NCBI GenBank assembly: GCA_020438795.1
Contig: JAGQTY010000010.1
Coordinates: 1-64,000, forward strand
Origin: Actinomycetota bacterium
GTDB taxonomy: Bacteria > Actinomycetota > Actinomycetes > S36-B12 > GCA-2699445
Direction: 5' to 3'
DNA: 64,000 nt
Positions 1 to 64,000 of this stretch are shown here, piece by piece. Position 1 is the first letter of the stretch, and every line of letters begins with the position of its first letter. Both the position numbers and the translations under genes were made by a program. The notes below the pieces were generated by a model. The model was not told the origin of the DNA, ran no database searches, and saw only the letters and a list, made by a program, of their open reading frames with translations.

Positions 1-970
1 AGAACGGGACGCCGGCCCAGCGCCAGTTGTCGATGTGACATTTCAGCGCGATGAAGGTTTCGGTCTCCGATTCCTCAGCGACTCCTGGGAGGTCACGGTA
101 GCCCTGGTGCTGGCCACGGACCACATCGGTCGGCTCGAGAGGCAGCATGCTGCGGAAGACTTTGCTCTTCTCCTCCGTGATGGAGGACGGCTCAAGGGCG
201 GTGGGCGGCTCCATTGCGATGAAAGCGAGGATCTGGAACAGGTGCGTGACGACCATGTCCCGGTACGCCCCGGTGCCCTCGTAGAAAGCGGCACGCTGTT
301 CGACACCGAGCTGCTCGGGCACGTCGATCTGGATGTGGTGGATGAAGTTTCGGTTCCAGATCGGTTCGAAGAGCCCGTTGGCGAACCGGAATGCCAGGAT
401 GTTCTGCGCCGGTTCCTTGCCCAGGAAGTGATCGATCCGGAAGATCTGCTCCTCGCCGAAGACCTCGTGGACCTCCGAGTTCAGCGCCACGGCACTGGCC
501 AGGTCCACGCCGAAAGGCTTCTCCATGATCACCTTGGAGCGCTCCACGAGCCCGGCGTCGTCGAGCATGTGGACCGCAGCAAGCGCGGCCGAGGGTGGCA
601 CGCTGAGGTAGTGCAACCGTTCGACATCACCGTCGAGTTCACCCTCGGCCCGCTTGACTGCTGCTGCCAGTGCCTCGGGACCGGCTCCGGATGGCACATA
701 GTCGAGCAGTGTTGCGAAGTCGTTCCACTGGTCGCTCGTCAGGCCCCTCGCCGAGAATTCGGTCACTGCTGTCCTGCAATGCTCCTCGAACTCCCCCGGA
801 CTCAAATCCTCAAGCGAAGTGCCCACGATGCGAAGACCGGGGACCAGATCGGCCGTGGCCAGATGGAACAGACCAGGGAGCAGTTTGCGCCTCGCCAGGT
901 CCCCCGTGGCGCCGAACAGGACGACGACCTGTCCGTTCCGCGGCCCGACCGACGGTGCGTGTACTCCCAT
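1..970 (-). CDS. zwf: glucose-6-phosphate 1-dehydrogenase, 3' end beyond window
   Basis: First enzyme of the oxidative pentose-phosphate pathway: it oxidises glucose-6-phosphate and makes NADPH in the cytosol. Reading the minus strand from the ATG at 970 gives 323 codons that run off the window edge. The nucleotide-binding motif FGATGDLA lies near residues 18-25. The conserved EKPFGVD stretch and the RIDHFLGKE active-site segment follow in the right order. The family is usually about 480-510 residues, so roughly one third is missing at the C terminus only because the window ends. A GTGAGG element before the ATG can serve as ribosome binding site. The lipoprotein gene at 1044-1670 lies upstream in the same direction, 73 nt away. 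A 343-codon open frame on the plus strand here is a shadow of this gene. Confidence 0.95.
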
Positions 971-1043
971 GGCCTCACGTTGCCAGCACCCGGTTTCCGT
1001 TGTGTTTCAGCTGTGCGGCGGGAGCGTAACGGTTCTGTACGAC

Positions 1044-1670
1044 TCAGGAGGATACGCCATCGTTGACGCGGTCGACGAAGTCTGCGGCAGCCTGTTCCGA
1101 GCTGAAGTCCACCGAGATCTCTCCTTTGAACAGCCCCGTCTCCGGCTCGAAGGCCGCCACCACTCGAGGGCCGGCCAGGATCGCGACCTGGTTCTGCGGC
1201 GAGGTCTTCGCGTCAAGGTCCGCAGTCTGGTCCAGATACTGAGTCGCTGCGTTCTCATCCAGCGTGATGATCACGGTCGGCTGCGCTCCGATGAGTTGCG
1301 CGGAGGCCGAGAGGACAGACCGACCGGTCAGGAAGGCCGGTCCCAACTGGAAGAGCGACGTGGCGGCCACGTCGCAGGCCGATGCGGCTGCTTCCGGTTT
1401 CGGCCTTGCGGTCGGACAACTGGCGGGTGCGGTTCGAGTCGCCGACGAACCGGATACCGATTCCACCGGCCCAGGCGCAGCGCCCGAACTCGAGGACCCG
1501 GAGGCGGTCGGAGAAACCGGTGTCTCAGCCTGCACGGGGCGCACCTGGAAGAAGTCGCTCTCCCGCGGTGTGGTGCTCGTCGTGGGCGATGGGTCGGACT
1601 GCGACGCAGTGCCACAAGCGCTGCACACGAGGACCGTCGCAGTCAGGGCCGTCATCGCTGCATTGCGCAT
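1044..1670 (-). CDS. probable lipoprotein with SecDF P1-head-like domain
   Basis: Predicted envelope protein of 208 residues. The start is the ATG at 1670, preceded by GCGGAG. It begins with a short hydrophobic signal (MRNAAMTALTATVLVCSACG) whose Cys near residue 19 fits a lipoprotein processing site, although the residue at -3 is not the usual Leu. A low-complexity Ser/Thr/Pro region follows. The C-terminal part (about residues 120-205), with segments ITLDENAATQYLDQT, QNQVAILAGPRVVAAF and FSSEQAAADFVDRV, resembles the P1 head subdomain of SecD. Membrane segments are absent, so this is not SecD itself. It lies between zwf and a divergent patatin gene. Function is unknown; an accessory exported-protein-handling role is only inferred from the domain resemblance. 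Confidence 0.6.
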   Translation of the reverse strand: MRNAAMTALTATVLVCSACGTASQSDPSPTTSTTPRESDFFQVRPVQAETPVSPTASGSSSSGAAPGPVESVSGSSATRTAPASCPTARPKPEAAASACDVAATSLFQLGPAFLTGRSVLSASAQLIGAQPTVIITLDENAATQYLDQTADLDAKTSPQNQVAILAGPRVVAAFEPETGLFKGEISVDFSSEQAAADFVDRVNDGVSS

Positions 1671-1772
1671 GTCACTCCGCCCACGGCTGTTCCCTCGCCC
1701 GTCGCGAGATGTCCCATTGTCGCCGCTCCGGACCGCCTGTTGCAGCACAGCGTTCATCCCCTCGGGATGGTT

Positions 1773-1778
1773 TAACTT
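1773..1778 (+). promoter_or_regulatory. -10 element for leaderless patatin gene
   Basis: TAACTT lies 6 nt before the ATG at 1785, which would place the transcription start on or next to the start codon. It supports 1785 rather than the GTG at 1782. No clear -35 box was seen. Confidence 0.5.
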
Positions 1779-1784
1779 CCGGTG

Positions 1785-2726
1785 ATGGGCGAGACTGGTG
1801 CAGTGACGAGAGTCGGACTGGTCCTCGGCGGCGGTGGATACACCGGAACCGCATTCCACGCCGGTGTGCTCGGTGCCCTGGCCGATGTGGTCGATTTCGA
1901 CGGCCGCGACGCCGAGGTGATCGTCGGTACCTCGGCGGGTTCCACTGCCGCTGCGCTCCTGCGCGCCGGGTTCCCGCCGCAGGAGTACGTGGCCCGGATG
2001 TGCGGTGAGGCCCTTTCGGAACAGGCCTCCAGGGTTCTGGAAGGCATCGGCCCTCTGGCCGCGCTACCAAGCCAGGACCTCGACTTCCGTGCCGGCATGG
2101 CAGCACCGGAACTGGCACTGCAGATTCTGAAGCGTCCGTGGCGATACCGGGTCGGGACGTTCGCGGCCGCCGTGCTGCCCGAGGGTCGGGTGAGTACCGA
2201 GGCGACCGGCGTCAGCATGGGCGATCTCTTTGTGGACTGGCCCCCAGAGAAGACCTGGCTGCCGGCGGTGAGCCTCTCATCAGGGCGACGCGAGGTCTTC
2301 GGCAGGGACAGCTTCCCCGTGCTCGGCGATGCCGTGGCCGCTTCCTGCGCCGTCCCAGGACTGTTCCCCCCGGTCGTGATCGATGACGACCGGTATGTGG
2401 ATGGCGGCTGCCACTCCGTCCACAGTCTGGACCTGCTGGCCGACGAGGCCCTCGATCTGGTGATCGTATCCGCACCGATGGCCATCTCGGGGCCGCCGGG
2501 ATCGCTCTCGCAGCGCGCCAGGACCCCGATCCGGCGCCAGCTGTGGCGTGAGGCCCGAGGAGTGCAGGCAACCACTACACCGGTCATTGCGATCGCTCCC
2601 GACGCCGCCCTCGCGGCCGTGATGGGCCTCAACTCGATGGATGTCACACTGCGCCCGGAGGTCGCTCGTCGCGCCTACCGATATGTCAGCCACGGACTGT
2701 TAGGGTTGCGGCACCTGTTCGACTGA
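1785..2726 (+). CDS. patatin-like phospholipase
   Basis: Putative serine lipid acyl hydrolase of the patatin family, 313 residues. The oxyanion-hole loop LGGGGYTG is at about residues 14-21. The nucleophile elbow GTSAG has its Ser near residue 50. The catalytic Asp is probably in YVDGGCHS in the C-terminal half. These make up the Ser-Asp dyad of the family. There is no signal peptide, so it probably acts in the cytosol or at the inner face of the membrane. ATG 1785 is preferred because a TANNNT box sits exactly 6 nt upstream; GTG 1782 and GTG 1803 are alternatives. A second patatin gene lies at 28651-29646. The substrate cannot be told from sequence. Confidence 0.85.
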   Translation: MGETGAVTRVGLVLGGGGYTGTAFHAGVLGALADVVDFDGRDAEVIVGTSAGSTAAALLRAGFPPQEYVARMCGEALSEQASRVLEGIGPLAALPSQDLDFRAGMAAPELALQILKRPWRYRVGTFAAAVLPEGRVSTEATGVSMGDLFVDWPPEKTWLPAVSLSSGRREVFGRDSFPVLGDAVAASCAVPGLFPPVVIDDDRYVDGGCHSVHSLDLLADEALDLVIVSAPMAISGPPGSLSQRARTPIRRQLWREARGVQATTTPVIAIAPDAALAAVMGLNSMDVTLRPEVARRAYRYVSHGLLGLRHLFD

Positions 2727-2743
2727 CATGCTTCCGGAGCACG

Positions 2744-3733
2744 ATGCCTGACGCTGCCCGGCGCCCATCCGGCCGCCGCTATTCCTCATTGCTCGGGTCC
2801 GTTCTGCTGGCGGCGACGCTCCTGGTGAGCCTCCTCACCGTGGCATCGCAGCAGACCCCGGCCAGCGGCGCTGCGTCGACATCGCAGCGTGCGGATGCTT
2901 CAGCGCCGGTGAGACTGCGCGACTGCCGTCGACTGCCCTGGTGCACACCCAGCTTCCTGGGCTGGGAACTGCGGCGGGCCGTGCTGCTGCACCGCAAGCA
3001 GCGTGCGAAACGACTGGCCAACCGGCTGATCCGTTCCCAGTACCCGAACGGCCGGTGGGGCCTCGGCACGGCCTGGGGCCGCCACGAGATCGATTTCAAG
3101 ACCCGGCGGGCTTCGGATGCCGAGAGCTGGGAGGTCGCTGAGGTCGCACTGACACTGCTCGACTACGACCAACGACTGGGCAGCGCCCGTGCGCTGCACT
3201 CGGCCGAGCGAGCGGCGCAGTACCTGCGCGCCCGGGTGATCCGGCTCGGCGACCACGCCTATATGGCCCACATGCCGGACTGCAACAACCTGTTGCAGCC
3301 GCACAGCACGCTGGCCGCCGCTGCGCTGCTGCATCACTTCCCACGCCACAGGCGCCTCGCCAAGCGGATGAAGCGTAGCGCCGTGGCGATGCGGTGGCGC
3401 CGGATCAGCCCCAGGAGCGGCGAGACCAGCCTGCGCCACTGGCAGTGGGCCACCCCCGTCAACGACTACGAGCGCATCCAGTCCGCGTTCTATCTCGACG
3501 CCATGGGAGACCGCTCAGGTCGACGACTGCTGCAGCAGTTCGGCCCCAAGCAGCGTCTGGACATCCCCCGGGCCCAGGCCTATGCGGTCCTCGTGGACCT
3601 GTCGCTCGGCAAACGCCACCGCGCCCGTAAACGGGTGCGCCACTTGAGCTTCCGGCCGGCCAAGGGCTACGACCTGGCGCTGACGGGCTGGATCAACACC
3701 GCCCGCCGGCAGAGCGCCGCAGCACCGCAGTAG
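2744..3733 (+). CDS. secreted hypothetical protein, possible alpha/alpha-toroid fold
   Basis: Unrecognised exported protein of 329 residues. The ATG at 2744 is preceded by GGAG at a normal distance and lies 17 nt after the patatin stop, so the two genes may be co-transcribed. A basic N terminus (RRPSGRRY) and a hydrophobic segment at about residues 16-34 form a signal peptide or membrane anchor. The mature part is rich in Arg and His. It contains QYPNGRWG, which fits the QxxxGxW motif of squalene-cyclase-type alpha/alpha barrels, and several Ala/Leu-rich helical stretches. The acidic catalytic motifs of terpene cyclases were not seen. A non-catalytic or polysaccharide-binding toroid is possible, but this is inference. 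Confidence 0.6.
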   Translation: MPDAARRPSGRRYSSLLGSVLLAATLLVSLLTVASQQTPASGAASTSQRADASAPVRLRDCRRLPWCTPSFLGWELRRAVLLHRKQRAKRLANRLIRSQYPNGRWGLGTAWGRHEIDFKTRRASDAESWEVAEVALTLLDYDQRLGSARALHSAERAAQYLRARVIRLGDHAYMAHMPDCNNLLQPHSTLAAAALLHHFPRHRRLAKRMKRSAVAMRWRRISPRSGETSLRHWQWATPVNDYERIQSAFYLDAMGDRSGRRLLQQFGPKQRLDIPRAQAYAVLVDLSLGKRHRARKRVRHLSFRPAKGYDLALTGWINTARRQSAAAPQ

Positions 3734-3736
3734 GCC

Positions 3737-4618
3737 TCAGGCACCGAACAGCGCCTCGCCGTTCTCGAACAGCACCGCCCGCATGCAGTCGTCGCCGAGA
3801 TCCCAGCGAGCCAGCGCCTCCACCTGCTCGGCGTACTGGTAGGGGATGTTCGGGAAGTCCGATCCGAACAACACCCGGCCGTCCAGCGCGAGCTCTCGCA
3901 CGCGGGGCAGCACCGCGCGATCCAGATGATGGTCCTGTGGCAGGTACTTGGTGTCCACCATGGTGGTGTCCAGACGCACTCTGTCGTAGGTCTCGGCCAG
4001 GCCGACGTACTCTGCCACCTCCGGCATGCCCATGTGGGCCACGATCAGGGGGAGATCCGGGAAGTCACGCACGACCGCTGCCATCGGCTCGAAGCCGGTG
4101 AATCGACCCGCCACCGGCCCGGAGCCACAGTGGACTACGACTGGAATTCCCGTGTCGCACAACAGGCCCCAGACGGGGGTCAACCGTTCATCGCGCGGGT
4201 CGATGTCGACCACCTGCAGGTGCAGCTTGAAGACGCGGACTCCGGACTCGATCGCCGCGGCGGTGTACTCGCGCACACCTGGCTCGGGGAAGAACGTGCC
4301 CGAAGGGATCGCCTGCGGATGGTGCTGTGCGAAATCCAGGGCCCACTGGGTCAGCCAGGCAGCCATATCCGGCCTGTGCGCGTAGCAGAGTGAGGTGAAA
4401 CGCGTGACCCCGAGCTTCTGCAGGGTCGCGACTCGCTCGTCCTCGGAGAACCGGTACGTGATGGGCCATTCCCTGCCCACCTTCTCGCCACCGGACTCGA
4501 AGTAGGCCCAGACCTTGTCCATGACCGGCTTGGGCATGAAGTGTGAGTGAGCATCCACGATCCCGGGGACGCCCAGTTCAGCGAGGTAATCCGGCAGTGC
4601 GTCGTCGGTCCAGGCCAC
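3737..4618 (-). CDS. amidohydrolase family metal-dependent hydrolase
   Basis: TIM-barrel amidohydrolase (amidohydrolase-2 type), 293 residues. Metal-binding landmarks are visible: DAHSHF with His24 and His26, VVHCG with His163, IVAHMG with His195, and FGSDFPN with Asp254. Members hydrolyse or decarboxylate cyclic and aromatic substrates; the substrate here is unknown. GTG 4618 is chosen because CGGAGG lies 6 nt upstream. A TTG at 4624 overlaps the stop of the preceding kinase gene but would sit directly on that ribosome binding site. It is the third gene of an operon with a PLP-dependent lyase-like enzyme and an FGGY kinase, so it probably acts on the same catabolic intermediate or a linked one. 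It ends 3 nt from the convergent gene at 2744-3733. Confidence 0.85.
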   Translation of the reverse strand: MAWTDDALPDYLAELGVPGIVDAHSHFMPKPVMDKVWAYFESGGEKVGREWPITYRFSEDERVATLQKLGVTRFTSLCYAHRPDMAAWLTQWALDFAQHHPQAIPSGTFFPEPGVREYTAAAIESGVRVFKLHLQVVDIDPRDERLTPVWGLLCDTGIPVVVHCGSGPVAGRFTGFEPMAAVVRDFPDLPLIVAHMGMPEVAEYVGLAETYDRVRLDTTMVDTKYLPQDHHLDRAVLPRVRELALDGRVLFGSDFPNIPYQYAEQVEALARWDLGDDCMRAVLFENGEALFGA

Positions 4619-4620
4619 GC

Positions 4621-6219
4621 TCAACCTCCGTTCAGGCGGTGGTAGAACCCCTTCAGGGAACCGTAGAGTTTGCGGAACTCACGATAGTGCTCCTCGTAGA
4701 TGACGCGGTCGCCGGGCTCCGGCTCGAACACCTGCTGGACCGGAACGAGGTTGCGTGTCTGAGCCAGCGTCAGCTCACCGAGGCATACCCTGGCCCACAT
4801 CGCGACGCCGCGCAGCTGGGCGTTGAGCGGATCGGCGACCTGCTCGATGGGGCGGTCCAGAGTGGAAGCGATGATCTGGCACCACAGGTCGGAGCGGATG
4901 CCACCGCCGAGCGCGCGGATCGTCGCGACAGGTCTGTTCAGGAACTTCTCGTAGTGGGTGAGCAGCCACCGCAGGTTCAGCGCCACGCCTTCCAGCACGG
5001 ACCGCACCAGCGCAGCGCGATCAGTACGCAACGACAGATTCAGCCAGCCTGCACGCAGATCGTGGTCCTCGACCGGGCTGCGCTCACCGGCCAGCCAGGG
5101 CATGAAGATCAGTCCCTCGCAGCCCACCGGTGCGCTCGCGGCGAGCTCCAGTATCTGGTCGTAGCTGGGCACGGCACCCGGCGGCGCGGCGCCGGAGGCG
5201 CCGATCCCGGTACCGCCGCCGACAAGGCCGTCGTCCGGGGAGATGATCTGCTCGCGCAGCCAGGCCAGCGCAGCGCCGGCAGTCTCGATGTTGTTGCCCA
5301 CAAGCGGGTACTGCGAATCGAGGCCCGGCAGGGTGGCGATCGAATGCAGGATGTCGGTCTTCTTGAACGGGACTCGGCAGGTGAGCCAGGCGGTGGTGGA
5401 GACCGCCAGGTGCGTGTCGTATGGCCCGACCGCGCCACTGCCGACCACCGCAGCGTGCAGATCGGGCAATCCGGTGGTGACCGGCACCCCCGGCAGCAGT
5501 CCCAGCTCATCGGCCACAGGACCCAGCAGCGGTCCGGCGATGGTGCCTGTGGGAACCAGTTCGGGTAACCACTCGCGGCGCCGGCCAGCAAGGCCCACGA
5601 GCTTGTCCACGTAGCCGAGCTCGGCTCCCGGCCGGTTGTCGGTGAGCCACGACAACGACATCGACGCCGGCGTGGCCAGGGCTCGACCGGTCAGCCGGAA
5701 GGACAGGTAGTCCACCGGTTCCAGCACGGCAACCGTGCGCTCCCCCACGTCTCGAAGCTCACGCTGGAGCAATTGCGAGTGCCCGGTGGGGTCGGCGCCC
5801 TGGACGTTGGGGCCACCGCCGGTGATCCGTACGAACGGCAGTACCTTGTGCGGTGCGTAGCCCATGACCGACAGCGGCCCACCGATCAGCTCGGGCATGT
5901 GCTTGGCCGCCCTCGTGTCGGCCCAGAGCAGCACATCTCCGGCCGGGGAACCATCCGCGGCCACCGGCACGCTCGAGCCCCACTGCCCCGTGATCGCCAC
6001 GCAGTGGAGGTCAGCTCTGGAGCACTGTGCCGTCACCTCTCGCACCGCGGAACGCAATGCAGTCAGCCACTCCCCGGCATCCTGGGTGGCGGTCCCGTCG
6101 GTCTCGATCGTGACCGACACCGGCGAGAAGGCCGAGGCGAGCACCTGCCCCTCAAGCGAGACAGCTGCGACTTTGGGTCCGCCGTTGCCGAGATCGATGG
6201 CGAGGATCCACGGGGCCAC
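4621..6219 (-). CDS. FGGY-family carbohydrate kinase (xylulokinase-like)
   Basis: ATP-dependent sugar or polyol kinase of the FGGY family, 532 residues, similar in length to xylulokinases. The N-terminal phosphate-binding loop AIDLGNGGPKVAAV (about residues 7-20), the ITGQWGSSVP segment near residue 80 and the C-terminal ALGGGIRSDLWCQIIA segment (about 428-445) are typical of the actin-like fold. The GTG start at 6219 has GAGGAG upstream and lies 3 nt after the stop of the PLP enzyme gene. Its own stop is followed at once by the amidohydrolase gene. The family gives the reaction type, but the sugar is not deducible. The pairing with an S1P-lyase-like enzyme suggests that a phosphorylated product is cleaved next. 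Confidence 0.85.
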   Translation of the reverse strand: MAPWILAIDLGNGGPKVAAVSLEGQVLASAFSPVSVTIETDGTATQDAGEWLTALRSAVREVTAQCSRADLHCVAITGQWGSSVPVAADGSPAGDVLLWADTRAAKHMPELIGGPLSVMGYAPHKVLPFVRITGGGPNVQGADPTGHSQLLQRELRDVGERTVAVLEPVDYLSFRLTGRALATPASMSLSWLTDNRPGAELGYVDKLVGLAGRRREWLPELVPTGTIAGPLLGPVADELGLLPGVPVTTGLPDLHAAVVGSGAVGPYDTHLAVSTTAWLTCRVPFKKTDILHSIATLPGLDSQYPLVGNNIETAGAALAWLREQIISPDDGLVGGGTGIGASGAAPPGAVPSYDQILELAASAPVGCEGLIFMPWLAGERSPVEDHDLRAGWLNLSLRTDRAALVRSVLEGVALNLRWLLTHYEKFLNRPVATIRALGGGIRSDLWCQIIASTLDRPIEQVADPLNAQLRGVAMWARVCLGELTLAQTRNLVPVQQVFEPEPGDRVIYEEHYREFRKLYGSLKGFYHRLNGG

Positions 6220-6222
6220 GTC

Positions 6223-7614
6223 TCACTCCTCGGGTGCGGGCTCGAGCATCATGTCGAGAACACTGGTCATGAGGTCGTTGAGTGTCTGGTCACCCTGGGG
6301 AGTGCCCCCCATGCCATACATGGCACCACTGTCAGCCGGCTCCCCGCGATGCTCCCGGGCGTAGGCGACCGCGGCGGCGAGGTCGGCGACGAAGCGTTCC
6401 GCGACACCCGGAGCGGTGTTCGGCCGGGTGACGCAGAAGTGCAGCGCGGCCGGTGACTGCAGGGCGTTCAGCCGCCAGCCCGCTGCTTTGAGGGAGTCGT
6501 TGACGAGATAGATGTCGAGGTCCGGATCCTGCGACTTGAAGGCAACCAGGAAGTACGGATCTCCGATGACCTCCAGACCCGCGATGCCTTCGACACCGTC
6601 GCGGATGGTGCGGGCAGCGGTCATGATCTCCTGTGCGGCGCTGAGGTAGCCACTTCTGCCGGTGGCGAGCAGCGCCGCCCACGTTGAGGCGATCAGGCCA
6701 CCCGAGCGGGAACCGGCCAATCCGGGTGAGAGGTAGAGCCCGCCCGGCCAGTCCGGCTTGGTGAAGTACTGCAGCCTGCGCAGGTCCTTGGAACGGAAGG
6801 ACAGCGTGGAGGTCCCCTTCAGCGCATAGCCGAACTTGTGAGTGTCGGCACTGATCGAGGTGACCCCGGGCACCCGGAAGTCCCATGGCGGGATGTCGTA
6901 TCCGAGTTCCTCGAGCCACGGCCACAGGAAGCCCCCGAGGCAACCGTCCACGTGCAGACCGAGGCCGCGCTCCTGGGCCAGTTCCCCCATCTCCGAGATG
7001 GGGTCGATGAGACCGTGGGGGTAGTTGCCCGCGGAGCCGACCAGCGCCACCGTCTGATCATCGACAAGCTCGGCCATGGCAGCCACGTCGGCGCGATAGT
7101 CGGGCGCCAGCGGAGCATGGCGAACCTCCACATTCATCCAGTGCCCACCCTTGTCCAGTGCCACATGCGCGGTCACGGGCATCACGATGTTCGGCCGGGT
7201 GATGCCGTTGCGACGCCCCTGCTCACGGTAGGCATAGAGCGCCGAGATCAGACTCTCCGAGCCGCCACTGGTGATGACCGAAGCGCCACCCTCGGGGGCC
7301 TGCAGCATCGACAGCACCATGGCGGCAATCTCGCCCTCGAACTTGGTGGCCGACGGATACATGTCCCGCTGCAGGATATTGGCGTGCGAGAAGCGGCTGA
7401 AGATGTCCCCGAGGAATTCGTAGTGGTCGTGATCGCCGGAGTACAGGCTTCCGGAGACCAGGCCCTCATCGCCCATGGCGTCCTCCTGGCCGGCCATGAA
7501 ACCCACCGCGGCAGCCAGCTCGGCCCGGTCGACCGGGTCCTGCGGAATCGCGCGATAGGTCCGGTAGTCGCGTCGGTAGGGGTAGAGTCCGTCCAGGAGT
7601 TCGTCCTCGCTCAT
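6223..7614 (-). CDS. PLP-dependent enzyme, sphingosine-1-phosphate lyase-like
   Basis: Fold-type I pyridoxal-phosphate enzyme of 463 residues in the group II decarboxylase/sphingosine-1-phosphate lyase family. The phosphate-binding TSGGSES lies at residues 115-121. His150 in VTAH would stack on PLP, Asp223 lies in HVDG, and the Schiff-base lysine is Lys260 in DTHKFGYALKG. The segment GGLYLSPGLAGSRSGG matches S1P lyases better than glutamate decarboxylases. Eukaryotic-type S1P lyases have an N-terminal membrane anchor; this protein has none and should be soluble. The ATG at 7614 is preceded by GAGGAA. It heads a three-gene operon with an FGGY kinase and an amidohydrolase, and starts 24 nt after smpB. 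The physiological substrate is unknown, and sphingolipids are not assumed. Confidence 0.85.
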   Translation of the reverse strand: MSEDELLDGLYPYRRDYRTYRAIPQDPVDRAELAAAVGFMAGQEDAMGDEGLVSGSLYSGDHDHYEFLGDIFSRFSHANILQRDMYPSATKFEGEIAAMVLSMLQAPEGGASVITSGGSESLISALYAYREQGRRNGITRPNIVMPVTAHVALDKGGHWMNVEVRHAPLAPDYRADVAAMAELVDDQTVALVGSAGNYPHGLIDPISEMGELAQERGLGLHVDGCLGGFLWPWLEELGYDIPPWDFRVPGVTSISADTHKFGYALKGTSTLSFRSKDLRRLQYFTKPDWPGGLYLSPGLAGSRSGGLIASTWAALLATGRSGYLSAAQEIMTAARTIRDGVEGIAGLEVIGDPYFLVAFKSQDPDLDIYLVNDSLKAAGWRLNALQSPAALHFCVTRPNTAPGVAERFVADLAAAVAYAREHRGEPADSGAMYGMGGTPQGDQTLNDLMTSVLDMMLEPAPEE

Positions 7615-7638
7615 CAGTTCCTCTTCGCCGTGTGGACC

Positions 7639-8115
7639 TCAGTCCACGCCCTTCATCCTGCGGCCGATCATCTTCTCGGTCTCGCGCTTGCTCTCACGCT
7701 CGGCGATGGCCTGCCGTTTGTCGTGGGTCTTGCGGCCCTGCGCAAGCGCCAGCTCCACCTTGGCGTAGCCGTCCTTGAAGTACAGCGACAGCGGTATCAG
7801 GGTGAGCCCGGACTGCTTGGTCTTACCGATGAGTCGCTGGATCTCCTGACGATGCAGGAGCAACTTGCGGACCCGTCGGGGTTCGTGATTGGTCCAGGTC
7901 CCCAGGTCATATTCGGGGATGTGGACATTGTGCAGCCAGACCTCGCCATCGCTGATGGTGGCGAAGCCGTCCCCGATCGTCGCCTTGCCCTCGCGCAGCG
8001 ACTTCACCTCGGTCCCCTGCAGCACGATGCCGGCCTCGTAGGTGTCGAGGATGGTGTAGTCATGGCGGGCCCGGCGATTCGTCGCGATCGCCTTGCGACC
8101 CTTCTCCCGGGGCAT
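7639..8115 (-). CDS. smpB: SsrA-binding protein SmpB
   Basis: Small tmRNA-binding protein (158 residues) needed for trans-translation, the rescue of stalled ribosomes. The RNA-binding OB fold is recognisable from [17 protein letters not shown] through [14 protein letters not shown]. The basic tail with KTHDKRQ and [14 protein letters not shown] is the part that enters the ribosomal A site. Length is normal. In actinobacteria smpB commonly lies downstream of ftsE, ftsX and a peptidase gene. Here the M23 peptidase is directly upstream, but ftsX is some 8 kb further away. No tmRNA gene is visible next to it. GATACT lies 6 nt before the ATG and GAGGG lies next to the ATG, so either a leaderless or a short-leader start is possible. 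Confidence 0.97.
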
Positions 8116-8174
8116 CCCTCAAGTATCCCAGTTCCTCACCGGCGATGTCTCGCCCCATCGGCGAGGCCTCATGA

Positions 8175-9479
8175 TCAGACGCAGACGCGGACCTTGGCGC
8201 CCTGACCGAACCAGCCCTTCGGGTCGTACGGGTCTCCGTCCACGCGGGCCTCGAAGTGCAGATGCGGCCCGGAGGAGAGCCCGGTCGACCCCACGTAGCC
8301 GATGATCTGGCCCCGCTTGACCGTCTGTCCCGCCTTCACGATGATCGAGGACTGGTGGCCGTAGCCGCTGGTGAGACCCCCGCCATGCGAGATCACGGTG
8401 AAGTTTCCGTAACCGCCGCTGTAACCGGCCTGGACCACGACGCCATCAGCCACGGCCGCAATGGGGGTACCGCTGCCCGCACCGATGTCCGCACCGGCAT
8501 GGCAGCGCGTGTAGTGCAGGATCGGGTGGAATCGCCAGCCTGCGTTCGACCCGATGCTTGCCCCGGCCACCGGGAACAACCACTGTCCCCCGACGTCGAC
8601 CCCGCCACCGGTCCCGGTCTTCACTCCGGTCTGGCGTTCCAGCTTGCGAGCCGCTTGCGCGATCTCCTCGGCGATCCGGGCCTGCTCGGCAGCGAGCTGC
8701 TCGTACTGGGCCTTGACCTCAGCCTGGCCCGCCTGCGCGGACTTGAGTGCCGTCTGTTCCTGCTGCACGAGATTGTCCACCAGGTCCTTGGCCGCCTGAG
8801 CGCCGGCCTCAGCCTGGCGGGCGGCGTCCAGACGCTCCTGCGCCCGAGCCTGCTGCTGCTGCGCCTCCTCGCGCACCGCGCGCAGCCGTTCCTCCATGTA
8901 TGCCATGTCGGCCCGGCTGTCCGCCATCTCGTTGAGTGCGTCATTGTTGGACTTGCTGACGTTGCGGATGGCGGCCAGCCGATCGGTGAAGTCCGAGGGG
9001 TCCTTGGCATCGAGCAGCATCTCCAGCTCCGCGAAGGGACCCATCTGGTACGCGCGCCGGGCGAAGTCACCGACGTCGCCGCGCAGAGATGAGATTGCTG
9101 CTTCCAGGTCGGCCAGTTGCTCCTCGGTCCGAAGTGCCCGTGTCGCAGCAGCCTCGAGTTCCTGCTTCGCCTCCTGGTGGGCCGCGCTGGCTTCTGACGC
9201 GGCGGCCTCCGCCTTGGCAAGGTTCGCCTGGGCGCTGGGCAGTTGCTCCCGGGCGTCGAGCACCTGTCTGGTGGCCTTGGCCACCTTCTTGTTGAAGGAC
9301 AGTACCTCGTCGTAGGCGTCGTCGATCTGAGCATCGACGGCCTGCTTGTCATCGGTCAGGTTCGCCCCTGCCTGACCAGTCGCCAGAGGTACCATCGCCA
9401 CCGTCGAGGCCAGCCCCAGCGTGACCCAGCGTCGACCATGGCGACGCTGACGCGAATGGAGGGGGGTCACGAACAACAC
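8175..9479 (-). CDS. secreted coiled-coil M23 metallopeptidase
   Basis: Predicted exported peptidoglycan endopeptidase of 434 residues. A basic N terminus (HSRQRRHGRR) and hydrophobic stretch (VTLGLASTVAMVPLATGQAGA) form a signal peptide. A long Ala/Glu/Gln-rich coiled coil follows at about residues 40-290. The C-terminal LytM/M23 domain (about 305-430) has the zinc-binding CHAGADIG and GPHLHFE motifs, with the catalytic histidines kept. The architecture is like EnvC and other FtsEX-controlled hydrolases. Gene order with ftsEX in related bacteria suggests it is activated by FtsX, but in this genome ftsX is some 8 kb upstream. The start is GTG 9479 or GTG 9470. The 154 nt upstream hold no clear promoter. 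Confidence 0.88.
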   Translation of the reverse strand: MLFVTPLHSRQRRHGRRWVTLGLASTVAMVPLATGQAGANLTDDKQAVDAQIDDAYDEVLSFNKKVAKATRQVLDAREQLPSAQANLAKAEAAASEASAAHQEAKQELEAAATRALRTEEQLADLEAAISSLRGDVGDFARRAYQMGPFAELEMLLDAKDPSDFTDRLAAIRNVSKSNNDALNEMADSRADMAYMEERLRAVREEAQQQQARAQERLDAARQAEAGAQAAKDLVDNLVQQEQTALKSAQAGQAEVKAQYEQLAAEQARIAEEIAQAARKLERQTGVKTGTGGGVDVGGQWLFPVAGASIGSNAGWRFHPILHYTRCHAGADIGAGSGTPIAAVADGVVVQAGYSGGYGNFTVISHGGGLTSGYGHQSSIIVKAGQTVKRGQIIGYVGSTGLSSGPHLHFEARVDGDPYDPKGWFGQGAKVRVCV

Positions 9480-9613
9480 GCTAATGCCTTGTCACGGTTT
9501 CGTCTCAGATCTGTATGTAAATCTGTGTACGAAGTCACTGGCAAGCCCGGGACCTTCGAACCTTATGTCTGGTTTGCCGACCCGTGCCATCAGCTGGATC
9601 AAGGTGCGACGAA

Positions 9614-9633
9614 CGGACCTGGCCCCCGGTCCG
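9614..9633 (-). terminator. GC-rich hairpin just after the asparagine synthetase stop
   Basis: Six-base arms (CGGACC/GGTCCG) with an 8-nt loop begin immediately after the stop codon at 9634-9636. No U-run follows, so it may be a U-less terminator or an mRNA 3' stabiliser. Low confidence. Confidence 0.3.
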
Positions 9634-12291
9634 TCAGATCTGAACAGTGACAGCCAGTGGCGTCATCTCGCGGCCCTGTCCCAGAGGATTATCCCCGAAA
9701 CACTCCTCGAGTACCTCCTCGGGCAGCGGGGAGGCGGCGCCGAGGATGTTGCGGCCGAGGTCGTTCGCATCGATCACCACGACACCCTGGAAGGCTCGAC
9801 TCCATTCCTCGGGCAGCCGGGCCCGCAGTGCGGCGGCCAGCCGCGAAGCGACGCCGTCCGGGTCCTTGGGAGCCAGCTTCGCCGAGACGTTGGACGGGTA
9901 CGCCGAATGTGCGGTCGGGCCGTCGATGGCCCGCACATCGTGACCGGCGACGTTGTAGAAGACCCCACGGCGGCCCACCACCTTTCCGGCAACGCCGGCC
10001 ACCGAGGCCCATAGGATCCTGGGCAGTCCCGCCTCTTCGATGGCAAGCTGCATCGTGGTCGGGTCGCCCAGACCGATGCCGTAGGGGGTCCGGCTCACTC
10101 CCTTGGACAGGGTGCGCGCCCACCAGGTCGGATGGATCTCGGTCAGCAGCCAGGACCTGCCCTGGGCGATGGCGATGATCTTCTCGGACACGAACAGTTG
10201 CCAGGGCTTGCCCAGTACCTCATCCCTCGCCTCCGGGTTGTCTGCCAGATCAGCCACGAACGCGTCGACCCTGCTCAGAATGAACTCGTCGATATCGGTC
10301 TGATCAGACACGGCCTGGGTCTGCAGCGGGAACCGCCTCATGGTGCCGACCGAAGTGCTGATGTCCAGGCTCTTGCCCTCGTTGGGGACCCAGTCCGGCT
10401 TGGGACCCTCCTCCACGATCACTTCCGGCTCGGGCTCGTCGAAGTGCTCCCGCAGCCACAGTTCCACGTTCAGGAACCGCCAGAACAGCATCGACCCACT
10501 GTCGTTGCGCCCACCCAGAAACTCCTGGTAGGCGTTCAGCACAGCGTCGGCGTCGAAGTAGGGCCGGGAGGCGAAGCTCTCCGAGGCGAACACAGCGTAG
10601 ATGTCGGACTTCAGCCGGTCGAACCAGGCATCCTCGGGAGTGGTGAAGCCAATCTTGTTGCGCCGCTTGTTGATCATGGCCGGGAGGAGATTCGCCGTCG
10701 CATCCCTGAGGATCCGCTTGTTCCAGCCATCGTGAATGATCGAGTCATCCGCCAACGAGAACTGATACTTCAGGACCTCCTTGTCCAGGAATGGAACCCG
10801 GCCCTCCAACGAGAAGGCCATGGTGTTCTTGTCCTCGTAGCGCAGCAGATTGGGAAGCGACACATAGAAGATGTCCTGGATCAATCGCTTCTTCAGGTCG
10901 TCCTGGACGACGGGGAAGCGCTCGGAGGCGTACCGGTCGGCGAAGCCCGCGGGCATCAGCGAAGTCGGATCCACCTTCTTCTTACGCACTAGCGTGTCGC
11001 GTTTGGTGTGGGTGGCGAAGCGCCACAGCACGTCACGAGCGGCAACCATCTCGCCGAACAGTTCTTTGTACTGTTTGCGGGCCCGCAGCTGCCTCAGGTA
11101 CACGAGGTAGTAGGGCGGGTAACCTGCCATGGTCTCGTCCGCACCCTGACCGTCGAGCATGACAGTGACGTAGTCGCTGGCGTGCTTCATCACCCGGTAC
11201 TGCGCATACGGCCCGGTCGAGATGATCGGTTCCTCCATGACCCGGACGAACTCCACGAGGTCCTCGGTGAACTCGTCGGCGACGGGCCGGACCTTGTGCT
11301 CCTCGATGCGGCTGCCACAGGCGTCGAGGACGGCATCGACATACCGCTCCTCGTCGTTGCTCTCCTTGGGGAAGACCGCTGAGAAGGTCTGCTGCCGAGC
11401 GCCGATACTCTCGGTGTCCGCGGCGTGTTCACCGAGCAGTTCATTGATCAGCATCACGGTGGTGGAAGAGTCGAGCCCACCACTGAGCGCGGTCCCGACC
11501 GGAACCTCGGAGACCAGTCGCATCCTGACGGCTTCGGTGAGACGCTCCCGGTATTCCTGTGCCGAACCGGCCGTGTACTGCGCGCCTGGCTGCGAGGCGA
11601 GGACTTCCAGTTCCTCCTCCAGCTTCGTGAAGGGAAAACGTTCCACACCGGTCATCGTGACCCGCATGGCCTCCCCAGGCATCAGGCGAGTGACACCGGC
11701 GAAGAAGGTCTCCGGGTTGTCGTCGTGAGCACGGAACTTCAAGTAGCGGTAGATCGAGCGGTCGTTCGGTCGCTTGTCCACCAGGTCACTTGCGAAGATC
11801 GAGCGGAGCTCGGATCCGAACACCACCAGTGGCTGACCGTCCTCCTCGCCAACCGAGACGTACAGCGGCTTGATGCCGAAGTGGTCCCGGGCCAGCACCA
11901 GCTCGTGCTCGTGGGAATCGTAGATCGCCAGCCCGAACATGCCGTTGCAGCGGTCGAATCCGTCGGTTCCCCAGGCGGCATACGCCTGCAGCACGACCTC
12001 GGTGTCCGACTCCGTCTTGAAGACGAACCCGAGTTGCTGCAGTTCCTCGCGCAGTTCCCGGTAGTTGTAGACCTCGCCGTTGTAGATGATCACGTAGCGG
12101 CCGTCGGCGGTGAACATCGGCTGAGCGGCATGCTCCCTGTCGATGATCGCCAGCCGCCGGTGGGCCAGCCCGACGTGATCGTCGGCGAACACACCGGCCC
12201 CGTCCGGGCCCCGGTGGATCATCGTGTCGTTCATGCGTTGCAGAGTCGGTTCATCACCGGGGATGCCGAAGTATCCTGCGATTCCACACAT
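9634..12291 (-). CDS. asparagine synthetase fused to F420-0:glutamate ligase-like domain
   Basis: Glutamine-dependent amidotransferase/ligase of 885 residues. The ATG at 12291 has GGAGG upstream and places the nucleophile at Cys2 (MCGIAGYFG). The class II glutaminase domain spans about 1-190, with HRGPD, RRLAIID and NGEVYNYREL. The synthetase domain follows, with the ATP-pyrophosphatase loop SGGLDSS at 270-276, and ends near 630. Ordinary asparagine synthetase B is about 550-650 residues. The extra 240 residues resemble the CofE/F420-0:gamma-glutamyl ligase fold: LFVSEKIIAIAQGR, GIGLGDPTTMQLA, RGVFYNVAGHDVRAIDGP, VIDANDLGRN and DNPLGQGREMTPLAV. The fusion implies that an acceptor is both gamma-glutamylated and amidated. 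It is one of several genes lying between ftsX and the M23 peptidase. Confidence 0.85.
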   Translation of the reverse strand: MCGIAGYFGIPGDEPTLQRMNDTMIHRGPDGAGVFADDHVGLAHRRLAIIDREHAAQPMFTADGRYVIIYNGEVYNYRELREELQQLGFVFKTESDTEVVLQAYAAWGTDGFDRCNGMFGLAIYDSHEHELVLARDHFGIKPLYVSVGEEDGQPLVVFGSELRSIFASDLVDKRPNDRSIYRYLKFRAHDDNPETFFAGVTRLMPGEAMRVTMTGVERFPFTKLEEELEVLASQPGAQYTAGSAQEYRERLTEAVRMRLVSEVPVGTALSGGLDSSTTVMLINELLGEHAADTESIGARQQTFSAVFPKESNDEERYVDAVLDACGSRIEEHKVRPVADEFTEDLVEFVRVMEEPIISTGPYAQYRVMKHASDYVTVMLDGQGADETMAGYPPYYLVYLRQLRARKQYKELFGEMVAARDVLWRFATHTKRDTLVRKKKVDPTSLMPAGFADRYASERFPVVQDDLKKRLIQDIFYVSLPNLLRYEDKNTMAFSLEGRVPFLDKEVLKYQFSLADDSIIHDGWNKRILRDATANLLPAMINKRRNKIGFTTPEDAWFDRLKSDIYAVFASESFASRPYFDADAVLNAYQEFLGGRNDSGSMLFWRFLNVELWLREHFDEPEPEVIVEEGPKPDWVPNEGKSLDISTSVGTMRRFPLQTQAVSDQTDIDEFILSRVDAFVADLADNPEARDEVLGKPWQLFVSEKIIAIAQGRSWLLTEIHPTWWARTLSKGVSRTPYGIGLGDPTTMQLAIEEAGLPRILWASVAGVAGKVVGRRGVFYNVAGHDVRAIDGPTAHSAYPSNVSAKLAPKDPDGVASRLAAALRARLPEEWSRAFQGVVVIDANDLGRNILGAASPLPEEVLEECFGDNPLGQGREMTPLAVTVQI

Positions 12292-12430
12292 GCCTTGTCC
12301 TCCACACCTCAACTGCCATCCTAATGCGAACGCCGCTGAACCGGTGTGGAGCCGTGCCGCTCACCGGAATCCGAGCCCGGTCGGTCAGACCGTTGCGCGG
12401 CAGCACAGCCGAGGCTTCACCGCCGCGCCG

Positions 12431-14398
12431 TCACTTGTTCTCGGAGTCGGCGCTCTCCGGCTTCGGTGCCTGGTCGGCCGGAGCCGGGTCCTGAGTCTGG
12501 GCGGGCGCATCGTCCTTGGCCGGCGGACGGTTCGGCTTCTCGGGCAGTGACTCCTTCGGTTTCGAGCCGGACCCGGAGTCCTGCGAGCCCGAGTCATCGG
12601 ACTTCGAATCGTCCGACGGCGGGTTCACCCAGTCGTCCCGGTTGAACTCCTTGCCGATACCCGGCGCCACGTTCGGCCCGTTCATGGTGATGTGCACATG
12701 GTCCATGTGGTTGCTGGTGCAGTCGCCACGCTCGCTGACCATGCGCCACTGGTCGACCGGTTTCGGCGTCTCGTAGGTGGCGTTCCAGATGCGGTGCTGC
12801 CACATCATGTACTGCACGTTGAACTTCTTGGCGTTCTGCATGAAGAACTCGGCGATCTGATTGCCGATGCCGACGTTGCTCGGGTCGGCATCGCACAGGG
12901 CCGGCATCATCACGTCGACCGCGCGTCCGGAGACGTGGTCGGGGTAGGGACCGATGGGGACGGCCACCCAGCCGTAGATGGTCGTGATCTGCGACCACAA
13001 CATGGCCACGCACCGGCCGACGAACAGAGCGTCGGGCTGCATGTGCGCCTCGCTGAAGACCTCGGGCTTGGGCGCGCAGGCATCGGGTGCGGTGAGGGTG
13101 CGGCCATCCGGCAGCGAGATGAACGAGGCAGGATCGGCGCCACACTGGAACTTCTTCTTGCCCGCCTCCGGCACAACGTTGGAGACCACGGGTTCGCGCA
13201 GGGACTGCCGCCCGACCTTCCACACGCGATCCTCGGGAATGCTGACGGCATTGATGGCCCCACTGCGGCTGTCCGCCGCGACCATGAGGGCATCGGTGAC
13301 AGCCATCCCCACGTGGTTGACCCCGGCCCCCGGATCCGACAGGAAGACCAGGTCACCGAGCTGCCGATCCTCACGGCCCAGCAGGGCCGTCTGCTTGGCC
13401 TGCTCGCGCGCCCCACCGCTGATGAGTGGCCGGTCGAGGTCGCGCTCCTCCTTGGGCAGCGCAGGCACGTTCCAGGCGCGTTCAACGAGGGAGGAGCAGT
13501 CCATCTCCTTGGCGCTGTTGGTGCGCCACTTGTACGGCATCCCCATCCGGGACACCGCATACGTCATCGAGGCGATGGTCCTCTCTGGGAGCACTGTGAG
13601 CCGCTCACCGTCATGCTCGGCGAACGCGACGCCGGGGACCTTCCGGGACTGCGTGAGGCCGTCAGGGAGTTCGCCCTTGCGCAACTGCTGGATGGTGAAC
13701 GGAGGCACCTTCCAGTCCGCCAGCTTCGCCAGATACTCGGCCCAGCTCTTGGCAGCCGCGGTGTTCCGCTTCATCTGTTCCTCGTCGATGAAGCCTCCGA
13801 GCGCCTGGATGCGGTCGGCCCACTCCGAGGCCACATCCGCCAGTTGTCTGCGCAGACCGGACATCTGGTCCTCGACCGCGGCGAGGCTGGCTCGAGCCGC
13901 CTCGAGCGCAGCATCACTGGCGCGCTTGGATTCCTCGGTCCGTTCGAGCAACGCGGTCGCCTCTCGGAACTCGTTGTCCTTGTAGTTGCCGAGTCTGGTC
14001 GCGGTGTCGGTGCGCGAGAGCAGGTCCGCAGGGTCCTCGGAGTCCACGATCGAGGCCAGCGCCGTCAGTTCGGTCGGGCCGTTCATGTAGGCCGAACGCG
14101 TGTATATGCTGACCAGGCGGCGGGCTTCCTCAACCTCGGTACGATTGCGTTCGAGTTCCTTGGCGAGCTTCTCGGACTCGGCCTCCGCCGCAGCCGAGCG
14201 TGCGCGTGCAGATGCCTCGACCTCGCGAAGCCCGGAAAGATCGGACTGGATCGCAGAGGTCTGTTCGGCCATCTGACTGGCCTGATCCGCGGCCACTGCC
14301 TCTGCGTCCTGGGACTCCTCGGCCTGCGCGGGAGTGACCACGGAACCGAGCGCGAGAAGGGCGCAGGAAGCCATGAGTACCAGGCGGTTTTTGGACAT
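12431..14398 (-). CDS. secreted two-domain cell-wall hydrolase (NlpC/P60-like plus M15/VanY-like)
   Basis: Predicted exported peptidoglycan hydrolase of 655 residues. The signal peptide (about 1-26) ends TPAQA. A coiled coil occupies about 30-210. An NlpC/P60-like cysteine peptidase domain follows (about 270-400) with MDCSSLVERAWN (Cys301) and VNHVGMAV (His362). The next domain (about 440-575) has DHVSGRAVDVMMP (His488, Asp495) and HMDHVHITM (His567, His569), the pattern of LAS-type/ARB_07466-like D,D- or L,D-peptidases. A Pro/Asp/Lys/Ser-rich tail ends the protein. The coiled coil plus NlpC layout resembles RipC, the FtsEX-dependent amidase of mycobacteria. ATG 14398 follows a TATCGT box by 6 nt; an upstream TTG is less likely. 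Confidence 0.82.
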   Translation of the reverse strand: MSKNRLVLMASCALLALGSVVTPAQAEESQDAEAVAADQASQMAEQTSAIQSDLSGLREVEASARARSAAAEAESEKLAKELERNRTEVEEARRLVSIYTRSAYMNGPTELTALASIVDSEDPADLLSRTDTATRLGNYKDNEFREATALLERTEESKRASDAALEAARASLAAVEDQMSGLRRQLADVASEWADRIQALGGFIDEEQMKRNTAAAKSWAEYLAKLADWKVPPFTIQQLRKGELPDGLTQSRKVPGVAFAEHDGERLTVLPERTIASMTYAVSRMGMPYKWRTNSAKEMDCSSLVERAWNVPALPKEERDLDRPLISGGAREQAKQTALLGREDRQLGDLVFLSDPGAGVNHVGMAVTDALMVAADSRSGAINAVSIPEDRVWKVGRQSLREPVVSNVVPEAGKKKFQCGADPASFISLPDGRTLTAPDACAPKPEVFSEAHMQPDALFVGRCVAMLWSQITTIYGWVAVPIGPYPDHVSGRAVDVMMPALCDADPSNVGIGNQIAEFFMQNAKKFNVQYMMWQHRIWNATYETPKPVDQWRMVSERGDCTSNHMDHVHITMNGPNVAPGIGKEFNRDDWVNPPSDDSKSDDSGSQDSGSGSKPKESLPEKPNRPPAKDDAPAQTQDPAPADQAPKPESADSENK

Positions 14399-14404
14399 CA
14401 CTGA

Positions 14405-14410
14405 ACGATA
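14405..14410 (-). promoter_or_regulatory. -10 element for leaderless cell-wall hydrolase gene
   Basis: On the minus strand TATCGT is followed by 6 nt and then the ATG at 14398. No Shine-Dalgarno sequence is present in the gap. It decides the start of this gene. Confidence 0.55.
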
Positions 14411-14492
14411 CTTGACCTGCCGCCACTGCAACAGGTGCTTGTCCGATGCTGGGAATACTGGCCCGGTTCAGGAGATTCGTCCGAAATCTCCC

Positions 14493-15749
14493 TCACCGGC
14501 GGTGGCACACGCCCATCTCGGCGTACCGATGGTTCGGAAACACCTGACTGTAGTCACCGAGGCCCGCTCGCTTCTGCAGCACCTCGATCAGGACGTCGCG
14601 GTAGTCACTGGTCTGGGCGACATCGCCGGCATCCAGGTGCTCCGGGCCGACGCCCGGCCACCTGCCGTGCAACCGTCCCCCGTTCACACCGGAACCGAAC
14701 AACAGCATCGTGTTCGCGTGGCCGTGATCGACCCCCTCAGAGTCGTTCTGGTGCACCCGGCGACCGAACTCCGAGAGTGTCACCAGGGTCACTGGGTGCC
14801 CGGCGACATCCTGGAAGAAGGCGCTGACATTCCTGGCGAACACCGACAGGTGATCGTTGAGCCAGCCCCCCGCCACAGTGCCCATCCCTTCGTGCATGTC
14901 CCAGTCCCCGAATTCCATAGCAGCCAGGTGCACATCCACCCCTCCACGGATCAGGGCAGCGAGGTCTGCAAGGGCGTGCCCGAGCTCGTCATCACCGTAG
15001 TCGGCAGCGGTGCTGGGTTCCGGCACCCCACGGAGCCGATCCACTGTGGCAAGCGCCGAGATGGCCGGTTCCCGCAGAATCGTAGGAGAATCCCGGTACA
15101 TCTGTGTGAGAGCATTTCGCCACCGGTCCAGCTCTCGTCGCGATTCACCAGGATCCTTGTCGTCAGCAGCCCAGAGGCGGAAGTCCTTGGGGCGGGCCAG
15201 ACTCAGTTCCCGGGCCGGGCCGATGAATGACTGAGGTACCGCGGAGCTCCCAAGGGAAATGGTGTGGAAGGCCGGTTGCGACCCTGCACTGCTCAAGAAC
15301 CGATCGATCCACCCGGTATGAGTGGTTGTGCCGATCGCGGCCCGTTCCATCTCCCGGATTGCCTGGAAATGTGATCTGGATCGGTCCGGGTGTCCGACGG
15401 CAGGTATCGCGGCGAACGTGCCACCCTGCCACAGGGTTTGTAGCGGCCCAAGGGAAGGGTGAAGGCCGAAGTGGCCGTCCAGATAGACAGTCTCGCTCGC
15501 CGGTATTGCCACTCCTGGCCGAGCCAGATAGTAGTGCGGGTCTGCCACGGGCACGACAGCAGAGATGCCGTCGAATCCGCCGCGCAACGAGAGCACGACG
15601 ACCGTGTCACGAACCACATCAGCGGATGCGGACGCCGGTCTTACCACCGCGAGCGCTGCAAGCGAGGCCGCACCCACAAGGCCTGCCTTCAGAACGTCGC
15701 GTCTGGCGAGCAGCCTGTCACATGCCGGTTCCGCGCTGTTTGTGCCCAT
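14493..15749 (-). CDS. DUF1501 family protein, probable Tat substrate
   Basis: Exported protein of 418 residues. It begins with a twin-arginine signal (ARRDVLKAGLVGAASLAALA) ending near ASASA. The body has the DUF1501 landmarks VVVLSLRGGFDG near the mature N terminus, SRSHFQAIREME, and the C-terminal SEFGRRVHQNDSEGVDHGHAN, which resembles metal sites of the alkaline-phosphatase/sulfatase-like fold. Biochemical function is not established. DUF1501 genes are nearly always paired with DUF1800 genes, as here: its ATG lies 4 nt after the stop of the upstream DUF1800 gene, behind a strong GAGGAGG ribosome binding site. The two products probably act together outside the membrane. Confidence 0.88.
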   Translation of the reverse strand: MGTNSAEPACDRLLARRDVLKAGLVGAASLAALAVVRPASASADVVRDTVVVLSLRGGFDGISAVVPVADPHYYLARPGVAIPASETVYLDGHFGLHPSLGPLQTLWQGGTFAAIPAVGHPDRSRSHFQAIREMERAAIGTTTHTGWIDRFLSSAGSQPAFHTISLGSSAVPQSFIGPARELSLARPKDFRLWAADDKDPGESRRELDRWRNALTQMYRDSPTILREPAISALATVDRLRGVPEPSTAADYGDDELGHALADLAALIRGGVDVHLAAMEFGDWDMHEGMGTVAGGWLNDHLSVFARNVSAFFQDVAGHPVTLVTLSEFGRRVHQNDSEGVDHGHANTMLLFGSGVNGGRLHGRWPGVGPEHLDAGDVAQTSDYRDVLIEVLQKRAGLGDYSQVFPNHRYAEMGVCHRR

Positions 15750-15753
15750 GGGT

Positions 15754-17169
15754 TCACCTCCTCGTGTGGGCGGGCGAGTCAAGGATCAAGGCCGCGACTT
15801 CTGCCACCCTCCAGGTCACGAGATCATCATCTGGTCTTGTTCGGCGCCGGGCCGTTGTTCCGACGAACTGCAGCACCGCCGCTAACTGGGCATCAGTGAG
15901 CTGTTCGAACAGCAACCGCGCTGCCAGCTGCCTGACCACTCCTGCGTGCCGCTCAGGCAGCTCCCCCAGCAGTTGCCGGGGCGGGTCCATCCGCAGCTGC
16001 CTCTTGTTCGGCCACCAACGACTCACCAGACTCTGGTGATGATTCCAGCGAGCGAGCGAAACAGCCGCGCTCTGCCAGGCCGCTGCCACCATGGGATAGC
16101 CATTCGGGGGTTGCCACGCAAGGGGCGCCTGTCCAGCTTCCCCCGTCATCCAGTAGAGCTCCTCAATGCCTCGCCTGCCTCGTCGACGCGAGCCCTGCGG
16201 TCGGTGACCCAGTACGCGAACGGTCGCCACAACGTCTTCGTAGGGGGTACGGAACTTCTTGCGCCTGGCGCGGGCGAATTCGGAACTGTGGAAGAGCGTC
16301 CTCAGGACCGGACGGATGGCCGTCTGACGCTGCAGATAGACCTGGGTCAAACCCCGGACCAGCGTTTGCGGGGGATCATCATCGACGAAACGCTGACACA
16401 ATTTGAAGGCGATGTGTTCAGCCGTGGCGCTGTGGTGGGCCAAGTGGTGCAGGTAAGCCTCGACCACTGCTCGACCATCGGGGGAACTGTTCGGGTGATT
16501 GAAATCCAGGACGGATACGTGCCCGGTGTAGTGGTTTCCCGGGCGATACTTCGCCAGTCCGTCCGCTCCAACGCTCCACCCCGTCAGAATCCTGGCGGAG
16601 TCGACCACGTCGGCCTGTGAGTACCCAGCGCCGATCCCCACCGTGTGCAGTTCGAGTAGCTCACGCCCGTAGTTCTCGTTGGGGGCCCGTTTGGTGCTGT
16701 CGGCGTTGTTCAGGTACCGAAGCATGGCGGGGTGGGTCGCACTGGCGAGCAGCATCTGATCGAAGCGACCCAGAGCATGGCGCCGGATCACGGTCCGGTC
16801 ATAGTCAGGGCGACTGTCCCACACGTCGTCGCTGGGGCAGGCGACGTTGAGGTGGTTCGACCAGAACTCGACCATCAGTTCGTGGAGCTGCCGCCTGCTC
16901 CAGATCGCCAGCCCCACGGTGCCCTGGCCCAAGGAGAACATCGGTCCCCAGTCGAACTCCTCGACCTGCCGGCGAACGTCTGTGACGCTCCAGCCGAGTT
17001 CAGGGAAGAGCCGGCGCACCTCATCGCCCGGCCGGTCGCTGATACTCTCAGGTTCCAGTTGCTCGTCCAGCCATGCCTTCGGTCCCATCCTGGTGATCCG
17101 GTGAACCTCAGTGGTGGTCGGACCGTAGGTGGCCCTGCGCAAGAGATGCATTGCGACGGCTCGGCCCAT
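15754..17169 (-). CDS. DUF1800 family protein
   Basis: Protein of 471 residues matching DUF1800. It has the N-terminal HLLRRATYGPT and WLDEQL segments, FWSNHLNV, the central MLRYLNNADSTKRAPNENYG, RELLELHTVGIGAGYSQADV and RILTGWSV, and a C-terminal GYP-containing region. No signal peptide is evident, although partners of Tat-exported DUF1501 proteins are often thought to leave the cell with them. Function is unknown. It is translationally linked to the DUF1501 gene downstream. ATG 17169 is placed 6 nt after a TAGGTT box, which suggests a leaderless message for the pair. Confidence 0.88.
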   Translation of the reverse strand: MGRAVAMHLLRRATYGPTTTEVHRITRMGPKAWLDEQLEPESISDRPGDEVRRLFPELGWSVTDVRRQVEEFDWGPMFSLGQGTVGLAIWSRRQLHELMVEFWSNHLNVACPSDDVWDSRPDYDRTVIRRHALGRFDQMLLASATHPAMLRYLNNADSTKRAPNENYGRELLELHTVGIGAGYSQADVVDSARILTGWSVGADGLAKYRPGNHYTGHVSVLDFNHPNSSPDGRAVVEAYLHHLAHHSATAEHIAFKLCQRFVDDDPPQTLVRGLTQVYLQRQTAIRPVLRTLFHSSEFARARRKKFRTPYEDVVATVRVLGHRPQGSRRRGRRGIEELYWMTGEAGQAPLAWQPPNGYPMVAAAWQSAAVSLARWNHHQSLVSRWWPNKRQLRMDPPRQLLGELPERHAGVVRQLAARLLFEQLTDAQLAAVLQFVGTTARRRTRPDDDLVTWRVAEVAALILDSPAHTRR

Positions 17170-17175
17170 TCACTG

Positions 17176-17181
17176 AACCTA
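17176..17181 (-). promoter_or_regulatory. -10 element for leaderless DUF1800-DUF1501 operon
   Basis: On the minus strand TAGGTT is followed by 6 nt and then the ATG at 17169. There is no Shine-Dalgarno sequence. The 157-nt gap to ftsX contains nothing else that I recognise. Confidence 0.55.
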
Positions 17182-17326
17182 CGCCGTTAGAACTGCCACT
17201 GCACCCGAATTTCCAGGGACTAAGAACGCCTCCAGCTCGGTTGCCCGCGAACTTGGACGAATCCGCTCCAGACGCACCCGCCAACCAGGGTCGTGTTCAG
17301 GGTGCCGGGCGCTGGCTACGACTGGC

Positions 17327-18232
17327 TCAGACCCGCAGGTACCTCCGCAGGGTCACCAGAGCCGCAAGTGCCGCCAGCGCAATACCGATCCCGAACAGCA
17401 CCACAGAGGTCGTCCACACCGACTCCCAGCCGATGAAGGATGTGAACTTGAACGATGGCGCGAGGAAGTGGTCCACGAGCAGACTCTTGACCAGCGCCAG
17501 CGCACCGATGGCAAGGCCTGCACCGATCGCCGCCGCCACCATCGATTCCAGCAGGAATGGTAACTGGATGTAGAACTTGGATGCCCCGACCAAACGCATG
17601 ATGCCGGTCTCACGCCGTCGGCTGAAGGCCGCCAGTCGCATCGTGTTGCCCACCAGCAGGACCGTGACGATCAACATGGCCAGTGCGATCGACATCGCAA
17701 TCAGTTGCAGGCCGTCCAGCAGCCTGAACAACTTGTCGAGCACTTGTTTCTGGTCGTCCACCTTCTCGATCCCCGGTCTGCCGGTGAACGCAGAGGTGAT
17801 CACGGGATACCGGTCGGGATCGGACAGCTTCACGCGGAACGACTCGCCGAGGTCCTCCGGTACTGCGGTGTCCGCGATGGGCGACCCGGCGAACTGCTCG
17901 AGGAACCGGTCGTAGGCCTCCTGCGACGTCTCGAAGTAGACGTCCTGGACCAGTGGGCTCATGGACTCCAGGTCCGCCTGGATCTGATCCTTCTCCGCCT
18001 GGCTCGCGGCGCCGGCGCAGGAGCTCTCCTGGGAGTTCTTGGTGCACAGGAAGATGGACACCTCCACCTTGTCGAACCAGTAGCCCTTCATCTGCGTGAC
18101 CTGCTGGCGCAGCAGCAGGCCGCCACCGAGCAGCGCAAGCGACACGGCGATCGTGATGATGAGCGCGAAGGTCATTGTGAGGTTGCGTCGCAACCCGTTC
18201 CACACCTCGCCCATGACGAATCTGAGTCTCAT
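17327..18232 (-). CDS. ftsX: cell division protein FtsX
   Basis: Membrane subunit of the FtsEX complex, which couples cytosolic ATP hydrolysis to activation of peptidoglycan hydrolases at the septum. The 301 residues show the usual layout: an N-terminal transmembrane helix (about 20-42), a large extracellular domain (about 45-170, with two Cys in LCTKNSQESSCAG) and three C-terminal helices, with the conserved RRRETGIMRLVGAS cytoplasmic segment. The extracellular domain is the part that binds hydrolase coiled coils. ftsE lies 36 nt upstream and must be co-transcribed. Two secreted coiled-coil hydrolases in this window (8175-9479 and 12431-14398) are the obvious candidate partners. Confidence 0.96.
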   Translation of the reverse strand: MRLRFVMGEVWNGLRRNLTMTFALIITIAVSLALLGGGLLLRQQVTQMKGYWFDKVEVSIFLCTKNSQESSCAGAASQAEKDQIQADLESMSPLVQDVYFETSQEAYDRFLEQFAGSPIADTAVPEDLGESFRVKLSDPDRYPVITSAFTGRPGIEKVDDQKQVLDKLFRLLDGLQLIAMSIALAMLIVTVLLVGNTMRLAAFSRRRETGIMRLVGASKFYIQLPFLLESMVAAAIGAGLAIGALALVKSLLVDHFLAPSFKFTSFIGWESVWTTSVVLFGIGIALAALAALVTLRRYLRV

Positions 18233-18268
18233 GCCTGTCCCTCTCCCCTGACCGGGCCCTGGTCTCCC

Positions 18269-18958
18269 CTAGTACGCATAGCCGTACACTCCGCGCTCCT
18301 GGTCACGTACCACGATGCCGTCAGCGAGCTCTACGACCCGTTTGCGGACCTGATCGACGATGTGCGAGTCGTGTGTGGCCATGACCACGGTGGTGCCCAT
18401 GCGGTTGATCCTGTCCAGCAGCTTCATGATGCCGACACTGGTGGTCGGGTCCAGGTTGCCCGTCGGCTCGTCGGCGATGAGGATCGTGGGCTTGTTGACG
18501 AACGCCCGGGCGATAGCCACTCGCTGCTGCTCACCACCGGAGAGCTGATCGGGGAACCGGCCTTCCTTGCCGTCGAGGCCGACCATCTCCAGCACTTCGG
18601 GAACCACCCGGTTCACGTGACTGCGTGGCTTGCCGATGACCTCGAGGGCAAACGCGACGTTCTGCGCCACGGTCTTGTTGGGCAGCAGGCGGAAGTCCTG
18701 GAACACCGTACCGATCTGCCGGCGCAACTGCGGGACCCGCCAGGACGGGAGCTTGCCGATGTCCTTGCCCGCAACCCACACCGTGCCCGAGGTCGGCTTG
18801 TCCTCCTTGAGGCACAACCGCAGAAAGGTGGACTTGCCCGAACCGGAAGGACCGACGAGGAACACGAACTCGCCGCGCTCGATCTCAACATTCACGTCTC
18901 GCAGCGCGGGGCTGTGCGCCCGCTTGTACGTCTTTGAGACATTGTCGAACCGGATCAT
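18269..18958 (-). CDS. ftsE: cell division ATP-binding protein FtsE
   Basis: ABC-type ATPase of 229 residues that drives FtsX. All signatures are present: Walker [11 protein letters not shown]-loop [11 protein letters not shown], signature LSGGEQQR, Walker [13 protein letters not shown], and the switch histidine in [12 protein letters not shown] 18958 ([14 protein letters not shown]) is chosen over in-frame starts further upstream because GGGAAGGG precedes it and it matches the family N terminus. A TAGACT box about 30 nt upstream could be its -10 element. It follows prfB as is usual in actinobacteria, but a 434-nt gap with a candidate small RNA on the other strand separates them. Confidence 0.97.
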
Positions 18959-19194
18959 GGTCACCCTTCCCACAGGCCAGATCTGAAGTCTAAGTTGGAT
19001 CAGCCACATGCGTGGCATTTGCCGCAGCTTGATCGGGGAATGTTCGCAACTGTGTCGTGCTCATGGTCCCGGCCATACTGAGCCGTCCCGCCAAACCGCA
19101 GCAAAGCGGACCATTTGGCCGGCATCCGGCCAGCGTTATCAAATCGTTACCCTTTGGTGATGTGAGTCACGTTGCGGAGCGTCATTATGTAATC

Positions 19195-19319
19195 ACCCAA
19201 CACCGCCCGCGGAGATTCCCCACCTCCTGCCGGGCAGGCGCTGATCCCCCAAACAGCGCATCAACACCCTCCAGGTGTGAAGAAGGGCCGGATACCCCAC
19301 CGGCCCTTCTTCTGTTTTT
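19195..19319 (+). ncRNA. candidate C-rich-loop small RNA
   Basis: The intergenic region between ftsE and prfB contains four consecutive hairpins on the plus strand. The first is 19209-19230, with GGAG/CTCC arms and loop ATTCCCCAC. The second is 19238-19259, GCGCTG/CAGCGC with loop ATCCCCCAAA. The third is 19264-19278, ACACC/GGTGT with loop CTCCA. The fourth is an intrinsic terminator at 19281-19319. C-rich loops that can pair with G-rich Shine-Dalgarno sequences are the hallmark of the actinobacterial 6C-type RNAs, but the C runs here are 4-5 rather than 6. Both neighbouring genes are on the minus strand, so the plus-strand terminator belongs to no annotated gene. The 5' end is a guess and the promoter is weak (CATTAT at 19183-19188). 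Confidence 0.5.
19281..19319 (+). terminator. intrinsic terminator
   Basis: An 11-bp perfect stem (arms 19281-19291 and 19300-19310) with an 8-nt C-rich loop is followed by TTCTG and TTTTT on the plus strand. In the minus direction, that of prfB, the stem is followed by few Ts, so the plus-strand reading fits better. It could still help to end prfB transcription. Confidence 0.75.
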
Positions 19320-19392
19320 CAGGGCTCCGGTCTTTCGAAGGCTCCGAGCAGGATTGCCGGTGGTGTCGCCGCAGGATCGCAGGAAGCGACTC

Positions 19393-20508
19393 TCAGGCCG
19401 ACTGCTTCTCGCTCTCGCGCCGCCAGCGAATGCCCGACTCGATGAACTCGTCGATATCACCGTCGAGGACATTGGAGGTGTTACCGGTCTCGGTGCCGGT
19501 CCGCAGATCTTTGACCATCTGATAGGGGTGCAGCACGTAGGAACGCATCTGGTCGCCCCAGCTCCCCGAGGCGTCGCCCTTCAGCGCGTCGAGCGCCTCC
19601 TGCTCCTGCTGGCGCTGCAGTTCCAGCAGGCGGGACTGCAGCACGCGCATCGCCGCCGCCCGGTTCTGGATCTGCGACTTCTCGTTCTGGCAGGAGACCA
19701 CGATCCCGGAGGGCAGGTGTGTGATCCGGACCGCGGAGTCGGTCGTGTTGACGCTCTGGCCACCCGGTCCGGAGGATCGGAACACGTCGATGCGGATGTC
19801 GGTCTCGGGGATGTCGATGTGGTCGGTCTGCTCGGTGACGGGCAGCACCTCGACGCGGGCGAAGCTCGTCTGCCGCCTCGACTGGTTGTCGAACGGTGAG
19901 ATACGCACCAGCCGGTGGGTTCCCTGTTCGACACTGAGCGTCCCGAACGCGTAGGGGGCGTCGATCTCGATCGTCGCGGACTTGATGCCCGCCTCCTCAG
20001 CGTATGAGGTGTCCAGGATCTGATAGGGCCAGCCCAGGCGTTCGCAGTACCGGGAGTACATGCGAAGCAGCATCTGTGCCCAGTCGGCGGCATCGACGCC
20101 ACCGGCCCCGGAGTGGATGTGTACGAGCGCGGAACGCTGGTCGAACTCCCCGCTCAGGAGCGTGTGGACCTCCAGGTCCTTGATCGCGGTCGTGAGCGTG
20201 TCGAGCTGATCATCGACCTCACGCCAGGTGTCAGCGTCGCTCTCGGACTCCGCGAGCTCCATCAGCACACCGACATCCTCGATCTCCTGCTTCAGCTCCG
20301 CGAGCCTGCGCTGTTCACCCTGGAGGAAGGACAGCCGCGACGTCACCTGCTGGGCGCGGGCCTGATCGTCCCACAAGGATGGCTCGGCAGCCTGCTGCTC
20401 GAGTTCGGCGAGTTCACGTGCGATCGCCTCCGGGTCCTGCACCGACAGGATGCTCGACAGCGTGGAGTCCAATTCGGACAGTCGTTGGGTACGTTCAAGG
20501 TCGGCCAT
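19393..20508 (-). CDS. prfB: peptide chain release factor 2
   Basis: Class I release factor that recognises UGA and UAA and triggers peptide release on the ribosome. At 371 residues it is a normal-length RF2. The stop-codon-reading tripeptide SPF lies at residues 204-206. The catalytic GGQ motif is at 249-251 in [10 protein letters not shown]. The reading frame is continuous, without the internal UGA frameshift that regulates RF2 in enterobacteria. GGAAG lies 6 nt before the ATG, and a TAGTGT box just upstream would give a very short leader. ftsE and ftsX lie downstream in the same direction, the usual actinobacterial order. Confidence 0.97.
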
Positions 20509-20580
20509 GATGCTTCCACACTACGCCCCACAGCCCCGCGCCCCGAACTCCGAGCGGGAACCGGAGTCATGGACCTCAGC

Positions 20581-20943
20581 TCAGCCAGCCACCCACTGGG
20601 TGGCCTTCGGCAGCTGATCGTAGTAGAAGGCCTTGACCTCGCCAGGGGTGATCCAGTTGAACATCCCGGCCACGTGGTGGATCCAGTGCGCGTCCGAGAC
20701 CAGGGCGAATCTGTGCCAGTGCCGGACCTTCTCCACACCGAGCTTCGCGTCCTCGAACATGGCGCCGGGCGAATAGCCGTCCCACTCCGGACCGAGAACC
20801 AGCAGAACGGAGGCCTCGCCGGTCCGGTTGATCAGGTCGAGTACGGCGGGGGTGAGCACGTCCCGGTAGTCCTCTGCGCGAACAGTGTCCACGGCACGGA
20901 AGCCGACGACGTTCTCGGGCAGGTCAGGCATGACTTCGAGCAT
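20581..20943 (-). CDS. SpoIIAA-like (STAS-type) protein
   Basis: Small cytosolic protein of 120 residues resembling the SpoIIAA-like family (DUF3478 type). It has DYRDVLTPAVLDLI, LLVLGPEWDGYSPGAMFEDAK and the conserved HRFALVSDAHWIHHVAGM followed by TPGEVKAFYYD. The family has a STAS-like fold but usually lacks the phosphorylated serine of anti-sigma antagonists, and its role is unknown. ATG 20943 is preceded by GGAGGA. The gene lies between gdh and prfB in the same orientation, with about 70 nt on each side. Confidence 0.8.
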   Translation of the reverse strand: MLEVMPDLPENVVGFRAVDTVRAEDYRDVLTPAVLDLINRTGEASVLLVLGPEWDGYSPGAMFEDAKLGVEKVRHWHRFALVSDAHWIHHVAGMFNWITPGEVKAFYYDQLPKATQWVAG

Positions 20944-21011
20944 GTCATCCTCCGGGGACTCGTTGCCTCGACAGTACCGGATGCTGCGCTGCCGGGTGGC
21001 GATCCGAGGAG

Positions 21012-24000
21012 TCAGCGCGCCTGTTTGATGAGCGTTCGCATGGAACGCAGCGCCACCGACAAGGACGAGAGGTCATGGGTCTTCAATTCCGAGATCTGGG
21101 TCAGGGTGTGACGGACGCGTTCGACCTCGGCCCAGTTGTCCTGTTCCCAGTGGTCCAGCCGCTCGGCGGCGGTGCCCTGCGTACCGTCATGCAGGACGAC
21201 CTGCTCGGTGAGCGCCGCCATCGCCTGATACAGGTCGCTGCGCAGCGCCTGCCTGGCCAGCGCCTGCCAGCGCCCGCCGCGGGGCAGCGATGAGATGCGC
21301 GTCAGGAGCGTGTCGATGTCGTAGCGCTCACTGATGCAGAAGTAGAGATCCGCGACATCCTCGGGGGAGGTCTGCGTGCTTTCCGCCACGTCGGCGATGT
21401 CCAGCAGCATGAATCCGTAGAGCAGGCTGGCAGCGTCCGCCGCGAATTCCTCGGGCACACCGCGGTCCGTGAGCGACACCACGATCGCGGTGTGGCGGCG
21501 GCTCTCGGCCCCACGCAGGAACTCCGGGATACGTGGATAGAGCTTCGTCACAGTCCCGGCGTAGCGGGGCACCTCCACGGTCAGGTCCACCTCGGCGCTG
21601 CGAGAAAGCACCAGCCAGCGAGCGGCTCGGTCCAGGAGTCTGCGCACCTCGTGGTAGATCTCGGACTGGACGCTGGTCTCGACCTGATTGTCCAGTGCCG
21701 CGATCCGCCGCAGGGTGCGTTTGACGTTGAACACGTCCATGGCGAAGGTGAAGCTGCGCAGGACCTGCATGTCGTTGGCTGCGGTCTCGTCGTGCATCCT
21801 GAACACGTACGAGAGCCCGCCGAAGTTGACCAGTCTCGAGGCCACCGTTGTGGCGACGATCTGGTTCGCCAGCGGGTGGGCAGGTATGTGATCGCCGAAC
21901 CGGGAGACCAGTTCAGCGGGGAAGTACCCCTCAAGCTCACCGGCGAAGTAGGGCTGTTCAGCCAGCGACTGTTCCTCCAGGGAAGCCTTCAGCAGGTTCT
22001 TCGCGTACGCCATCAGTACTGCGAGCTCGGGCGAGGTCAGCCCCCGGCCGTTCCTGGCGCGCTCCTCCAACTCCTCGGGCGACGGCAGCCGTTCGAGTTC
22101 CCGGTCCAGCACTCCCCGCTCCTCCAGGGAACGGATCATCCGGGCGTGCACCTGTGCCATGGCCGCGGCAGTGGTCCGTGCGGTCCCCAGCGACACGTTC
22201 TGGGCGTAGTTGTGTCCGAGCACCAGTTGCGCGACGTCGTCGGTCATCGACTCCAGGGTCTCGTTGCGCTGCTTCTCGGTGAGGTCACCGGCACGGACGA
22301 TCGCATCCAGCAGGATCTTGATGTTGACCTCGTGGTCGGAGGTGTCCACGCCGGCCGAGTTGTCGATCGCGTCGGTGTTCAGCTGCACGCCGGAGATCGC
22401 AGCCTCGATCCTGCCGAGCTGTGTGAGACCGAGGTTCCCCCCTTCCCCCACGACCCGGCAGCGCAGATCCTCCCCATTGACACGGACGGCATCGTTGGCC
22501 TTGTCGCCGACCTCGACATTGCTCTCGGTGACCGCCTTCACGTAGGTCCCGATCCCACCGTTCCAGAACAGGTCCGCCGGAGCCTTCAGGATGGCCCGGA
22601 TCAGATCGGGCGGCGTCATCTTGGTCACGCGCTGCTCGATCCCCAACGCTGCGCGCACCTGCTCGGAGATCGGGATGGACTTCGCGTTCTTCGAGTAGAC
22701 ACCACCTCCCTGCGAGATCAGGGAACCGTCGTAGTCGGCCCAGCTCGATCGTGACAGTTCGAAAAGCCTGCGTCGCTCGGCGTAGGAGACCTCCGGGTCG
22801 GGGTCGGGGTCAAGGAAGATGTGCCGGTGGTCAAAGGCCGCCAGCAAACGGATGTGCTGGCTCAGCAGCATTCCGTTGCCGAACACGTCCCCGCTCATGT
22901 CACCCACGCCCACACAGGTGAAGTCCTGCGTCTGTGTGTCCAGACCGAGGTCGCGGAAGTGCCGCTTGACCGACTCCCAGGCGCCCCTCGCAGTGATCCC
23001 CATCGCCTTGTGGTCATAGCCGTCCGAGCCGCCGGAGGCGAAGGCATCGCCGAGCCAGAAGCCGAACCGGTGGGCAGTCTCATTGGCGAGGTCACTGAAA
23101 CTGGCGGTCCCCTTGTCTGCGGCCACCACAAGATACGGATCATCGCCGTCGTGGCGGACCACCGCGGGCGGGGACACCACCTCGTCACCGACCCGGTTGT
23201 CGGTGAGCGACAGCAGTCCGGTGATGAACGACACGTAGGCGTGCTTGCCCGCTGCCAGCCAGGCATGACGGTCTGCTGCCGGTGGGGGTATCTGCTTGCC
23301 GTAGAAGCCGCCCTTGGCACCGGCCGGAACGATCACGGCATTCTTGACAGCCTGCGCCTTGACCAGTCCGAGGATCTCGGTGCGGAAGTCCTCGGGGCGG
23401 TCGCTCCAGCGCAGCCCACCTCTGGCGACGTCGGCGAAGCGCAGATGCACACCGGCAACCACAGGCGAATAGACCCAGATCTCGTACTTCGGTCGCGGCT
23501 GCGGCAGCTGCGGTATCTGCGCGGGCAGGAACTTGAAAGCCAGCGAGAAGACCTCGTTGGGGCGCTCCTGGTAGAAGTTCGTGCGAACGCAGCCACGCAG
23601 CAGGGTCAGGAAGAACCGGAAGACGCGGTCGGTGTCCAGGGAGGACACCTGATCCAGCGCATCCTCGATCCTGGCAAGGACCGCGTTCTCACGCTCCCTG
23701 GAATGCTCAGGACCGAACCGGGCGTCGAAGTACTCGAGCAGCAGTTCCGTGAAGTCACGGTGTTCCCGCAGGATCTCCACGAGATACACCTGGCTGAACG
23801 TCGAGCCGGCCTGACGCATGTACTTCGCCAGCGCCCGCAGCACCGCGGTCTGCTGCCAGGACAGACCCACCGGGAGAATCAGTTCGTGGTAGTTGTCCGA
23901 CTCGATCCAGCCGTTCCACACCGCCAGGAACGCCGACTCGACCCGCTCCCTGATCGAATCCGACGCTGGCAGCTCTCCCTCGGGGAAGACGACTCCGACA

Positions 24001-25856
24001 TCGTAGATGTGGAGCTCGCGACCGTCCGGATGCGTCAGCTCGAAGGGCCGTTCGTCGGTCACCTGCAGGCCCAGATCATGCAGGATCGGCAGCAGGCTCG
24101 AGAGCGTGACCCCACCACCCGATCGATAGATCTTCAGCCGGCGGTGCTGGACGTCGGCTCCGTACGGGTAGTAGAGAGTCACCTCGGTGCGGCCGTCTGC
24201 GAGCTGATCGAGATGGGCGATGTCCGCAACGGCGGTGCGCGCGGGGAAGGCCTCCTTGTAGGCCTCACCGATGGCGGGCAGGTACTTGTTCACCAGCGAG
24301 GTGGCGTTCTCCTCCGACAGGGTGGTGATCGCCGCATCGGCGAACTCGTCGTCCCAGGACCGGACCGCAGCAGCGAGCTCCCGCTCCAGCGTGGCCGCGT
24401 CGGGGCTGGGCATGTCGTCGTCGCCCCCGACCCGCACCACGAAGTGCAGTCTGGCCAGCACGCTCTCGGAGAGCATCGTCGTGAACTCGATCGAGGTCGC
24501 GTTGAAGTGGTGGGCCAGGATCGCCTGGAGCTTGAGGCGCACTGCGGTCGTGTACCGGTCCCGGGGTAGATACACCAGGCAGGACACGAACCGGCCATAC
24601 GTGTCCCGTCGTACGAAGAGCCGGGTCCGTCGCCGTTCCTGCAGCCGGAGCACGGACATGGCAACGCTGAGCAGATAGTCCGGTGATGCCTGAATGGTCT
24701 CGTCACGCGGGTAGGTCTCGAGGAACTGCAACAGGTCCTTGCCGGAGTGCGACTCGGGCGGGAAGCCGCTCGCAGTCACGATCTCGGCCACCTTGGCCCG
24801 CACCACCGGTATGTCCATCACCGACTGGTTGTATGCAGCAGCGGTGAACAGTCCCAGGAACCGGTGCTCCCCCACCACACGGCCCTGCTCGTCGAAGCGT
24901 TTCACACCCACATAGTCGAGATAGCCCGACCGGTGCACAGTGGAGCGGCTGTTGGCCTTGGTCAGGATGAGCGGCTCACGTTCGAGTGCACTCTCCCGCA
25001 CGAGCCTGGCCATGTCCCGCAGGGGGCGCACCCGGGCCGGCGCGTCCCGAAGGATGCCCAGACCGGAGTCGACCACCGCCTCGAGGCTCAGATCCGCAGG
25101 CCGATCCGGGTCGCCGACCAGATCGTAGCGACGGTAGCCGACGAACGTGAAGTGTCGCTCCGCCATCCAGTCCAGGAAGAGGGCCGCCTCGTCAGGGGCG
25201 ACCGTGGCCGTGGGGCTGACCTTCGCCCGCGTGATCTCGGCGGCCACCTCCTCGGCGGTGTCACGCATCCTCCCCCAGTCCGCCACCGCAGCGGCGACAT
25301 CTCCCAGTACTTCCAGGAGCTTCTCGCGCAGCATCTCGAGCTCTGCAGGATCGGACTCGCGATCGATGTCGAAGTGGATCCACGACTCGGTGTCCGGCTC
25401 TCCCGTGGCCTCCGGCACCTGCGGATCCACCTTGAGGAGCTCGCCATCCTCATCACGCGACACCCGGAAGATCGGATGTACGACCAGGTGGATTCCCCGG
25501 TTCTCGGCGGTGAGTGCGGAGGTGAGGGAATCGACCAGGAAGGGCATGTCCGCCACCACGACCTCCACGACCGTGTGACCGTTGGACCAGCCATGTTCGT
25601 CGAGGGTCGGAGTGTAGACCTTGACCACTGCTTCACCGGGCGGGCGCAGTGCCGCGGCCCGGACGTGCGCCAGCGCTGCGCCCAGAAGATCCACAGGATC
25701 CATCTCCTGCAGATCCTCCAGCGCCACCTGCGCGTAATAGGCGTCCAGATACCAGCGAAGGTTGCTCACACCCTGCACGTGCAGTTCCTCGGCGACATGG
25801 AGCGCCTCGCCCAGCACTCGCTCACGCGCCTCGTGGATCGCCACCTCGTCGGCCAT
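21012..25856 (-). CDS. NAD-dependent glutamate dehydrogenase, large (type 180K)
   Basis: Giant NAD-specific glutamate dehydrogenase of 1614 residues that deaminates L-glutamate to 2-oxoglutarate and ammonia. The length fits the 180-kDa class found in Streptomyces and mycobacteria. A regulatory N-terminal half contains ACT-like regions (for example HTVVEVVVADMPFLVDSLTSAL). The catalytic part starts near residue 800 with GGLRWSDRPEDFRTE and AVIVPAGAKGGF. The dinucleotide-binding region follows with VGVGDMSGDVFGNGML. ATG 25856 is chosen because TATCCT lies 7 nt upstream, a leaderless arrangement; GTG 25874 is an alternative. A glutamate-producing pruA gene lies 2.3 kb upstream. Long plus-strand open frames inside this gene (for example 582 codons at 22.8-24.6 kb) are shadows. 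Confidence 0.95.
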   Translation of the reverse strand: MADEVAIHEARERVLGEALHVAEELHVQGVSNLRWYLDAYYAQVALEDLQEMDPVDLLGAALAHVRAAALRPPGEAVVKVYTPTLDEHGWSNGHTVVEVVVADMPFLVDSLTSALTAENRGIHLVVHPIFRVSRDEDGELLKVDPQVPEATGEPDTESWIHFDIDRESDPAELEMLREKLLEVLGDVAAAVADWGRMRDTAEEVAAEITRAKVSPTATVAPDEAALFLDWMAERHFTFVGYRRYDLVGDPDRPADLSLEAVVDSGLGILRDAPARVRPLRDMARLVRESALEREPLILTKANSRSTVHRSGYLDYVGVKRFDEQGRVVGEHRFLGLFTAAAYNQSVMDIPVVRAKVAEIVTASGFPPESHSGKDLLQFLETYPRDETIQASPDYLLSVAMSVLRLQERRRTRLFVRRDTYGRFVSCLVYLPRDRYTTAVRLKLQAILAHHFNATSIEFTTMLSESVLARLHFVVRVGGDDDMPSPDAATLERELAAAVRSWDDEFADAAITTLSEENATSLVNKYLPAIGEAYKEAFPARTAVADIAHLDQLADGRTEVTLYYPYGADVQHRRLKIYRSGGGVTLSSLLPILHDLGLQVTDERPFELTHPDGRELHIYDVGVVFPEGELPASDSIRERVESAFLAVWNGWIESDNYHELILPVGLSWQQTAVLRALAKYMRQAGSTFSQVYLVEILREHRDFTELLLEYFDARFGPEHSRERENAVLARIEDALDQVSSLDTDRVFRFFLTLLRGCVRTNFYQERPNEVFSLAFKFLPAQIPQLPQPRPKYEIWVYSPVVAGVHLRFADVARGGLRWSDRPEDFRTEILGLVKAQAVKNAVIVPAGAKGGFYGKQIPPPAADRHAWLAAGKHAYVSFITGLLSLTDNRVGDEVVSPPAVVRHDGDDPYLVVAADKGTASFSDLANETAHRFGFWLGDAFASGGSDGYDHKAMGITARGAWESVKRHFRDLGLDTQTQDFTCVGVGDMSGDVFGNGMLLSQHIRLLAAFDHRHIFLDPDPDPEVSYAERRRLFELSRSSWADYDGSLISQGGGVYSKNAKSIPISEQVRAALGIEQRVTKMTPPDLIRAILKAPADLFWNGGIGTYVKAVTESNVEVGDKANDAVRVNGEDLRCRVVGEGGNLGLTQLGRIEAAISGVQLNTDAIDNSAGVDTSDHEVNIKILLDAIVRAGDLTEKQRNETLESMTDDVAQLVLGHNYAQNVSLGTARTTAAAMAQVHARMIRSLEERGVLDRELERLPSPEELEERARNGRGLTSPELAVLMAYAKNLLKASLEEQSLAEQPYFAGELEGYFPAELVSRFGDHIPAHPLANQIVATTVASRLVNFGGLSYVFRMHDETAANDMQVLRSFTFAMDVFNVKRTLRRIAALDNQVETSVQSEIYHEVRRLLDRAARWLVLSRSAEVDLTVEVPRYAGTVTKLYPRIPEFLRGAESRRHTAIVVSLTDRGVPEEFAADAASLLYGFMLLDIADVAESTQTSPEDVADLYFCISERYDIDTLLTRISSLPRGGRWQALARQALRSDLYQAMAALTEQVVLHDGTQGTAAERLDHWEQDNWAEVERVRHTLTQISELKTHDLSSLSVALRSMRTLIKQAR

Positions 25857-25863
25857 AGGATGC

Positions 25864-25869
25864 AGGATA
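25864..25869 (-). promoter_or_regulatory. -10 element for leaderless gdh
   Basis: On the minus strand TATCCT is followed by 7 nt and the ATG at 25856. It competes with a reading from GTG 25874, for which GGGGA four bases upstream is a poorly spaced ribosome binding site. Confidence 0.4.
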
Positions 25870-25972
25870 CTCACTCCGTCCCCGCACAGGCCCGTTGTGA
25901 GCCCCGTTCACACCCCTCCTCAGGCAGCCGTGGCACACGGGCCGCTGTGCTGCAGGTCTGACACGCTTGCAG

Positions 25973-25978
25973 TAGGCT
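25973..25978 (+). promoter_or_regulatory. -10 element for leaderless DUF2505 gene
   Basis: TAGGCT is followed by 6 nt and the ATG at 25985, with no ribosome binding site. It lies in the 128-nt divergent region shared with gdh. Confidence 0.6.
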
Positions 25979-25984
25979 CACTGC

Positions 25985-26491
25985 ATGACTACCAGCATCG
26001 ACGAGGTGCAGACCTACGAGGCGGCACCCGAAGAGGTCTTCGCCATGTTGTCCGACCCCGCATTCATCGAGGCGAAGTGCATGGCCAGTGGCTCCCTGGA
26101 GGCGACGGCCGAGTTCATCGACGATGGTGGTGGCAAGGTCTCACTGGTGGCCCGGCGCGTGCTGCCGGCCAAGATCCCATCATTCGCGAAGAAGTTCGTA
26201 GGTGAGACCATCACACTGACCGAGACCCAGAACTGGCGGCCACCCAACGGCGACGGGGCGCGGGCCGCCGGGTTCGTACTGGACTTCGGCAACAACCCGA
26301 TCTCGTTCACCGGAGCCATCGAGCTCAACCCCAAAGGGCTCAGCAGCCAGGTCAAGACGATGGGCGTCATCAAGTGCTCGGTACCCTTCGTCGGGGGCAA
26401 GATCGAGGGCGTCGCGGTCGAGTGGATCACCAAGTACCTGGCCAAGGAGCAGAAGGTCGGCACCGAGTGGCTCGCCGGCGAGCGGCCCTGA
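25985..26491 (+). CDS. DUF2505 (SRPBCC-fold) protein
   Basis: Cytosolic protein of 168 residues matching the actinobacterial DUF2505 family. It begins with YEAAPEEVFAMLSDPAFIEAKC, the first helix-strand unit of START/SRPBCC ligand-binding folds, and ends with a long helix (GVAVEWITKYLAKEQKVG). Such proteins bind hydrophobic ligands, but no ligand or pathway is known for the family. It is divergent from gdh and convergent with pruA; a 5-bp GCCGG/CCGGC hairpin (26497-26509) lies between the two stop codons. Expression is probably leaderless. Confidence 0.85.
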   Translation: MTTSIDEVQTYEAAPEEVFAMLSDPAFIEAKCMASGSLEATAEFIDDGGGKVSLVARRVLPAKIPSFAKKFVGETITLTETQNWRPPNGDGARAAGFVLDFGNNPISFTGAIELNPKGLSSQVKTMGVIKCSVPFVGGKIEGVAVEWITKYLAKEQKVGTEWLAGERP

Positions 26492-26509
26492 TCCCTGCCG
26501 GAAACCGGC

Positions 26510-28138
26510 TCAGCCCATGTAGGGGTAGCGATAGCTGGTGGGCGGGACGAACGTCTCCTTGATCGAACGCGTGGAGGTCCAGCGCAACAGGTTCTGGGCA
26601 GCGCCGGCTTTGTCGTTGGTACCGGATGCCCTGCCACCACCGAAGGGCTGCTGACCCACGACCGCACCGGTCGGCTTGTCGTTGATGTAGAAGTTGCCGG
26701 CTGCGAATCTGAGCCGTTCACTGGCTGCGGCCACCGCTTCCCGGTCGTTGCCGATCACGGCTCCGGTGAGGGCATAGGGGGCCACGCTCTCCATCTGGTG
26801 CATGACACGGTCGAGGTCCGCGTCCTCATACACGTGAACCGCCAGCACGGGGCCGAAGTACTCGACCTGGAAGTGGTCGTGGAACGGGTCCTTGACCTCC
26901 ATGATCGTGGGCTCGACGAAGAAGCCGCGACTGTCGTCACACCCACCCCCGGCCAGAACATTCACATCATCGTCGTCAGCCACGGCGCCCAGCACCGCTG
27001 CCAGCTTGTCGTACGAACGACGGTCGATGACCGCGCACAGGAAGTTGTGGAAGTCGACCGGGGATCCCATGGCCAGCGACTCGGTCTGGGAGACCAGGTC
27101 GTCGCGGATCCGGTTCCAGACACTCCTGGGGACATACGCGCGTGAGGCGGCCGAGCATTTCTGACCCTGGAACTCGAAGGCGCCACGGATCATCGCCGTG
27201 GTCAGCACTTCGGGATCGGCCGATGGCAGGGCGAAGATGAAGTCCTTGCCGCCGGTCTCGCCCACGATCCGCGGATAGCTGCGGTAGTTGCCGATGTTGT
27301 TGCCCACCGAGCGCCACAGGTTCTGGAAGGTCGGGGTCGATCCCGTGAAGTGGATGCCCGCGAGGTCCGGGTGGTGCAGCGCCACCTCGCTGACCGGAAT
27401 CCCGGAACCCGTGACCATGTTGATGACCCCAGGTGGCAGGCCCGCCTCGATCAGTATCTTCATCCAGAAGTGTGCCGCGAACATCTGGGTGGGTGCTGGC
27501 TTCCACAGCACCACGTTTCCCATCAGCGCCGGGGCGGTGGGAAGGTTGCCTGCGATGGCGGTGAAGTTGAACGGTGTGATCGCATACACGAAACCCTCGA
27601 GCGGGCGGTGATCGGTGCGGTTCCAGACGCCGGGGGAAGACTGCGGTTGCTCAGCGAGTATCTGCCGGGCGAAGGAGACATTGAACCGCAGGAAGTCGAT
27701 GAGTTCACAGGCCGCATCGATCTCGGCCTGGAACACGGTCTTCGACTGGCCCAGCATGGTGGCTGAGTTGAGGGTCTCGCGATAGGGACCGGCCAGCAGA
27801 TCCGCGGCCTTCAGGAAGACCGCAGCCCGGGAGTCGAAGTCGAGCGCCCGCCAGTCATGTGCGGCCGCCAGATTCCCCCGGATGGCATCGGCCGCGTCGG
27901 CACGCTGAGACTCCCGGCCAACCCCGAGCACGTGATCATGCAGATGAGGCTGGACGACATCGAACGGATCACCGGCCGCGGGGACCCAGTCACCGTTGAT
28001 GTACTGGGGCAGGTCGAGCGCGGACTCCGACAACATCTGATCGAGACGCCGCTGGACGGCGCCCCGCTCGGGCGAACCCGGCCCATAGGACAGGACCGGC
28101 TCGTTGACGGCCTCAGGTACCTTGGTGATCGCATCCAC
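26510..28138 (-). CDS. pruA: L-glutamate gamma-semialdehyde dehydrogenase (P5C dehydrogenase)
   Basis: NAD-dependent aldehyde dehydrogenase of 542 residues that completes proline breakdown by oxidising glutamate-5-semialdehyde to glutamate. The catalytic motif FQGQKCSAASR holds the nucleophilic Cys, with VGETGGKDFIFA upstream containing the general-base Glu. The C-terminal TGAVVGQQPFGGGRASGTNDKAG is typical of the monofunctional PruA type. The GTG start at 28138 has GGGAGG upstream. No proline dehydrogenase gene is in the window. Its product is the substrate of the NAD-glutamate dehydrogenase at 21012-25856, so the two may work in sequence. Confidence 0.95.
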   Translation of the reverse strand: MDAITKVPEAVNEPVLSYGPGSPERGAVQRRLDQMLSESALDLPQYINGDWVPAAGDPFDVVQPHLHDHVLGVGRESQRADAADAIRGNLAAAHDWRALDFDSRAAVFLKAADLLAGPYRETLNSATMLGQSKTVFQAEIDAACELIDFLRFNVSFARQILAEQPQSSPGVWNRTDHRPLEGFVYAITPFNFTAIAGNLPTAPALMGNVVLWKPAPTQMFAAHFWMKILIEAGLPPGVINMVTGSGIPVSEVALHHPDLAGIHFTGSTPTFQNLWRSVGNNIGNYRSYPRIVGETGGKDFIFALPSADPEVLTTAMIRGAFEFQGQKCSAASRAYVPRSVWNRIRDDLVSQTESLAMGSPVDFHNFLCAVIDRRSYDKLAAVLGAVADDDDVNVLAGGGCDDSRGFFVEPTIMEVKDPFHDHFQVEYFGPVLAVHVYEDADLDRVMHQMESVAPYALTGAVIGNDREAVAAASERLRFAAGNFYINDKPTGAVVGQQPFGGGRASGTNDKAGAAQNLLRWTSTRSIKETFVPPTSYRYPYMG

Positions 28139-28208
28139 TCGAAGACCTCCCAGATGTCAGGACCATCTTCGCAAGCAGCCTGCTGCGTTGCCTGTCGAGT
28201 GCTCCTGA

Positions 28209-28592
28209 TCAGGTGCCCATGGCGCAGCCGAGGCCCGCGAACTGCAGGTCGTACTGGGTCAGGATCTCCGCCCCGGCGTCGGAGAGCTGCTGCGCATGTT
28301 CGCCCGCCTCGTTGCCCTTGCCCGACGCCTCATCGAGCACGAGCTGGAAGTTGTTGATGGCCCCGTTCAGGCCAGCCACGGGCGCGCCCGCCTCCTGCAT
28401 CGTTCCCGAGGCCTCTTTCGCGATCTCGAGACGCCCTTCAAGGCTCGTGAGTGAGGTCTCCTCGCGGACACTGGCCATGAGCGAGATATCAGCACGGTCG
28501 GTCATGAGCGTCTGGCAGGTCTCGCTGCTCGTCGATGAGCATCCGACGAGTACGAGCAGGCCGGCAACGGCAAGGAGGACTAGTCTGCGCAT
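28209..28592 (-). CDS. small hypothetical lipoprotein
   Basis: Secreted lipoprotein of 127 residues with a clear signal (MRRLVLLAVAGLLVLVGC) whose LVGC lipobox places the lipidated Cys at residue 18. The mature part is helical and Ala/Glu-rich and contains two more Cys (in ETCQTL and GLGCAMGT) that could form a disulphide linking its two ends. No family was recognised. It lies between pruA and a patatin gene in the same orientation. The ATG follows a TAGGGT box by 7 nt. Confidence 0.7.
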   Translation of the reverse strand: MRRLVLLAVAGLLVLVGCSSTSSETCQTLMTDRADISLMASVREETSLTSLEGRLEIAKEASGTMQEAGAPVAGLNGAINNFQLVLDEASGKGNEAGEHAQQLSDAGAEILTQYDLQFAGLGCAMGT

Positions 28593-28599
28593 GACGATG

Positions 28600-28605
28600 A
28601 CCCTA
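28600..28605 (-). promoter_or_regulatory. -10 element for leaderless lipoprotein gene
   Basis: On the minus strand TAGGGT is followed by 7 nt and the ATG at 28592; no ribosome binding site is present. Confidence 0.5.
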
Positions 28606-28650
28606 GCAGGACCAGAAGTGCTCGGGCACGGAATAGCGGTTGTGTCGCGT

Positions 28651-29646
28651 TCAGCCCACCTCGGACAGATGGTCGGGTCCGACGTTGTCGGGGTCCCGCA
28701 GGGACGCCACGCTGGTGCGTAGCGAGGTGGCCAGTACCTTCTGCCGACGCGGCAGGTCCATGATGTTGCCGCCCATGGCCTCGAGGTCCTCCGGACCGGG
28801 GCCGATCACAGTCACCTGCGCCCCGGAAGCCCTGATCTTCTCAGCCTCCTTGAGGCACCGCTTGGTCACCTGGTTGCGCCAGCGCCGTTCGAGGCGCGGC
28901 AGCCAGCCGTCCGGGTGGTCGAGATGGAAGCTCACCATCGGCGCCAGGATGTACACCTCATCGAGGGCCTGACCGGCGACAAGATCAGCGTTGGTCGCTG
29001 ACCACGTGCCGCCGTCCACGTAGGCGTGGCCGTTGATCTCGATGGGCTTGAACCATGAGGGGATCGCGCAGGAAGCCATGACGGCCTGGGAAAGTGGCGC
29101 CACCTCCTGATCGGCACGACCGAAGGGAACGCGCTCGCCTGACTCGTAGTCCATGGCGACGACCCAGAGGTTGGGATGGGGGGACCACTCATCCATGGGC
29201 GTGATCGCTTCGATGAGCAGGCCCACCCGCGCCAGCGAACCCTTCCCCTCCGGCAGGAAACCGGACAGCAGGGCCGTGGGGGGCACCTTGCCCACGTTGC
29301 GCACGGCCGAGCCGATCATCTTGAATGACCCCGGACCGAGCAGTTTCGGTCGCTTGGGCCTGCTGCCACCGGTGGCGTTCTCATAGTCGAAGGAGTATCC
29401 CGCCAGCGGCCCGCTCTTCACCGGCTTGCCGTCCTGGTGATCGATCATGTCCTCGATGGAGATCCCGGCGGCGACCAGCGCACCGAGCACGGAACCAGCC
29501 GAAGTCCCCACGATCACGTCGCTGCTGCCCGGTTCGAACCCGTGCACCTCGCGCAGTGCGGACAGGGCTCCGAGCAGCCACGCCGCGCCGAGCACACCCC
29601 CGCCGCCGAGCACGAGGCCTCGACGAACAGGGCGACTGCTCGACAT
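28651..29646 (-). CDS. patatin-like phospholipase
   Basis: Second patatin-family acyl hydrolase of the window, 331 residues. The oxyanion loop LGGGGVLGAAW is at about 12-22. The nucleophile elbow VGTSAGSVLG has Ser49. The dyad Asp lies in AYVDGGTWSATNADL. It has no signal peptide. ATG 29646 is preceded by GGGAGG. It is not a recent duplicate of the gene at 1785-2726: outside the motifs the two differ widely. The acyltransferase gene at 29789-31207 lies 142 nt upstream in the same direction, so a joint role in storage-lipid turnover is plausible, though inferred. Confidence 0.87.
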   Translation of the reverse strand: MSSSRPVRRGLVLGGGGVLGAAWLLGALSALREVHGFEPGSSDVIVGTSAGSVLGALVAAGISIEDMIDHQDGKPVKSGPLAGYSFDYENATGGSRPKRPKLLGPGSFKMIGSAVRNVGKVPPTALLSGFLPEGKGSLARVGLLIEAITPMDEWSPHPNLWVVAMDYESGERVPFGRADQEVAPLSQAVMASCAIPSWFKPIEINGHAYVDGGTWSATNADLVAGQALDEVYILAPMVSFHLDHPDGWLPRLERRWRNQVTKRCLKEAEKIRASGAQVTVIGPGPEDLEAMGGNIMDLPRRQKVLATSLRTSVASLRDPDNVGPDHLSEVG

Positions 29647-29788
29647 GCGGACCTCCCGGACACTGCAGGACTACCCCTCAGCGTATCCCACGAGGTTTGC
29701 CCACATGACTACTCGGCGATGATTGCGCGTTCACGCAGCGGCAATAGGGACCTCGGTCCCGAGCGGAGTGGGTCGCGGCAGCGAGCGC

Positions 29789-31207
29789 TCAGGACTTCAG
29801 AGTGCGCCGACGCCCCGAAGGAGTGGTCGTGTCCACGAGCTCGGCCAGCGACTCGATGATGCAGTCCGCCAGTACATCCACATCGGGCATCGCGTCCCTG
29901 TCGGCATTGAGCCCGTAGTACACCCCGCCGTTGTAGGACGTGAGACCGATCGTGACGGCCTGGTTCTTGTAGAGGGGGACCACCGGGTAGGTCGCCAGCA
30001 TCTTCGCCCCGCCCGCATAGAGCGGGAACTGCGGGCCGGGTACGTTGGTCACGATCACGTTCCAGACCCGGCGGGTCAGACCGCTGGCGGCCCTGGCCCC
30101 GATGCTGTGCAGCGTGGGGGGCGCGAACCCCGTCACTCCGATGATCGCCTGGGCCCCGAGCATCTGTCCGACCGCTTTGTGCTGCCCCATCTCGAAGGCC
30201 ACGCGCTGCAGTCGCACGACAGGATCGGGTTCACCGACCGGGAGGTCGCAGAGGAAGGCCGACACCTGATTGCCGGCGTCCTTGTCGTCCTCCGGGCGAA
30301 CACTGACCGGGACCATCGCCCTGATGGTGCTGCGACTGGTGAGACTCTCACCCCTGGTCATCAGCCATTCCCGGATGGCGCCCGCGACAACCGCCAGCAC
30401 CACATCGTTCACCGTGCCGCCGTGCGCCTTGCGTACCCGCTTGTAGTCCTCGAGCTTGGTGTCGGCCATGCCGTAGCGGCGCTGCTCCCCGATATCCACG
30501 TTCAGCGGGCTCGCAGCCGGAGGACGGACCACCGTGGCTGCGGCGCTGAGGACCCCCGCCATGTTCCTGCCCGCGCCCACCGCTGTCTCACGGACGTCCT
30601 CGAGGCCGCTCTTGACGTTATTCACGAAGGCCTTCGGGGAACGGACCGTGTCGGCGACACCTCCGACGAACAGTTCCAGTGAGCTGGGTTCCCGGGCGGG
30701 GCGCCAGACGTCGGTCCCCGTGGAGCGGGGCTCGGGCGTCACGTCCAGAATCACCTGGCCGATGTCGACGGCAGCCAGCCCGTCGACCATGGCGTGGTGC
30801 GACTTGGACAGGATCGCGAACCGCCCGTTCTCGAGCCCTTCGATGAGGTACATCTCCCACAGCGGCCGGTTCTGGTCCAGCGGCCTGCTCATGATGCGGG
30901 CCACCAGTTCGCGCAACTGCGCCATCGTGCCCGGTCGGGGCAGCGCCGAACGGCGGACGTGATAGGTCACGTCGAAGGATTCGTCGTCAACCCAGACCGG
31001 ATTCGCCACCCGACCGGGGATGAGCCGGATCCGCTGGCGGTAGCGCGGTACGAAGGCGATCCGGTTCTTGATCAGCGCGACCAGGCGATCATGGTCGAAG
31101 CCCTCCTCCGGCGGCTCGAAGATCGCCAGACCGCCGACATGCATCGGAGTCGTGGCCTCCTCGAGATAGAGGAATGAGACGTCAAGGGGACTCAACCGAT
31201 CCGCCAT
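29789..31207 (-). CDS. wax ester synthase/diacylglycerol acyltransferase (WS/DGAT)
   Basis: Acyl-CoA-dependent acyltransferase of 472 residues that makes triacylglycerol or wax esters for storage. ATG 31207 starts with MADRLSPLDVSFLYLEEATT, the conserved N terminus. The catalytic HHAMVDG lies at residues 137-143. The conserved GTVNDVVLAVVAGA and the NVIVTNVPGPQFPLYAGGAK segment follow in order. Actinobacteria often have several such enzymes. The neighbouring patatin lipase could work in the opposite direction on the same lipid store. A TATCTATT stretch about 40 nt upstream is a possible -10 region. Confidence 0.93.
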   Translation of the reverse strand: MADRLSPLDVSFLYLEEATTPMHVGGLAIFEPPEEGFDHDRLVALIKNRIAFVPRYRQRIRLIPGRVANPVWVDDESFDVTYHVRRSALPRPGTMAQLRELVARIMSRPLDQNRPLWEMYLIEGLENGRFAILSKSHHAMVDGLAAVDIGQVILDVTPEPRSTGTDVWRPAREPSSLELFVGGVADTVRSPKAFVNNVKSGLEDVRETAVGAGRNMAGVLSAAATVVRPPAASPLNVDIGEQRRYGMADTKLEDYKRVRKAHGGTVNDVVLAVVAGAIREWLMTRGESLTSRSTIRAMVPVSVRPEDDKDAGNQVSAFLCDLPVGEPDPVVRLQRVAFEMGQHKAVGQMLGAQAIIGVTGFAPPTLHSIGARAASGLTRRVWNVIVTNVPGPQFPLYAGGAKMLATYPVVPLYKNQAVTIGLTSYNGGVYYGLNADRDAMPDVDVLADCIIESLAELVDTTTPSGRRRTLKS

Positions 31208-31631
31208 GCTTACGGTTCCGTTCTCGCGCGACACCCGAATAGATACCAACTACCAGTATGGTTTCACGCCCGCCTCGCGGCTCCCAACTCGACATGCATG
31301 GACGTGATCTGCGCCAATGTCGGCGCAGCGGCGCGAGGCAAAGGACCGCACACGTGCGTGAGTCGGCCAAGTGGGTGAAGTGTCCCGGCCCGCCTTGCCT
31401 GCGGCGCGCTCTGGGGGGACATTGGGAGTTGCCGCAGACAACGGGTGACTCACCCGCAGGACGCGGACCACAAGTACAGATCGAAGTGAATCTGACGGAC
31501 AGGATCAGTACCGATCCATGAACGACCGGCGCACAACCCCGAGGGAAACCGAAGGGAACCACCGGGAAGTGACAGAAAGTCACCAGCGTCACAATCGAGC
31601 AGCACTGTGGATAACCGCATATGATCATTGG

Positions 31632-31773
31632 ACCGGCCATCGGCTCGTCCGCGATCAGGACCATTGCCAGCCACGGGACAGGCCGCCGAGCCATCGGTGA
31701 CTGAACCACCTTCTGAGGCAATGAGCGGTCAGTTGGACCTCCGACCATTGGGTCGGGGGTCCAACTGCTTTTC
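31632..31773 (+). ncRNA. candidate small RNA or attenuated leader
   Basis: A plus-strand transcript starting just after TATGAT (31620-31625) and ending at the terminator at 31730-31773 would be about 140 nt. No annotated plus-strand gene lies upstream, so the terminator needs another explanation. It could be a free small RNA, or a leader whose terminator controls the downstream 113-residue protein gene at 31837. No -35 box is obvious. Confidence 0.4.
31730..31773 (+). terminator. strong intrinsic terminator
   Basis: Ten-base outer arms (31730-31739 and 31758-31767) enclose a further 6-bp stem (CCGACC/GGTCGG) across one mismatch, closed by a 4-nt loop. CTTTTC follows on the plus strand. This is one of the strongest hairpins in the window. 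Confidence 0.75.
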
Positions 31774-31836
31774 AGGTGCCGCTGGTTGGGTCGTGCTGCC
31801 CATGCGCCTGCGGCGTGATCGGGATGGACTTGATCC

Positions 31837-32178
31837 ATGACCGTCACCACTCCTGGCACCGAGGTCTCGATCAACGCCTTCGCCAAGCAGGCCACACTCA
31901 TGGCGGTGGAGATGGCTGCAGGCTCGCGGCCCTGCCGCTCACTGTCGCGGACCTTCTGCGCCACAGCTCAGCATCGGCTCTCGGTACGGACGCTGATAGG
32001 GCCCGCGATCGGCCAGCCCGCCAGCTTCCTGAGTCTGCGGATCATCCTGGTGGGTGAACTGACCTACGAGTCCGTCGCGCTGCTGGAGTTGCGTCCCGAC
32101 GGAAGGGTCCGCTTTGTGGCTCTGCGCATCAGTGGTGCCACGGGGCAGTGGCAGGTCACCGCTGTCGATGTCGGCTGA
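31837..32178 (+). CDS. Rv3235-family small protein
   Basis: Cytosolic protein of 113 residues matching the actinobacterial Rv3235-like family that lies beside secA. Typical features are the helix AKQATLMAVEMAAGSRPCRSLSR, a central SLRIILVGELTYESVALLEL strand pair and the C-terminal RFVALRISGATGQWQVTAVDVG. Function is unknown; constant linkage to secA suggests a link to export or cell growth. The gene is convergent with secA (18 nt between the stops). ATG 31837 has GGGATGG upstream. Confidence 0.75.
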   Translation: MTVTTPGTEVSINAFAKQATLMAVEMAAGSRPCRSLSRTFCATAQHRLSVRTLIGPAIGQPASFLSLRIILVGELTYESVALLELRPDGRVRFVALRISGATGQWQVTAVDVG

Positions 32179-32196
32179 GCGTGGTCCTTCGGCGCG

Positions 32197-35019
<2,823 letters not shown>

Positions 35020-35030
35020 GGTGCTCCTGC

Positions 35031-35759
35031 CTACTTGAGCCGGACGAGTCCGGTCTTGATGGCCCGCACGACGGCTTCGGTGCGGGTACGGGCCTGAAGT
35101 TTGTCGAGAACGTTGCGGACGTGGTTGCGGACCGTGTTCTCACTGATGAACAGCGCGTCGGCGATGGCCCGGTTGCCAGCGCCGTCGGCCATCATGTTCA
35201 GGATCTCCTTCTCACGCGCCGTCAGGCGGCCCATGGTCGCCCGAGCTGCATCACCGGCGTTGCTGAGCCGGTTGAGCAGGGCCGCACCGAGTTCCGCGGA
35301 GACCATCGACTCACCGCCGAGTGCCGCCAGAACGATGCGCTGGAGTTCGCTGGGATCACCGTCCCGCTCCCAGAGGCCCACGACCCCCTCGGTCATGCCG
35401 GGAAGCATGTGCTCGGCATCGTCGCGCGACACGACCAGCACGACGGGGATGCTCAGCTCGGCCGCTCGCAGGCACAGATCCGAACCGAGGCTCAGCAAGC
35501 GGGCGTCCAGGATCATGGCATCCGGCGACTTCCCCAGCAGGTCCTCCACCTCGTCAGTGTTCGACGTGAAGATGACGTCGGTATCGGAAGCTTCGAGGAC
35601 TGCGGTCGCTCCCGCAAGGAACATGGGCGTGCGATCAGCGATCGCCACCACCGGGTTGTGGCTCCTCAGTGGAACTTTCAAAGAAACGTCGCTTCCCTCT
35701 GCGGTCGCTGGGCCAGGGACCTCCGGCTCAGCTGATGGCCCGCTCGCCATTCTCGACAT
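35031..35759 (-). CDS. LuxR-type response-regulator-like transcription factor
   Basis: DNA-binding regulator of 242 residues. A receiver-like domain occupies about 30-150 and a LuxR/NarL helix-turn-helix about 175-240 ([36 protein letters not shown]). The receiver is atypical: the usual acidic pair reads IADRT, with only one Asp, although an Asp in MILDARLL could still be the acceptor site. It has no partner kinase nearby. The reading frame overlaps the end of hpf by 32 nt. A TAGACT box at 35762-35767 inside hpf would support the later ATG at 35750 and an independent promoter. It lies between hpf and secA, so control of stress or export genes is conceivable. Confidence 0.85.
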
Positions 35760-36381
35760 CCAGTCTAATCAGACCATAGTCGTATCCGCGCCGACGATAG
35801 ACCACACTGGGACGATTGGCCTCCGAGTCGAAGAAGAAGAAGAAGTCGTGGCCGATGAGCTCAAGGTTGTCGACCGCGTCCCCAACCGTCATCGGCGAGG
35901 TCTCGTGCGTCTTCGCCCAGACAAGCACGGGGCCCTCGGAGTACACCACGCCGTCGACCCGTTCCTCGTCACGTACTGGAGCGAAGGCCGCCGCGTCGGC
36001 CGCGAATTCGGCATCATCGAGTTCCAGGTCCTCGATCGGGAGGCCGGCAGGCACGACCTTGGCATGACGGCGCCGCTGCGAGCGACGCTTGTCCGAGGCC
36101 CGCCGCAGACGCTTCTTCAGAGTCTCGCAGGCCAGGTCCAGCGCCGCGAACTTGTCCGAGGCGTGAGCTTCGGCTCGCAGCAGGGGGCCCCGCCCGTGAC
36201 AGGTGAGCTCGACCTCGATCGCCCGCTCAGCCAGGCGGGGGTTGTTCTCCTTGGAGACCTCGACATCGATCCGGGTCAGCTCGACTCCGTAACGCTCCAT
36301 GCGCCCGAGCTTCTCCTCAGCCAGTTCACGGAACCGGATCGGTACGTCGAGATTGCGTCCGCGGATGTCGATCTGCATCAT
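35728..36381 (-). CDS. hpf: long-form ribosome hibernation promoting factor
   Basis: Ribosome-binding stress protein of 217 residues that dimerises 70S ribosomes or shields them in slow growth. The N-terminal domain (about 1-105) has the beta-alpha fold beginning MQIDIRGRNLDVP and the basic helix EAHASDKFAALDLACETLKKRL. A linker rich in Arg follows. The C-terminal dimerisation domain (about 155-217) has VVYSEGPVLVWAKTHETSPMTVGDA and the FFFFFDSEANRPSVVYRRRG strand pair. This is the long type. ATG 36381 has GAGGAG upstream and TAGCCT (36398-36403) as a likely -10 box. Confidence 0.95.
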   Translation of the reverse strand: MMQIDIRGRNLDVPIRFRELAEEKLGRMERYGVELTRIDVEVSKENNPRLAERAIEVELTCHGRGPLLRAEAHASDKFAALDLACETLKKRLRRASDKRRSQRRRHAKVVPAGLPIEDLELDDAEFAADAAAFAPVRDEERVDGVVYSEGPVLVWAKTHETSPMTVGDAVDNLELIGHDFFFFFDSEANRPSVVYRRRGYDYGLIRLDVENGERAIS

Positions 36382-36397
36382 GCTCTCCTCATCTGTC

Positions 36398-36403
36398 AGG
36401 CTA
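36398..36403 (-). promoter_or_regulatory. probable -10 element of hpf
   Basis: On the minus strand TAGCCT lies 16 nt before the hpf ATG, leaving a short leader that still contains the GAGGAG ribosome binding site. Confidence 0.4.
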
Positions 36404-36520
36404 TCTGCCCCGTCGCGAGCCGGAGCGGACCCGCATCACTGACCGACGTTGTCGAAGATCAGTCCTACCCCAAATCTATCGGTTCTTCTCCGACCACGAT
36501 TCAGTTGGTCCACCTTTGTC

Positions 36521-37171
36521 TCAACCCGCCCGCTCACGGTCCGCCGCCAGCGCCAGTGCGATGACCGCATGCACCTCGACACCGGCGGCACACAGTACGT
36601 CATGGGCACCGCGGAGGCTGGTGCCCGAGGTGACCACGTCGTCCACAAGAACCACGGGCTCGGTGGCCGTCGTGGCGACGCGTACCAGGCCCGCGGCAGC
36701 GCGACGACGCGCTCGGGTGCCACCACGCTGGGGCTGGGAGAAGAGGCTGCGGCGCAACAGTGGTCGTACTCCCCGGCATGCCGGAGCCAGCTGGGCCGCC
36801 GCCCGCAGGCACACCATGCTCAGAGGGGAAGGTCCGCGCCTGAGTCGATGACGGGGTGTCTGCGGTACCGGACACAGGACGAACGGCCGCTCGGGGACGT
36901 CGGTCAGTGCCGTCAGCAACCACTGGGCCAGCACGGGATACAGGGCCGTCACTCCCCGGTCCTTGTAGGCGTTCATCGCCGCGGCGACAGGCCCCTCGTA
37001 TTCGACAGCGGACAGGATGGGGAGGTCCTGCACAGCGGTCGCACGTGCGACGGGGTTCGCGCGTGCCGCACACCCTGGACACCACAGGGAGTCGGGAGCC
37101 GAACATCCCACACAGAATCGCGGCAGCAGCAGATCGGCGAGTTCGCGGACGAGGGTGTTCGGGCTTCCCAT
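36521..37171 (-). CDS. comF: ComF family phosphoribosyltransferase-like protein
   Basis: ComFC-type protein of 216 residues. An N-terminal zinc ribbon has the CVGCSAPDSLWCPGC cysteine pairs (about 18-33). It continues into a PRTase fold ending with the PRPP-binding VVLVDDVVTSGTSLRGA loop. Homologues take part in DNA uptake or handling of incoming DNA, but in actinobacteria the role is not established. It lies directly between mtrB (65 nt upstream) and hpf, the usual place for comF in actinobacteria, except that lpqB is missing between mtrB and comF. Confidence 0.9.
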   Translation of the reverse strand: MGSPNTLVRELADLLLPRFCVGCSAPDSLWCPGCAARANPVARATAVQDLPILSAVEYEGPVAAAMNAYKDRGVTALYPVLAQWLLTALTDVPERPFVLCPVPQTPRHRLRRGPSPLSMVCLRAAAQLAPACRGVRPLLRRSLFSQPQRGGTRARRRAAAGLVRVATTATEPVVLVDDVVTSGTSLRGAHDVLCAAGVEVHAVIALALAADRERAG

Positions 37172-37236
37172 GGCTCATGATCCACCCATCAGTGACGGGT
37201 CGCCGATGCGGCGGCGCTGCTGTGGACTGCACCGGG

Positions 37237-38781
37237 TCAGGCCTGGGCGGGCGAGCGGTCCCCGGATTGCGTGTCGGGCGTCTGCGAGGATTGCTCTCTG
37301 GGCAGGAACAGCTCGAACGTCGTCCTGACTCCCGGGACACTCACGACCGTGAGATCGCCACCATGCAGTCTCGCGTCGTCCCGCGAGATGGCCAGACCGA
37401 GTCCGGTGCCGCCCAAGGTCCTGGTCCGCGAGGGGTCACCGCGCCAGAACCTCCGGAATATCTGCTCTGCCTGTTCTGGCGGCACCCCCGGACCACGGTC
37501 CGTGACCAGCACCGAGACTCCGTCCTCCCGGCAACGGACGGCCACCGAGACCGGCGCACCGCTGCCGTGCTCGATGGCGTTGATGACAAGATTGCGCACA
37601 ATACGGCTGACACGCCTGGTGTCCGTCTCGAGCGCACAGAAGTCCTCGTTGACCGACGTCGAGAGCTCCAAGGTGACATCGTGCTCGCCCGCGACCGGTC
37701 TCAGCGGCTCCAACACCTCGGCCACGAGCACGTCGAGGCGGGTCTCCTCGAGGTCCAGCCGTGCCGCGCCCGCGTCATGTCGGGACACCTCCAGCAGATC
37801 GGCGAGCAACTGCTCGAACCTGTCGACCTCGGCCTCCAGCAGTTCCCCGGCGCGTACGGCCGAGGGGTCGGAATCGGGCAACTTCGCCGAGGTCACGTCC
37901 GCCGCCATGCGGATCGTTGTCAACGGCGTTCTCAACTCGTGGGAGACATCAGAGACGAACCGACGTTGCGCCTCGGAGAGGGCCTGCAGTGCGGAGATCT
38001 GATGCGACAGATTGTCTGCCATCACATTGAAGGCCGAACCCAGCCGGGCCACCTCGTCCTCACCGCGCACCTCGACCCGGCGATCCAGCTCTCCCGAGGC
38101 CAGCGCATCGGCCGTCGCCCCGACCTCCTGCAGGGGCCGCACGAGGCGTCTGGACAGCCACCACGCGATGACACCGAGCAGCACGATCAGGGTCACACCC
38201 GCACCGATGACCGCCGAGCGGATCTCGGCGATCGCGCGTTCGACCGAGGTCATGGGCACGAGGTAGAAGAGCTCGAAGCGGCCGAGGCCCCGGATGTTCA
38301 CAGGGGCGCCGACGACGATGCCCGGCACCGAACGGCCATCGGTGTAGTTGATCGTGGTCGGGTACCGGATCAGTCCGGAATTGGCTGCGACCGCCTCCCT
38401 GAGTTCAGGCGGAATGGTCGACTCGTCGACCAGCGGAGTGGAAGCACCCGGCAACCCGGTCCCCGGCTCAGGTATCAGCGCAACGTCGAACTGCGGTGGC
38501 TTGCCAGCCCGAGCCGACAGGTCAGCGATGAGCTCGTCGACCACCTCCTTGGCAGGCTGCCCCTCACGGTTCTCAGCCGCGGAGCGGGCGATACTGCGCC
38601 CCGCGTCGGCCTCAGCCAGGGCACTGCGCTCACGTTCCTCACGCAGCCCGTTGGCGATCACCGTCATCAGCAGCGTGCCCACGATGATCACCACGAGCAT
38701 GGTCAGCAGCACAGTCGTGACCACCGCCCGGAACCGCAGTGACTGCCGCCACCGCTGCCCGAGCGACTGGGGTGTGATCAC
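37237..38781 (-). CDS. mtrB: sensor histidine kinase MtrB
   Basis: Membrane sensor of the MtrAB two-component system, which ties cell-wall metabolism and division to gene expression. The 514 residues contain a transmembrane helix at about 19-43, an extracytoplasmic domain, a second helix at about 188-209, a HAMP domain, and the dimerisation box FVSDVSHELRTPLT with phospho-accepting His281. The ATP-binding domain has NLVINAIEHG, DRGPGVP and GGTGLGLAI. Its start overlaps the stop of mtrA by 4 nt, so the two are translationally coupled. The lipoprotein LpqB, normally encoded next and known to modulate MtrB, is not encoded here. Confidence 0.95.
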   Translation of the reverse strand: MITPQSLGQRWRQSLRFRAVVTTVLLTMLVVIIVGTLLMTVIANGLREERERSALAEADAGRSIARSAAENREGQPAKEVVDELIADLSARAGKPPQFDVALIPEPGTGLPGASTPLVDESTIPPELREAVAANSGLIRYPTTINYTDGRSVPGIVVGAPVNIRGLGRFELFYLVPMTSVERAIAEIRSAVIGAGVTLIVLLGVIAWWLSRRLVRPLQEVGATADALASGELDRRVEVRGEDEVARLGSAFNVMADNLSHQISALQALSEAQRRFVSDVSHELRTPLTTIRMAADVTSAKLPDSDPSAVRAGELLEAEVDRFEQLLADLLEVSRHDAGAARLDLEETRLDVLVAEVLEPLRPVAGEHDVTLELSTSVNEDFCALETDTRRVSRIVRNLVINAIEHGSGAPVSVAVRCREDGVSVLVTDRGPGVPPEQAEQIFRRFWRGDPSRTRTLGGTGLGLAISRDDARLHGGDLTVVSVPGVRTTFELFLPREQSSQTPDTQSGDRSPAQA

Positions 38782-39452
38782 GTGCCAGCCCGGTACCCGA
38801 CACCTCGCACTGTCACAACCACCTTGGGGTCATCCGGGTCGACCTCCACCTTGCCGCGCAACCGCTGCACATGGACGTTCACGAGCCGCGTGTCGGCAAC
38901 CTGCTGGTATCCCCAGACATCGCGAAGCAGCATCTCACGGGTGAAGACCTGCCAGGGCTTGCGTGCCAGACAGGCGAGCAGTTCGAATTCCAGCGGGGTC
39001 AATGAGATGACCTGATCACCACGGGTGACCCGGTGGCCCGAGTAGTCGATCTCCAGATCGGCGATCGTCAGCACCTCCGGAGCACCTCCGGAGGAGCGGC
39101 GCATCTGAGCACGCACCCGGGCGACGAGTTCCTTCGGCTTGAAGGGTTTCACGACATAGTCATCAGCGCCGACCTCGAGGCCGCGCACCACATCGCTGGT
39201 CTCGCCCCTGGCCGTGAGCATCACGACCGGGGTGTCAGACTCCTTGCGGATCTCACGACAGATCTCGAAGCCGTCCTTGCCGGGCAGCATCACATCGAGC
39301 AGCACCACATCGGGGCGGTACCCGCGGAAGACCCGAAGGGCGTCACCGCCGCTGCCACACGTCTCAACCTCGATGCCCTCGCCCCGCAGCACGATCGTCA
39401 GCATCTCTGCCAGGGCCGGATCGTCATCGACCACCAGAACTCGTCCTTGCAC
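38778..39452 (-). CDS. mtrA: response regulator MtrA
   Basis: OmpR-family DNA-binding response regulator of 224 residues. The receiver has the acidic pair in VVDDD, phospho-acceptor Asp53 in LLDVMLPG and the conserved Lys in VKPFKP. The winged helix-turn-helix spans about 130-220 (ISLTPLEFELLACLARKP, VNVHVQRLRGKVE). MtrA is a central regulator of cell-wall and cell-cycle genes in actinobacteria. The start is GTG 39452, with a CAGAAT box 6 nt upstream that could give a leaderless message. The gene usually upstream in mycobacteria, tmk, is not here; a divergent operon begins at about 39.6 kb. Confidence 0.96.
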   Translation of the reverse strand: MQGRVLVVDDDPALAEMLTIVLRGEGIEVETCGSGGDALRVFRGYRPDVVLLDVMLPGKDGFEICREIRKESDTPVVMLTARGETSDVVRGLEVGADDYVVKPFKPKELVARVRAQMRRSSGGAPEVLTIADLEIDYSGHRVTRGDQVISLTPLEFELLACLARKPWQVFTREMLLRDVWGYQQVADTRLVNVHVQRLRGKVEVDPDDPKVVVTVRGVGYRAGT

Positions 39453-39572
39453 CGAACCATTCTGACATTGATCCGTTCCGGGACCTACCTACCCTCGAAC
39501 CCCGTGTCCCCTGCCGACCACTGTGAGGGCACCCGACGGGTCCGGTCAGCGTCATCATCGGCGCCGGTCGAC

Positions 39573-39578
39573 TAGCAT
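39573..39578 (+). promoter_or_regulatory. probable -10 element of the DUF4129-MoxR-DUF58 operon
   Basis: TAGCAT lies about 33 nt before the 18-codon leader ORF and about 90 nt before the first large gene. The -35 region is not clear. Confidence 0.35.
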
Positions 39579-39611
39579 GGCGGCAGAAGGACTTCACCGA
39601 GGGGCCCAGCG

Positions 39612-39668
39612 ATGCACCTGCGCCGTGTGACGGCCGCGAGCCGGTCGCGTTGGACCGCGCCGACATGA
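39612..39668 (+). CDS. possible 18-residue leader peptide
   Basis: A short ORF starts at ATG 39612, preceded by GAGGGG at a spacing of 7 nt, and reads MHLRRVTAASRSRWTAPT. Its TGA overlaps the ATG of the next gene as ATGA, the same coupling used four times further down this operon. The large gene at 39665 has no good ribosome binding site of its own. Translation of the leader may therefore deliver ribosomes to it. There is no homology evidence. Confidence 0.4.
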   Translation: MHLRRVTAASRSRWTAPT

Positions 39669-41014
39669 CGGGGCCCACCGAGAACAACGCCGGACCGAGT
39701 CCTGATGATGCACCCGGGTCGGGTGACACCGGCCAGAGCGAAGAACAGCCGTGGGTGCCTCCGGGCGCGACAGTACAGCCGGAGCCCGACATGCCCCCGG
39801 TCCCGTCACCTCAGCCACCCCCGGCAGGTCCCAGGCACACGGGTGTCGACCCGAGCTGGCCGCCACCACAACTCCCGTTCAGCCAGCCACTGCCCGGGAC
39901 CGGCGGCTCACCGTGGCAGCCCGCCGCACCAGCACTGCCCGGCGCTCCACCGCCAACGGGTCCCGGTGGCCAGTGGGGTGGCACCGGCTCGAGTCCACGT
40001 CCCGGATCGCTGACCGGGGGCTGGGGCATGCCTCAGGGCGCCCCGGTGGCACAGCCCGGTGTCGTCCCTCTGCGGCCACTCACGCTCGGGGAGATCCTGG
40101 ACGGCGCCATCACCTACATCCGCCGCAATCCCGCGGCGACGCTCGGAACCGCCGCAGTGATCACGGCGGTGTCGGGGGTCATCCAGCTCCTGATCGTGCT
40201 GGCGACGACGACCGGCCTCAGCGGCGCGTTCGACCCTGGGCAGAGCGTGACCGCCGACGAGCTCTCCTCGCTGTTCGCCTCCATGGGGGGCTCCGTGGGA
40301 CTGCTGCTGAGCACGGTGGTCTCCTACCTGCTCTCGATCCTGGCGACCGGCCTGCTGACCCTTATGATGGGCGCGGCGGTCCTCGGGATGAAGCTCAGTC
40401 TTGTGCAGGCGTGGCGCCTCGTGGCTCCGCGACTGCCGGCACTGCTGGGTCTCACGCTGCTGGTGGGACTCACGCTCACCGTGGTCTTCGTGGGGATCTC
40501 AGCCATCGGAGTGGTGATCGTCGCCCTGAGCCCCAACATTCTCACGGTGCTGACACTGCTGTTGATGCTCGCCGTCGCTGCGACTGTGACGATCTGGCTC
40601 TGGGTCCGGCTCCTGCTGGCGCCCGTGATTGTGGTGCTGGAGAAGCGGGGGCCCATCGACTCCTGGCGGCGATCGCTGGCGCTGGTACGCGGCGGGTGGT
40701 GGCGAACCCTCGGCATCCAGTTGCTGGCGCTGCTGATCAGCTGGCTCATCGGTACGGTCGTGGCGGTGCCCTTCCAGGTGGGCGCATCCCTGCTGTCCTC
40801 CGGCGACCCGGACGACACCTGGTTCTGGGTCCTGATCACCGTCGGTTCCGTGATCTCAGGGGTGGTGACGCTGCCGTTCTCCGCCGGCGTGGTCTCCCTG
40901 ATCTACCTCGACCGCCGCATGAGGACCGAAGGATTCGATGTACTGTTGCAGCTCGCGGCCTCCACGCCTTCAGACGCGGACCTGTCCATCTACGTGAGCG
41001 GGCGGGCGCCATGA
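39665..41014 (+). CDS. multi-pass membrane protein with Pro-rich cytosolic N terminus
   Basis: Predicted membrane protein of 449 residues. The first 130 or so residues are a Pro/Gly/Gln-rich low-complexity tail. A conserved PLTLGEILDGAITYIRRNPAATLG segment leads into about six hydrophobic helices between roughly 155 and 420. This layout, with LGEILDGA, is shared with actinobacterial proteins described as glycerophosphoryl-diester-phosphodiesterase membrane-domain-like; no catalytic domain is present. It is the first large gene of a five-gene operon with DUF4129, DUF4350, MoxR and DUF58 proteins, all joined by 4-nt overlaps. A role in assembling an envelope complex is inferred. Confidence 0.8.
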   Translation: MTGPTENNAGPSPDDAPGSGDTGQSEEQPWVPPGATVQPEPDMPPVPSPQPPPAGPRHTGVDPSWPPPQLPFSQPLPGTGGSPWQPAAPALPGAPPPTGPGGQWGGTGSSPRPGSLTGGWGMPQGAPVAQPGVVPLRPLTLGEILDGAITYIRRNPAATLGTAAVITAVSGVIQLLIVLATTTGLSGAFDPGQSVTADELSSLFASMGGSVGLLLSTVVSYLLSILATGLLTLMMGAAVLGMKLSLVQAWRLVAPRLPALLGLTLLVGLTLTVVFVGISAIGVVIVALSPNILTVLTLLLMLAVAATVTIWLWVRLLLAPVIVVLEKRGPIDSWRRSLALVRGGWWRTLGIQLLALLISWLIGTVVAVPFQVGASLLSSGDPDDTWFWVLITVGSVISGVVTLPFSAGVVSLIYLDRRMRTEGFDVLLQLAASTPSDADLSIYVSGRAP

Positions 41015-41565
41015 GCTACGTGGACGGGCCCGCGGCTCAGCAGGAGGCCGTTGAAGAACTGGCACGCCCGATCTATGCCGAGGCCCAGCCCAACCTCCTG
41101 GAGCGGTTGATCAACTGGCTCGGCGATCTCATCGACACCCTGCTCAACAGCGCCTCCGGCGGCCCCGGCAGGGGCATCCTCATCATCCTCGCGGCGCTCG
41201 TGGTGGTGGCGCTGATCTGGGCTGTCCTGCGCTGGCGTCGCAGTGGGCCGGGAGCCGCCAGAGTCTTTGACGCACCAGAACCATTGACTGCAACCGACTA
41301 CGAGTCGGCGGCCCGGCAGGCCTGGCAGAGGCAGGCCTACGACGAGGTCATCGTCAACGTCGTGCGGGGACTGGTCCGCAGCAGGCAGCAGGCCGGCCTG
41401 ATCCCGCAGGAACCGGGTCTCACCGTGACCGAGGCGATGCTGCCGGGTGATGAACCTGCCGTCATCGCCTTGTTCTCGCACTTCAGCGACGTGCGCTACG
41501 GTTCACGGCACGTGTCGGCCGCTGCAGCCGAGGCCGCCATGGGACTGCTGCAGGTCACTTCATGA
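41011..41565 (+). CDS. DUF4129 domain protein
   Basis: Membrane protein of 184 residues with one transmembrane helix (about 51-70, ILIILAALVVVALIWAVL) and a cytosolic C-terminal DUF4129 domain (YESAARQAWQRQAYDEVIVNVVRGLVRS, LTVTEAM). DUF4129 domains are often fused to transglutaminase-like proteins or encoded beside MoxR/DUF58 systems. It overlaps both neighbours by 4 nt (ATGA). The role is probably as a small partner of the MoxR ATPase system; direct function is unknown. Confidence 0.85.
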   Translation: MSYVDGPAAQQEAVEELARPIYAEAQPNLLERLINWLGDLIDTLLNSASGGPGRGILIILAALVVVALIWAVLRWRRSGPGAARVFDAPEPLTATDYESAARQAWQRQAYDEVIVNVVRGLVRSRQQAGLIPQEPGLTVTEAMLPGDEPAVIALFSHFSDVRYGSRHVSAAAAEAAMGLLQVTS

Positions 41566-42710
41566 GCGTTCCGTCGAGAGTCCGGACCAGAGGCTCACGC
41601 AGCACCTGGCTGATCGTCGGCGCGGTGGTGATCCTCGCGGTGATCCTCATCGTGCTGCTGCGGCCCCGATCCTCCACCCTTCCCCTCGACCCCGGCTCAC
41701 CGGCCCCCGATGGCGCGCTGGCGCTGGCCACGCTGCTGGCCGAGCGTGGCGTGGCGGTGGAACTGACCCGTTCCGCCGAGGAAGCGATAGCCGCTGAGGC
41801 TGCAACCACGCTCCTGGTGGCTGATTCCTCGCTGCTCTCCGAGGAAGTGACCACACGAATCCTGCAGTCGCAGGCCGGGTCCATCGTCATCCTGGGCCCC
41901 GGCCCGTTGTCGGAGAGTCTCGGCCTCGAACTGGTGCCGGAACAGCCCGACGGATCTCTGGCTGCTGACTGCACCCTGGAAGCCGCCGTGCGCGCCGGGG
42001 AGGCGACCTTCACGAGCGTGCTCGACGGACCCGGTGAGGTGTGCTTCGCAGCGGACTCGGGCGCCGGACTGCACCGCTCGGGCAACCGTACCGTGCTGGC
42101 CTCCGACACTCCCCTGCTCAACGAGTCCCTGGCAGAGTCCGGGAACGCCGCCCTGAGCATCAATCTTCTTGCACAGTCCCGATCGGTCACCTGGTACCTG
42201 CCCGATCCGAATGATCCAGCACTGCTCACGGGGGGAAGTACCTCCGTCACCGACCTGCTGCCGCCTTGGGTGTACCTGCTGGCCTGCCAGGGGTTGCTGA
42301 TCTTCGTGGCCGCCACGTTCGCCCATGCGCGACGCCTCGGGCCGCTGGTGACCGAGGACCTGCCGGTGCTCGTCTCAGCGCAGGAGACGGACATCGGACT
42401 GGCCAACCTCTGGCAGCAGCAGCGTGCCTTCGAGACCGCGGCTGCGCAGCTGCGCGGGAGTACCTGGGCCGAACTCGAGACCATCCTCGGGCCGGCCGGC
42501 GAGCAGGTCCTGATGGCTCGGGCCGCAAAACGATCCGGTCTCACGACGGGGCGGGTCGCCGAGCTCTTCGAGGCGCCTGTGACGTCGGAGCAGTCGCTGA
42601 TCACACTGCGCACGGAACTGGCACATCTCAGCGCCCGGGTCAGCAGTGCGCCGCAGGTGGACCCGACGAGCAAGTACTCTGGCACCACGATGAATGAGGT
42701 GAGGTCGTGA
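41562..42710 (+). CDS. DUF4350 domain protein
   Basis: Membrane-anchored protein of 382 residues. Helices lie at about 16-34 (LIVGAVVILAVILIVLL) and about 228-246. Between them is an extracytoplasmic DUF4350 domain resembling a glutaminase/ThuA-like fold (DGALALATLLAERGVAVELTRS, LLVADSSLLSEEVTTRIL). The C-terminal portion is cytosolic and helical. It belongs to the same coupled operon as MoxR and DUF58; the start and stop overlap the neighbouring genes by 4 nt. Confidence 0.87.
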   Translation: MSVPSRVRTRGSRSTWLIVGAVVILAVILIVLLRPRSSTLPLDPGSPAPDGALALATLLAERGVAVELTRSAEEAIAAEAATTLLVADSSLLSEEVTTRILQSQAGSIVILGPGPLSESLGLELVPEQPDGSLAADCTLEAAVRAGEATFTSVLDGPGEVCFAADSGAGLHRSGNRTVLASDTPLLNESLAESGNAALSINLLAQSRSVTWYLPDPNDPALLTGGSTSVTDLLPPWVYLLACQGLLIFVAATFAHARRLGPLVTEDLPVLVSAQETDIGLANLWQQQRAFETAAAQLRGSTWAELETILGPAGEQVLMARAAKRSGLTTGRVAELFEAPVTSEQSLITLRTELAHLSARVSSAPQVDPTSKYSGTTMNEVRS

Positions 42711-43651
42711 GCGAGGCTCGTGAAGCCATGGGACGGCTGCGCGCCGAGCTGAACCAGGTGGTGCGGGGTCAGGACTCAGTGGTCTCGGGGCTGGTGCTGT
42801 GTCTGCTCGTGCGGGGCCATGCCTACCTCGAGGGAGTGCCCGGCACCGCCAAGACCCTGCTGGCCCGGACACTGGCCGCTGCGCTGGGAGTGGACATGGC
42901 CCGGGTTCAGTTCACACCGGACCTGATGCCCGGTGACATCACGGGCTCAGTGATCTACGACGATCGCACCGGCGAGTTCCGGCTGCAGCAGGGTCCGGTC
43001 TTCACGAACATCCTGCTGGGGGACGAGATCAACCGGACCCCACCGAAAACTCAGGCTGCGCTGCTCGAGGCCATGGCCGAGCATCAGGTGAGTGTCGATG
43101 GCACGACCTACCGGCTCGGGGAACCGTTCCTGGTCATCGCCACCGCCAACCCCATCGAGTTCCAGGGGACCTATCCGCTGCCGGAGGCCCAGTTGGACCG
43201 GTTCACGATGCGGCTGCACACGACCCTGCCGCCGCGCGGCACTGAGGTCGATGTGGTGGCCGCCCATCTCGACGGCTTCGACCCGAACGAGCTCGACGCC
43301 GTCGCCCGTGTCATGACTCCGCAGGATCTGGCAGCGGCCTGGGCCGAGATCTCAGCGGTCCTGGTCGACCCGGCGATCGTCGGCTACTGCGTGGACCTGG
43401 CCGCCGCCACACGCAGCGCCGCCGGGGTCCGGCTCGGTGCCAGCGCCCGCGGATCCATCAACCTGGCGCAGGTGGCCCGGGCATGGGCATGGCTGGTCGG
43501 GCGCGACTACGTGACCCCGGACGACGTCAAGACCATGGCCGTGCCGGTGCTCGCCCACCGGATCTCACTGCGGCCCGAAGCCGAGCTGGACGGACTCACC
43601 GCCTCAGAGATCGTCACGGGGGCCACCCGCAACGTGCCGGTCCCTCGATGA
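42707..43651 (+). CDS. MoxR-family AAA+ ATPase
   Basis: AAA+ chaperone-like ATPase of 314 residues. Walker A GVPGTAKT lies at 43-50 and Walker B ILLGDEINR with Asp106 and Glu107. Sensor 1 (IATANPIEFQGTYPLPEAQLDRF) and the C-terminal lid follow. MoxR proteins remodel or activate partner proteins that carry VWA domains; the DUF58/VWA-type protein encoded next is the obvious partner. It starts with GTG overlapping the previous stop. Confidence 0.95.
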   Translation: MSEAREAMGRLRAELNQVVRGQDSVVSGLVLCLLVRGHAYLEGVPGTAKTLLARTLAAALGVDMARVQFTPDLMPGDITGSVIYDDRTGEFRLQQGPVFTNILLGDEINRTPPKTQAALLEAMAEHQVSVDGTTYRLGEPFLVIATANPIEFQGTYPLPEAQLDRFTMRLHTTLPPRGTEVDVVAAHLDGFDPNELDAVARVMTPQDLAAAWAEISAVLVDPAIVGYCVDLAAATRSAAGVRLGASARGSINLAQVARAWAWLVGRDYVTPDDVKTMAVPVLAHRISLRPEAELDGLTASEIVTGATRNVPVPR

Positions 43652-44925
43652 GGTTCCGCGATGTGCTGGGGCCCCGGGTGGTCCTGCTCTTCGCTGTCGC
43701 AGCAGTGCCGATCGTGGTGTTCGGCAATTGGTGGGCCTGGTGGGTGGCGAACCTCATCGCCATGGCGGTGATCTTCGTCGACTTCTACCGGGCGCCACGG
43801 CAGTCGGAGCTGGTCGTCACCGTGCCTGCCACGCTGACGACCAGGGTGGATCACGCAGCAGCAACCCAGCTGGAGCTCCTCAACACCGGAGCCCGGTCGG
43901 GTCACATCACGATGCGCTGGGTGTGGCAGCCTTCCGTCGCAGTGGGTCCCGGCCGTTTCACGGTCCGATCGATTGCAGGGCAACGACGGTACCTCGCTGC
44001 CGAGCTCCTGCCACGACGCGGCGGCACGATGACCAGCGACATGGTGGCCGTCCGGGTGCTGGGGCCCTGGCGTCTGGCCGGCACCCAGGCCGAGCACCAC
44101 GCCCCTACCGAACTGCGGTCCCGACCCCGGCACCCCTCTGCCCGACTGCTGCCGAGCAAACTCGTGGTCCTCGAACAGACCGACGGCCGGATGGCGGTCC
44201 GGCAGCGTGGCGAGGGGACGGAGTTCGATTCGCTGCGCGAGTACGTCCTCGGCGATGACCGGCGCAGTATCGACTGGCGTGCCACCGCGCGCAGCCGCAA
44301 CACGATGGTGCGGACCTGGCAGCCCGAACGGGATCAGCGTCTGCTCGTCGTACTGGACTCGGGCAGGCACAGCGCCGCACACATCGGCGATCTCACCAGA
44401 CTCGACGGCTACGTGGATGCGACGCTGCTGCTGAGTGCGGTCGCCGCGCACGGAGGGGATCAGGTCTCCGTACTGGCCTTCACCCGGGGAGTTCGGCGTC
44501 AGGTGAGTGCTTCGGGTACGACCGGAGTGGTCGGCCGGATCGGAGCGGCCCTGACCGGCCTCACACCGGAGCTCCTCGAGACCGACTATTCGGCGATGAG
44601 CGCGGAAGTGCTGCGACGTACGACGCAGCGGCAGACGATCGTGGTGCTCACCGCCGCCGACAAGATCACCGATCTCCCACGCTGGCTGCGCCCCCTCGGA
44701 ATCGAACACGATGTGATCGTCGGTCAGCTCGACGCTCCCTGGCCCGAACCGCCCGACGAGCTCAGCGCCACCTACCGGCAGGCCGTGGCGCAGCTGCGCA
44801 GTCAGGAGTCCGACAGGACCCGGCAGCAGCTCACGGCAGCCGGAGTCAGCGTCGTACAGGCACCCGCCGACCGGTTCGCGGAGGCGCTGACCGATCGCTA
44901 CCTCTCACTGCGTTTCGGGCACTGA
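43648..44925 (+). CDS. DUF58 domain (VWA-like) membrane protein
   Basis: Protein of 425 residues with two close transmembrane helices at about 9-42, a beta-rich middle region and the DUF58 signature EFDSLREYVLGDDRRSIDWRATARSRNTMVRTW at about residues 191-223. A VWA-like fold follows, beginning LLVVLDSGRHSA. The MIDAS-like motif is only partly kept (DSGRHS). DUF58 proteins pair with MoxR ATPases. It is the last gene of the coupled operon. In many actinobacteria spoIIM- and RDD-like genes follow directly; here those are 6-7 kb away at 51.2-52.9 kb. Confidence 0.92.
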   Translation: MRFRDVLGPRVVLLFAVAAVPIVVFGNWWAWWVANLIAMAVIFVDFYRAPRQSELVVTVPATLTTRVDHAAATQLELLNTGARSGHITMRWVWQPSVAVGPGRFTVRSIAGQRRYLAAELLPRRGGTMTSDMVAVRVLGPWRLAGTQAEHHAPTELRSRPRHPSARLLPSKLVVLEQTDGRMAVRQRGEGTEFDSLREYVLGDDRRSIDWRATARSRNTMVRTWQPERDQRLLVVLDSGRHSAAHIGDLTRLDGYVDATLLLSAVAAHGGDQVSVLAFTRGVRRQVSASGTTGVVGRIGAALTGLTPELLETDYSAMSAEVLRRTTQRQTIVVLTAADKITDLPRWLRPLGIEHDVIVGQLDAPWPEPPDELSATYRQAVAQLRSQESDRTRQQLTAAGVSVVQAPADRFAEALTDRYLSLRFGH

Positions 44926-44963
44926 CCGGGACTCCGCGCCCCGTCCGTTGCAAGGATGGGGGA

Positions 44964-45926
44964 ATGACGGAGATGAGGGCAGCCACGCTGCCCGGGCCAG
45001 GAAGACTCGAAGACATCACGGTGACATCACTGCCGGTACCGGAACCGGGCCCGGGACAACTGCTGCTCGAGACACACTGCTGCGGACTCAACCCGGTGGA
45101 CTGGAAGCTGGCCCGGTTCGCACCACCGCAGTGGGGCTACCCACACGCCGTCGGGATCGATGTGGTGGGAACCGTCGTGGCGGCGGGACCCCAGGTGTCC
45201 CGGTCGCTGCTGGGTACGCGGGTGAACGCGATGGTGGATCTGCGGGGACAGGGAACAGCCGCGCAGTACGTGCTTGCTGAGGTGAGCGCCGTAGCGGCCG
45301 TAGCCGAGGCAGTGTCCGACGAGGCGGCGGCGACGATGCCCTGCCCCGGCATCACCGCCCATCAGCTCGTGTTCCGCTCCGCGGTGATGGCAGCCGATCG
45401 CGTCCTGGTGTGGGGTGCCGATGGTGCCGTGGGCACGTTCGCCACCCAGCTGGCCGCCAGAACGGGAGCCGACGTCACGGCGGTCTCGGCCGACCCGGAC
45501 CGGATGCGACGCTTCGGAGCCGCACGGTCGGCGACCCGCGGAGAGATCGACGTGCTGGTCGGCTCCCTACCGACGTTCAGTGTCGTCCTGGACTGCGTGG
45601 GGGTCGAGCGCACGGCTGCCAGCATGGCCTGGCTCGGCTTCGGCGGTCGGTATGCATCGGTGAGCCAGGCGAATCCGCAGGTCCCCGCCTTCACCACTGC
45701 CCTCAGCGTCATCGAGATCGCGATCGGCGCGGCCTACAGTGCCGGGGAAGCCAAGGATGTCGCGGCACTCGGCACAGCACTGCAATGGCTGAACCGCCAG
45801 CGTCTCGAGACGCCCGAGCATGCAGTGGTCGACCTCGCCGGCGCGGGTGCAGCGCTCGAAGGCATGCGCACCCATGGAGGCAAGGCGGTCGTACGCATCG
45901 GGGATGGCGGCCACGTCAGCCTCTGA
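44964..45926 (+). CDS. zinc-independent MDR-family oxidoreductase
   Basis: Medium-chain dehydrogenase/reductase of 320 residues, similar to quinone reductases and related NAD(P)H-dependent enzymes. The N-terminal GroES-like part has NPVDWKLARF and HAVGIDVVGTVVAAG. The cofactor domain has VLVWGADGAVGTFATQLA. The zinc-binding Cys/His residues of alcohol dehydrogenases are absent. ATG 44964 has GGGGGA upstream. The 38-nt gap to the DUF58 gene could allow co-transcription, but no functional link is evident. The substrate is unknown. Confidence 0.85.
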   Translation: MTEMRAATLPGPGRLEDITVTSLPVPEPGPGQLLLETHCCGLNPVDWKLARFAPPQWGYPHAVGIDVVGTVVAAGPQVSRSLLGTRVNAMVDLRGQGTAAQYVLAEVSAVAAVAEAVSDEAAATMPCPGITAHQLVFRSAVMAADRVLVWGADGAVGTFATQLAARTGADVTAVSADPDRMRRFGAARSATRGEIDVLVGSLPTFSVVLDCVGVERTAASMAWLGFGGRYASVSQANPQVPAFTTALSVIEIAIGAAYSAGEAKDVAALGTALQWLNRQRLETPEHAVVDLAGAGAALEGMRTHGGKAVVRIGDGGHVSL

Positions 45927-45953
45927 ACACATCCGGAGCCAGGTTGAACAGGG

Positions 45954-47468
45954 TCACATGGACTGCTCGATCATCCCCAGTACCGCAGCGGCCTTGAGCA
46001 CGGACCTCGGATCGTAGGGCGAGCGCCACATCCCGCCGTGGGCTGCTGCCTGGCTGAACAGATCGGCCGGGTGATCGAGGCTCACCGCCGGATTGGCGTA
46101 GGAGGCGGGGTCACGCAGGTCGCGGACCAGCAGGGCCGCCATCACGGCGTTGCACGTCTCCGGCTCGAACACTTCGATCCCGAATCGGCTCGCACCCCCA
46201 TAGGCTGCGGCCATGAGCTTGTTGCGGATCACCGATTGCGTCCTCGTCGACGGGGCCACGTTGAGTGAAACGTGTACGCCGTCAACCCGGCAGACCGTGG
46301 CTCGCCAGCGCTGCATCCGCTTGGCGAGCAGATAGTTGGGACCCTGCTGCTCGATCAGGCAGTCTGCCACCCCGACGGTGCCGCCGTCGGCCTGCTGGAC
46401 CAGGCGCCGGTAGTTCGGCTGGAAGAGATTCGCCAGTGCCAGCGGCCGACGGGTGAAGCGGGCAAGCAGGTGATGGCGCCACTGTTCGCGCGCATCGTCG
46501 ACGATCTCCATCGGTACCTGGAACGCGTCGGTCGGTGTCGCCAGGTACGCCAGCGTCACCTGATCCCGCCCGAGCGTGTCGATCAGGAAGATCGAGATCG
46601 CATCGCAGGCCATCGACAGTCTGACGTTGAGCGCACCGTCGGCGTAGCCGTAGTTGCCGATGATGAGTGGACCGTCGAGGTGACTCAGCCAGCGGGCCAC
46701 AGCCGGGGCGGCCCGGATCAGGTCGGCACCTGCCACGGCAGCCACTTCGTCGTCCGAGTGCGCCGGGCCGATCCCCGAATCGGCGGGAACCGGGACGTGC
46801 AGGATGCCGGCGGTACCCTGCACGAGCGAGATGAGCCGCTGCCAGGTGTCGGGCCTCGGCAGATCGACGGCCCAGACCTCCGCCCCGCAGCGCAACAGCG
46901 TGGCCAGCGGACCGAGTTCGGCGCCGGCGCCGAGGACCACGAACCGGTGGCCACGCAGATCCAGCCACTCCGGATTGTCCAGGACCCGCTGGATGGCCAC
47001 AGCGAACGACGGCTCGACGACTCTGTGGGTCAGCCAGGCGGAGACCTGTCGCCGGATGTCAGAGCCTTCGAGCTGTGAGCCGCGAAACGGGATCCGGAGC
47101 ACCGGATCGACCTCGCCACCACCGATGAACGTCCTGGTCGACAGCTCATCATCGGTCTGGCCCGCTACGGCCTCGTGCAGCGGCACGCTGCTGGCGCCGT
47201 CGCTGAACTCGAAGCTGTCGTGGAGGTACCGCAACCCCGCGTGCGCCACAGCGTCGGCGGCCGCGGTGCTCGCGGCGGAAGCCACGACCAGGTCGCGGGC
47301 CGGCGCCAGATACTCCTTGCGCCAGTTGCTCGTGGCCCTGATCCGGCGAGCCAGTCCCGGGTCCACCGCATCGGCGGCGTGCGCCAGGGTCTCCCGGCCG
47401 ACAGCGGTCGATGATCGCTTCTCGCCGGTCAGCGGGAAGACCACCCCCGTGTTGTCCAGATCACTCAT
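45954..47468 (-). CDS. hypothetical Rossmann-type protein of unknown family
   Basis: Protein of 504 residues that I do not recognise. A nucleotide-binding-like core at about 180-225 reads HRFVVLGAGAELGPLATLLRCGAEVWAVD, which fits the GxGxxxG pattern of Rossmann folds with an acidic residue at the end of the second strand, suggesting NAD. Other striking stretches are GNYGYADGALNVRLSMACDAI, NLFQPNYRRLVQQADGG and QQGPNYLLAKRMQRWRA. There is no signal peptide or membrane helix. ATG 47468 has GGAGGA upstream. It is convergent with the oxidoreductase and divergent from a PQQ-propeller gene. A dehydrogenase or epimerase role is only a guess. Confidence 0.7.
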   Translation of the reverse strand: MSDLDNTGVVFPLTGEKRSSTAVGRETLAHAADAVDPGLARRIRATSNWRKEYLAPARDLVVASAASTAAADAVAHAGLRYLHDSFEFSDGASSVPLHEAVAGQTDDELSTRTFIGGGEVDPVLRIPFRGSQLEGSDIRRQVSAWLTHRVVEPSFAVAIQRVLDNPEWLDLRGHRFVVLGAGAELGPLATLLRCGAEVWAVDLPRPDTWQRLISLVQGTAGILHVPVPADSGIGPAHSDDEVAAVAGADLIRAAPAVARWLSHLDGPLIIGNYGYADGALNVRLSMACDAISIFLIDTLGRDQVTLAYLATPTDAFQVPMEIVDDAREQWRHHLLARFTRRPLALANLFQPNYRRLVQQADGGTVGVADCLIEQQGPNYLLAKRMQRWRATVCRVDGVHVSLNVAPSTRTQSVIRNKLMAAAYGGASRFGIEVFEPETCNAVMAALLVRDLRDPASYANPAVSLDHPADLFSQAAAHGGMWRSPYDPRSVLKAAAVLGMIEQSM

Positions 47469-47547
47469 GCGTGTCCTCCAACGGCCAGTATTGCGAGCCA
47501 CGCCGCTGCCGCCCAATCCGTTACACGGCCAGCCCAATATCGGGTGT

Positions 47548-47553
47548 TAGCGT
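47548..47553 (+). promoter_or_regulatory. -10 element for leaderless propeller gene
   Basis: TAGCGT is followed by 6 nt and the GTG at 47560. It supports this GTG as the start. Confidence 0.55.
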
Positions 47554-47559
47554 ATCGAG

Positions 47560-49206
47560 GTGAACCCAGCCAGAGTCCGCACACTGCTCGTCCTTGTCCT
47601 CGTGTTCGTGGCCTGCGCCATCGTGCTGTACTTCGCGATGTCGAGCAACAACGTCCAGGAGGCCACGCAGAACCAGGACACCTTCGGCCCGAGGCAGTCC
47701 GAGGCCGCCGCCGAGCCTGAGCCATCGCGCACCAAATCCCCCTACTGGTCCGATCCGGCCGGTGTGGGTCAGCCGTACGGCGACAAGGTCCCCGGGCTGA
47801 TCACCTTCCGCGGCAACCCCACCCGCACCTACTACGGCGGCGGCACGGTCACCCGGGATCAGCCCGCAACGGCATGGACCTACCCTCGAAGCGGTGGCAT
47901 GTGCGGCATCAGCGACCCGGGTACGGGCCCGGTGCAATGGTGCGGGACGGGCTGGACCGGGCAGCCCTCGGTCTTCGAACGTGAAGGGAAGACCTGGCTG
48001 GTGTTCGGTGCCTACGACTACGCCGTGCACTTCGTGAATGCCGAGACGGGCAAGGACATCCTGGCTCCGTTCAAGACGGGCGACATCATCAAGGGCTCGG
48101 TCACCGTGGATCCCGATGGCTACCCGATCGTGTACAGCGGCTCGCGGGACAACTACATCCGTGCGATCGCTATCGACGGCTCGGAGCCCCGTGAATTGTG
48201 GCGGCTGAGCGCCGATGCCGTGTCACCCACGATGTGGAACAACGACTGGGACGGGTCTCCGCTGATCATCGACGACTACCTGTTCGAGGGTGGCGAGAAC
48301 AGCCAGATCCACATCGTGAAGCTGAACCGCGGCTACGACAAGAGCGGCAAGGTCACCCTGGACCCGGAACTCGTGTTCAACGCACCGGGATGGGACGACC
48401 AGCTCCTTAGCGATCACGGCTCCAACCAGGTCTCCATCGAGAACAGCGTCTCGATCTATGAGGACACGCTGTACTTCTCGAACTCGGCCGGGCTGGTCCA
48501 GGGCTGGGACATCAAAGGGCTGAAGGACGGCAAGACACCCAAGCGGGTCTTCCGGTTCTGGACCGGTGACGACACCGATGCCTCCGTCGTCATCGACGAG
48601 GAGGGCTATCTCTACGTCGGCAGTGAGTATGAGAAGGGGAACTCCCGGTCCAAAGAGGTCGGGCAGCTGATGAAGCTCGACCCGCGCAAGAAGAACGATC
48701 CCATCGTCTGGAGCATCAAGGACTCCCACTACCTGCCCGGAGGCATCTGGGGCACCCCCGGGCTCTATCAGGATGTGGTCCTGTTCGGCACGAACGAGGG
48801 ACGCGTCGCCGCAGCGGACCGGGAGAGCGGCAGGATCCTGTGGGAGAAGCACCTGTCGGGTCAGACCTGGCAGTCCCCCAGCGTTGTGGACGACGTACTG
48901 GTGATGGGCGACTGTGGTGGCGACCTCTACGGCTACGACATGGCAGACCCGCGCCAGGATCCACCGCAACTGTGGAAGGTACACCTCGGTGGCTGTATCG
49001 AGTCCACACCTGCGATCTGGGGCGGGGGCATCTACGTCGGCACTCGGGACGGCAAGATGTTCGCTCTTCGTGCCCCGGGTGACGGGATCGTCACCGAATC
49101 CGGGTCCTCTCAGGCCCCAGCGGATACTGGCGCCCAGGCAACGGAGCCGGAGTCCGTGCCGCCCTCAGCCGCACCCGACCCCGCTTCGGACGGCGCCACC
49201 ACCTGA
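47560..49206 (+). CDS. membrane-anchored PQQ-type beta-propeller protein
   Basis: Exported protein of 548 residues. One N-terminal hydrophobic helix (about 8-27, LLVLVLVFVACAIVLYFAM) acts as an anchor. A charged linker follows, then a propeller built of repeats such as VTVDPDGYPIVYSGSRDNYIRA, DASVVIDEEGYLYVGSEYE, VVLFGTNEGRVAAADRESGRILWEK and GIYVGTRDGKMFALRAPG. These are PQQ/BamB-like blades, but residues for binding quinone are not evident, so it may be structural or bind ligands. An acidic, Pro/Ala-rich tail ends the protein. It is convergent with the sensor kinase gene. The function is unknown. Confidence 0.8.
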   Translation: MNPARVRTLLVLVLVFVACAIVLYFAMSSNNVQEATQNQDTFGPRQSEAAAEPEPSRTKSPYWSDPAGVGQPYGDKVPGLITFRGNPTRTYYGGGTVTRDQPATAWTYPRSGGMCGISDPGTGPVQWCGTGWTGQPSVFEREGKTWLVFGAYDYAVHFVNAETGKDILAPFKTGDIIKGSVTVDPDGYPIVYSGSRDNYIRAIAIDGSEPRELWRLSADAVSPTMWNNDWDGSPLIIDDYLFEGGENSQIHIVKLNRGYDKSGKVTLDPELVFNAPGWDDQLLSDHGSNQVSIENSVSIYEDTLYFSNSAGLVQGWDIKGLKDGKTPKRVFRFWTGDDTDASVVIDEEGYLYVGSEYEKGNSRSKEVGQLMKLDPRKKNDPIVWSIKDSHYLPGGIWGTPGLYQDVVLFGTNEGRVAAADRESGRILWEKHLSGQTWQSPSVVDDVLVMGDCGGDLYGYDMADPRQDPPQLWKVHLGGCIESTPAIWGGGIYVGTRDGKMFALRAPGDGIVTESGSSQAPADTGAQATEPESVPPSAAPDPASDGATT

Positions 49207-49245
49207 GACCCTTGACCGGGGAGCGCACGGGATCCGGCAGGGCGG

Positions 49246-51081
49246 TCAACTGCGGACTCCGGCGACCGGAATGACCATTGCAACGGTCGTGTAGGTGTGT
49301 CCGTCGCTGTCAAGGTCAAGCGTGCCGCCGTTGTGCGCGACGATGCGCTGAACACTGGCCAGGCCGATGCCCAGACCGTCGTGCTCAGTCGTAAGTCGCT
49401 GGAACATCTTGGTCGCTCGCCGGATCTGGTCCGGGGCGATGCCCGACCCGTTGTCGGCAATCGTGAGGCTGATCCGGTCGCCTACCTGCTCCGCACTGAT
49501 GCGGATCCGAAGTGGCCGCTCGGATGAGCGGTACTTGATGGAGTTCTCGATGATGTTCACCAGCCCGGATGTGATGAGCGCTTCCTCCACACGCCAGGTC
49601 AGCCCGTCAGGGATGTCGATGCCAACCCTGGCGTCAGCGGCATCGAGATCGGCCTGTACGAGTTGTAGGGCAGCCAGCACGGTCTGTTCGACGGCCTGAA
49701 CTTGCGGCTCGTACTCACCGCCGAGTCGGGAGTAGTCGAGCAATGCGGTGATCAGGGCCTGCATCCGTGCCACACCGCCGGTGATCTCGTCCAGGGACCC
49801 CTGGACGTCTTCGTCGAGGTCCAGACCCTCCAGATCGTGCCTGAGGATGGTGGAGAAGCCGCTGATGGTACGCAGGGGTGCGCGCAAGTCGTGACTGGTC
49901 ACGTAGGCGAACTGTTCTAGCTCCTCATTGGCGTGGGCCAGCTCCGAGGTCCGTTCGGCGACAGCGGCTTCGAGTGTGTCCTGCTGCCGGTTGAGGCGCC
50001 GGTTGCTGATCCCCAGCAGGACCGACAGGACCGCCAGCAGGATCACAACGAGCGACGTGATGATGATGACGGGCCAGTACTGCTCCCAGAATGTCGGCCG
50101 GTAGAACAGCACCTCGGAGCCCGGGGGCAGGGGTTCGTCCGATAGCCCGAAGCGGACGAGTTCTCGCCAGTCGTAAGCGTTGCGATAGGTGTCGTCTGCT
50201 TCGAGTTCCGGTACCGGTTGCCCGGCACGCAGCGCCAGCATCGTATCCCAGGTCTGTTCCCCGACCAGCTGGGCGGAGATCATGTAACCACCCACGATGC
50301 CATGCCCCAGCAGGATCTCCCAGTTGCTGTATACGGGTGCGCTGCTGGCAGCGCTGAGCTGTTCCAGCGTTGTGAAGGAGCTGACCGGCGCTCCGTCGGC
50401 ATCCTGGAAGACCAACAGGTAGTAGACGGCTGCATCGTCGGGGAGCTGAGCCAGGGACGACGCCACCGAGGAGACGGACTCGTTCACATTGAACCGAACA
50501 GGAAGGTCCGGGGCACTCGACTCCAACGCGGCGGTGAAACCATCCAGGCGTTGCTGGCCTCCCGGGGACTTCGTGTCGGCGACGACCACCAGCAGGCTGG
50601 GGTCCTGAAGGCGGACGAGTTCCTCGACTGAGGCGCCATAGTCAGCGATGACGGGCACAGTGGCATCGGCGGTTGTGGCCTGCGCGCCCCCACTGGCGAC
50701 GGCGATCCGGTCCACCCCCGGCAGGAACCCCGGGTCACTGTCAAGCGCCGTCACCGCGGGCAGGCTCTCCGCAACCACGTAGTCGATCCCAGCAGTCCCA
50801 TACTTCGCCTCCAGGAAGCTGAGGAACTCCTCGATGTCACGCCCGGAGCTGAACCGACCGGAATCCAGGTACTCCACGTAGAGTTGGGCGGGCTGTCCGC
50901 TGGCCTCCTGCGCGGATTCGAACCCAGCCATGAACTCCCGGCTCCAGGGAAGGTTCTGGTCCCAGGAGTTGATGACCAGAACCCGCAGGGGCTTCGCAGA
51001 CTCCTGTGCAGAGGCCGCACCAACACCCATCAGCAATGCCAGGAGTGCTGTCATCACGACAATGAGCGAGCGCCTCACCAT
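49246..51081 (-). CDS. sensor histidine kinase with ABC-type substrate-binding domain
   Basis: Membrane kinase of 611 residues. The order is: signal peptide (about 1-26), extracytoplasmic ABC substrate-binding-like domain (about 30-320, starting PLRVLVINSWDQNLPW), transmembrane helix (about 338-360, VIIITSLVVILLAVLSVLLG), coiled linker, phospho-acceptor box FAYVTSHDLRAPLRT, and an ATP-binding domain with NIIENSIKYRS, DNGSGIAP and GLGIGLASVQ. It probably senses a small ligand through the binding-protein-like domain. No response regulator is adjacent, so it is an orphan. ATG 51081 lies 6 nt after CATACT; an in-frame GTG at 51105 is an alternative. Confidence 0.9.
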   Translation of the reverse strand: MVRRSLIVVMTALLALLMGVGAASAQESAKPLRVLVINSWDQNLPWSREFMAGFESAQEASGQPAQLYVEYLDSGRFSSGRDIEEFLSFLEAKYGTAGIDYVVAESLPAVTALDSDPGFLPGVDRIAVASGGAQATTADATVPVIADYGASVEELVRLQDPSLLVVVADTKSPGGQQRLDGFTAALESSAPDLPVRFNVNESVSSVASSLAQLPDDAAVYYLLVFQDADGAPVSSFTTLEQLSAASSAPVYSNWEILLGHGIVGGYMISAQLVGEQTWDTMLALRAGQPVPELEADDTYRNAYDWRELVRFGLSDEPLPPGSEVLFYRPTFWEQYWPVIIITSLVVILLAVLSVLLGISNRRLNRQQDTLEAAVAERTSELAHANEELEQFAYVTSHDLRAPLRTISGFSTILRHDLEGLDLDEDVQGSLDEITGGVARMQALITALLDYSRLGGEYEPQVQAVEQTVLAALQLVQADLDAADARVGIDIPDGLTWRVEEALITSGLVNIIENSIKYRSSERPLRIRISAEQVGDRISLTIADNGSGIAPDQIRRATKMFQRLTTEHDGLGIGLASVQRIVAHNGGTLDLDSDGHTYTTVAMVIPVAGVRS

Positions 51082-51170
51082 TGCACGAGTATGCCGCCGC
51101 CACACTCAGGTGTCCCGCCGGATGCGACAACGCCCAGGTCCTCCACGGGCCGGCACTGCCGGGATGGCTG

Positions 51171-52160
51171 TCAGCCCGCGTAGGGCGGATACTCGTAGGC
51201 ACTGGGCTCGTCGCGATCATGCCGTCCCAGCGTCCAGACGTAGGCGAGGAATCCGAAGAGTGCGGCCACGCCGATGAGGATCCGAACCGCCGTCGGCAAC
51301 GGGGACGGAGTGACGAACGCTTCGATGACACCCGAGGCGGCCAGCACCACTACCAGCCCCAGAGCCACTGCGACCGCGCGGCGCCCCTCCTGAGCGGCTG
51401 CCTGGCTGCGGGGCCGGGGTCCGGGCGCGATGAGGGCCCAGCCCACGCGCATCCCCGCCGCTGCCGCAGCAAAGACTGCCGTCAGTTCCAGCAGCCCATG
51501 CGGAGTGATGTAGCCGAAGAACGTCCCCAGGCCACCGTGGGCGGCCATGAATCCGCCGACCACCCCGACATTCACCGCGTTGAGGATCAACGGATACAGC
51601 GCAGGCAGCACGAAAAGGAAGCCCGCGACGAGCGCGAACGCGGCGGCCCAGGCATTGTTCGTCCAGACCTGCGCCGCGAAACTGCCCGCCGGGTTCTCCG
51701 AGTAGTAGCCCACGAAGCCCGCATCCACGAGTTCCCTTGCCTCTTCCGGAGAGAGCAGGGCGCGCTGCACCTCCGGGTCGCCGGCCACCCAGATCGCGAC
51801 CGCCAGCGCGAGCACGAGGAAGCCGACGCTGACCCACAGCCACCACCAGCGCGCGAGGTACAACGCTCTGGGGAACGAGTAGCCGAAGAATCTCCCCACA
51901 TCGGCCCGGAAGCGGTTGGGGGGAGTCAGCAGCCGGGCACGTGCTCGGGCCACCCGTTGGCTGAGCCAGGCGATGCTGGCAGCGCTGGCCCCCTGCGTCT
52001 GCAGCCGGGACAGGTCCGCCGACGCCCTGACATATAGCTCCGTGAGCTCCTGGCACTCCTCGCCTGTGAGCCGCCGCCGGTCGGCCAGCTCTCCGAGTCG
52101 ACGGGCCACAGCCTCCGGGTCGGCCGGTACCCCCGTCGACGCGCGCCCCCCTGCACTCAC
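51171..52160 (-). CDS. SpoIIM-family (stage II sporulation protein M-like) membrane protein
   Basis: Integral membrane protein of about 329 residues. The cytosolic N-terminal helices (ARRLGELADRRRLTGEECQELTELYVRASADLSRLQ) lead into five or so membrane helices with the conserved WTNNAWAAAFALVAGFLF and LGTFFGYITPHGLLELTAVF. In sporulating bacilli SpoIIM works in engulfment; in other bacteria the family member is of unknown role and usually lies with RDD, DUF58 and MoxR genes. The RDD gene is divergent here. GTG 52160 is preferred because it matches the family start and has GGGAGC upstream; ATG 52205 is possible. Confidence 0.88.
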   Translation of the reverse strand: MSAGGRASTGVPADPEAVARRLGELADRRRLTGEECQELTELYVRASADLSRLQTQGASAASIAWLSQRVARARARLLTPPNRFRADVGRFFGYSFPRALYLARWWWLWVSVGFLVLALAVAIWVAGDPEVQRALLSPEEARELVDAGFVGYYSENPAGSFAAQVWTNNAWAAAFALVAGFLFVLPALYPLILNAVNVGVVGGFMAAHGGLGTFFGYITPHGLLELTAVFAAAAAGMRVGWALIAPGPRPRSQAAAQEGRRAVAVALGLVVVLAASGVIEAFVTPSPLPTAVRILIGVAALFGFLAYVWTLGRHDRDEPSAYEYPPYAG

Positions 52161-52182
52161 CCGACCGCTCCCGTCCTGTCTC

Positions 52183-52230
52183 GCGACACCGGAACCCGTT
52201 ACCATACGCTGCCATTGTGGCACTGGTCAG
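52183..52230. promoter_or_regulatory. overlapping divergent promoters of the SpoIIM-like and RDD genes
   Basis: Plus strand: GCGACA (52183-52188), 16 nt, then TACGCT (52205-52210), then 6 nt to the GTG at 52217. Minus strand: CTGACC (52230-52225), 18 nt, then TATGGT (52206-52201). The two -10 boxes share two bases, so polymerase cannot occupy both promoters at once. Confidence 0.5.
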
Positions 52231-52927
52231 CGGCGAATCGGTCAGACTGGAACTGCCGCCTGCCGGGCTGCCCACCCGGATCATCGCCCTGATCATCGAT
52301 GTACTGGTGGAGATCGGCCTGCTGATCGGTCTGCTGCTGGTGCTGACCCTCACAGGTTCCGCGCTGGACGAGGCCGCGCTGGCCGCACTCGGGCTGCTGC
52401 TCGTGGTCGGTTGCCTGCTCGTCCTGCCCGTGCTGATGGAGACCACCACGGGCGGGCGGTCGATCGGCAAGATAGCGTTCGGGCTTCGGGTGGTCACCGA
52501 TTCCGGCGGCCGCACGAGTTTCCGGGACTCGCTGGTGCGAGGGCTGCTGCTGGTCTTCGTGGACCTCTGGACAACCTCCGGCGCCGCGGGACTGATCACG
52601 AGCCTCGCCAATCCGCGGGGCAAGCGCGTCGGGGACTACTTCGCAGGCACGATCGTGGTCAGGGAGCGCTTCGGTGCTGCGCCACCGGCCCAGCTGCCCG
52701 CCGCCGGCTCCCAGGTCAGCCATGGAGTGACATTGCAGCCCAACACCGTCGGCGCGATCGAGGCCTACCTGGGACGCTGGCAGTCGCTCGACCCCGATGC
52801 CCGAATGGGCCTGGCCAGGCAGCTGGCGGCCGTCGCCGCTGTGGAGCTCGGCCGTACGCCGCCTGCCGACGCCGATGCCGACCGCTTTCTGGTTCAGGCA
52901 CTGCAGCAGCACCGGGTCGGTGGCTGA
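52217..52927 (+). CDS. RDD family membrane protein
   Basis: Membrane protein of 236 residues. The RDD core begins at LPTRIIALIIDVLVEIGLLIGL, where the first Asp of the motif sits in the helix, followed by a second helix (LLLVVGCLLVLPVL) and GGRSIGKIAFGLRVVTDSGG with the conserved Gly-Arg-Ser-Ile-Gly-Lys. A cytosolic C-terminal tail of about 80 helical residues follows. Some RDD proteins are small-molecule antiporters, but for actinobacterial types linked to SpoIIM and DUF58 genes the role is unknown. Translation probably starts leaderless at GTG 52217. Confidence 0.88.
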   Translation: MALVSGESVRLELPPAGLPTRIIALIIDVLVEIGLLIGLLLVLTLTGSALDEAALAALGLLLVVGCLLVLPVLMETTTGGRSIGKIAFGLRVVTDSGGRTSFRDSLVRGLLLVFVDLWTTSGAAGLITSLANPRGKRVGDYFAGTIVVRERFGAAPPAQLPAAGSQVSHGVTLQPNTVGAIEAYLGRWQSLDPDARMGLARQLAAVAAVELGRTPPADADADRFLVQALQQHRVGG

Positions 52928-53025
52928 CCGCGCAGCGACGAGACCACCGACCGGCGCGGGTACGGATAACAACGGACACACCTGTGGCACCTGCAGGTCC
53001 CCGTCGTTGCCACGAGCGTGCCGGC

Positions 53026-54012
53026 TCAGGACTCCCGCAGGGCGCCGATCCCCAGCGAACCGCCGGTGGCCGCAGGAGAGGTGTCGTCATCATCGTCGGC
53101 CTCCAGCGACCCGAAGACCCGCTCCAGATCATCCATGGACGGCGCCCAGTAGTAGGACCCGGTCACGGGCGTGGAGTACTGCAGGAAGTGATCCGTCAGG
53201 CCGTCACCGGCCGTGCCGAACATGCGCGAGAGCATGGTGTCGATGCGGTCCACATCCCAGGCGCACCCGATGAACTGGCTGCCGGCCACCTCGGCATCGG
53301 CGAACGGGGTGTTTCGCCGGTAGATGTGCCGCTCCTGGCCCTGCGCGTCGTGGATCGTGTTCCGGCTCACGTGCGAGGTCGCAGGCATCACGTCATCGTC
53401 GAGCTGGATGCTCTCGAGCTTGGTCCGGCCGAAGACATCCTCCTGCTCGTGCACGGTGAGCCCGTCGAACTTCGCAAGATTGTGCACGTACTTCTGCACC
53501 AGGACCGGGACACCTCCTGCCCCGACCTGACCGTCCGGCACCACGGAGATCTCGACAGCTTCGTCCACCGCCGGATTCTCGGTCCCGTCGATGAAGCCGA
53601 TCGGGTCACGGTTGTCAGCTCCGATGAAGGCGTCGAGGGAATGGTCCAGGACGAGCTGGGAGGCGAGCGCACCCTTCACGGCGGTGGTGGCGTGCCAGAC
53701 CTTCTCCCAGAGATTGCCCTGGAGCCAGACCCAGATGTCCGACTGGGTGGCCGGGGCGCTCAGCCCACCGGTACCGGTGATTCCCTCGAACGGATGAACG
53801 TTGTCCGGCAGGGTGCCCGGGCTCAACTGCTCCCAGATCCGAGGGGAGAACCCCCAGACGATGTTCGGCCCACGCATGGTTGTGGCCGCCTGACGAGCAC
53901 TCGTCATGGCCGCCCGCACATCAGCTGTCCCGACTTCAGGCGGAACTGAGAACTCCAGGTGGGAATGCAGGGCGACTTCCTCGACGAAGATGGCTGGCTG
54001 AGGTCTCGACAC
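53026..54012 (-). CDS. DyP-type heme peroxidase with encapsulin-targeting peptide
   Basis: Dye-decolourising peroxidase of 328 residues. The GxxDG motif is GFIDGTENP (139-147) with catalytic Asp142. The probable heme-ligand His214 lies in ATSHVSRN, and a conserved Arg lies in ERHIYRR. After the fold ends near residue 303, a disordered acidic linker (EADDDDDTSPA) leads to GGSLGIGALRES at the C terminus, a clear match to the peptide that directs DyP into encapsulin shells. The encapsulin gene is divergent, 145 nt away. GTG 54012 is chosen because TAGACT lies 7 nt upstream, giving a leaderless start that matches the family N terminus. It has no signal peptide. Confidence 0.95.
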   Translation of the reverse strand: MSRPQPAIFVEEVALHSHLEFSVPPEVGTADVRAAMTSARQAATTMRGPNIVWGFSPRIWEQLSPGTLPDNVHPFEGITGTGGLSAPATQSDIWVWLQGNLWEKVWHATTAVKGALASQLVLDHSLDAFIGADNRDPIGFIDGTENPAVDEAVEISVVPDGQVGAGGVPVLVQKYVHNLAKFDGLTVHEQEDVFGRTKLESIQLDDDVMPATSHVSRNTIHDAQGQERHIYRRNTPFADAEVAGSQFIGCAWDVDRIDTMLSRMFGTAGDGLTDHFLQYSTPVTGSYYWAPSMDDLERVFGSLEADDDDDTSPAATGGSLGIGALRES

Positions 54013-54019
54013 GCCAGCC

Positions 54020-54025
54020 AGTCTA
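54020..54025 (-). promoter_or_regulatory. -10 element for leaderless dyp gene
   Basis: On the minus strand TAGACT is followed by 7 nt and the GTG at 54012; no ribosome binding site is present. It fixes the DyP start some 150 nt inside the longest open frame. Confidence 0.55.
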
Positions 54026-54104
54026 TTGATCGGGCGCCGGTCGCGCACGCTGGCTGAACAGACAGCCGACGAACAGTCGCCGGTCCCCAGGTGCGGGGTC
54101 CGTC

Positions 54105-54133
54105 TGGTCACGGTCGCGCCGGCGAGATAGGGT
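54105..54133 (+). promoter_or_regulatory. encapsulin promoter
   Basis: TGGTCA (54105-54110), a 17-nt spacer and TAGGGT (54128-54133) form a good housekeeping-type promoter. The message would carry a leader of about 18 nt containing a strong purine-rich ribosome binding site (AAGGGAAGGGG) before the ATG at 54158. Confidence 0.6.
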
Positions 54134-54157
54134 GTCGGCAAGGGAAGGGGTAGTGAC

Positions 54158-54958
54158 ATGGATCACTTGTTGCGTGGACTGGCGCCGATCAGCCAGGCCG
54201 GCTGGGAGGAGATCGAGTCCGAAGCCTCCCGGACGCTGCGGCACTTCCTGGCAGGCCGCAAACTGCTGGACTACTCGGCCTCCGGCGGCTGGCAGCGGGG
54301 TGCGGTGGACCTCGGGCGCATCGATCCGGTGCAGGACGGCTCGGTCCGCCTGGCCAACCGGACCTCTGCCCCCATGACCGAGGTGCGGGTGGACTTCGTC
54401 GTAAGCCGCGACGAACTGGCCGCCGTTGATCGCGGCGCTGAGGATATGGACACCCAGCCGGTCATCGACGCCGCCCGCAGCGCCGCGCTGGCCGAGGACG
54501 ACGCAGTCTTCGTCGGCAACTCCGAAGCGGGGATCAGGGGGATCCGGCAGGCCACACCGCACAAGACGATCAAGATCGACAAGTCCCTGGACCGGTTCCC
54601 GCACAGCGTGGCCAAGGCCATCGATCTGCTGGCCGACGAGGGGATCGGCGGACCGTACGGGATCGGGATGGGGCCCCGGTGCTGGCAGGGTGTGATGGAG
54701 AGCAGCGAGGCGGGGGGTTACCCACTGCTCAAGCATCTGCGTCTGCTGCTCGACGGTCCCGTGGTCTGGGCCCCCTCGCTCAGCGGCGCGGTCGTGCTCT
54801 CGCAACGAGGGGGCGACTACGACATCGTCGGCGGCCAGGACTGGGCCATCGGCTATCAGAGCCACAACGAGGAGACTGTGACGCTCTACCTCGAGGAGAC
54901 ACTCGCCTTCCTGATCAACACTCCCGAGGCGGCCGTCCCGCTCGACTTCGCCGACTGA
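54158..54958 (+). CDS. family 1 encapsulin shell protein
   Basis: HK97-fold protein of 266 residues that self-assembles into a protein nanocompartment. It starts with the hallmark MDHLLRGLAPISQAGWEEIE and continues with EASRTLRHFLAGRKLLDY. GIRGIRQATPHKTIKIDKSLD and GGPYGIGMGPRCWQGVMES lie in the middle. It ends with HNEETVTLYLEETLAFLINTPEAAV. The length matches 24-nm, 60-subunit (T=1) shells, but assembly size is inferred. Its cargo is almost certainly the DyP peroxidase encoded divergently, whose C terminus carries the targeting peptide. Unlike dyp, it has a strong Shine-Dalgarno sequence, which fits the need for many more shell than cargo copies. Confidence 0.97.
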   Translation: MDHLLRGLAPISQAGWEEIESEASRTLRHFLAGRKLLDYSASGGWQRGAVDLGRIDPVQDGSVRLANRTSAPMTEVRVDFVVSRDELAAVDRGAEDMDTQPVIDAARSAALAEDDAVFVGNSEAGIRGIRQATPHKTIKIDKSLDRFPHSVAKAIDLLADEGIGGPYGIGMGPRCWQGVMESSEAGGYPLLKHLRLLLDGPVVWAPSLSGAVVLSQRGGDYDIVGGQDWAIGYQSHNEETVTLYLEETLAFLINTPEAAVPLDFAD

Positions 54959-54977
54959 TTCGCCAGACTGCGAACGG

Positions 54978-55676
54978 TCATTGGGTCAGGGCCAGGATGG
55001 CCAGGGCTCCGGGGGTGTTGTTGATCGCGTGCGCCACGATCGGAGCGCCGAGGGCCCGGGTACGGGATCGCAGCACGGCCAGCACTGCGCCGATCGCCAG
55101 CAGGATCAGCAACCGCGTCGGTTCGAAGTGGAAGACCGCGAACACGAGCGTGACCGTCACCCCGGTCGCCCACGCCCCCCAGCCAGCCTTGCGCAGTCCG
55201 GCCCACAGCATCCCCCGGAAGGCGATCTCCTCGGCTATCGGCGCACCGATCAGTGCGACCAGGGCGAACAGGTAGAGCTGCCAGGCCGCCCCGGAATCGG
55301 CAATCTCCTCGGCCACCTGGCCGGCGGCGGACTCCAGATCCGGCACGAACAACGAGGTGACCAGCGCCGCCAGCACCGATGCCAGCAAGGCGACCACGCC
55401 ACCGAGCAACCCCCAGCCGAGATCTGCTGGGGTGAAGCGCCAGCCCAGGTCCAGGGCCCCGTTGCCCCGGCTGCGGGTGGCGTACAGGGGCCAGCCGATG
55501 AGGAAGAACCAGGGCGTGACGGTTCCCAGCAGCAGGACCGTCGCCAGGCCGAGGTTGGCGCCGGTCAGACCGACGGCGACGACGATGCTGGTGAGCAGCG
55601 CCCCGACGATGGTGATGACACCGTCGGGGACGCCCCAGCGCGGCGGGCGCAGCACCCGCCCCCGGCGCTCGGCCAC
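54978..55676 (-). CDS. CPBP family intramembrane metalloprotease
   Basis: Membrane protein of about 232 residues in the CAAX-protease/bacteriocin-processing family. The three family motifs are present: EEIAFRG with the Glu-Glu-x-x-x-Arg core, FAVFHFE with its His, and HAINNT with His and Asn. Six or so hydrophobic helices surround them. The start is uncertain. GTG 55676 lies 44 nt downstream of the ahcY stop, but no ribosome binding site is obvious and the open frame continues into ahcY. Substrate unknown. It is convergent with the encapsulin gene. Confidence 0.85.
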   Translation of the reverse strand: MAERRGRVLRPPRWGVPDGVITIVGALLTSIVVAVGLTGANLGLATVLLLGTVTPWFFLIGWPLYATRSRGNGALDLGWRFTPADLGWGLLGGVVALLASVLAALVTSLFVPDLESAAGQVAEEIADSGAAWQLYLFALVALIGAPIAEEIAFRGMLWAGLRKAGWGAWATGVTVTLVFAVFHFEPTRLLILLAIGAVLAVLRSRTRALGAPIVAHAINNTPGALAILALTQ

Positions 55677-55719
55677 CTGTACGGTGGCCGGGCAGCCGGG
55701 ATAGTCGGCGGGAGCCGGC

Positions 55720-57150
<1,431 letters not shown>

Positions 57151-57353
57151 GTTTCCTCTTGATTGTTCGGTTGATCCCCACGAACGTCCCGAGGCTTCGA
57201 TGGTCCGCTCAGGCCAGTGTAACCACGGCTGCACGGTTGCGGGCCTGACATGCTGCCTGTGGCCGGTCCGCAGGATCCGGTCTGCCATGGACTGCTGCGC
57301 TGATCGTGGCGCCACCCTGCCTCCCGACGGTCCTGCTGGCACGATCCGGGAAC

Positions 57354-58073
57354 ATGAAACCACTCATCGCCATCACAGGAGCCAGTTCCGGCATCGGAGC
57401 CGCGGCCGCCGCCTCATTCTCGGAGTCGGGTCACCCCTTGCTGCTACTCGCCCGGCGGGCTGACCGGATGGCGAGCCTGGGGCTGCCCAACACGATCATT
57501 GCCGAGGTGGACGTGCGCGACCGCGCGGCCCTGCAGGACGCAGTGGCTGACGCTGAGACTCAGTACGGGCCCCTGGACTGTCTGGTCAACAACGCGGGGC
57601 TGATGCAGCTCGGCGAACTCGCGTCCCAGGACCCCGTCGAGTACGAGGCAATGGTGGGTGTGAACATCCTCGGTGTTCTCAACGGCTGCAGTGTGGCGCT
57701 GGCCTCGATGGCGGAGGCCGGACGGGGCACCATCATCAATGTCAGTTCTCTCGCGGGCCGCAAGGCATACCCGAACCATGTTGCCTACGTGGGCACCAAG
57801 TTCGCAGTCACCGGGCTCACGGAGAACCTGCGCCAGGAGGTCGCGGGGAGCAATATCCGCGTGAGCGTGGTGGAGCCGGGGGCGGTGGAGACGGAGTTGC
57901 TCGGGCACACCACGTCTTCGGACCTCATCAGCGGCTACGAGCAGTGGAAGGACAGCATCGGCGGGGCACTGGACGCCGATGCCGTGGTGCGGGCCATCCG
58001 ATACATCTACGACCAGCCGCAGTCGGTCTGCATCCGCGAAGTCGTGCTCGCCAGCACCGGACAGGAAGGCTGA
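57354..58073 (+). CDS. short-chain dehydrogenase/reductase
   Basis: Classical SDR of 239 residues. The cofactor motif is TGASSGIG at 8-15. NNAG follows near residue 80. The catalytic Ser lies in [18 protein letters not shown], where YxxxK appears as YVGTK. Asp in AEVDVRDR suggests the adenine-side contact. The family includes many NADP-dependent alcohol dehydrogenases of unknown substrate (YdfG type). ATG 57354 is preceded by GGGAA. It is divergent from ahcY and convergent with the cation transporter. Confidence 0.92.
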
Positions 58074-58088
58074 GTCCGGGAGCCCGCC

Positions 58089-59060
58089 TCAGGCCTCCGA
58101 TGACGCTGGGCCCCCCTCACCACCTTCCGGCGACTCCGGGGCCCTGGCCGGATCGTAGATGTCTGGTTCCAGGTAGACGACACAGTCCAAGGACGTGAGC
58201 GCGGCCCGGACAGAGCGTTCCGCCCTGTCGATGATGGCGGCCACCTCATCGGCCCGGTCAGTGGCCGTTACGGCGATCTTGGCCGCCACGAGAAGGTCAT
58301 CGGGCCCGAGGTGCAGGGTACGCATATGGATCACTCGATCCACACCGTCAGTGTCGCTGAGCGCATGCGTGATGGCCACGACTTGCTCCGGCAGAGCACC
58401 CTCACCGGTGAGCAGCGAGGACACTTCCGCGGCGAGGAAGAGCGCGATGATGATCAGCAGCACACCGACAGCGGCGGCCCCGACGCCGTCCCAGCGACCG
58501 TTGCCGGTGATCGTGGCCATGGTTACGCCGAAAGTGGCGAATGCGAGTCCGATCACGGCCCCGGTGTCCTCGAGGAGGATCACCGGCAGTTCGGGATTGC
58601 GCGTGTGCCGGACGAACCCGAACACCGAACGCCGGCCTCGCGATCGATTGGCCTCCCTGAACGCGGTGCGCAGCGACAGTCCCTCCAGGACGATCGCCAC
58701 ACCGAGAACCACGAAGGCCACGATCGGATCGTTCAGCTCCTCGGGGTGCTGAATCTTGTGCCACCCCTCGTAGAGGGAGAAGACGCCACCCACGAGGAAC
58801 AGCACGATCGCCACAAGGAAGGCGTAGACGTATCTGAGCCTCCCGTAGCCGAACGGATGCTCGGCGTCCCGCTCACGCTCAGAACGCTTCTTCCCGATCA
58901 GCAGGAGGACCTGATTCGCGCTGTCTGCGACCGAGTGGATGCCTTCGGTGAGCATCGAGGAGGATCCGGTGACAGCCCAGGCGACGAACTTGGCGATGGC
59001 CACACCGATGTTGGCGGCCAGGGCAGCCAGAACGGCCTTGGTACCCCCCTCGGTGCTCAT
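58089..59060 (-). CDS. cation diffusion facilitator family transporter
   Basis: Divalent-metal exporter of the CDF family, 323 residues with six predicted membrane helices. The first half has MLTEGIHSVADSANQVLLLIGKKRSERERDAEHPFGYGRLRYVYAFLVA, in which the second helix offers His and Asp metal ligands. A cytosolic C-terminal domain follows at about 205-305. The type resembles ZNT9-like members that lack a His-rich loop. It overlaps manA by 4 nt (ATGA) and is therefore translationally coupled to it. This order, ahcY-CDF-manA, is common in actinobacteria, although the reason is not known. Confidence 0.92.
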   Translation of the reverse strand: MSTEGGTKAVLAALAANIGVAIAKFVAWAVTGSSSMLTEGIHSVADSANQVLLLIGKKRSERERDAEHPFGYGRLRYVYAFLVAIVLFLVGGVFSLYEGWHKIQHPEELNDPIVAFVVLGVAIVLEGLSLRTAFREANRSRGRRSVFGFVRHTRNPELPVILLEDTGAVIGLAFATFGVTMATITGNGRWDGVGAAAVGVLLIIIALFLAAEVSSLLTGEGALPEQVVAITHALSDTDGVDRVIHMRTLHLGPDDLLVAAKIAVTATDRADEVAAIIDRAERSVRAALTSLDCVVYLEPDIYDPARAPESPEGGEGGPASSEA

Positions 59061-60121
59061 CCCTTCGGGATCTCCTGGCTCACAAGGACGGAGTGTCCGT
59101 GCGCCATGATGTCAGCGTTGGGGCATTCGGGCGCAAGCACGAGCGCCTGTCCCGCTTCCACCGTCGTCTCCGTGTCATCCACGGCCACGGTGACTCCCCC
59201 GGCGATGGCGAGCACCAGCCGGTAGTTCCCGCTCTTGGTCCGATGAGGGTCGTTGGTGATGAACGTGACCCGGAAGGGCGCGTCTGCCGGCGCGTACTCG
59301 CCGTCAGAGGGTGTGGTGATCAGCTGCGGTTCGATCTCCTCGGAGACCGCCTGCAATGCATGTCCGAGTGCCACGGTCTTGGAGGTGAGACCCATCCGCA
59401 GAACATTGTCCGAGGAGGTCATCACTTCCACACCCAGGCCGTCGACGTAGGCGTGCGGAACCCCAGCGGGCAGGTACACGGCATCGCCCTTTTGCAAGCT
59501 GCGGGCCTGCAGGAGCGCGGCCACCGCGACCCCCGGATCGTCACCGAACTTGTCGGCCACGGCGAACATCACTGCACTGCTGACCTCGTCCACTCCTGCG
59601 GCGGCATCGGCCCAGGTCTGCGCGGGGGCGCTGATCCGGTGCTGGTCGAAGAGCATCTCGATCACCTTGCGACGCTCCCCGGACTCGATCGCCGACAGCA
59701 GATCGTCGGTGGCACCGACGCTGCTGAGAATCGTCCCGGCCTCTTCCAGAGAACGCCAGCCCACGAGGGCCAGGAAGTCCTGAAGCGCGATGAGCATCTC
59801 GACCTTCTCGATGTCATCGGACAGCAGATCCGCCTGCTCGGCCCGCCAGGCGATCGCCTGATCAGCTGTGGGGTGGACCTGCAGCGAGAGTGGCGTGGCA
59901 GCGGCGAGGATCTTGGTCAGGAGCGGGACTTCACCCAGGACTGAGTCCAGCGTTGTACTGGAGCCCAGCAACGGTGACGGCGCGCTGGGATGGGCGCCGA
60001 ACCAGAGTTCGGCCTGCGGACCGTCCGTGGTCACGCGGGTCCATTCGCTCAGCCCGTTGTGAATACCCCAGTCATAGGGGCGCATGACGCCCTCGATCGC
60101 GATGGGGCGGTTGGTTCTCAT
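59057..60121 (-). CDS. manA: mannose-6-phosphate isomerase, class I
   Basis: Zinc enzyme of 354 residues that converts fructose-6-phosphate and mannose-6-phosphate, the entry to GDP-mannose and mannosylated lipids. It starts IAIEGVMRPYDWGIHNGLSEW. It has ELWFGAHPSAPS and LSLQVHPTADQA, where His and Gln are zinc ligands, and VYLPAGVPHAYVDGLGVEVMTSSDNVLRMGLTSK, carrying the conserved Glu/His and Arg residues. ATG 60121 overlaps the stop of the Trm112-like gene. In related genomes a SIS-domain sugar isomerase usually sits between these two; it is missing here. Confidence 0.95.
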   Translation of the reverse strand: MRTNRPIAIEGVMRPYDWGIHNGLSEWTRVTTDGPQAELWFGAHPSAPSPLLGSSTTLDSVLGEVPLLTKILAAATPLSLQVHPTADQAIAWRAEQADLLSDDIEKVEMLIALQDFLALVGWRSLEEAGTILSSVGATDDLLSAIESGERRKVIEMLFDQHRISAPAQTWADAAAGVDEVSSAVMFAVADKFGDDPGVAVAALLQARSLQKGDAVYLPAGVPHAYVDGLGVEVMTSSDNVLRMGLTSKTVALGHALQAVSEEIEPQLITTPSDGEYAPADAPFRVTFITNDPHRTKSGNYRLVLAIAGGVTVAVDDTETTVEAGQALVLAPECPNADIMAHGHSVLVSQEIPKG

Positions 60122-60279
60122 GAGTGCTCCCCTGCCAGCATCACGGGCATTCCGTCGATGACGTCGTACCGTTCCCCGCATACGGTGCAGACCAGCACGG
60201 GTGGGTCCTCACGCAACCGGCCGTGATCGGCCCGAGGGCAGCGCAGAATCTCGAGCAGCGCCGCCGATACCTCACTCAT
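60118..60279 (-). CDS. Trm112-family small zinc-ribbon protein
   Basis: A 53-residue protein too short for most gene scans. It reads MSEVSAALLEILRCPRADHG at the start, then VCTVCGERYDVIDGMPVML, matching the Trm112/YcaR-like family. Three Cys (14, 31, 34) sit where a zinc ribbon would; one of the usual four positions is not Cys. Such proteins act as small stabilising or activating partners of methyltransferases or sugar enzymes. The gene overlaps manB by 8 nt and manA by 4 nt, so all three are translated together. Confidence 0.88.
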   Translation of the reverse strand: MSEVSAALLEILRCPRADHGRLREDPPVLVCTVCGERYDVIDGMPVMLAGEHS

Positions 60280-61663
60280 CTCGTATCACCGCCAGGACTT
60301 CGGCCACCTTCTCCGACAGGATATCGGCACTGTCCGCCTCGACGTTCAGCCGGAGCAGCGGTTCGGTGTTGGACGGTCTGACGTTGAACCACGCGTCGGG
60401 TCCCGTGAACGTGAGGCCGTCGAGATCATCGACCTGATACTGATCCGAGAAGGCGGCCCGGACACGTGCCAGAGCGGCCGGCACGTCGGAGACCTCGGAG
60501 TTGATCTCACCGCTGGCCGCGTAGCGGCTGTACTGGGAGACCAGCTCGGACAGCGGGGTCCCGGGCGGGGTCTCACCCAGCATCGCGATCACGTTGAGAG
60601 CAGCCAGCATCCCGGAGTCGGCCCGCCAGAAGTCCCGGAAGTAGAAGTGCCCGGAGTGCTCGCCCCCGAACGCTGCGCCGGACTCGGCCATCTTCGCCTT
60701 GATGAACGAGTGCCCGACCCGGGTGCGCAGGGGCACCCCACCGAGTTCAGCCACGATCTCGGGGACCGCCCTGCTGGTGATCAGGTTGTGGATGATGGTG
60801 GCGCCGGGCTCCCGCTGCAGCACGCGAGCGGCGATCATCGATGTGATGGTCGACGGTGAGACAAGATCACCGCGCTCGTCCACCACGAAACACCGATCGG
60901 CGTCCCCGTCGAACGCCAGGCCGAGGTCTGCGCCGACCTGCACCACTCGCTGCTGCAGATCGACCAGGTTCGCCGGATCGATCGGGTTGGCCTCATGGTT
61001 GGGGAAGGTGCCGTCGAGCTCGAAGTAGATCGGCATCACGGTGAGTGGGACCGGCGGCAGTCCCGCCTCAGTACCGAGCACAGCCAGGGCGGTGTGACCG
61101 GCCATGCCGTTCCCCGCATCGACCACCACCCGCAGCGGCCTGATCCCGGAGATGTCCACCAGGCTGCGCAGGAACTCCGCATAGTCGGGCAGCAGATCAC
61201 GGTGGCGCACTTCTCCCCGAGTCGGACCGGGCGGCGGCACCCGGCCCTCGGCGATCATGGTTCTGATCTCGGCCAGGCCCGTCTCCTCCCCGACCGGCGA
61301 GGCCCCAGCACGGCACAGCTTGATCCCGTTGTACCGGGCGGGGTTGTGACTGGCAGTGAACATCGCGCCGGGCAGGCCCAGACGTCCCGCGGCGAAGTAG
61401 AGGCCGTCGGTGGAGCACAACCCGATCTGGATGACGTCGCAGCCCTGCTCGGTCACTCCTTCGGTGAACGCCTCCACCAGTTCCGGGCCGCTGGGGCGCA
61501 TGTCGTTGCCGATGACGACGGCTCCGGGGCCCCCCGCATCGGTCCTGATCCCGAGGACCTCGACGAAGCTCGCTCCCACGTCGTGAGCCAGTCGGGCGTC
61601 CAGCTGGTCCGGGACCACCCCTCGGACGTCATATGCCTTAATGATTGAATTCAGATCCGTCAC
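60272..61663 (-). CDS. manB: phosphomannomutase/phosphoglucomutase
   Basis: Alpha-D-phosphohexomutase of 463 residues. The phosphoserine loop is GAMFTASHNPARYNGIKL (Ser near residue 105). The magnesium-binding loop is LAFDGDADRCFVVDE. The sugar-binding loop is FGGEHSGHFYFRDF, and the phosphate-binding loop is RPSNTEPLLRLNVEA. With ManA it supplies mannose-1-phosphate for GDP-mannose. GTG 61663 lies 7 nt after TAGGCT, a leaderless arrangement that probably drives the whole manB-Trm112-manA-CDF run. Confidence 0.96.
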   Translation of the reverse strand: MTDLNSIIKAYDVRGVVPDQLDARLAHDVGASFVEVLGIRTDAGGPGAVVIGNDMRPSGPELVEAFTEGVTEQGCDVIQIGLCSTDGLYFAAGRLGLPGAMFTASHNPARYNGIKLCRAGASPVGEETGLAEIRTMIAEGRVPPPGPTRGEVRHRDLLPDYAEFLRSLVDISGIRPLRVVVDAGNGMAGHTALAVLGTEAGLPPVPLTVMPIYFELDGTFPNHEANPIDPANLVDLQQRVVQVGADLGLAFDGDADRCFVVDERGDLVSPSTITSMIAARVLQREPGATIIHNLITSRAVPEIVAELGGVPLRTRVGHSFIKAKMAESGAAFGGEHSGHFYFRDFWRADSGMLAALNVIAMLGETPPGTPLSELVSQYSRYAASGEINSEVSDVPAALARVRAAFSDQYQVDDLDGLTFTGPDAWFNVRPSNTEPLLRLNVEADSADILSEKVAEVLAVIRDE

Positions 61664-61670
61664 CCGTCGG

Positions 61671-61676
61671 AGCCTA
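61671..61676 (-). promoter_or_regulatory. -10 element for leaderless manB operon
   Basis: On the minus strand TAGGCT is followed by 7 nt and the GTG at 61663. Confidence 0.55.
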
Positions 61677-61741
61677 CCGAGGATCGGCGGATTCTCACAT
61701 CATTGGGGCCATTTGGGCCAACGCGCCGCAGCCCCGGTGAC

Positions 61742-62116
61742 TCAGGCCTCCGCGTCGCGCAGAACGCGCAGGTGACCGCGCCGGTTGACCTCGAGCGTCC
61801 CGACCGGAGGTGGGCCCGGCTGCTCGGGCTCGTCGGACTCCCGGGGCCTGCCCGCCTCACGCACTGCGTCAGCCAGTGCTTCGAGATCGTCCGAACTGGG
61901 CTTCAGAGCCTCGGGATCCAGTTTGAGCCGGACCACCTCCCAGCCCCGCGGGACAGTCAGTGTCTCACTGTGTTCCTGGCACAGATCGAAGTAGTGCGGC
62001 TCGGCATAGGTCGCCAATGGCCCCAGGTAGGCGGTGCAGTCGGCATAGGCGTACGTGAGCGTGGCGACAGCAGACCGAGTGCACATCGGCTTGCTGCATT
62101 TGCGTGCGAGACTCAC
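61742..62116 (-). CDS. DUF3499 zinc-finger-like protein
   Basis: Actinobacterial conserved protein of 124 residues. It starts MSLARKCSKPMCTRSAVATL and has the family core YADCTAYLGPLATYAEPHYFDLCQEHSETLTVPRGWEVVRL. Two CxxxxC-like pairs (Cys7, Cys12 and the later Cys near 52 with His) suggest bound zinc. The C-terminal half is polar and less conserved. GTG 62116 is chosen because TACCTT stands 6 nt upstream and because it gives the usual family N terminus; the ATG at 62134 would add 6 residues. Function is unknown. Confidence 0.88.
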   Translation of the reverse strand: MSLARKCSKPMCTRSAVATLTYAYADCTAYLGPLATYAEPHYFDLCQEHSETLTVPRGWEVVRLKLDPEALKPSSDDLEALADAVREAGRPRESDEPEQPGPPPVGTLEVNRRGHLRVLRDAEA

Positions 62117-62122
62117 AGAAGT

Positions 62123-62128
62123 AAGGTA
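62123..62128 (-). promoter_or_regulatory. -10 element for leaderless DUF3499 gene
   Basis: On the minus strand TACCTT is followed by 6 nt and the GTG at 62116. It lies inside the open frame that begins at ATG 62134, arguing against that start. Confidence 0.55.
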
Positions 62129-62151
62129 TCGCATGAACCTCGGGCGCCTTC

Positions 62152-63723
62152 TCAATGGCTGCGTGTCGAGCCCGCCAAGCCGTATTGCGATTGTGCATCG
62201 GGAAGGCGGATGAACGGTGAGACCCGCTCCAGTGGGTAGCCGGTCAGAGCGCTGTGGCCCGAGCGTTGCACGAATGTGGCGTAGACATCGCCGGCACCCT
62301 CGATGTCGGACACGAGCAGGGAATAGGGTTCCTTGCCCTCAGCTGACACGCTCACCTCCACGGGCTCGCCCTCCGGGAGGACCGCGGCGTCGACCTCGGT
62401 CACCTCACTGCCCGAGAGTCGGGAGACGCTCGCCCGCGAGTCCCCTCCGATCGCGATCAGCGTGACCACGGTGTCCCCGTTCGGCAACACGCCACCGGCG
62501 ACTCCGGTACTGGTGAGCCGTTCTCCGGCGCGCAGCCATACGATGTCCGAGCCGTCATCCCGTGCAGCCTCGATGGCGCGATCGACCTTGATCTCGAGCT
62601 CCCGGCGCTCGGCGGGCTTCTTGGCGGCATCCAGCTCCGCCTGGGCGTCTGCCACGGCCTGCTTGCGGGACTCCAGCGAACTGGCCTCCTCGCGGGTCTG
62701 CATGTTCGCCGAGGCGAGTACGGGCACATCAGAAGTGATGACGATGGTTGCCGCGGAGTCGCCCAGCTGCTTGCTGAGATCGACCGTGCGCAGACGCTCC
62801 CCACGCACCGGGATGCTCTGGCCGCCCGCCACCTCCTTCAGTCCGTCCTGGGTGATCGCGGTGACCTGGACGTTCGCGCGCTCCGACGGTGACAGCAGCA
62901 GAAGTTCGCGTGTTCCGGGACCGGACGGAAGGCCGGTGATGATGGATCGACGAGCGGGCCGACCGGACGGGGGGATGATCTCGATCCCGCGCGGCGTGAG
63001 ATCCTCCATCCGGTCGTCGACGATGAACGGGCTGACCAGGCCGAATCGCGTCGTGACGTGGACCGCCAGCGCTGCCATTCCCGGGGCGACGGCGTCGAGC
63101 TTCACCTCGGCCCGGTCGTTCGCGGGCACCGCCACTCCGTCGGTGCCACTGGTCTCGACCGCACCGTCGATCCCAACCACGGTCACCTCAGCCACAGCAT
63201 CGGAATCGGTCGGGTTCACCAGCACAAGCTTGCCCCGCTGGCCCGGCTGGGTCGCGCCACCGAGCAGCCAGGCCTCGGTGATGGGGCCGGTGCACTGCAC
63301 GTTGGCGAGTCCCCTGCCCTCACCCTTGCTGTCCACGGACGTACGAGCAGCGAAGGAGCCCGGCGCCAGGCCGTCCAGTGCGGTCGCAACCGCCATTGCC
63401 GCCTCACCGGTGGGAAAGGCAGCGGTGGACCCGGCCGACGCCAGATCGCCGAGGGTCGCAGCCCCGGGAGTGCCGACGATGGAGAAGGAGCCCTCGTCAC
63501 TCTGACCGTCGACCCCGGGGACGCTGGTAAGCGCCACGCTGGTCGTGGTGTCGCTGCCCGAACGCAGCTCGGGGCAGGCCAGGGCGACCGAGTTCACGAC
63601 GTTTCGCTGCACCTGCGCGTTGGCCGAGCCCTGATCGTGACCCGCATAGGACATGCCCGCTGCCACGACCCCACCGCTCACGGCCAGAATGCCCATGATG
63701 GCGATCCCGCTTCTCACGCTCAT
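62152..63723 (-). CDS. DUF5719 family exported protein
   Basis: Envelope protein of 523 residues. One N-terminal hydrophobic helix (about 6-26, GIAIMGILAVSGGVVAAGMSYAG) anchors or exports it. The rest is beta-rich with repeated VTVVGIDG, VTAITQDG and VSVSAEG type strands, and has a Lys/Glu/Ala-rich coiled-coil insert at about 345-385. It matches actinobacterial DUF5719 proteins that are always encoded beside a large glycosyltransferase. Its ATG overlaps the stop of that gene by 4 nt (ATGA), so the two are coupled. A partner role in cell-wall glycan synthesis is inferred from context. Confidence 0.85.
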   Translation of the reverse strand: MSVRSGIAIMGILAVSGGVVAAGMSYAGHDQGSANAQVQRNVVNSVALACPELRSGSDTTTSVALTSVPGVDGQSDEGSFSIVGTPGAATLGDLASAGSTAAFPTGEAAMAVATALDGLAPGSFAARTSVDSKGEGRGLANVQCTGPITEAWLLGGATQPGQRGKLVLVNPTDSDAVAEVTVVGIDGAVETSGTDGVAVPANDRAEVKLDAVAPGMAALAVHVTTRFGLVSPFIVDDRMEDLTPRGIEIIPPSGRPARRSIITGLPSGPGTRELLLLSPSERANVQVTAITQDGLKEVAGGQSIPVRGERLRTVDLSKQLGDSAATIVITSDVPVLASANMQTREEASSLESRKQAVADAQAELDAAKKPAERRELEIKVDRAIEAARDDGSDIVWLRAGERLTSTGVAGGVLPNGDTVVTLIAIGGDSRASVSRLSGSEVTEVDAAVLPEGEPVEVSVSAEGKEPYSLLVSDIEGAGDVYATFVQRSGHSALTGYPLERVSPFIRLPDAQSQYGLAGSTRSH

Positions 63724-64000
63724 CGTCTTCTCACCCATCCGATCCAGGACAAGGACAGCAGTATCAGCCCGATCAGCGGGACGAGCAGTTGCAGCCGTCG
63801 TGAGTTGTCATCCGGGGTGACCTGCAACTGGCCGGCACCCGCCTGGGGCAGTCCGAACGTCTGCAACTGACGGTCCTGCTCCGCCACGAGTTCTGCTTGA
63901 CCGTCGGAGTCGGACAGCATGGCCGTCCAGATCCGGTTCGGTTGCTCAGCGAGCACGAGCTCGCCGGGCCCGGCAGCGGCGAACTCCGAGTCGATCCGCA
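63720..64000 (-). CDS. C terminus of a membrane glycosyltransferase-type protein (5' part beyond window)
   Basis: Only the last 93 or so codons are in the window. They encode a soluble stretch ending in a linker, then a single hydrophobic helix (LQLLVPLIGLILLSLSWIGW) and a basic stop-transfer tail (VRRR). The position next to DUF5719 and DUF3499 is that of the large actinobacterial family 2 glycosyltransferase, and the C-terminal membrane anchor agrees. No catalytic motif is visible, so the assignment rests on context. Confidence 0.6.
   Translation of the reverse strand, partial: RIDSEFAAAGPGELVLAEQPNRIWTAMLSDSDGQAELVAEQDRQLQTFGLPQAGAGQLQVTPDDNSRRLQLLVPLIGLILLSLSWIGWVRRR

Follow-up and report, generated by a model that had tools for sequence, protein, structure and literature searches.

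Judged from sequence and its conservation, the gap between ftsE and prfB in the window (the whole stretch of 64,000 nucleotides that was analysed) holds a real, previously unlisted small RNA gene. The RNA is very probably a trans-acting C-loop regulator, and its most probable description (probability roughly 0.68) is that of a stand-alone, trans-acting regulatory RNA of ~120 nt, divergent from ftsE, with its own regulated promoter and terminator and likely acting as B11/6C does. Few small RNA families are known in Actinobacteria, where 6C, also called B11, is the widespread C-loop family. The RNA described here would be a second one, with a fixed locus beside cell-division genes, absent from Rfam and found only in genomes without 6C. 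The contrast between the two offers a natural test of whether the object of selection is the C-loop design or one gene lineage, and a hairpin that mimics the anti-Shine-Dalgarno (anti-SD) sequence is a distinct feature that can readily be mutated to test its role. A bolder and rather unlikely extension is that this is a new actinobacterial family, not descended from 6C, which joins C-loop heads to an anti-SD mimic, is under MtrA- and CRP-type control at a promoter facing away from ftsE, replaces a lost 6C and couples the state of division and envelope to the translation of many mRNAs with G-rich leaders.

Locus and hairpins of the RNA

The gene and its surroundings in the window are as follows.

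18269-18958, minus strand: ftsE, divergent neighbour
19198-19319, plus strand: small RNA gene, core of ~120 nt (match to covariance model R1, and fold)
19205-19235, plus strand: hairpin 1, loop AUUCCCCAC at 19215-19223; two-sided changes in 9/10 pairs
19238-19259, plus strand: hairpin 2, loop AUCCCCCAAA at 19244-19253; two-sided changes in 6/7 pairs
19264-19278, plus strand: hairpin 3, CACC-CUCCA-GGUG, near-invariant; 3/4 pairs never vary
19279-19319, plus strand: hairpin 4, the intrinsic terminator (13-bp stem at 19279-19312, tail UGUUUUU to 19319), loop AUACCCCA at 19292-19299; two-sided changes in 12/13 pairs
19393-20508, minus strand: prfB, convergent neighbour

Both flanking genes lie on the minus strand, opposite to the RNA, as the original prediction had stated. 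The 3' hairpin of the RNA is the sole terminator-like site in 18900-19500 and, in the window, its U tail occurs on the plus strand only. We infer that the RNA of this gap is transcribed, and from the plus strand. A small RNA between prfB and ftsE was not found in the literature.

RNA folding of 19195-19325 gave -61.1 kcal/mol, compared with -39.1 +/- 3.5 kcal/mol for shuffled sequences (z -6.3), none of the 200 shuffles being as stable. The fold consists of four hairpins (H1-H4), the last with a U-tailed terminator, and both in the window and in other members the C tracts are left unpaired in the loops. All three loops quoted in the original prediction are present, the last of them in the U-tailed terminator as claimed. 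Its description of four C-loop hairpins is right as to the number of hairpins but not as to a fourth C-loop, since the loop CUCCA of hairpin 3 is anti-SD-like and has no C run. This hairpin, which in the fold gains one A-U pair beyond CACC-CUCCA-GGUG, copies the anti-SD tail of 16S rRNA (CACCUCC), and a second anti-SD-like stretch, CACCUCC, is located at 19220-19226. The prediction had also named an extra hairpin, which exists and, as can now be added, includes the anti-SD mimic, the most conserved part of the RNA.

The C runs of the window loops are C4, C5 and C4 only. Among relatives, the loop of hairpin 1 is AUAUCCCCCCCAAC and that of hairpin 4 is C6-C8 in most cases, whilst hairpin 2 has a C-loop in the window, in two further genomes (L042, L043) and in the short forms described below, and a triloop in genera g3 and g5. 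Loop C runs are kept while stems change, and the outer loops of most sister species have 6-8 Cs; the 4-5 C loops of the window look like a local shortening peculiar to its species. The suggestion of shorter C runs than in 6C thus applies to the window's species but not to sister genera, whose first and last loops reach 6-8 Cs.

Conservation and covariation

A plain DNA search recovered the RNA from four of seven same-family relatives. Model R1, built from three of those relatives with the window left out, identified a strong copy in all eight family genomes, which represent five genera and include the window's own genome (match at 19198-19315, 46 bits, E 1.1e-5 per whole genome). Every one of these eight copies is in a gap adjoining ftsE and/or prfB. 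A shorter form, made up of a C5-C6 loop hairpin, the hairpin CACC-(C)UCC(A/G)-GGUG and a terminator whose loop is C6-C7, occupies the ftsE gap of seven more genomes of the same order, six from genus g11 of family f7 and one from family f4. The genomes read from families f2, f3, f5 and f6 contained no such element; in the f3 and some f5 genomes no ftsE was located close enough to prfB. Model R2, run against 297 genomes of the class, returned no convincing member beyond the order, and none there by prfB or ftsE, the inspected matches being ordinary terminators or a 6C-like RNA (L064). Two matches came from a pattern scan of named genomes: the relative G006, already known and a 'Micrococcales bacterium' MAG, and a stretch of coding DNA that matched by chance. 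A weak model match at 50273-50398 on the minus strand of the window had no C-loops on reading and was treated as chance.

In an alignment of 13 members, standard pairs account for 97% of cells, and compensatory change on both sides is seen in 28 of 34 pairs; none of 500 shuffles reached any of these measures, and sliding the partners by 1-3 bases lowered pairing to 35-50%. A cleaner set of 10 members retained two-sided changes in 22 of the 34 pairs. Both alignments were fitted to the structure; when six members were aligned by plain MAFFT, such changes occurred in 8 of 25 pairs, and members folded singly adopted the same hairpins. The stems are conserved as the original prediction required, at the same locus in eight of eight family genomes and with compensatory changes in all of them except the sequence-invariant hairpin 3, whose family-wide invariant stretch is CCUCCAGG. 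Such near-constancy of sequence is what a reading head or a binding site would lead one to expect. Evidence for the strand from G-U versus A-C pairs is weak (8 vs 4), and the U tail is weak or absent in some relatives.

Upstream block and possible targets

When the eight family genomes are aligned without gaps from the 5' end of the RNA, a shared block extends from about -66 to 0, with an identity of 0.57-0.77 per ten bases that drops to ~0.3 beyond -70. The features upstream of the RNA in the window are the following.

19134-19150, plus strand: direct repeat CGTTAT-N5-CGTTAC, MtrA-box-like, upstream of the small RNA and, further off, of ftsE
19156-19171, plus strand: palindrome GGTGA-TGTGAG-TCACG, overlapping the place of a -35
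19183-19188, plus strand: putative -10, CATTAT; family form CAT[TG][AC]T, A2 and T6 being present in all eight genomes
19194-19204, plus strand: putative 5' end, placed from the -10, and single-stranded leader CACCCAAC, conserved in 7/8

The palindrome, which we take to be a putative CRP/GlxR-type site, has the exact form GTGA-N6-TCAC in six of eight family genomes and a decayed left half in the other two, and its spacing to the -10 is constant in all eight. The direct repeat (reverse complement GTAACG-N5-ATAACG; family form CGTTAY-N5-CGTTAY) likewise keeps a constant distance to the RNA in all eight, whereas its distance to ftsE varies from ~134 to 249 bases among strict repeats. It resembles the MtrA consensus GtnAcC-n5-GTnAcn (PMC13189361), and MtrA binds the ftsE promoter of Dietzia (PMC9599347). 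Two genomes that lack the RNA (L096, L109) carry the repeat in their ftsE gap as well, and it may therefore be an older ftsE site that is now shared. A sigma-70 consensus scan found no promoter and there is no canonical -35; the ATnAT element is near-palindromic and is readable as a -10 on the other strand too. Taken together, the upstream block probably marks a promoter on the plus strand that is directed away from ftsE. The MtrA-like repeat and the palindrome of CRP type hint at regulation through cell-envelope and cAMP-type signals. Shortly before ftsE itself, the motif AGTCTA, which reads TAGACT on the ftsE strand, is conserved at ~18988-18994 of the window and in L104, L105, L106, L110 and L112; it looks like the -10 of an ftsE promoter across families.

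The RNA would be transcribed from its own promoter, divergently from ftsE, and would end at its own intrinsic terminator. The single-stranded C tracts of its loops, including that of the terminator, would then initiate base pairing to G tracts located at ribosome binding sites or next to them, leading to a translation block of several mRNAs, whilst hairpin 3, as an anti-SD copy, could act as a second head that reads ordinary GGAGG sites. In mycobacteria, B11 blocks translation by means of its terminator C-loop, which targets G tracts adjacent to ribosome binding sites (PMC12395582), and either of two B11/6C C-loops suffices on a six-G 5' UTR (PMC10470900). Because the anatomy is shared with B11/6C, C-loop pairing is the best reading here, and by this analogy we infer that the RNA may pair with G-rich ribosome binding sites.

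The GAGGAGG site of the DUF1501 gene, offered in the original prediction as an example of a G-rich ribosome binding site, is real (CACACGAGGAGGTGAACCCATG) but complements CACCUCC at 19220-19226 and CUCC, not the C runs; the sequence before its ATG, GAGGAGGTG, fits hairpin 3 and CACCUCC better than the C runs, as most Shine-Dalgarno sequences would. Just upstream of the DUF1501 start, within the DUF1800 reading frame, CCTGGAGGGTG (window ~15804-15814, minus strand) matches hairpin 3 (CACCCUCCAGG) with perfect complementarity over 11 bases, which may be due to chance. For the C runs, a search of genus g5 for GGGGGGAT before an ATG gave eight matches, three of them before long reading frames, two of which are an ftsI-like penicillin-binding gene with a transpeptidase domain. 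Its ribosome binding site, GGGGGGAU in two g5 genomes (L118, L121, ~1501-1520), is a perfect complement of AUCCCCCC loops. Tracing this G6 site through the eight family genomes located it only in g5 and not in the window's genome, and as a possible target of the RNA it is a weak lead. Another possible C-loop target is the frame of G006 that begins MSMPFYVSPEQ (L114:1491-1517), with the ribosome binding site AGGGGGGGAUUCCUAAUG; it presumably encodes a proteasome alpha subunit, and a searched 90-residue stretch of it had no Pfam match.

Relation to 6C and competing explanations

At both gathering and permissive thresholds, Rfam gave only chance-level matches for the RNA, including one to RF02791 (13.5 bits against a 65.3-bit cut-off). 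The 6C model (RF01066; membership cut-off 47 bits) had no match in the window, none at E<=10 in 19050-19400 and none at E<=1 in L002-L006, L044, L047, L063, L065, L078, L079 and L081, whilst two positive controls (L011, L012) passed it in the same type of search. Matches to it at E 0.08-8 in family genomes lack, on inspection, paired C-loop hairpins at the 6C locus and were rejected. The view that the RNA is 6C in style yet of another class thus survives the covariance search. Canonical 6C is located at the ssd/HAD locus in f3 genomes, with Ms1-like sequence adjoining in L011 and L017, and the RNA occupies ftsE/prfB rather than this usual 6C place, which is outside the Rfam definition. With regard to the six-C, two-hairpin criterion of 6C, relatives have C6-C8 in the outer loops with one or two hairpins between, and the window has C4, C5 and C4; its last C-loop hairpin doubles as the intrinsic terminator, a 6C trait. 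The best reading is that the RNA works like 6C/B11 but belongs to a separate or far-diverged family.

Two further 6C-like RNAs were encountered. One, in G055 (L015:1501-1640), carries C-loops on three hairpins (C9, C5 and, in the terminator, C9). Its neighbour is a gene for an FAD-dependent oxidoreductase, and the site is neither the ssd/HAD nor the ftsE/prfB locus. The other (L064:1498-1571; 40.8 bits, just under the Rfam cut-off) is in G238, an 8.6-Mb genome of the same class outside the order.

One alternative is that the RNA is a relocated, strongly diverged 6C/B11, which left the ssd/HAD locus for the ftsE gap and acquired the middle hairpins. As in 6C, there are two outer hairpins whose loops hold C6-C8 and of which the last is the terminator; the HAD gene of the 6C locus is kept without 6C in three family genomes; and mobility of C-loop RNAs is indicated by the G055 example and by extra 6C copies at other places in mycobacteria (PMC9569102). 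The RNA-bearing genomes tested also lack 6C at E<=1e-3 and 6C-bearing genomes lack the RNA, but among 60 genomes tested for both (14 with the RNA, 7 with a 6C match, none with both) this non-overlap has P 0.14 by count and the genomes are not independent, so that a complementary distribution is only suggestive. As the 6C model finds nothing at E<=1 on any member locus, and the 6C consensus contains nothing equivalent to the near-invariant anti-SD hairpin, relocation is considered unlikely.

That hairpin could itself be the functional core, binding Shine-Dalgarno sequences broadly, or a protein, with the C-loops only stabilizing or supporting it. It is the sole part conserved by sequence rather than covariation, across three families, and some short forms (L049, L051) contain CACCUCC exactly as in the 16S tail. 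However, the C-loops are conserved too, in all members, and a general Shine-Dalgarno binder would need very high abundance, which makes such a decoy distinctly improbable. A further alternative is that there is no separate RNA but a cis element of the prfB-ftsE transcript, in which minus-strand G-loops and a GGAGG hairpin end or attenuate transcription between the two genes, or else a structure that terminates convergent transcripts in both directions. Conserved C-loops would not be needed by such a cis terminator. In its favour, either strand could fold into these stems, at energies that on the minus strand are similar or better, and the element sits between two co-oriented genes and beside the near-palindromic ATnAT. 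Against this stand the plus-strand U tail of the window, the conserved block at fixed spacing 5' of the plus-strand RNA and at variable distance from ftsE, the -10-like TAGACT close to ftsE in the window and several other genomes, and the f7 genomes in which several hundred bases separate the element from prfB and it stays on the ftsE side. A cis role is accordingly judged very improbable, and the stand-alone C-loop regulator is retained as the preferred reading.

Among known systems, the CcsR or CUUCCUCCUCCC-loop RNAs of Alphaproteobacteria (RF02791) also have loops that imitate the anti-SD sequence but differ in phylum and locus and share no homology with this RNA. The scr5583 and scr1434 groups of Streptomyces, reported in RNA-seq (PMC3765725), are likewise actinobacterial small RNAs with C-rich terminal loops; compared by description only, they differ in being single C-loop structures, and that report makes no mention of prfB or ftsE. 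With 6C/B11 of Actinobacteria the RNA shares stable hairpins that carry C-rich loops and include the terminator, covarying stems of high G+C content, a probable stand-alone trans-acting mode and G-tract ribosome binding sites as likely targets. It differs in having four hairpins (three in the short form) in place of two, a near-invariant anti-SD hairpin between the outer ones, loops of 4-5 Cs in the window, promoter elements other than those of 6C and, with no match to the 6C model, a position at ftsE/prfB instead of ssd/HAD beside Ms1.
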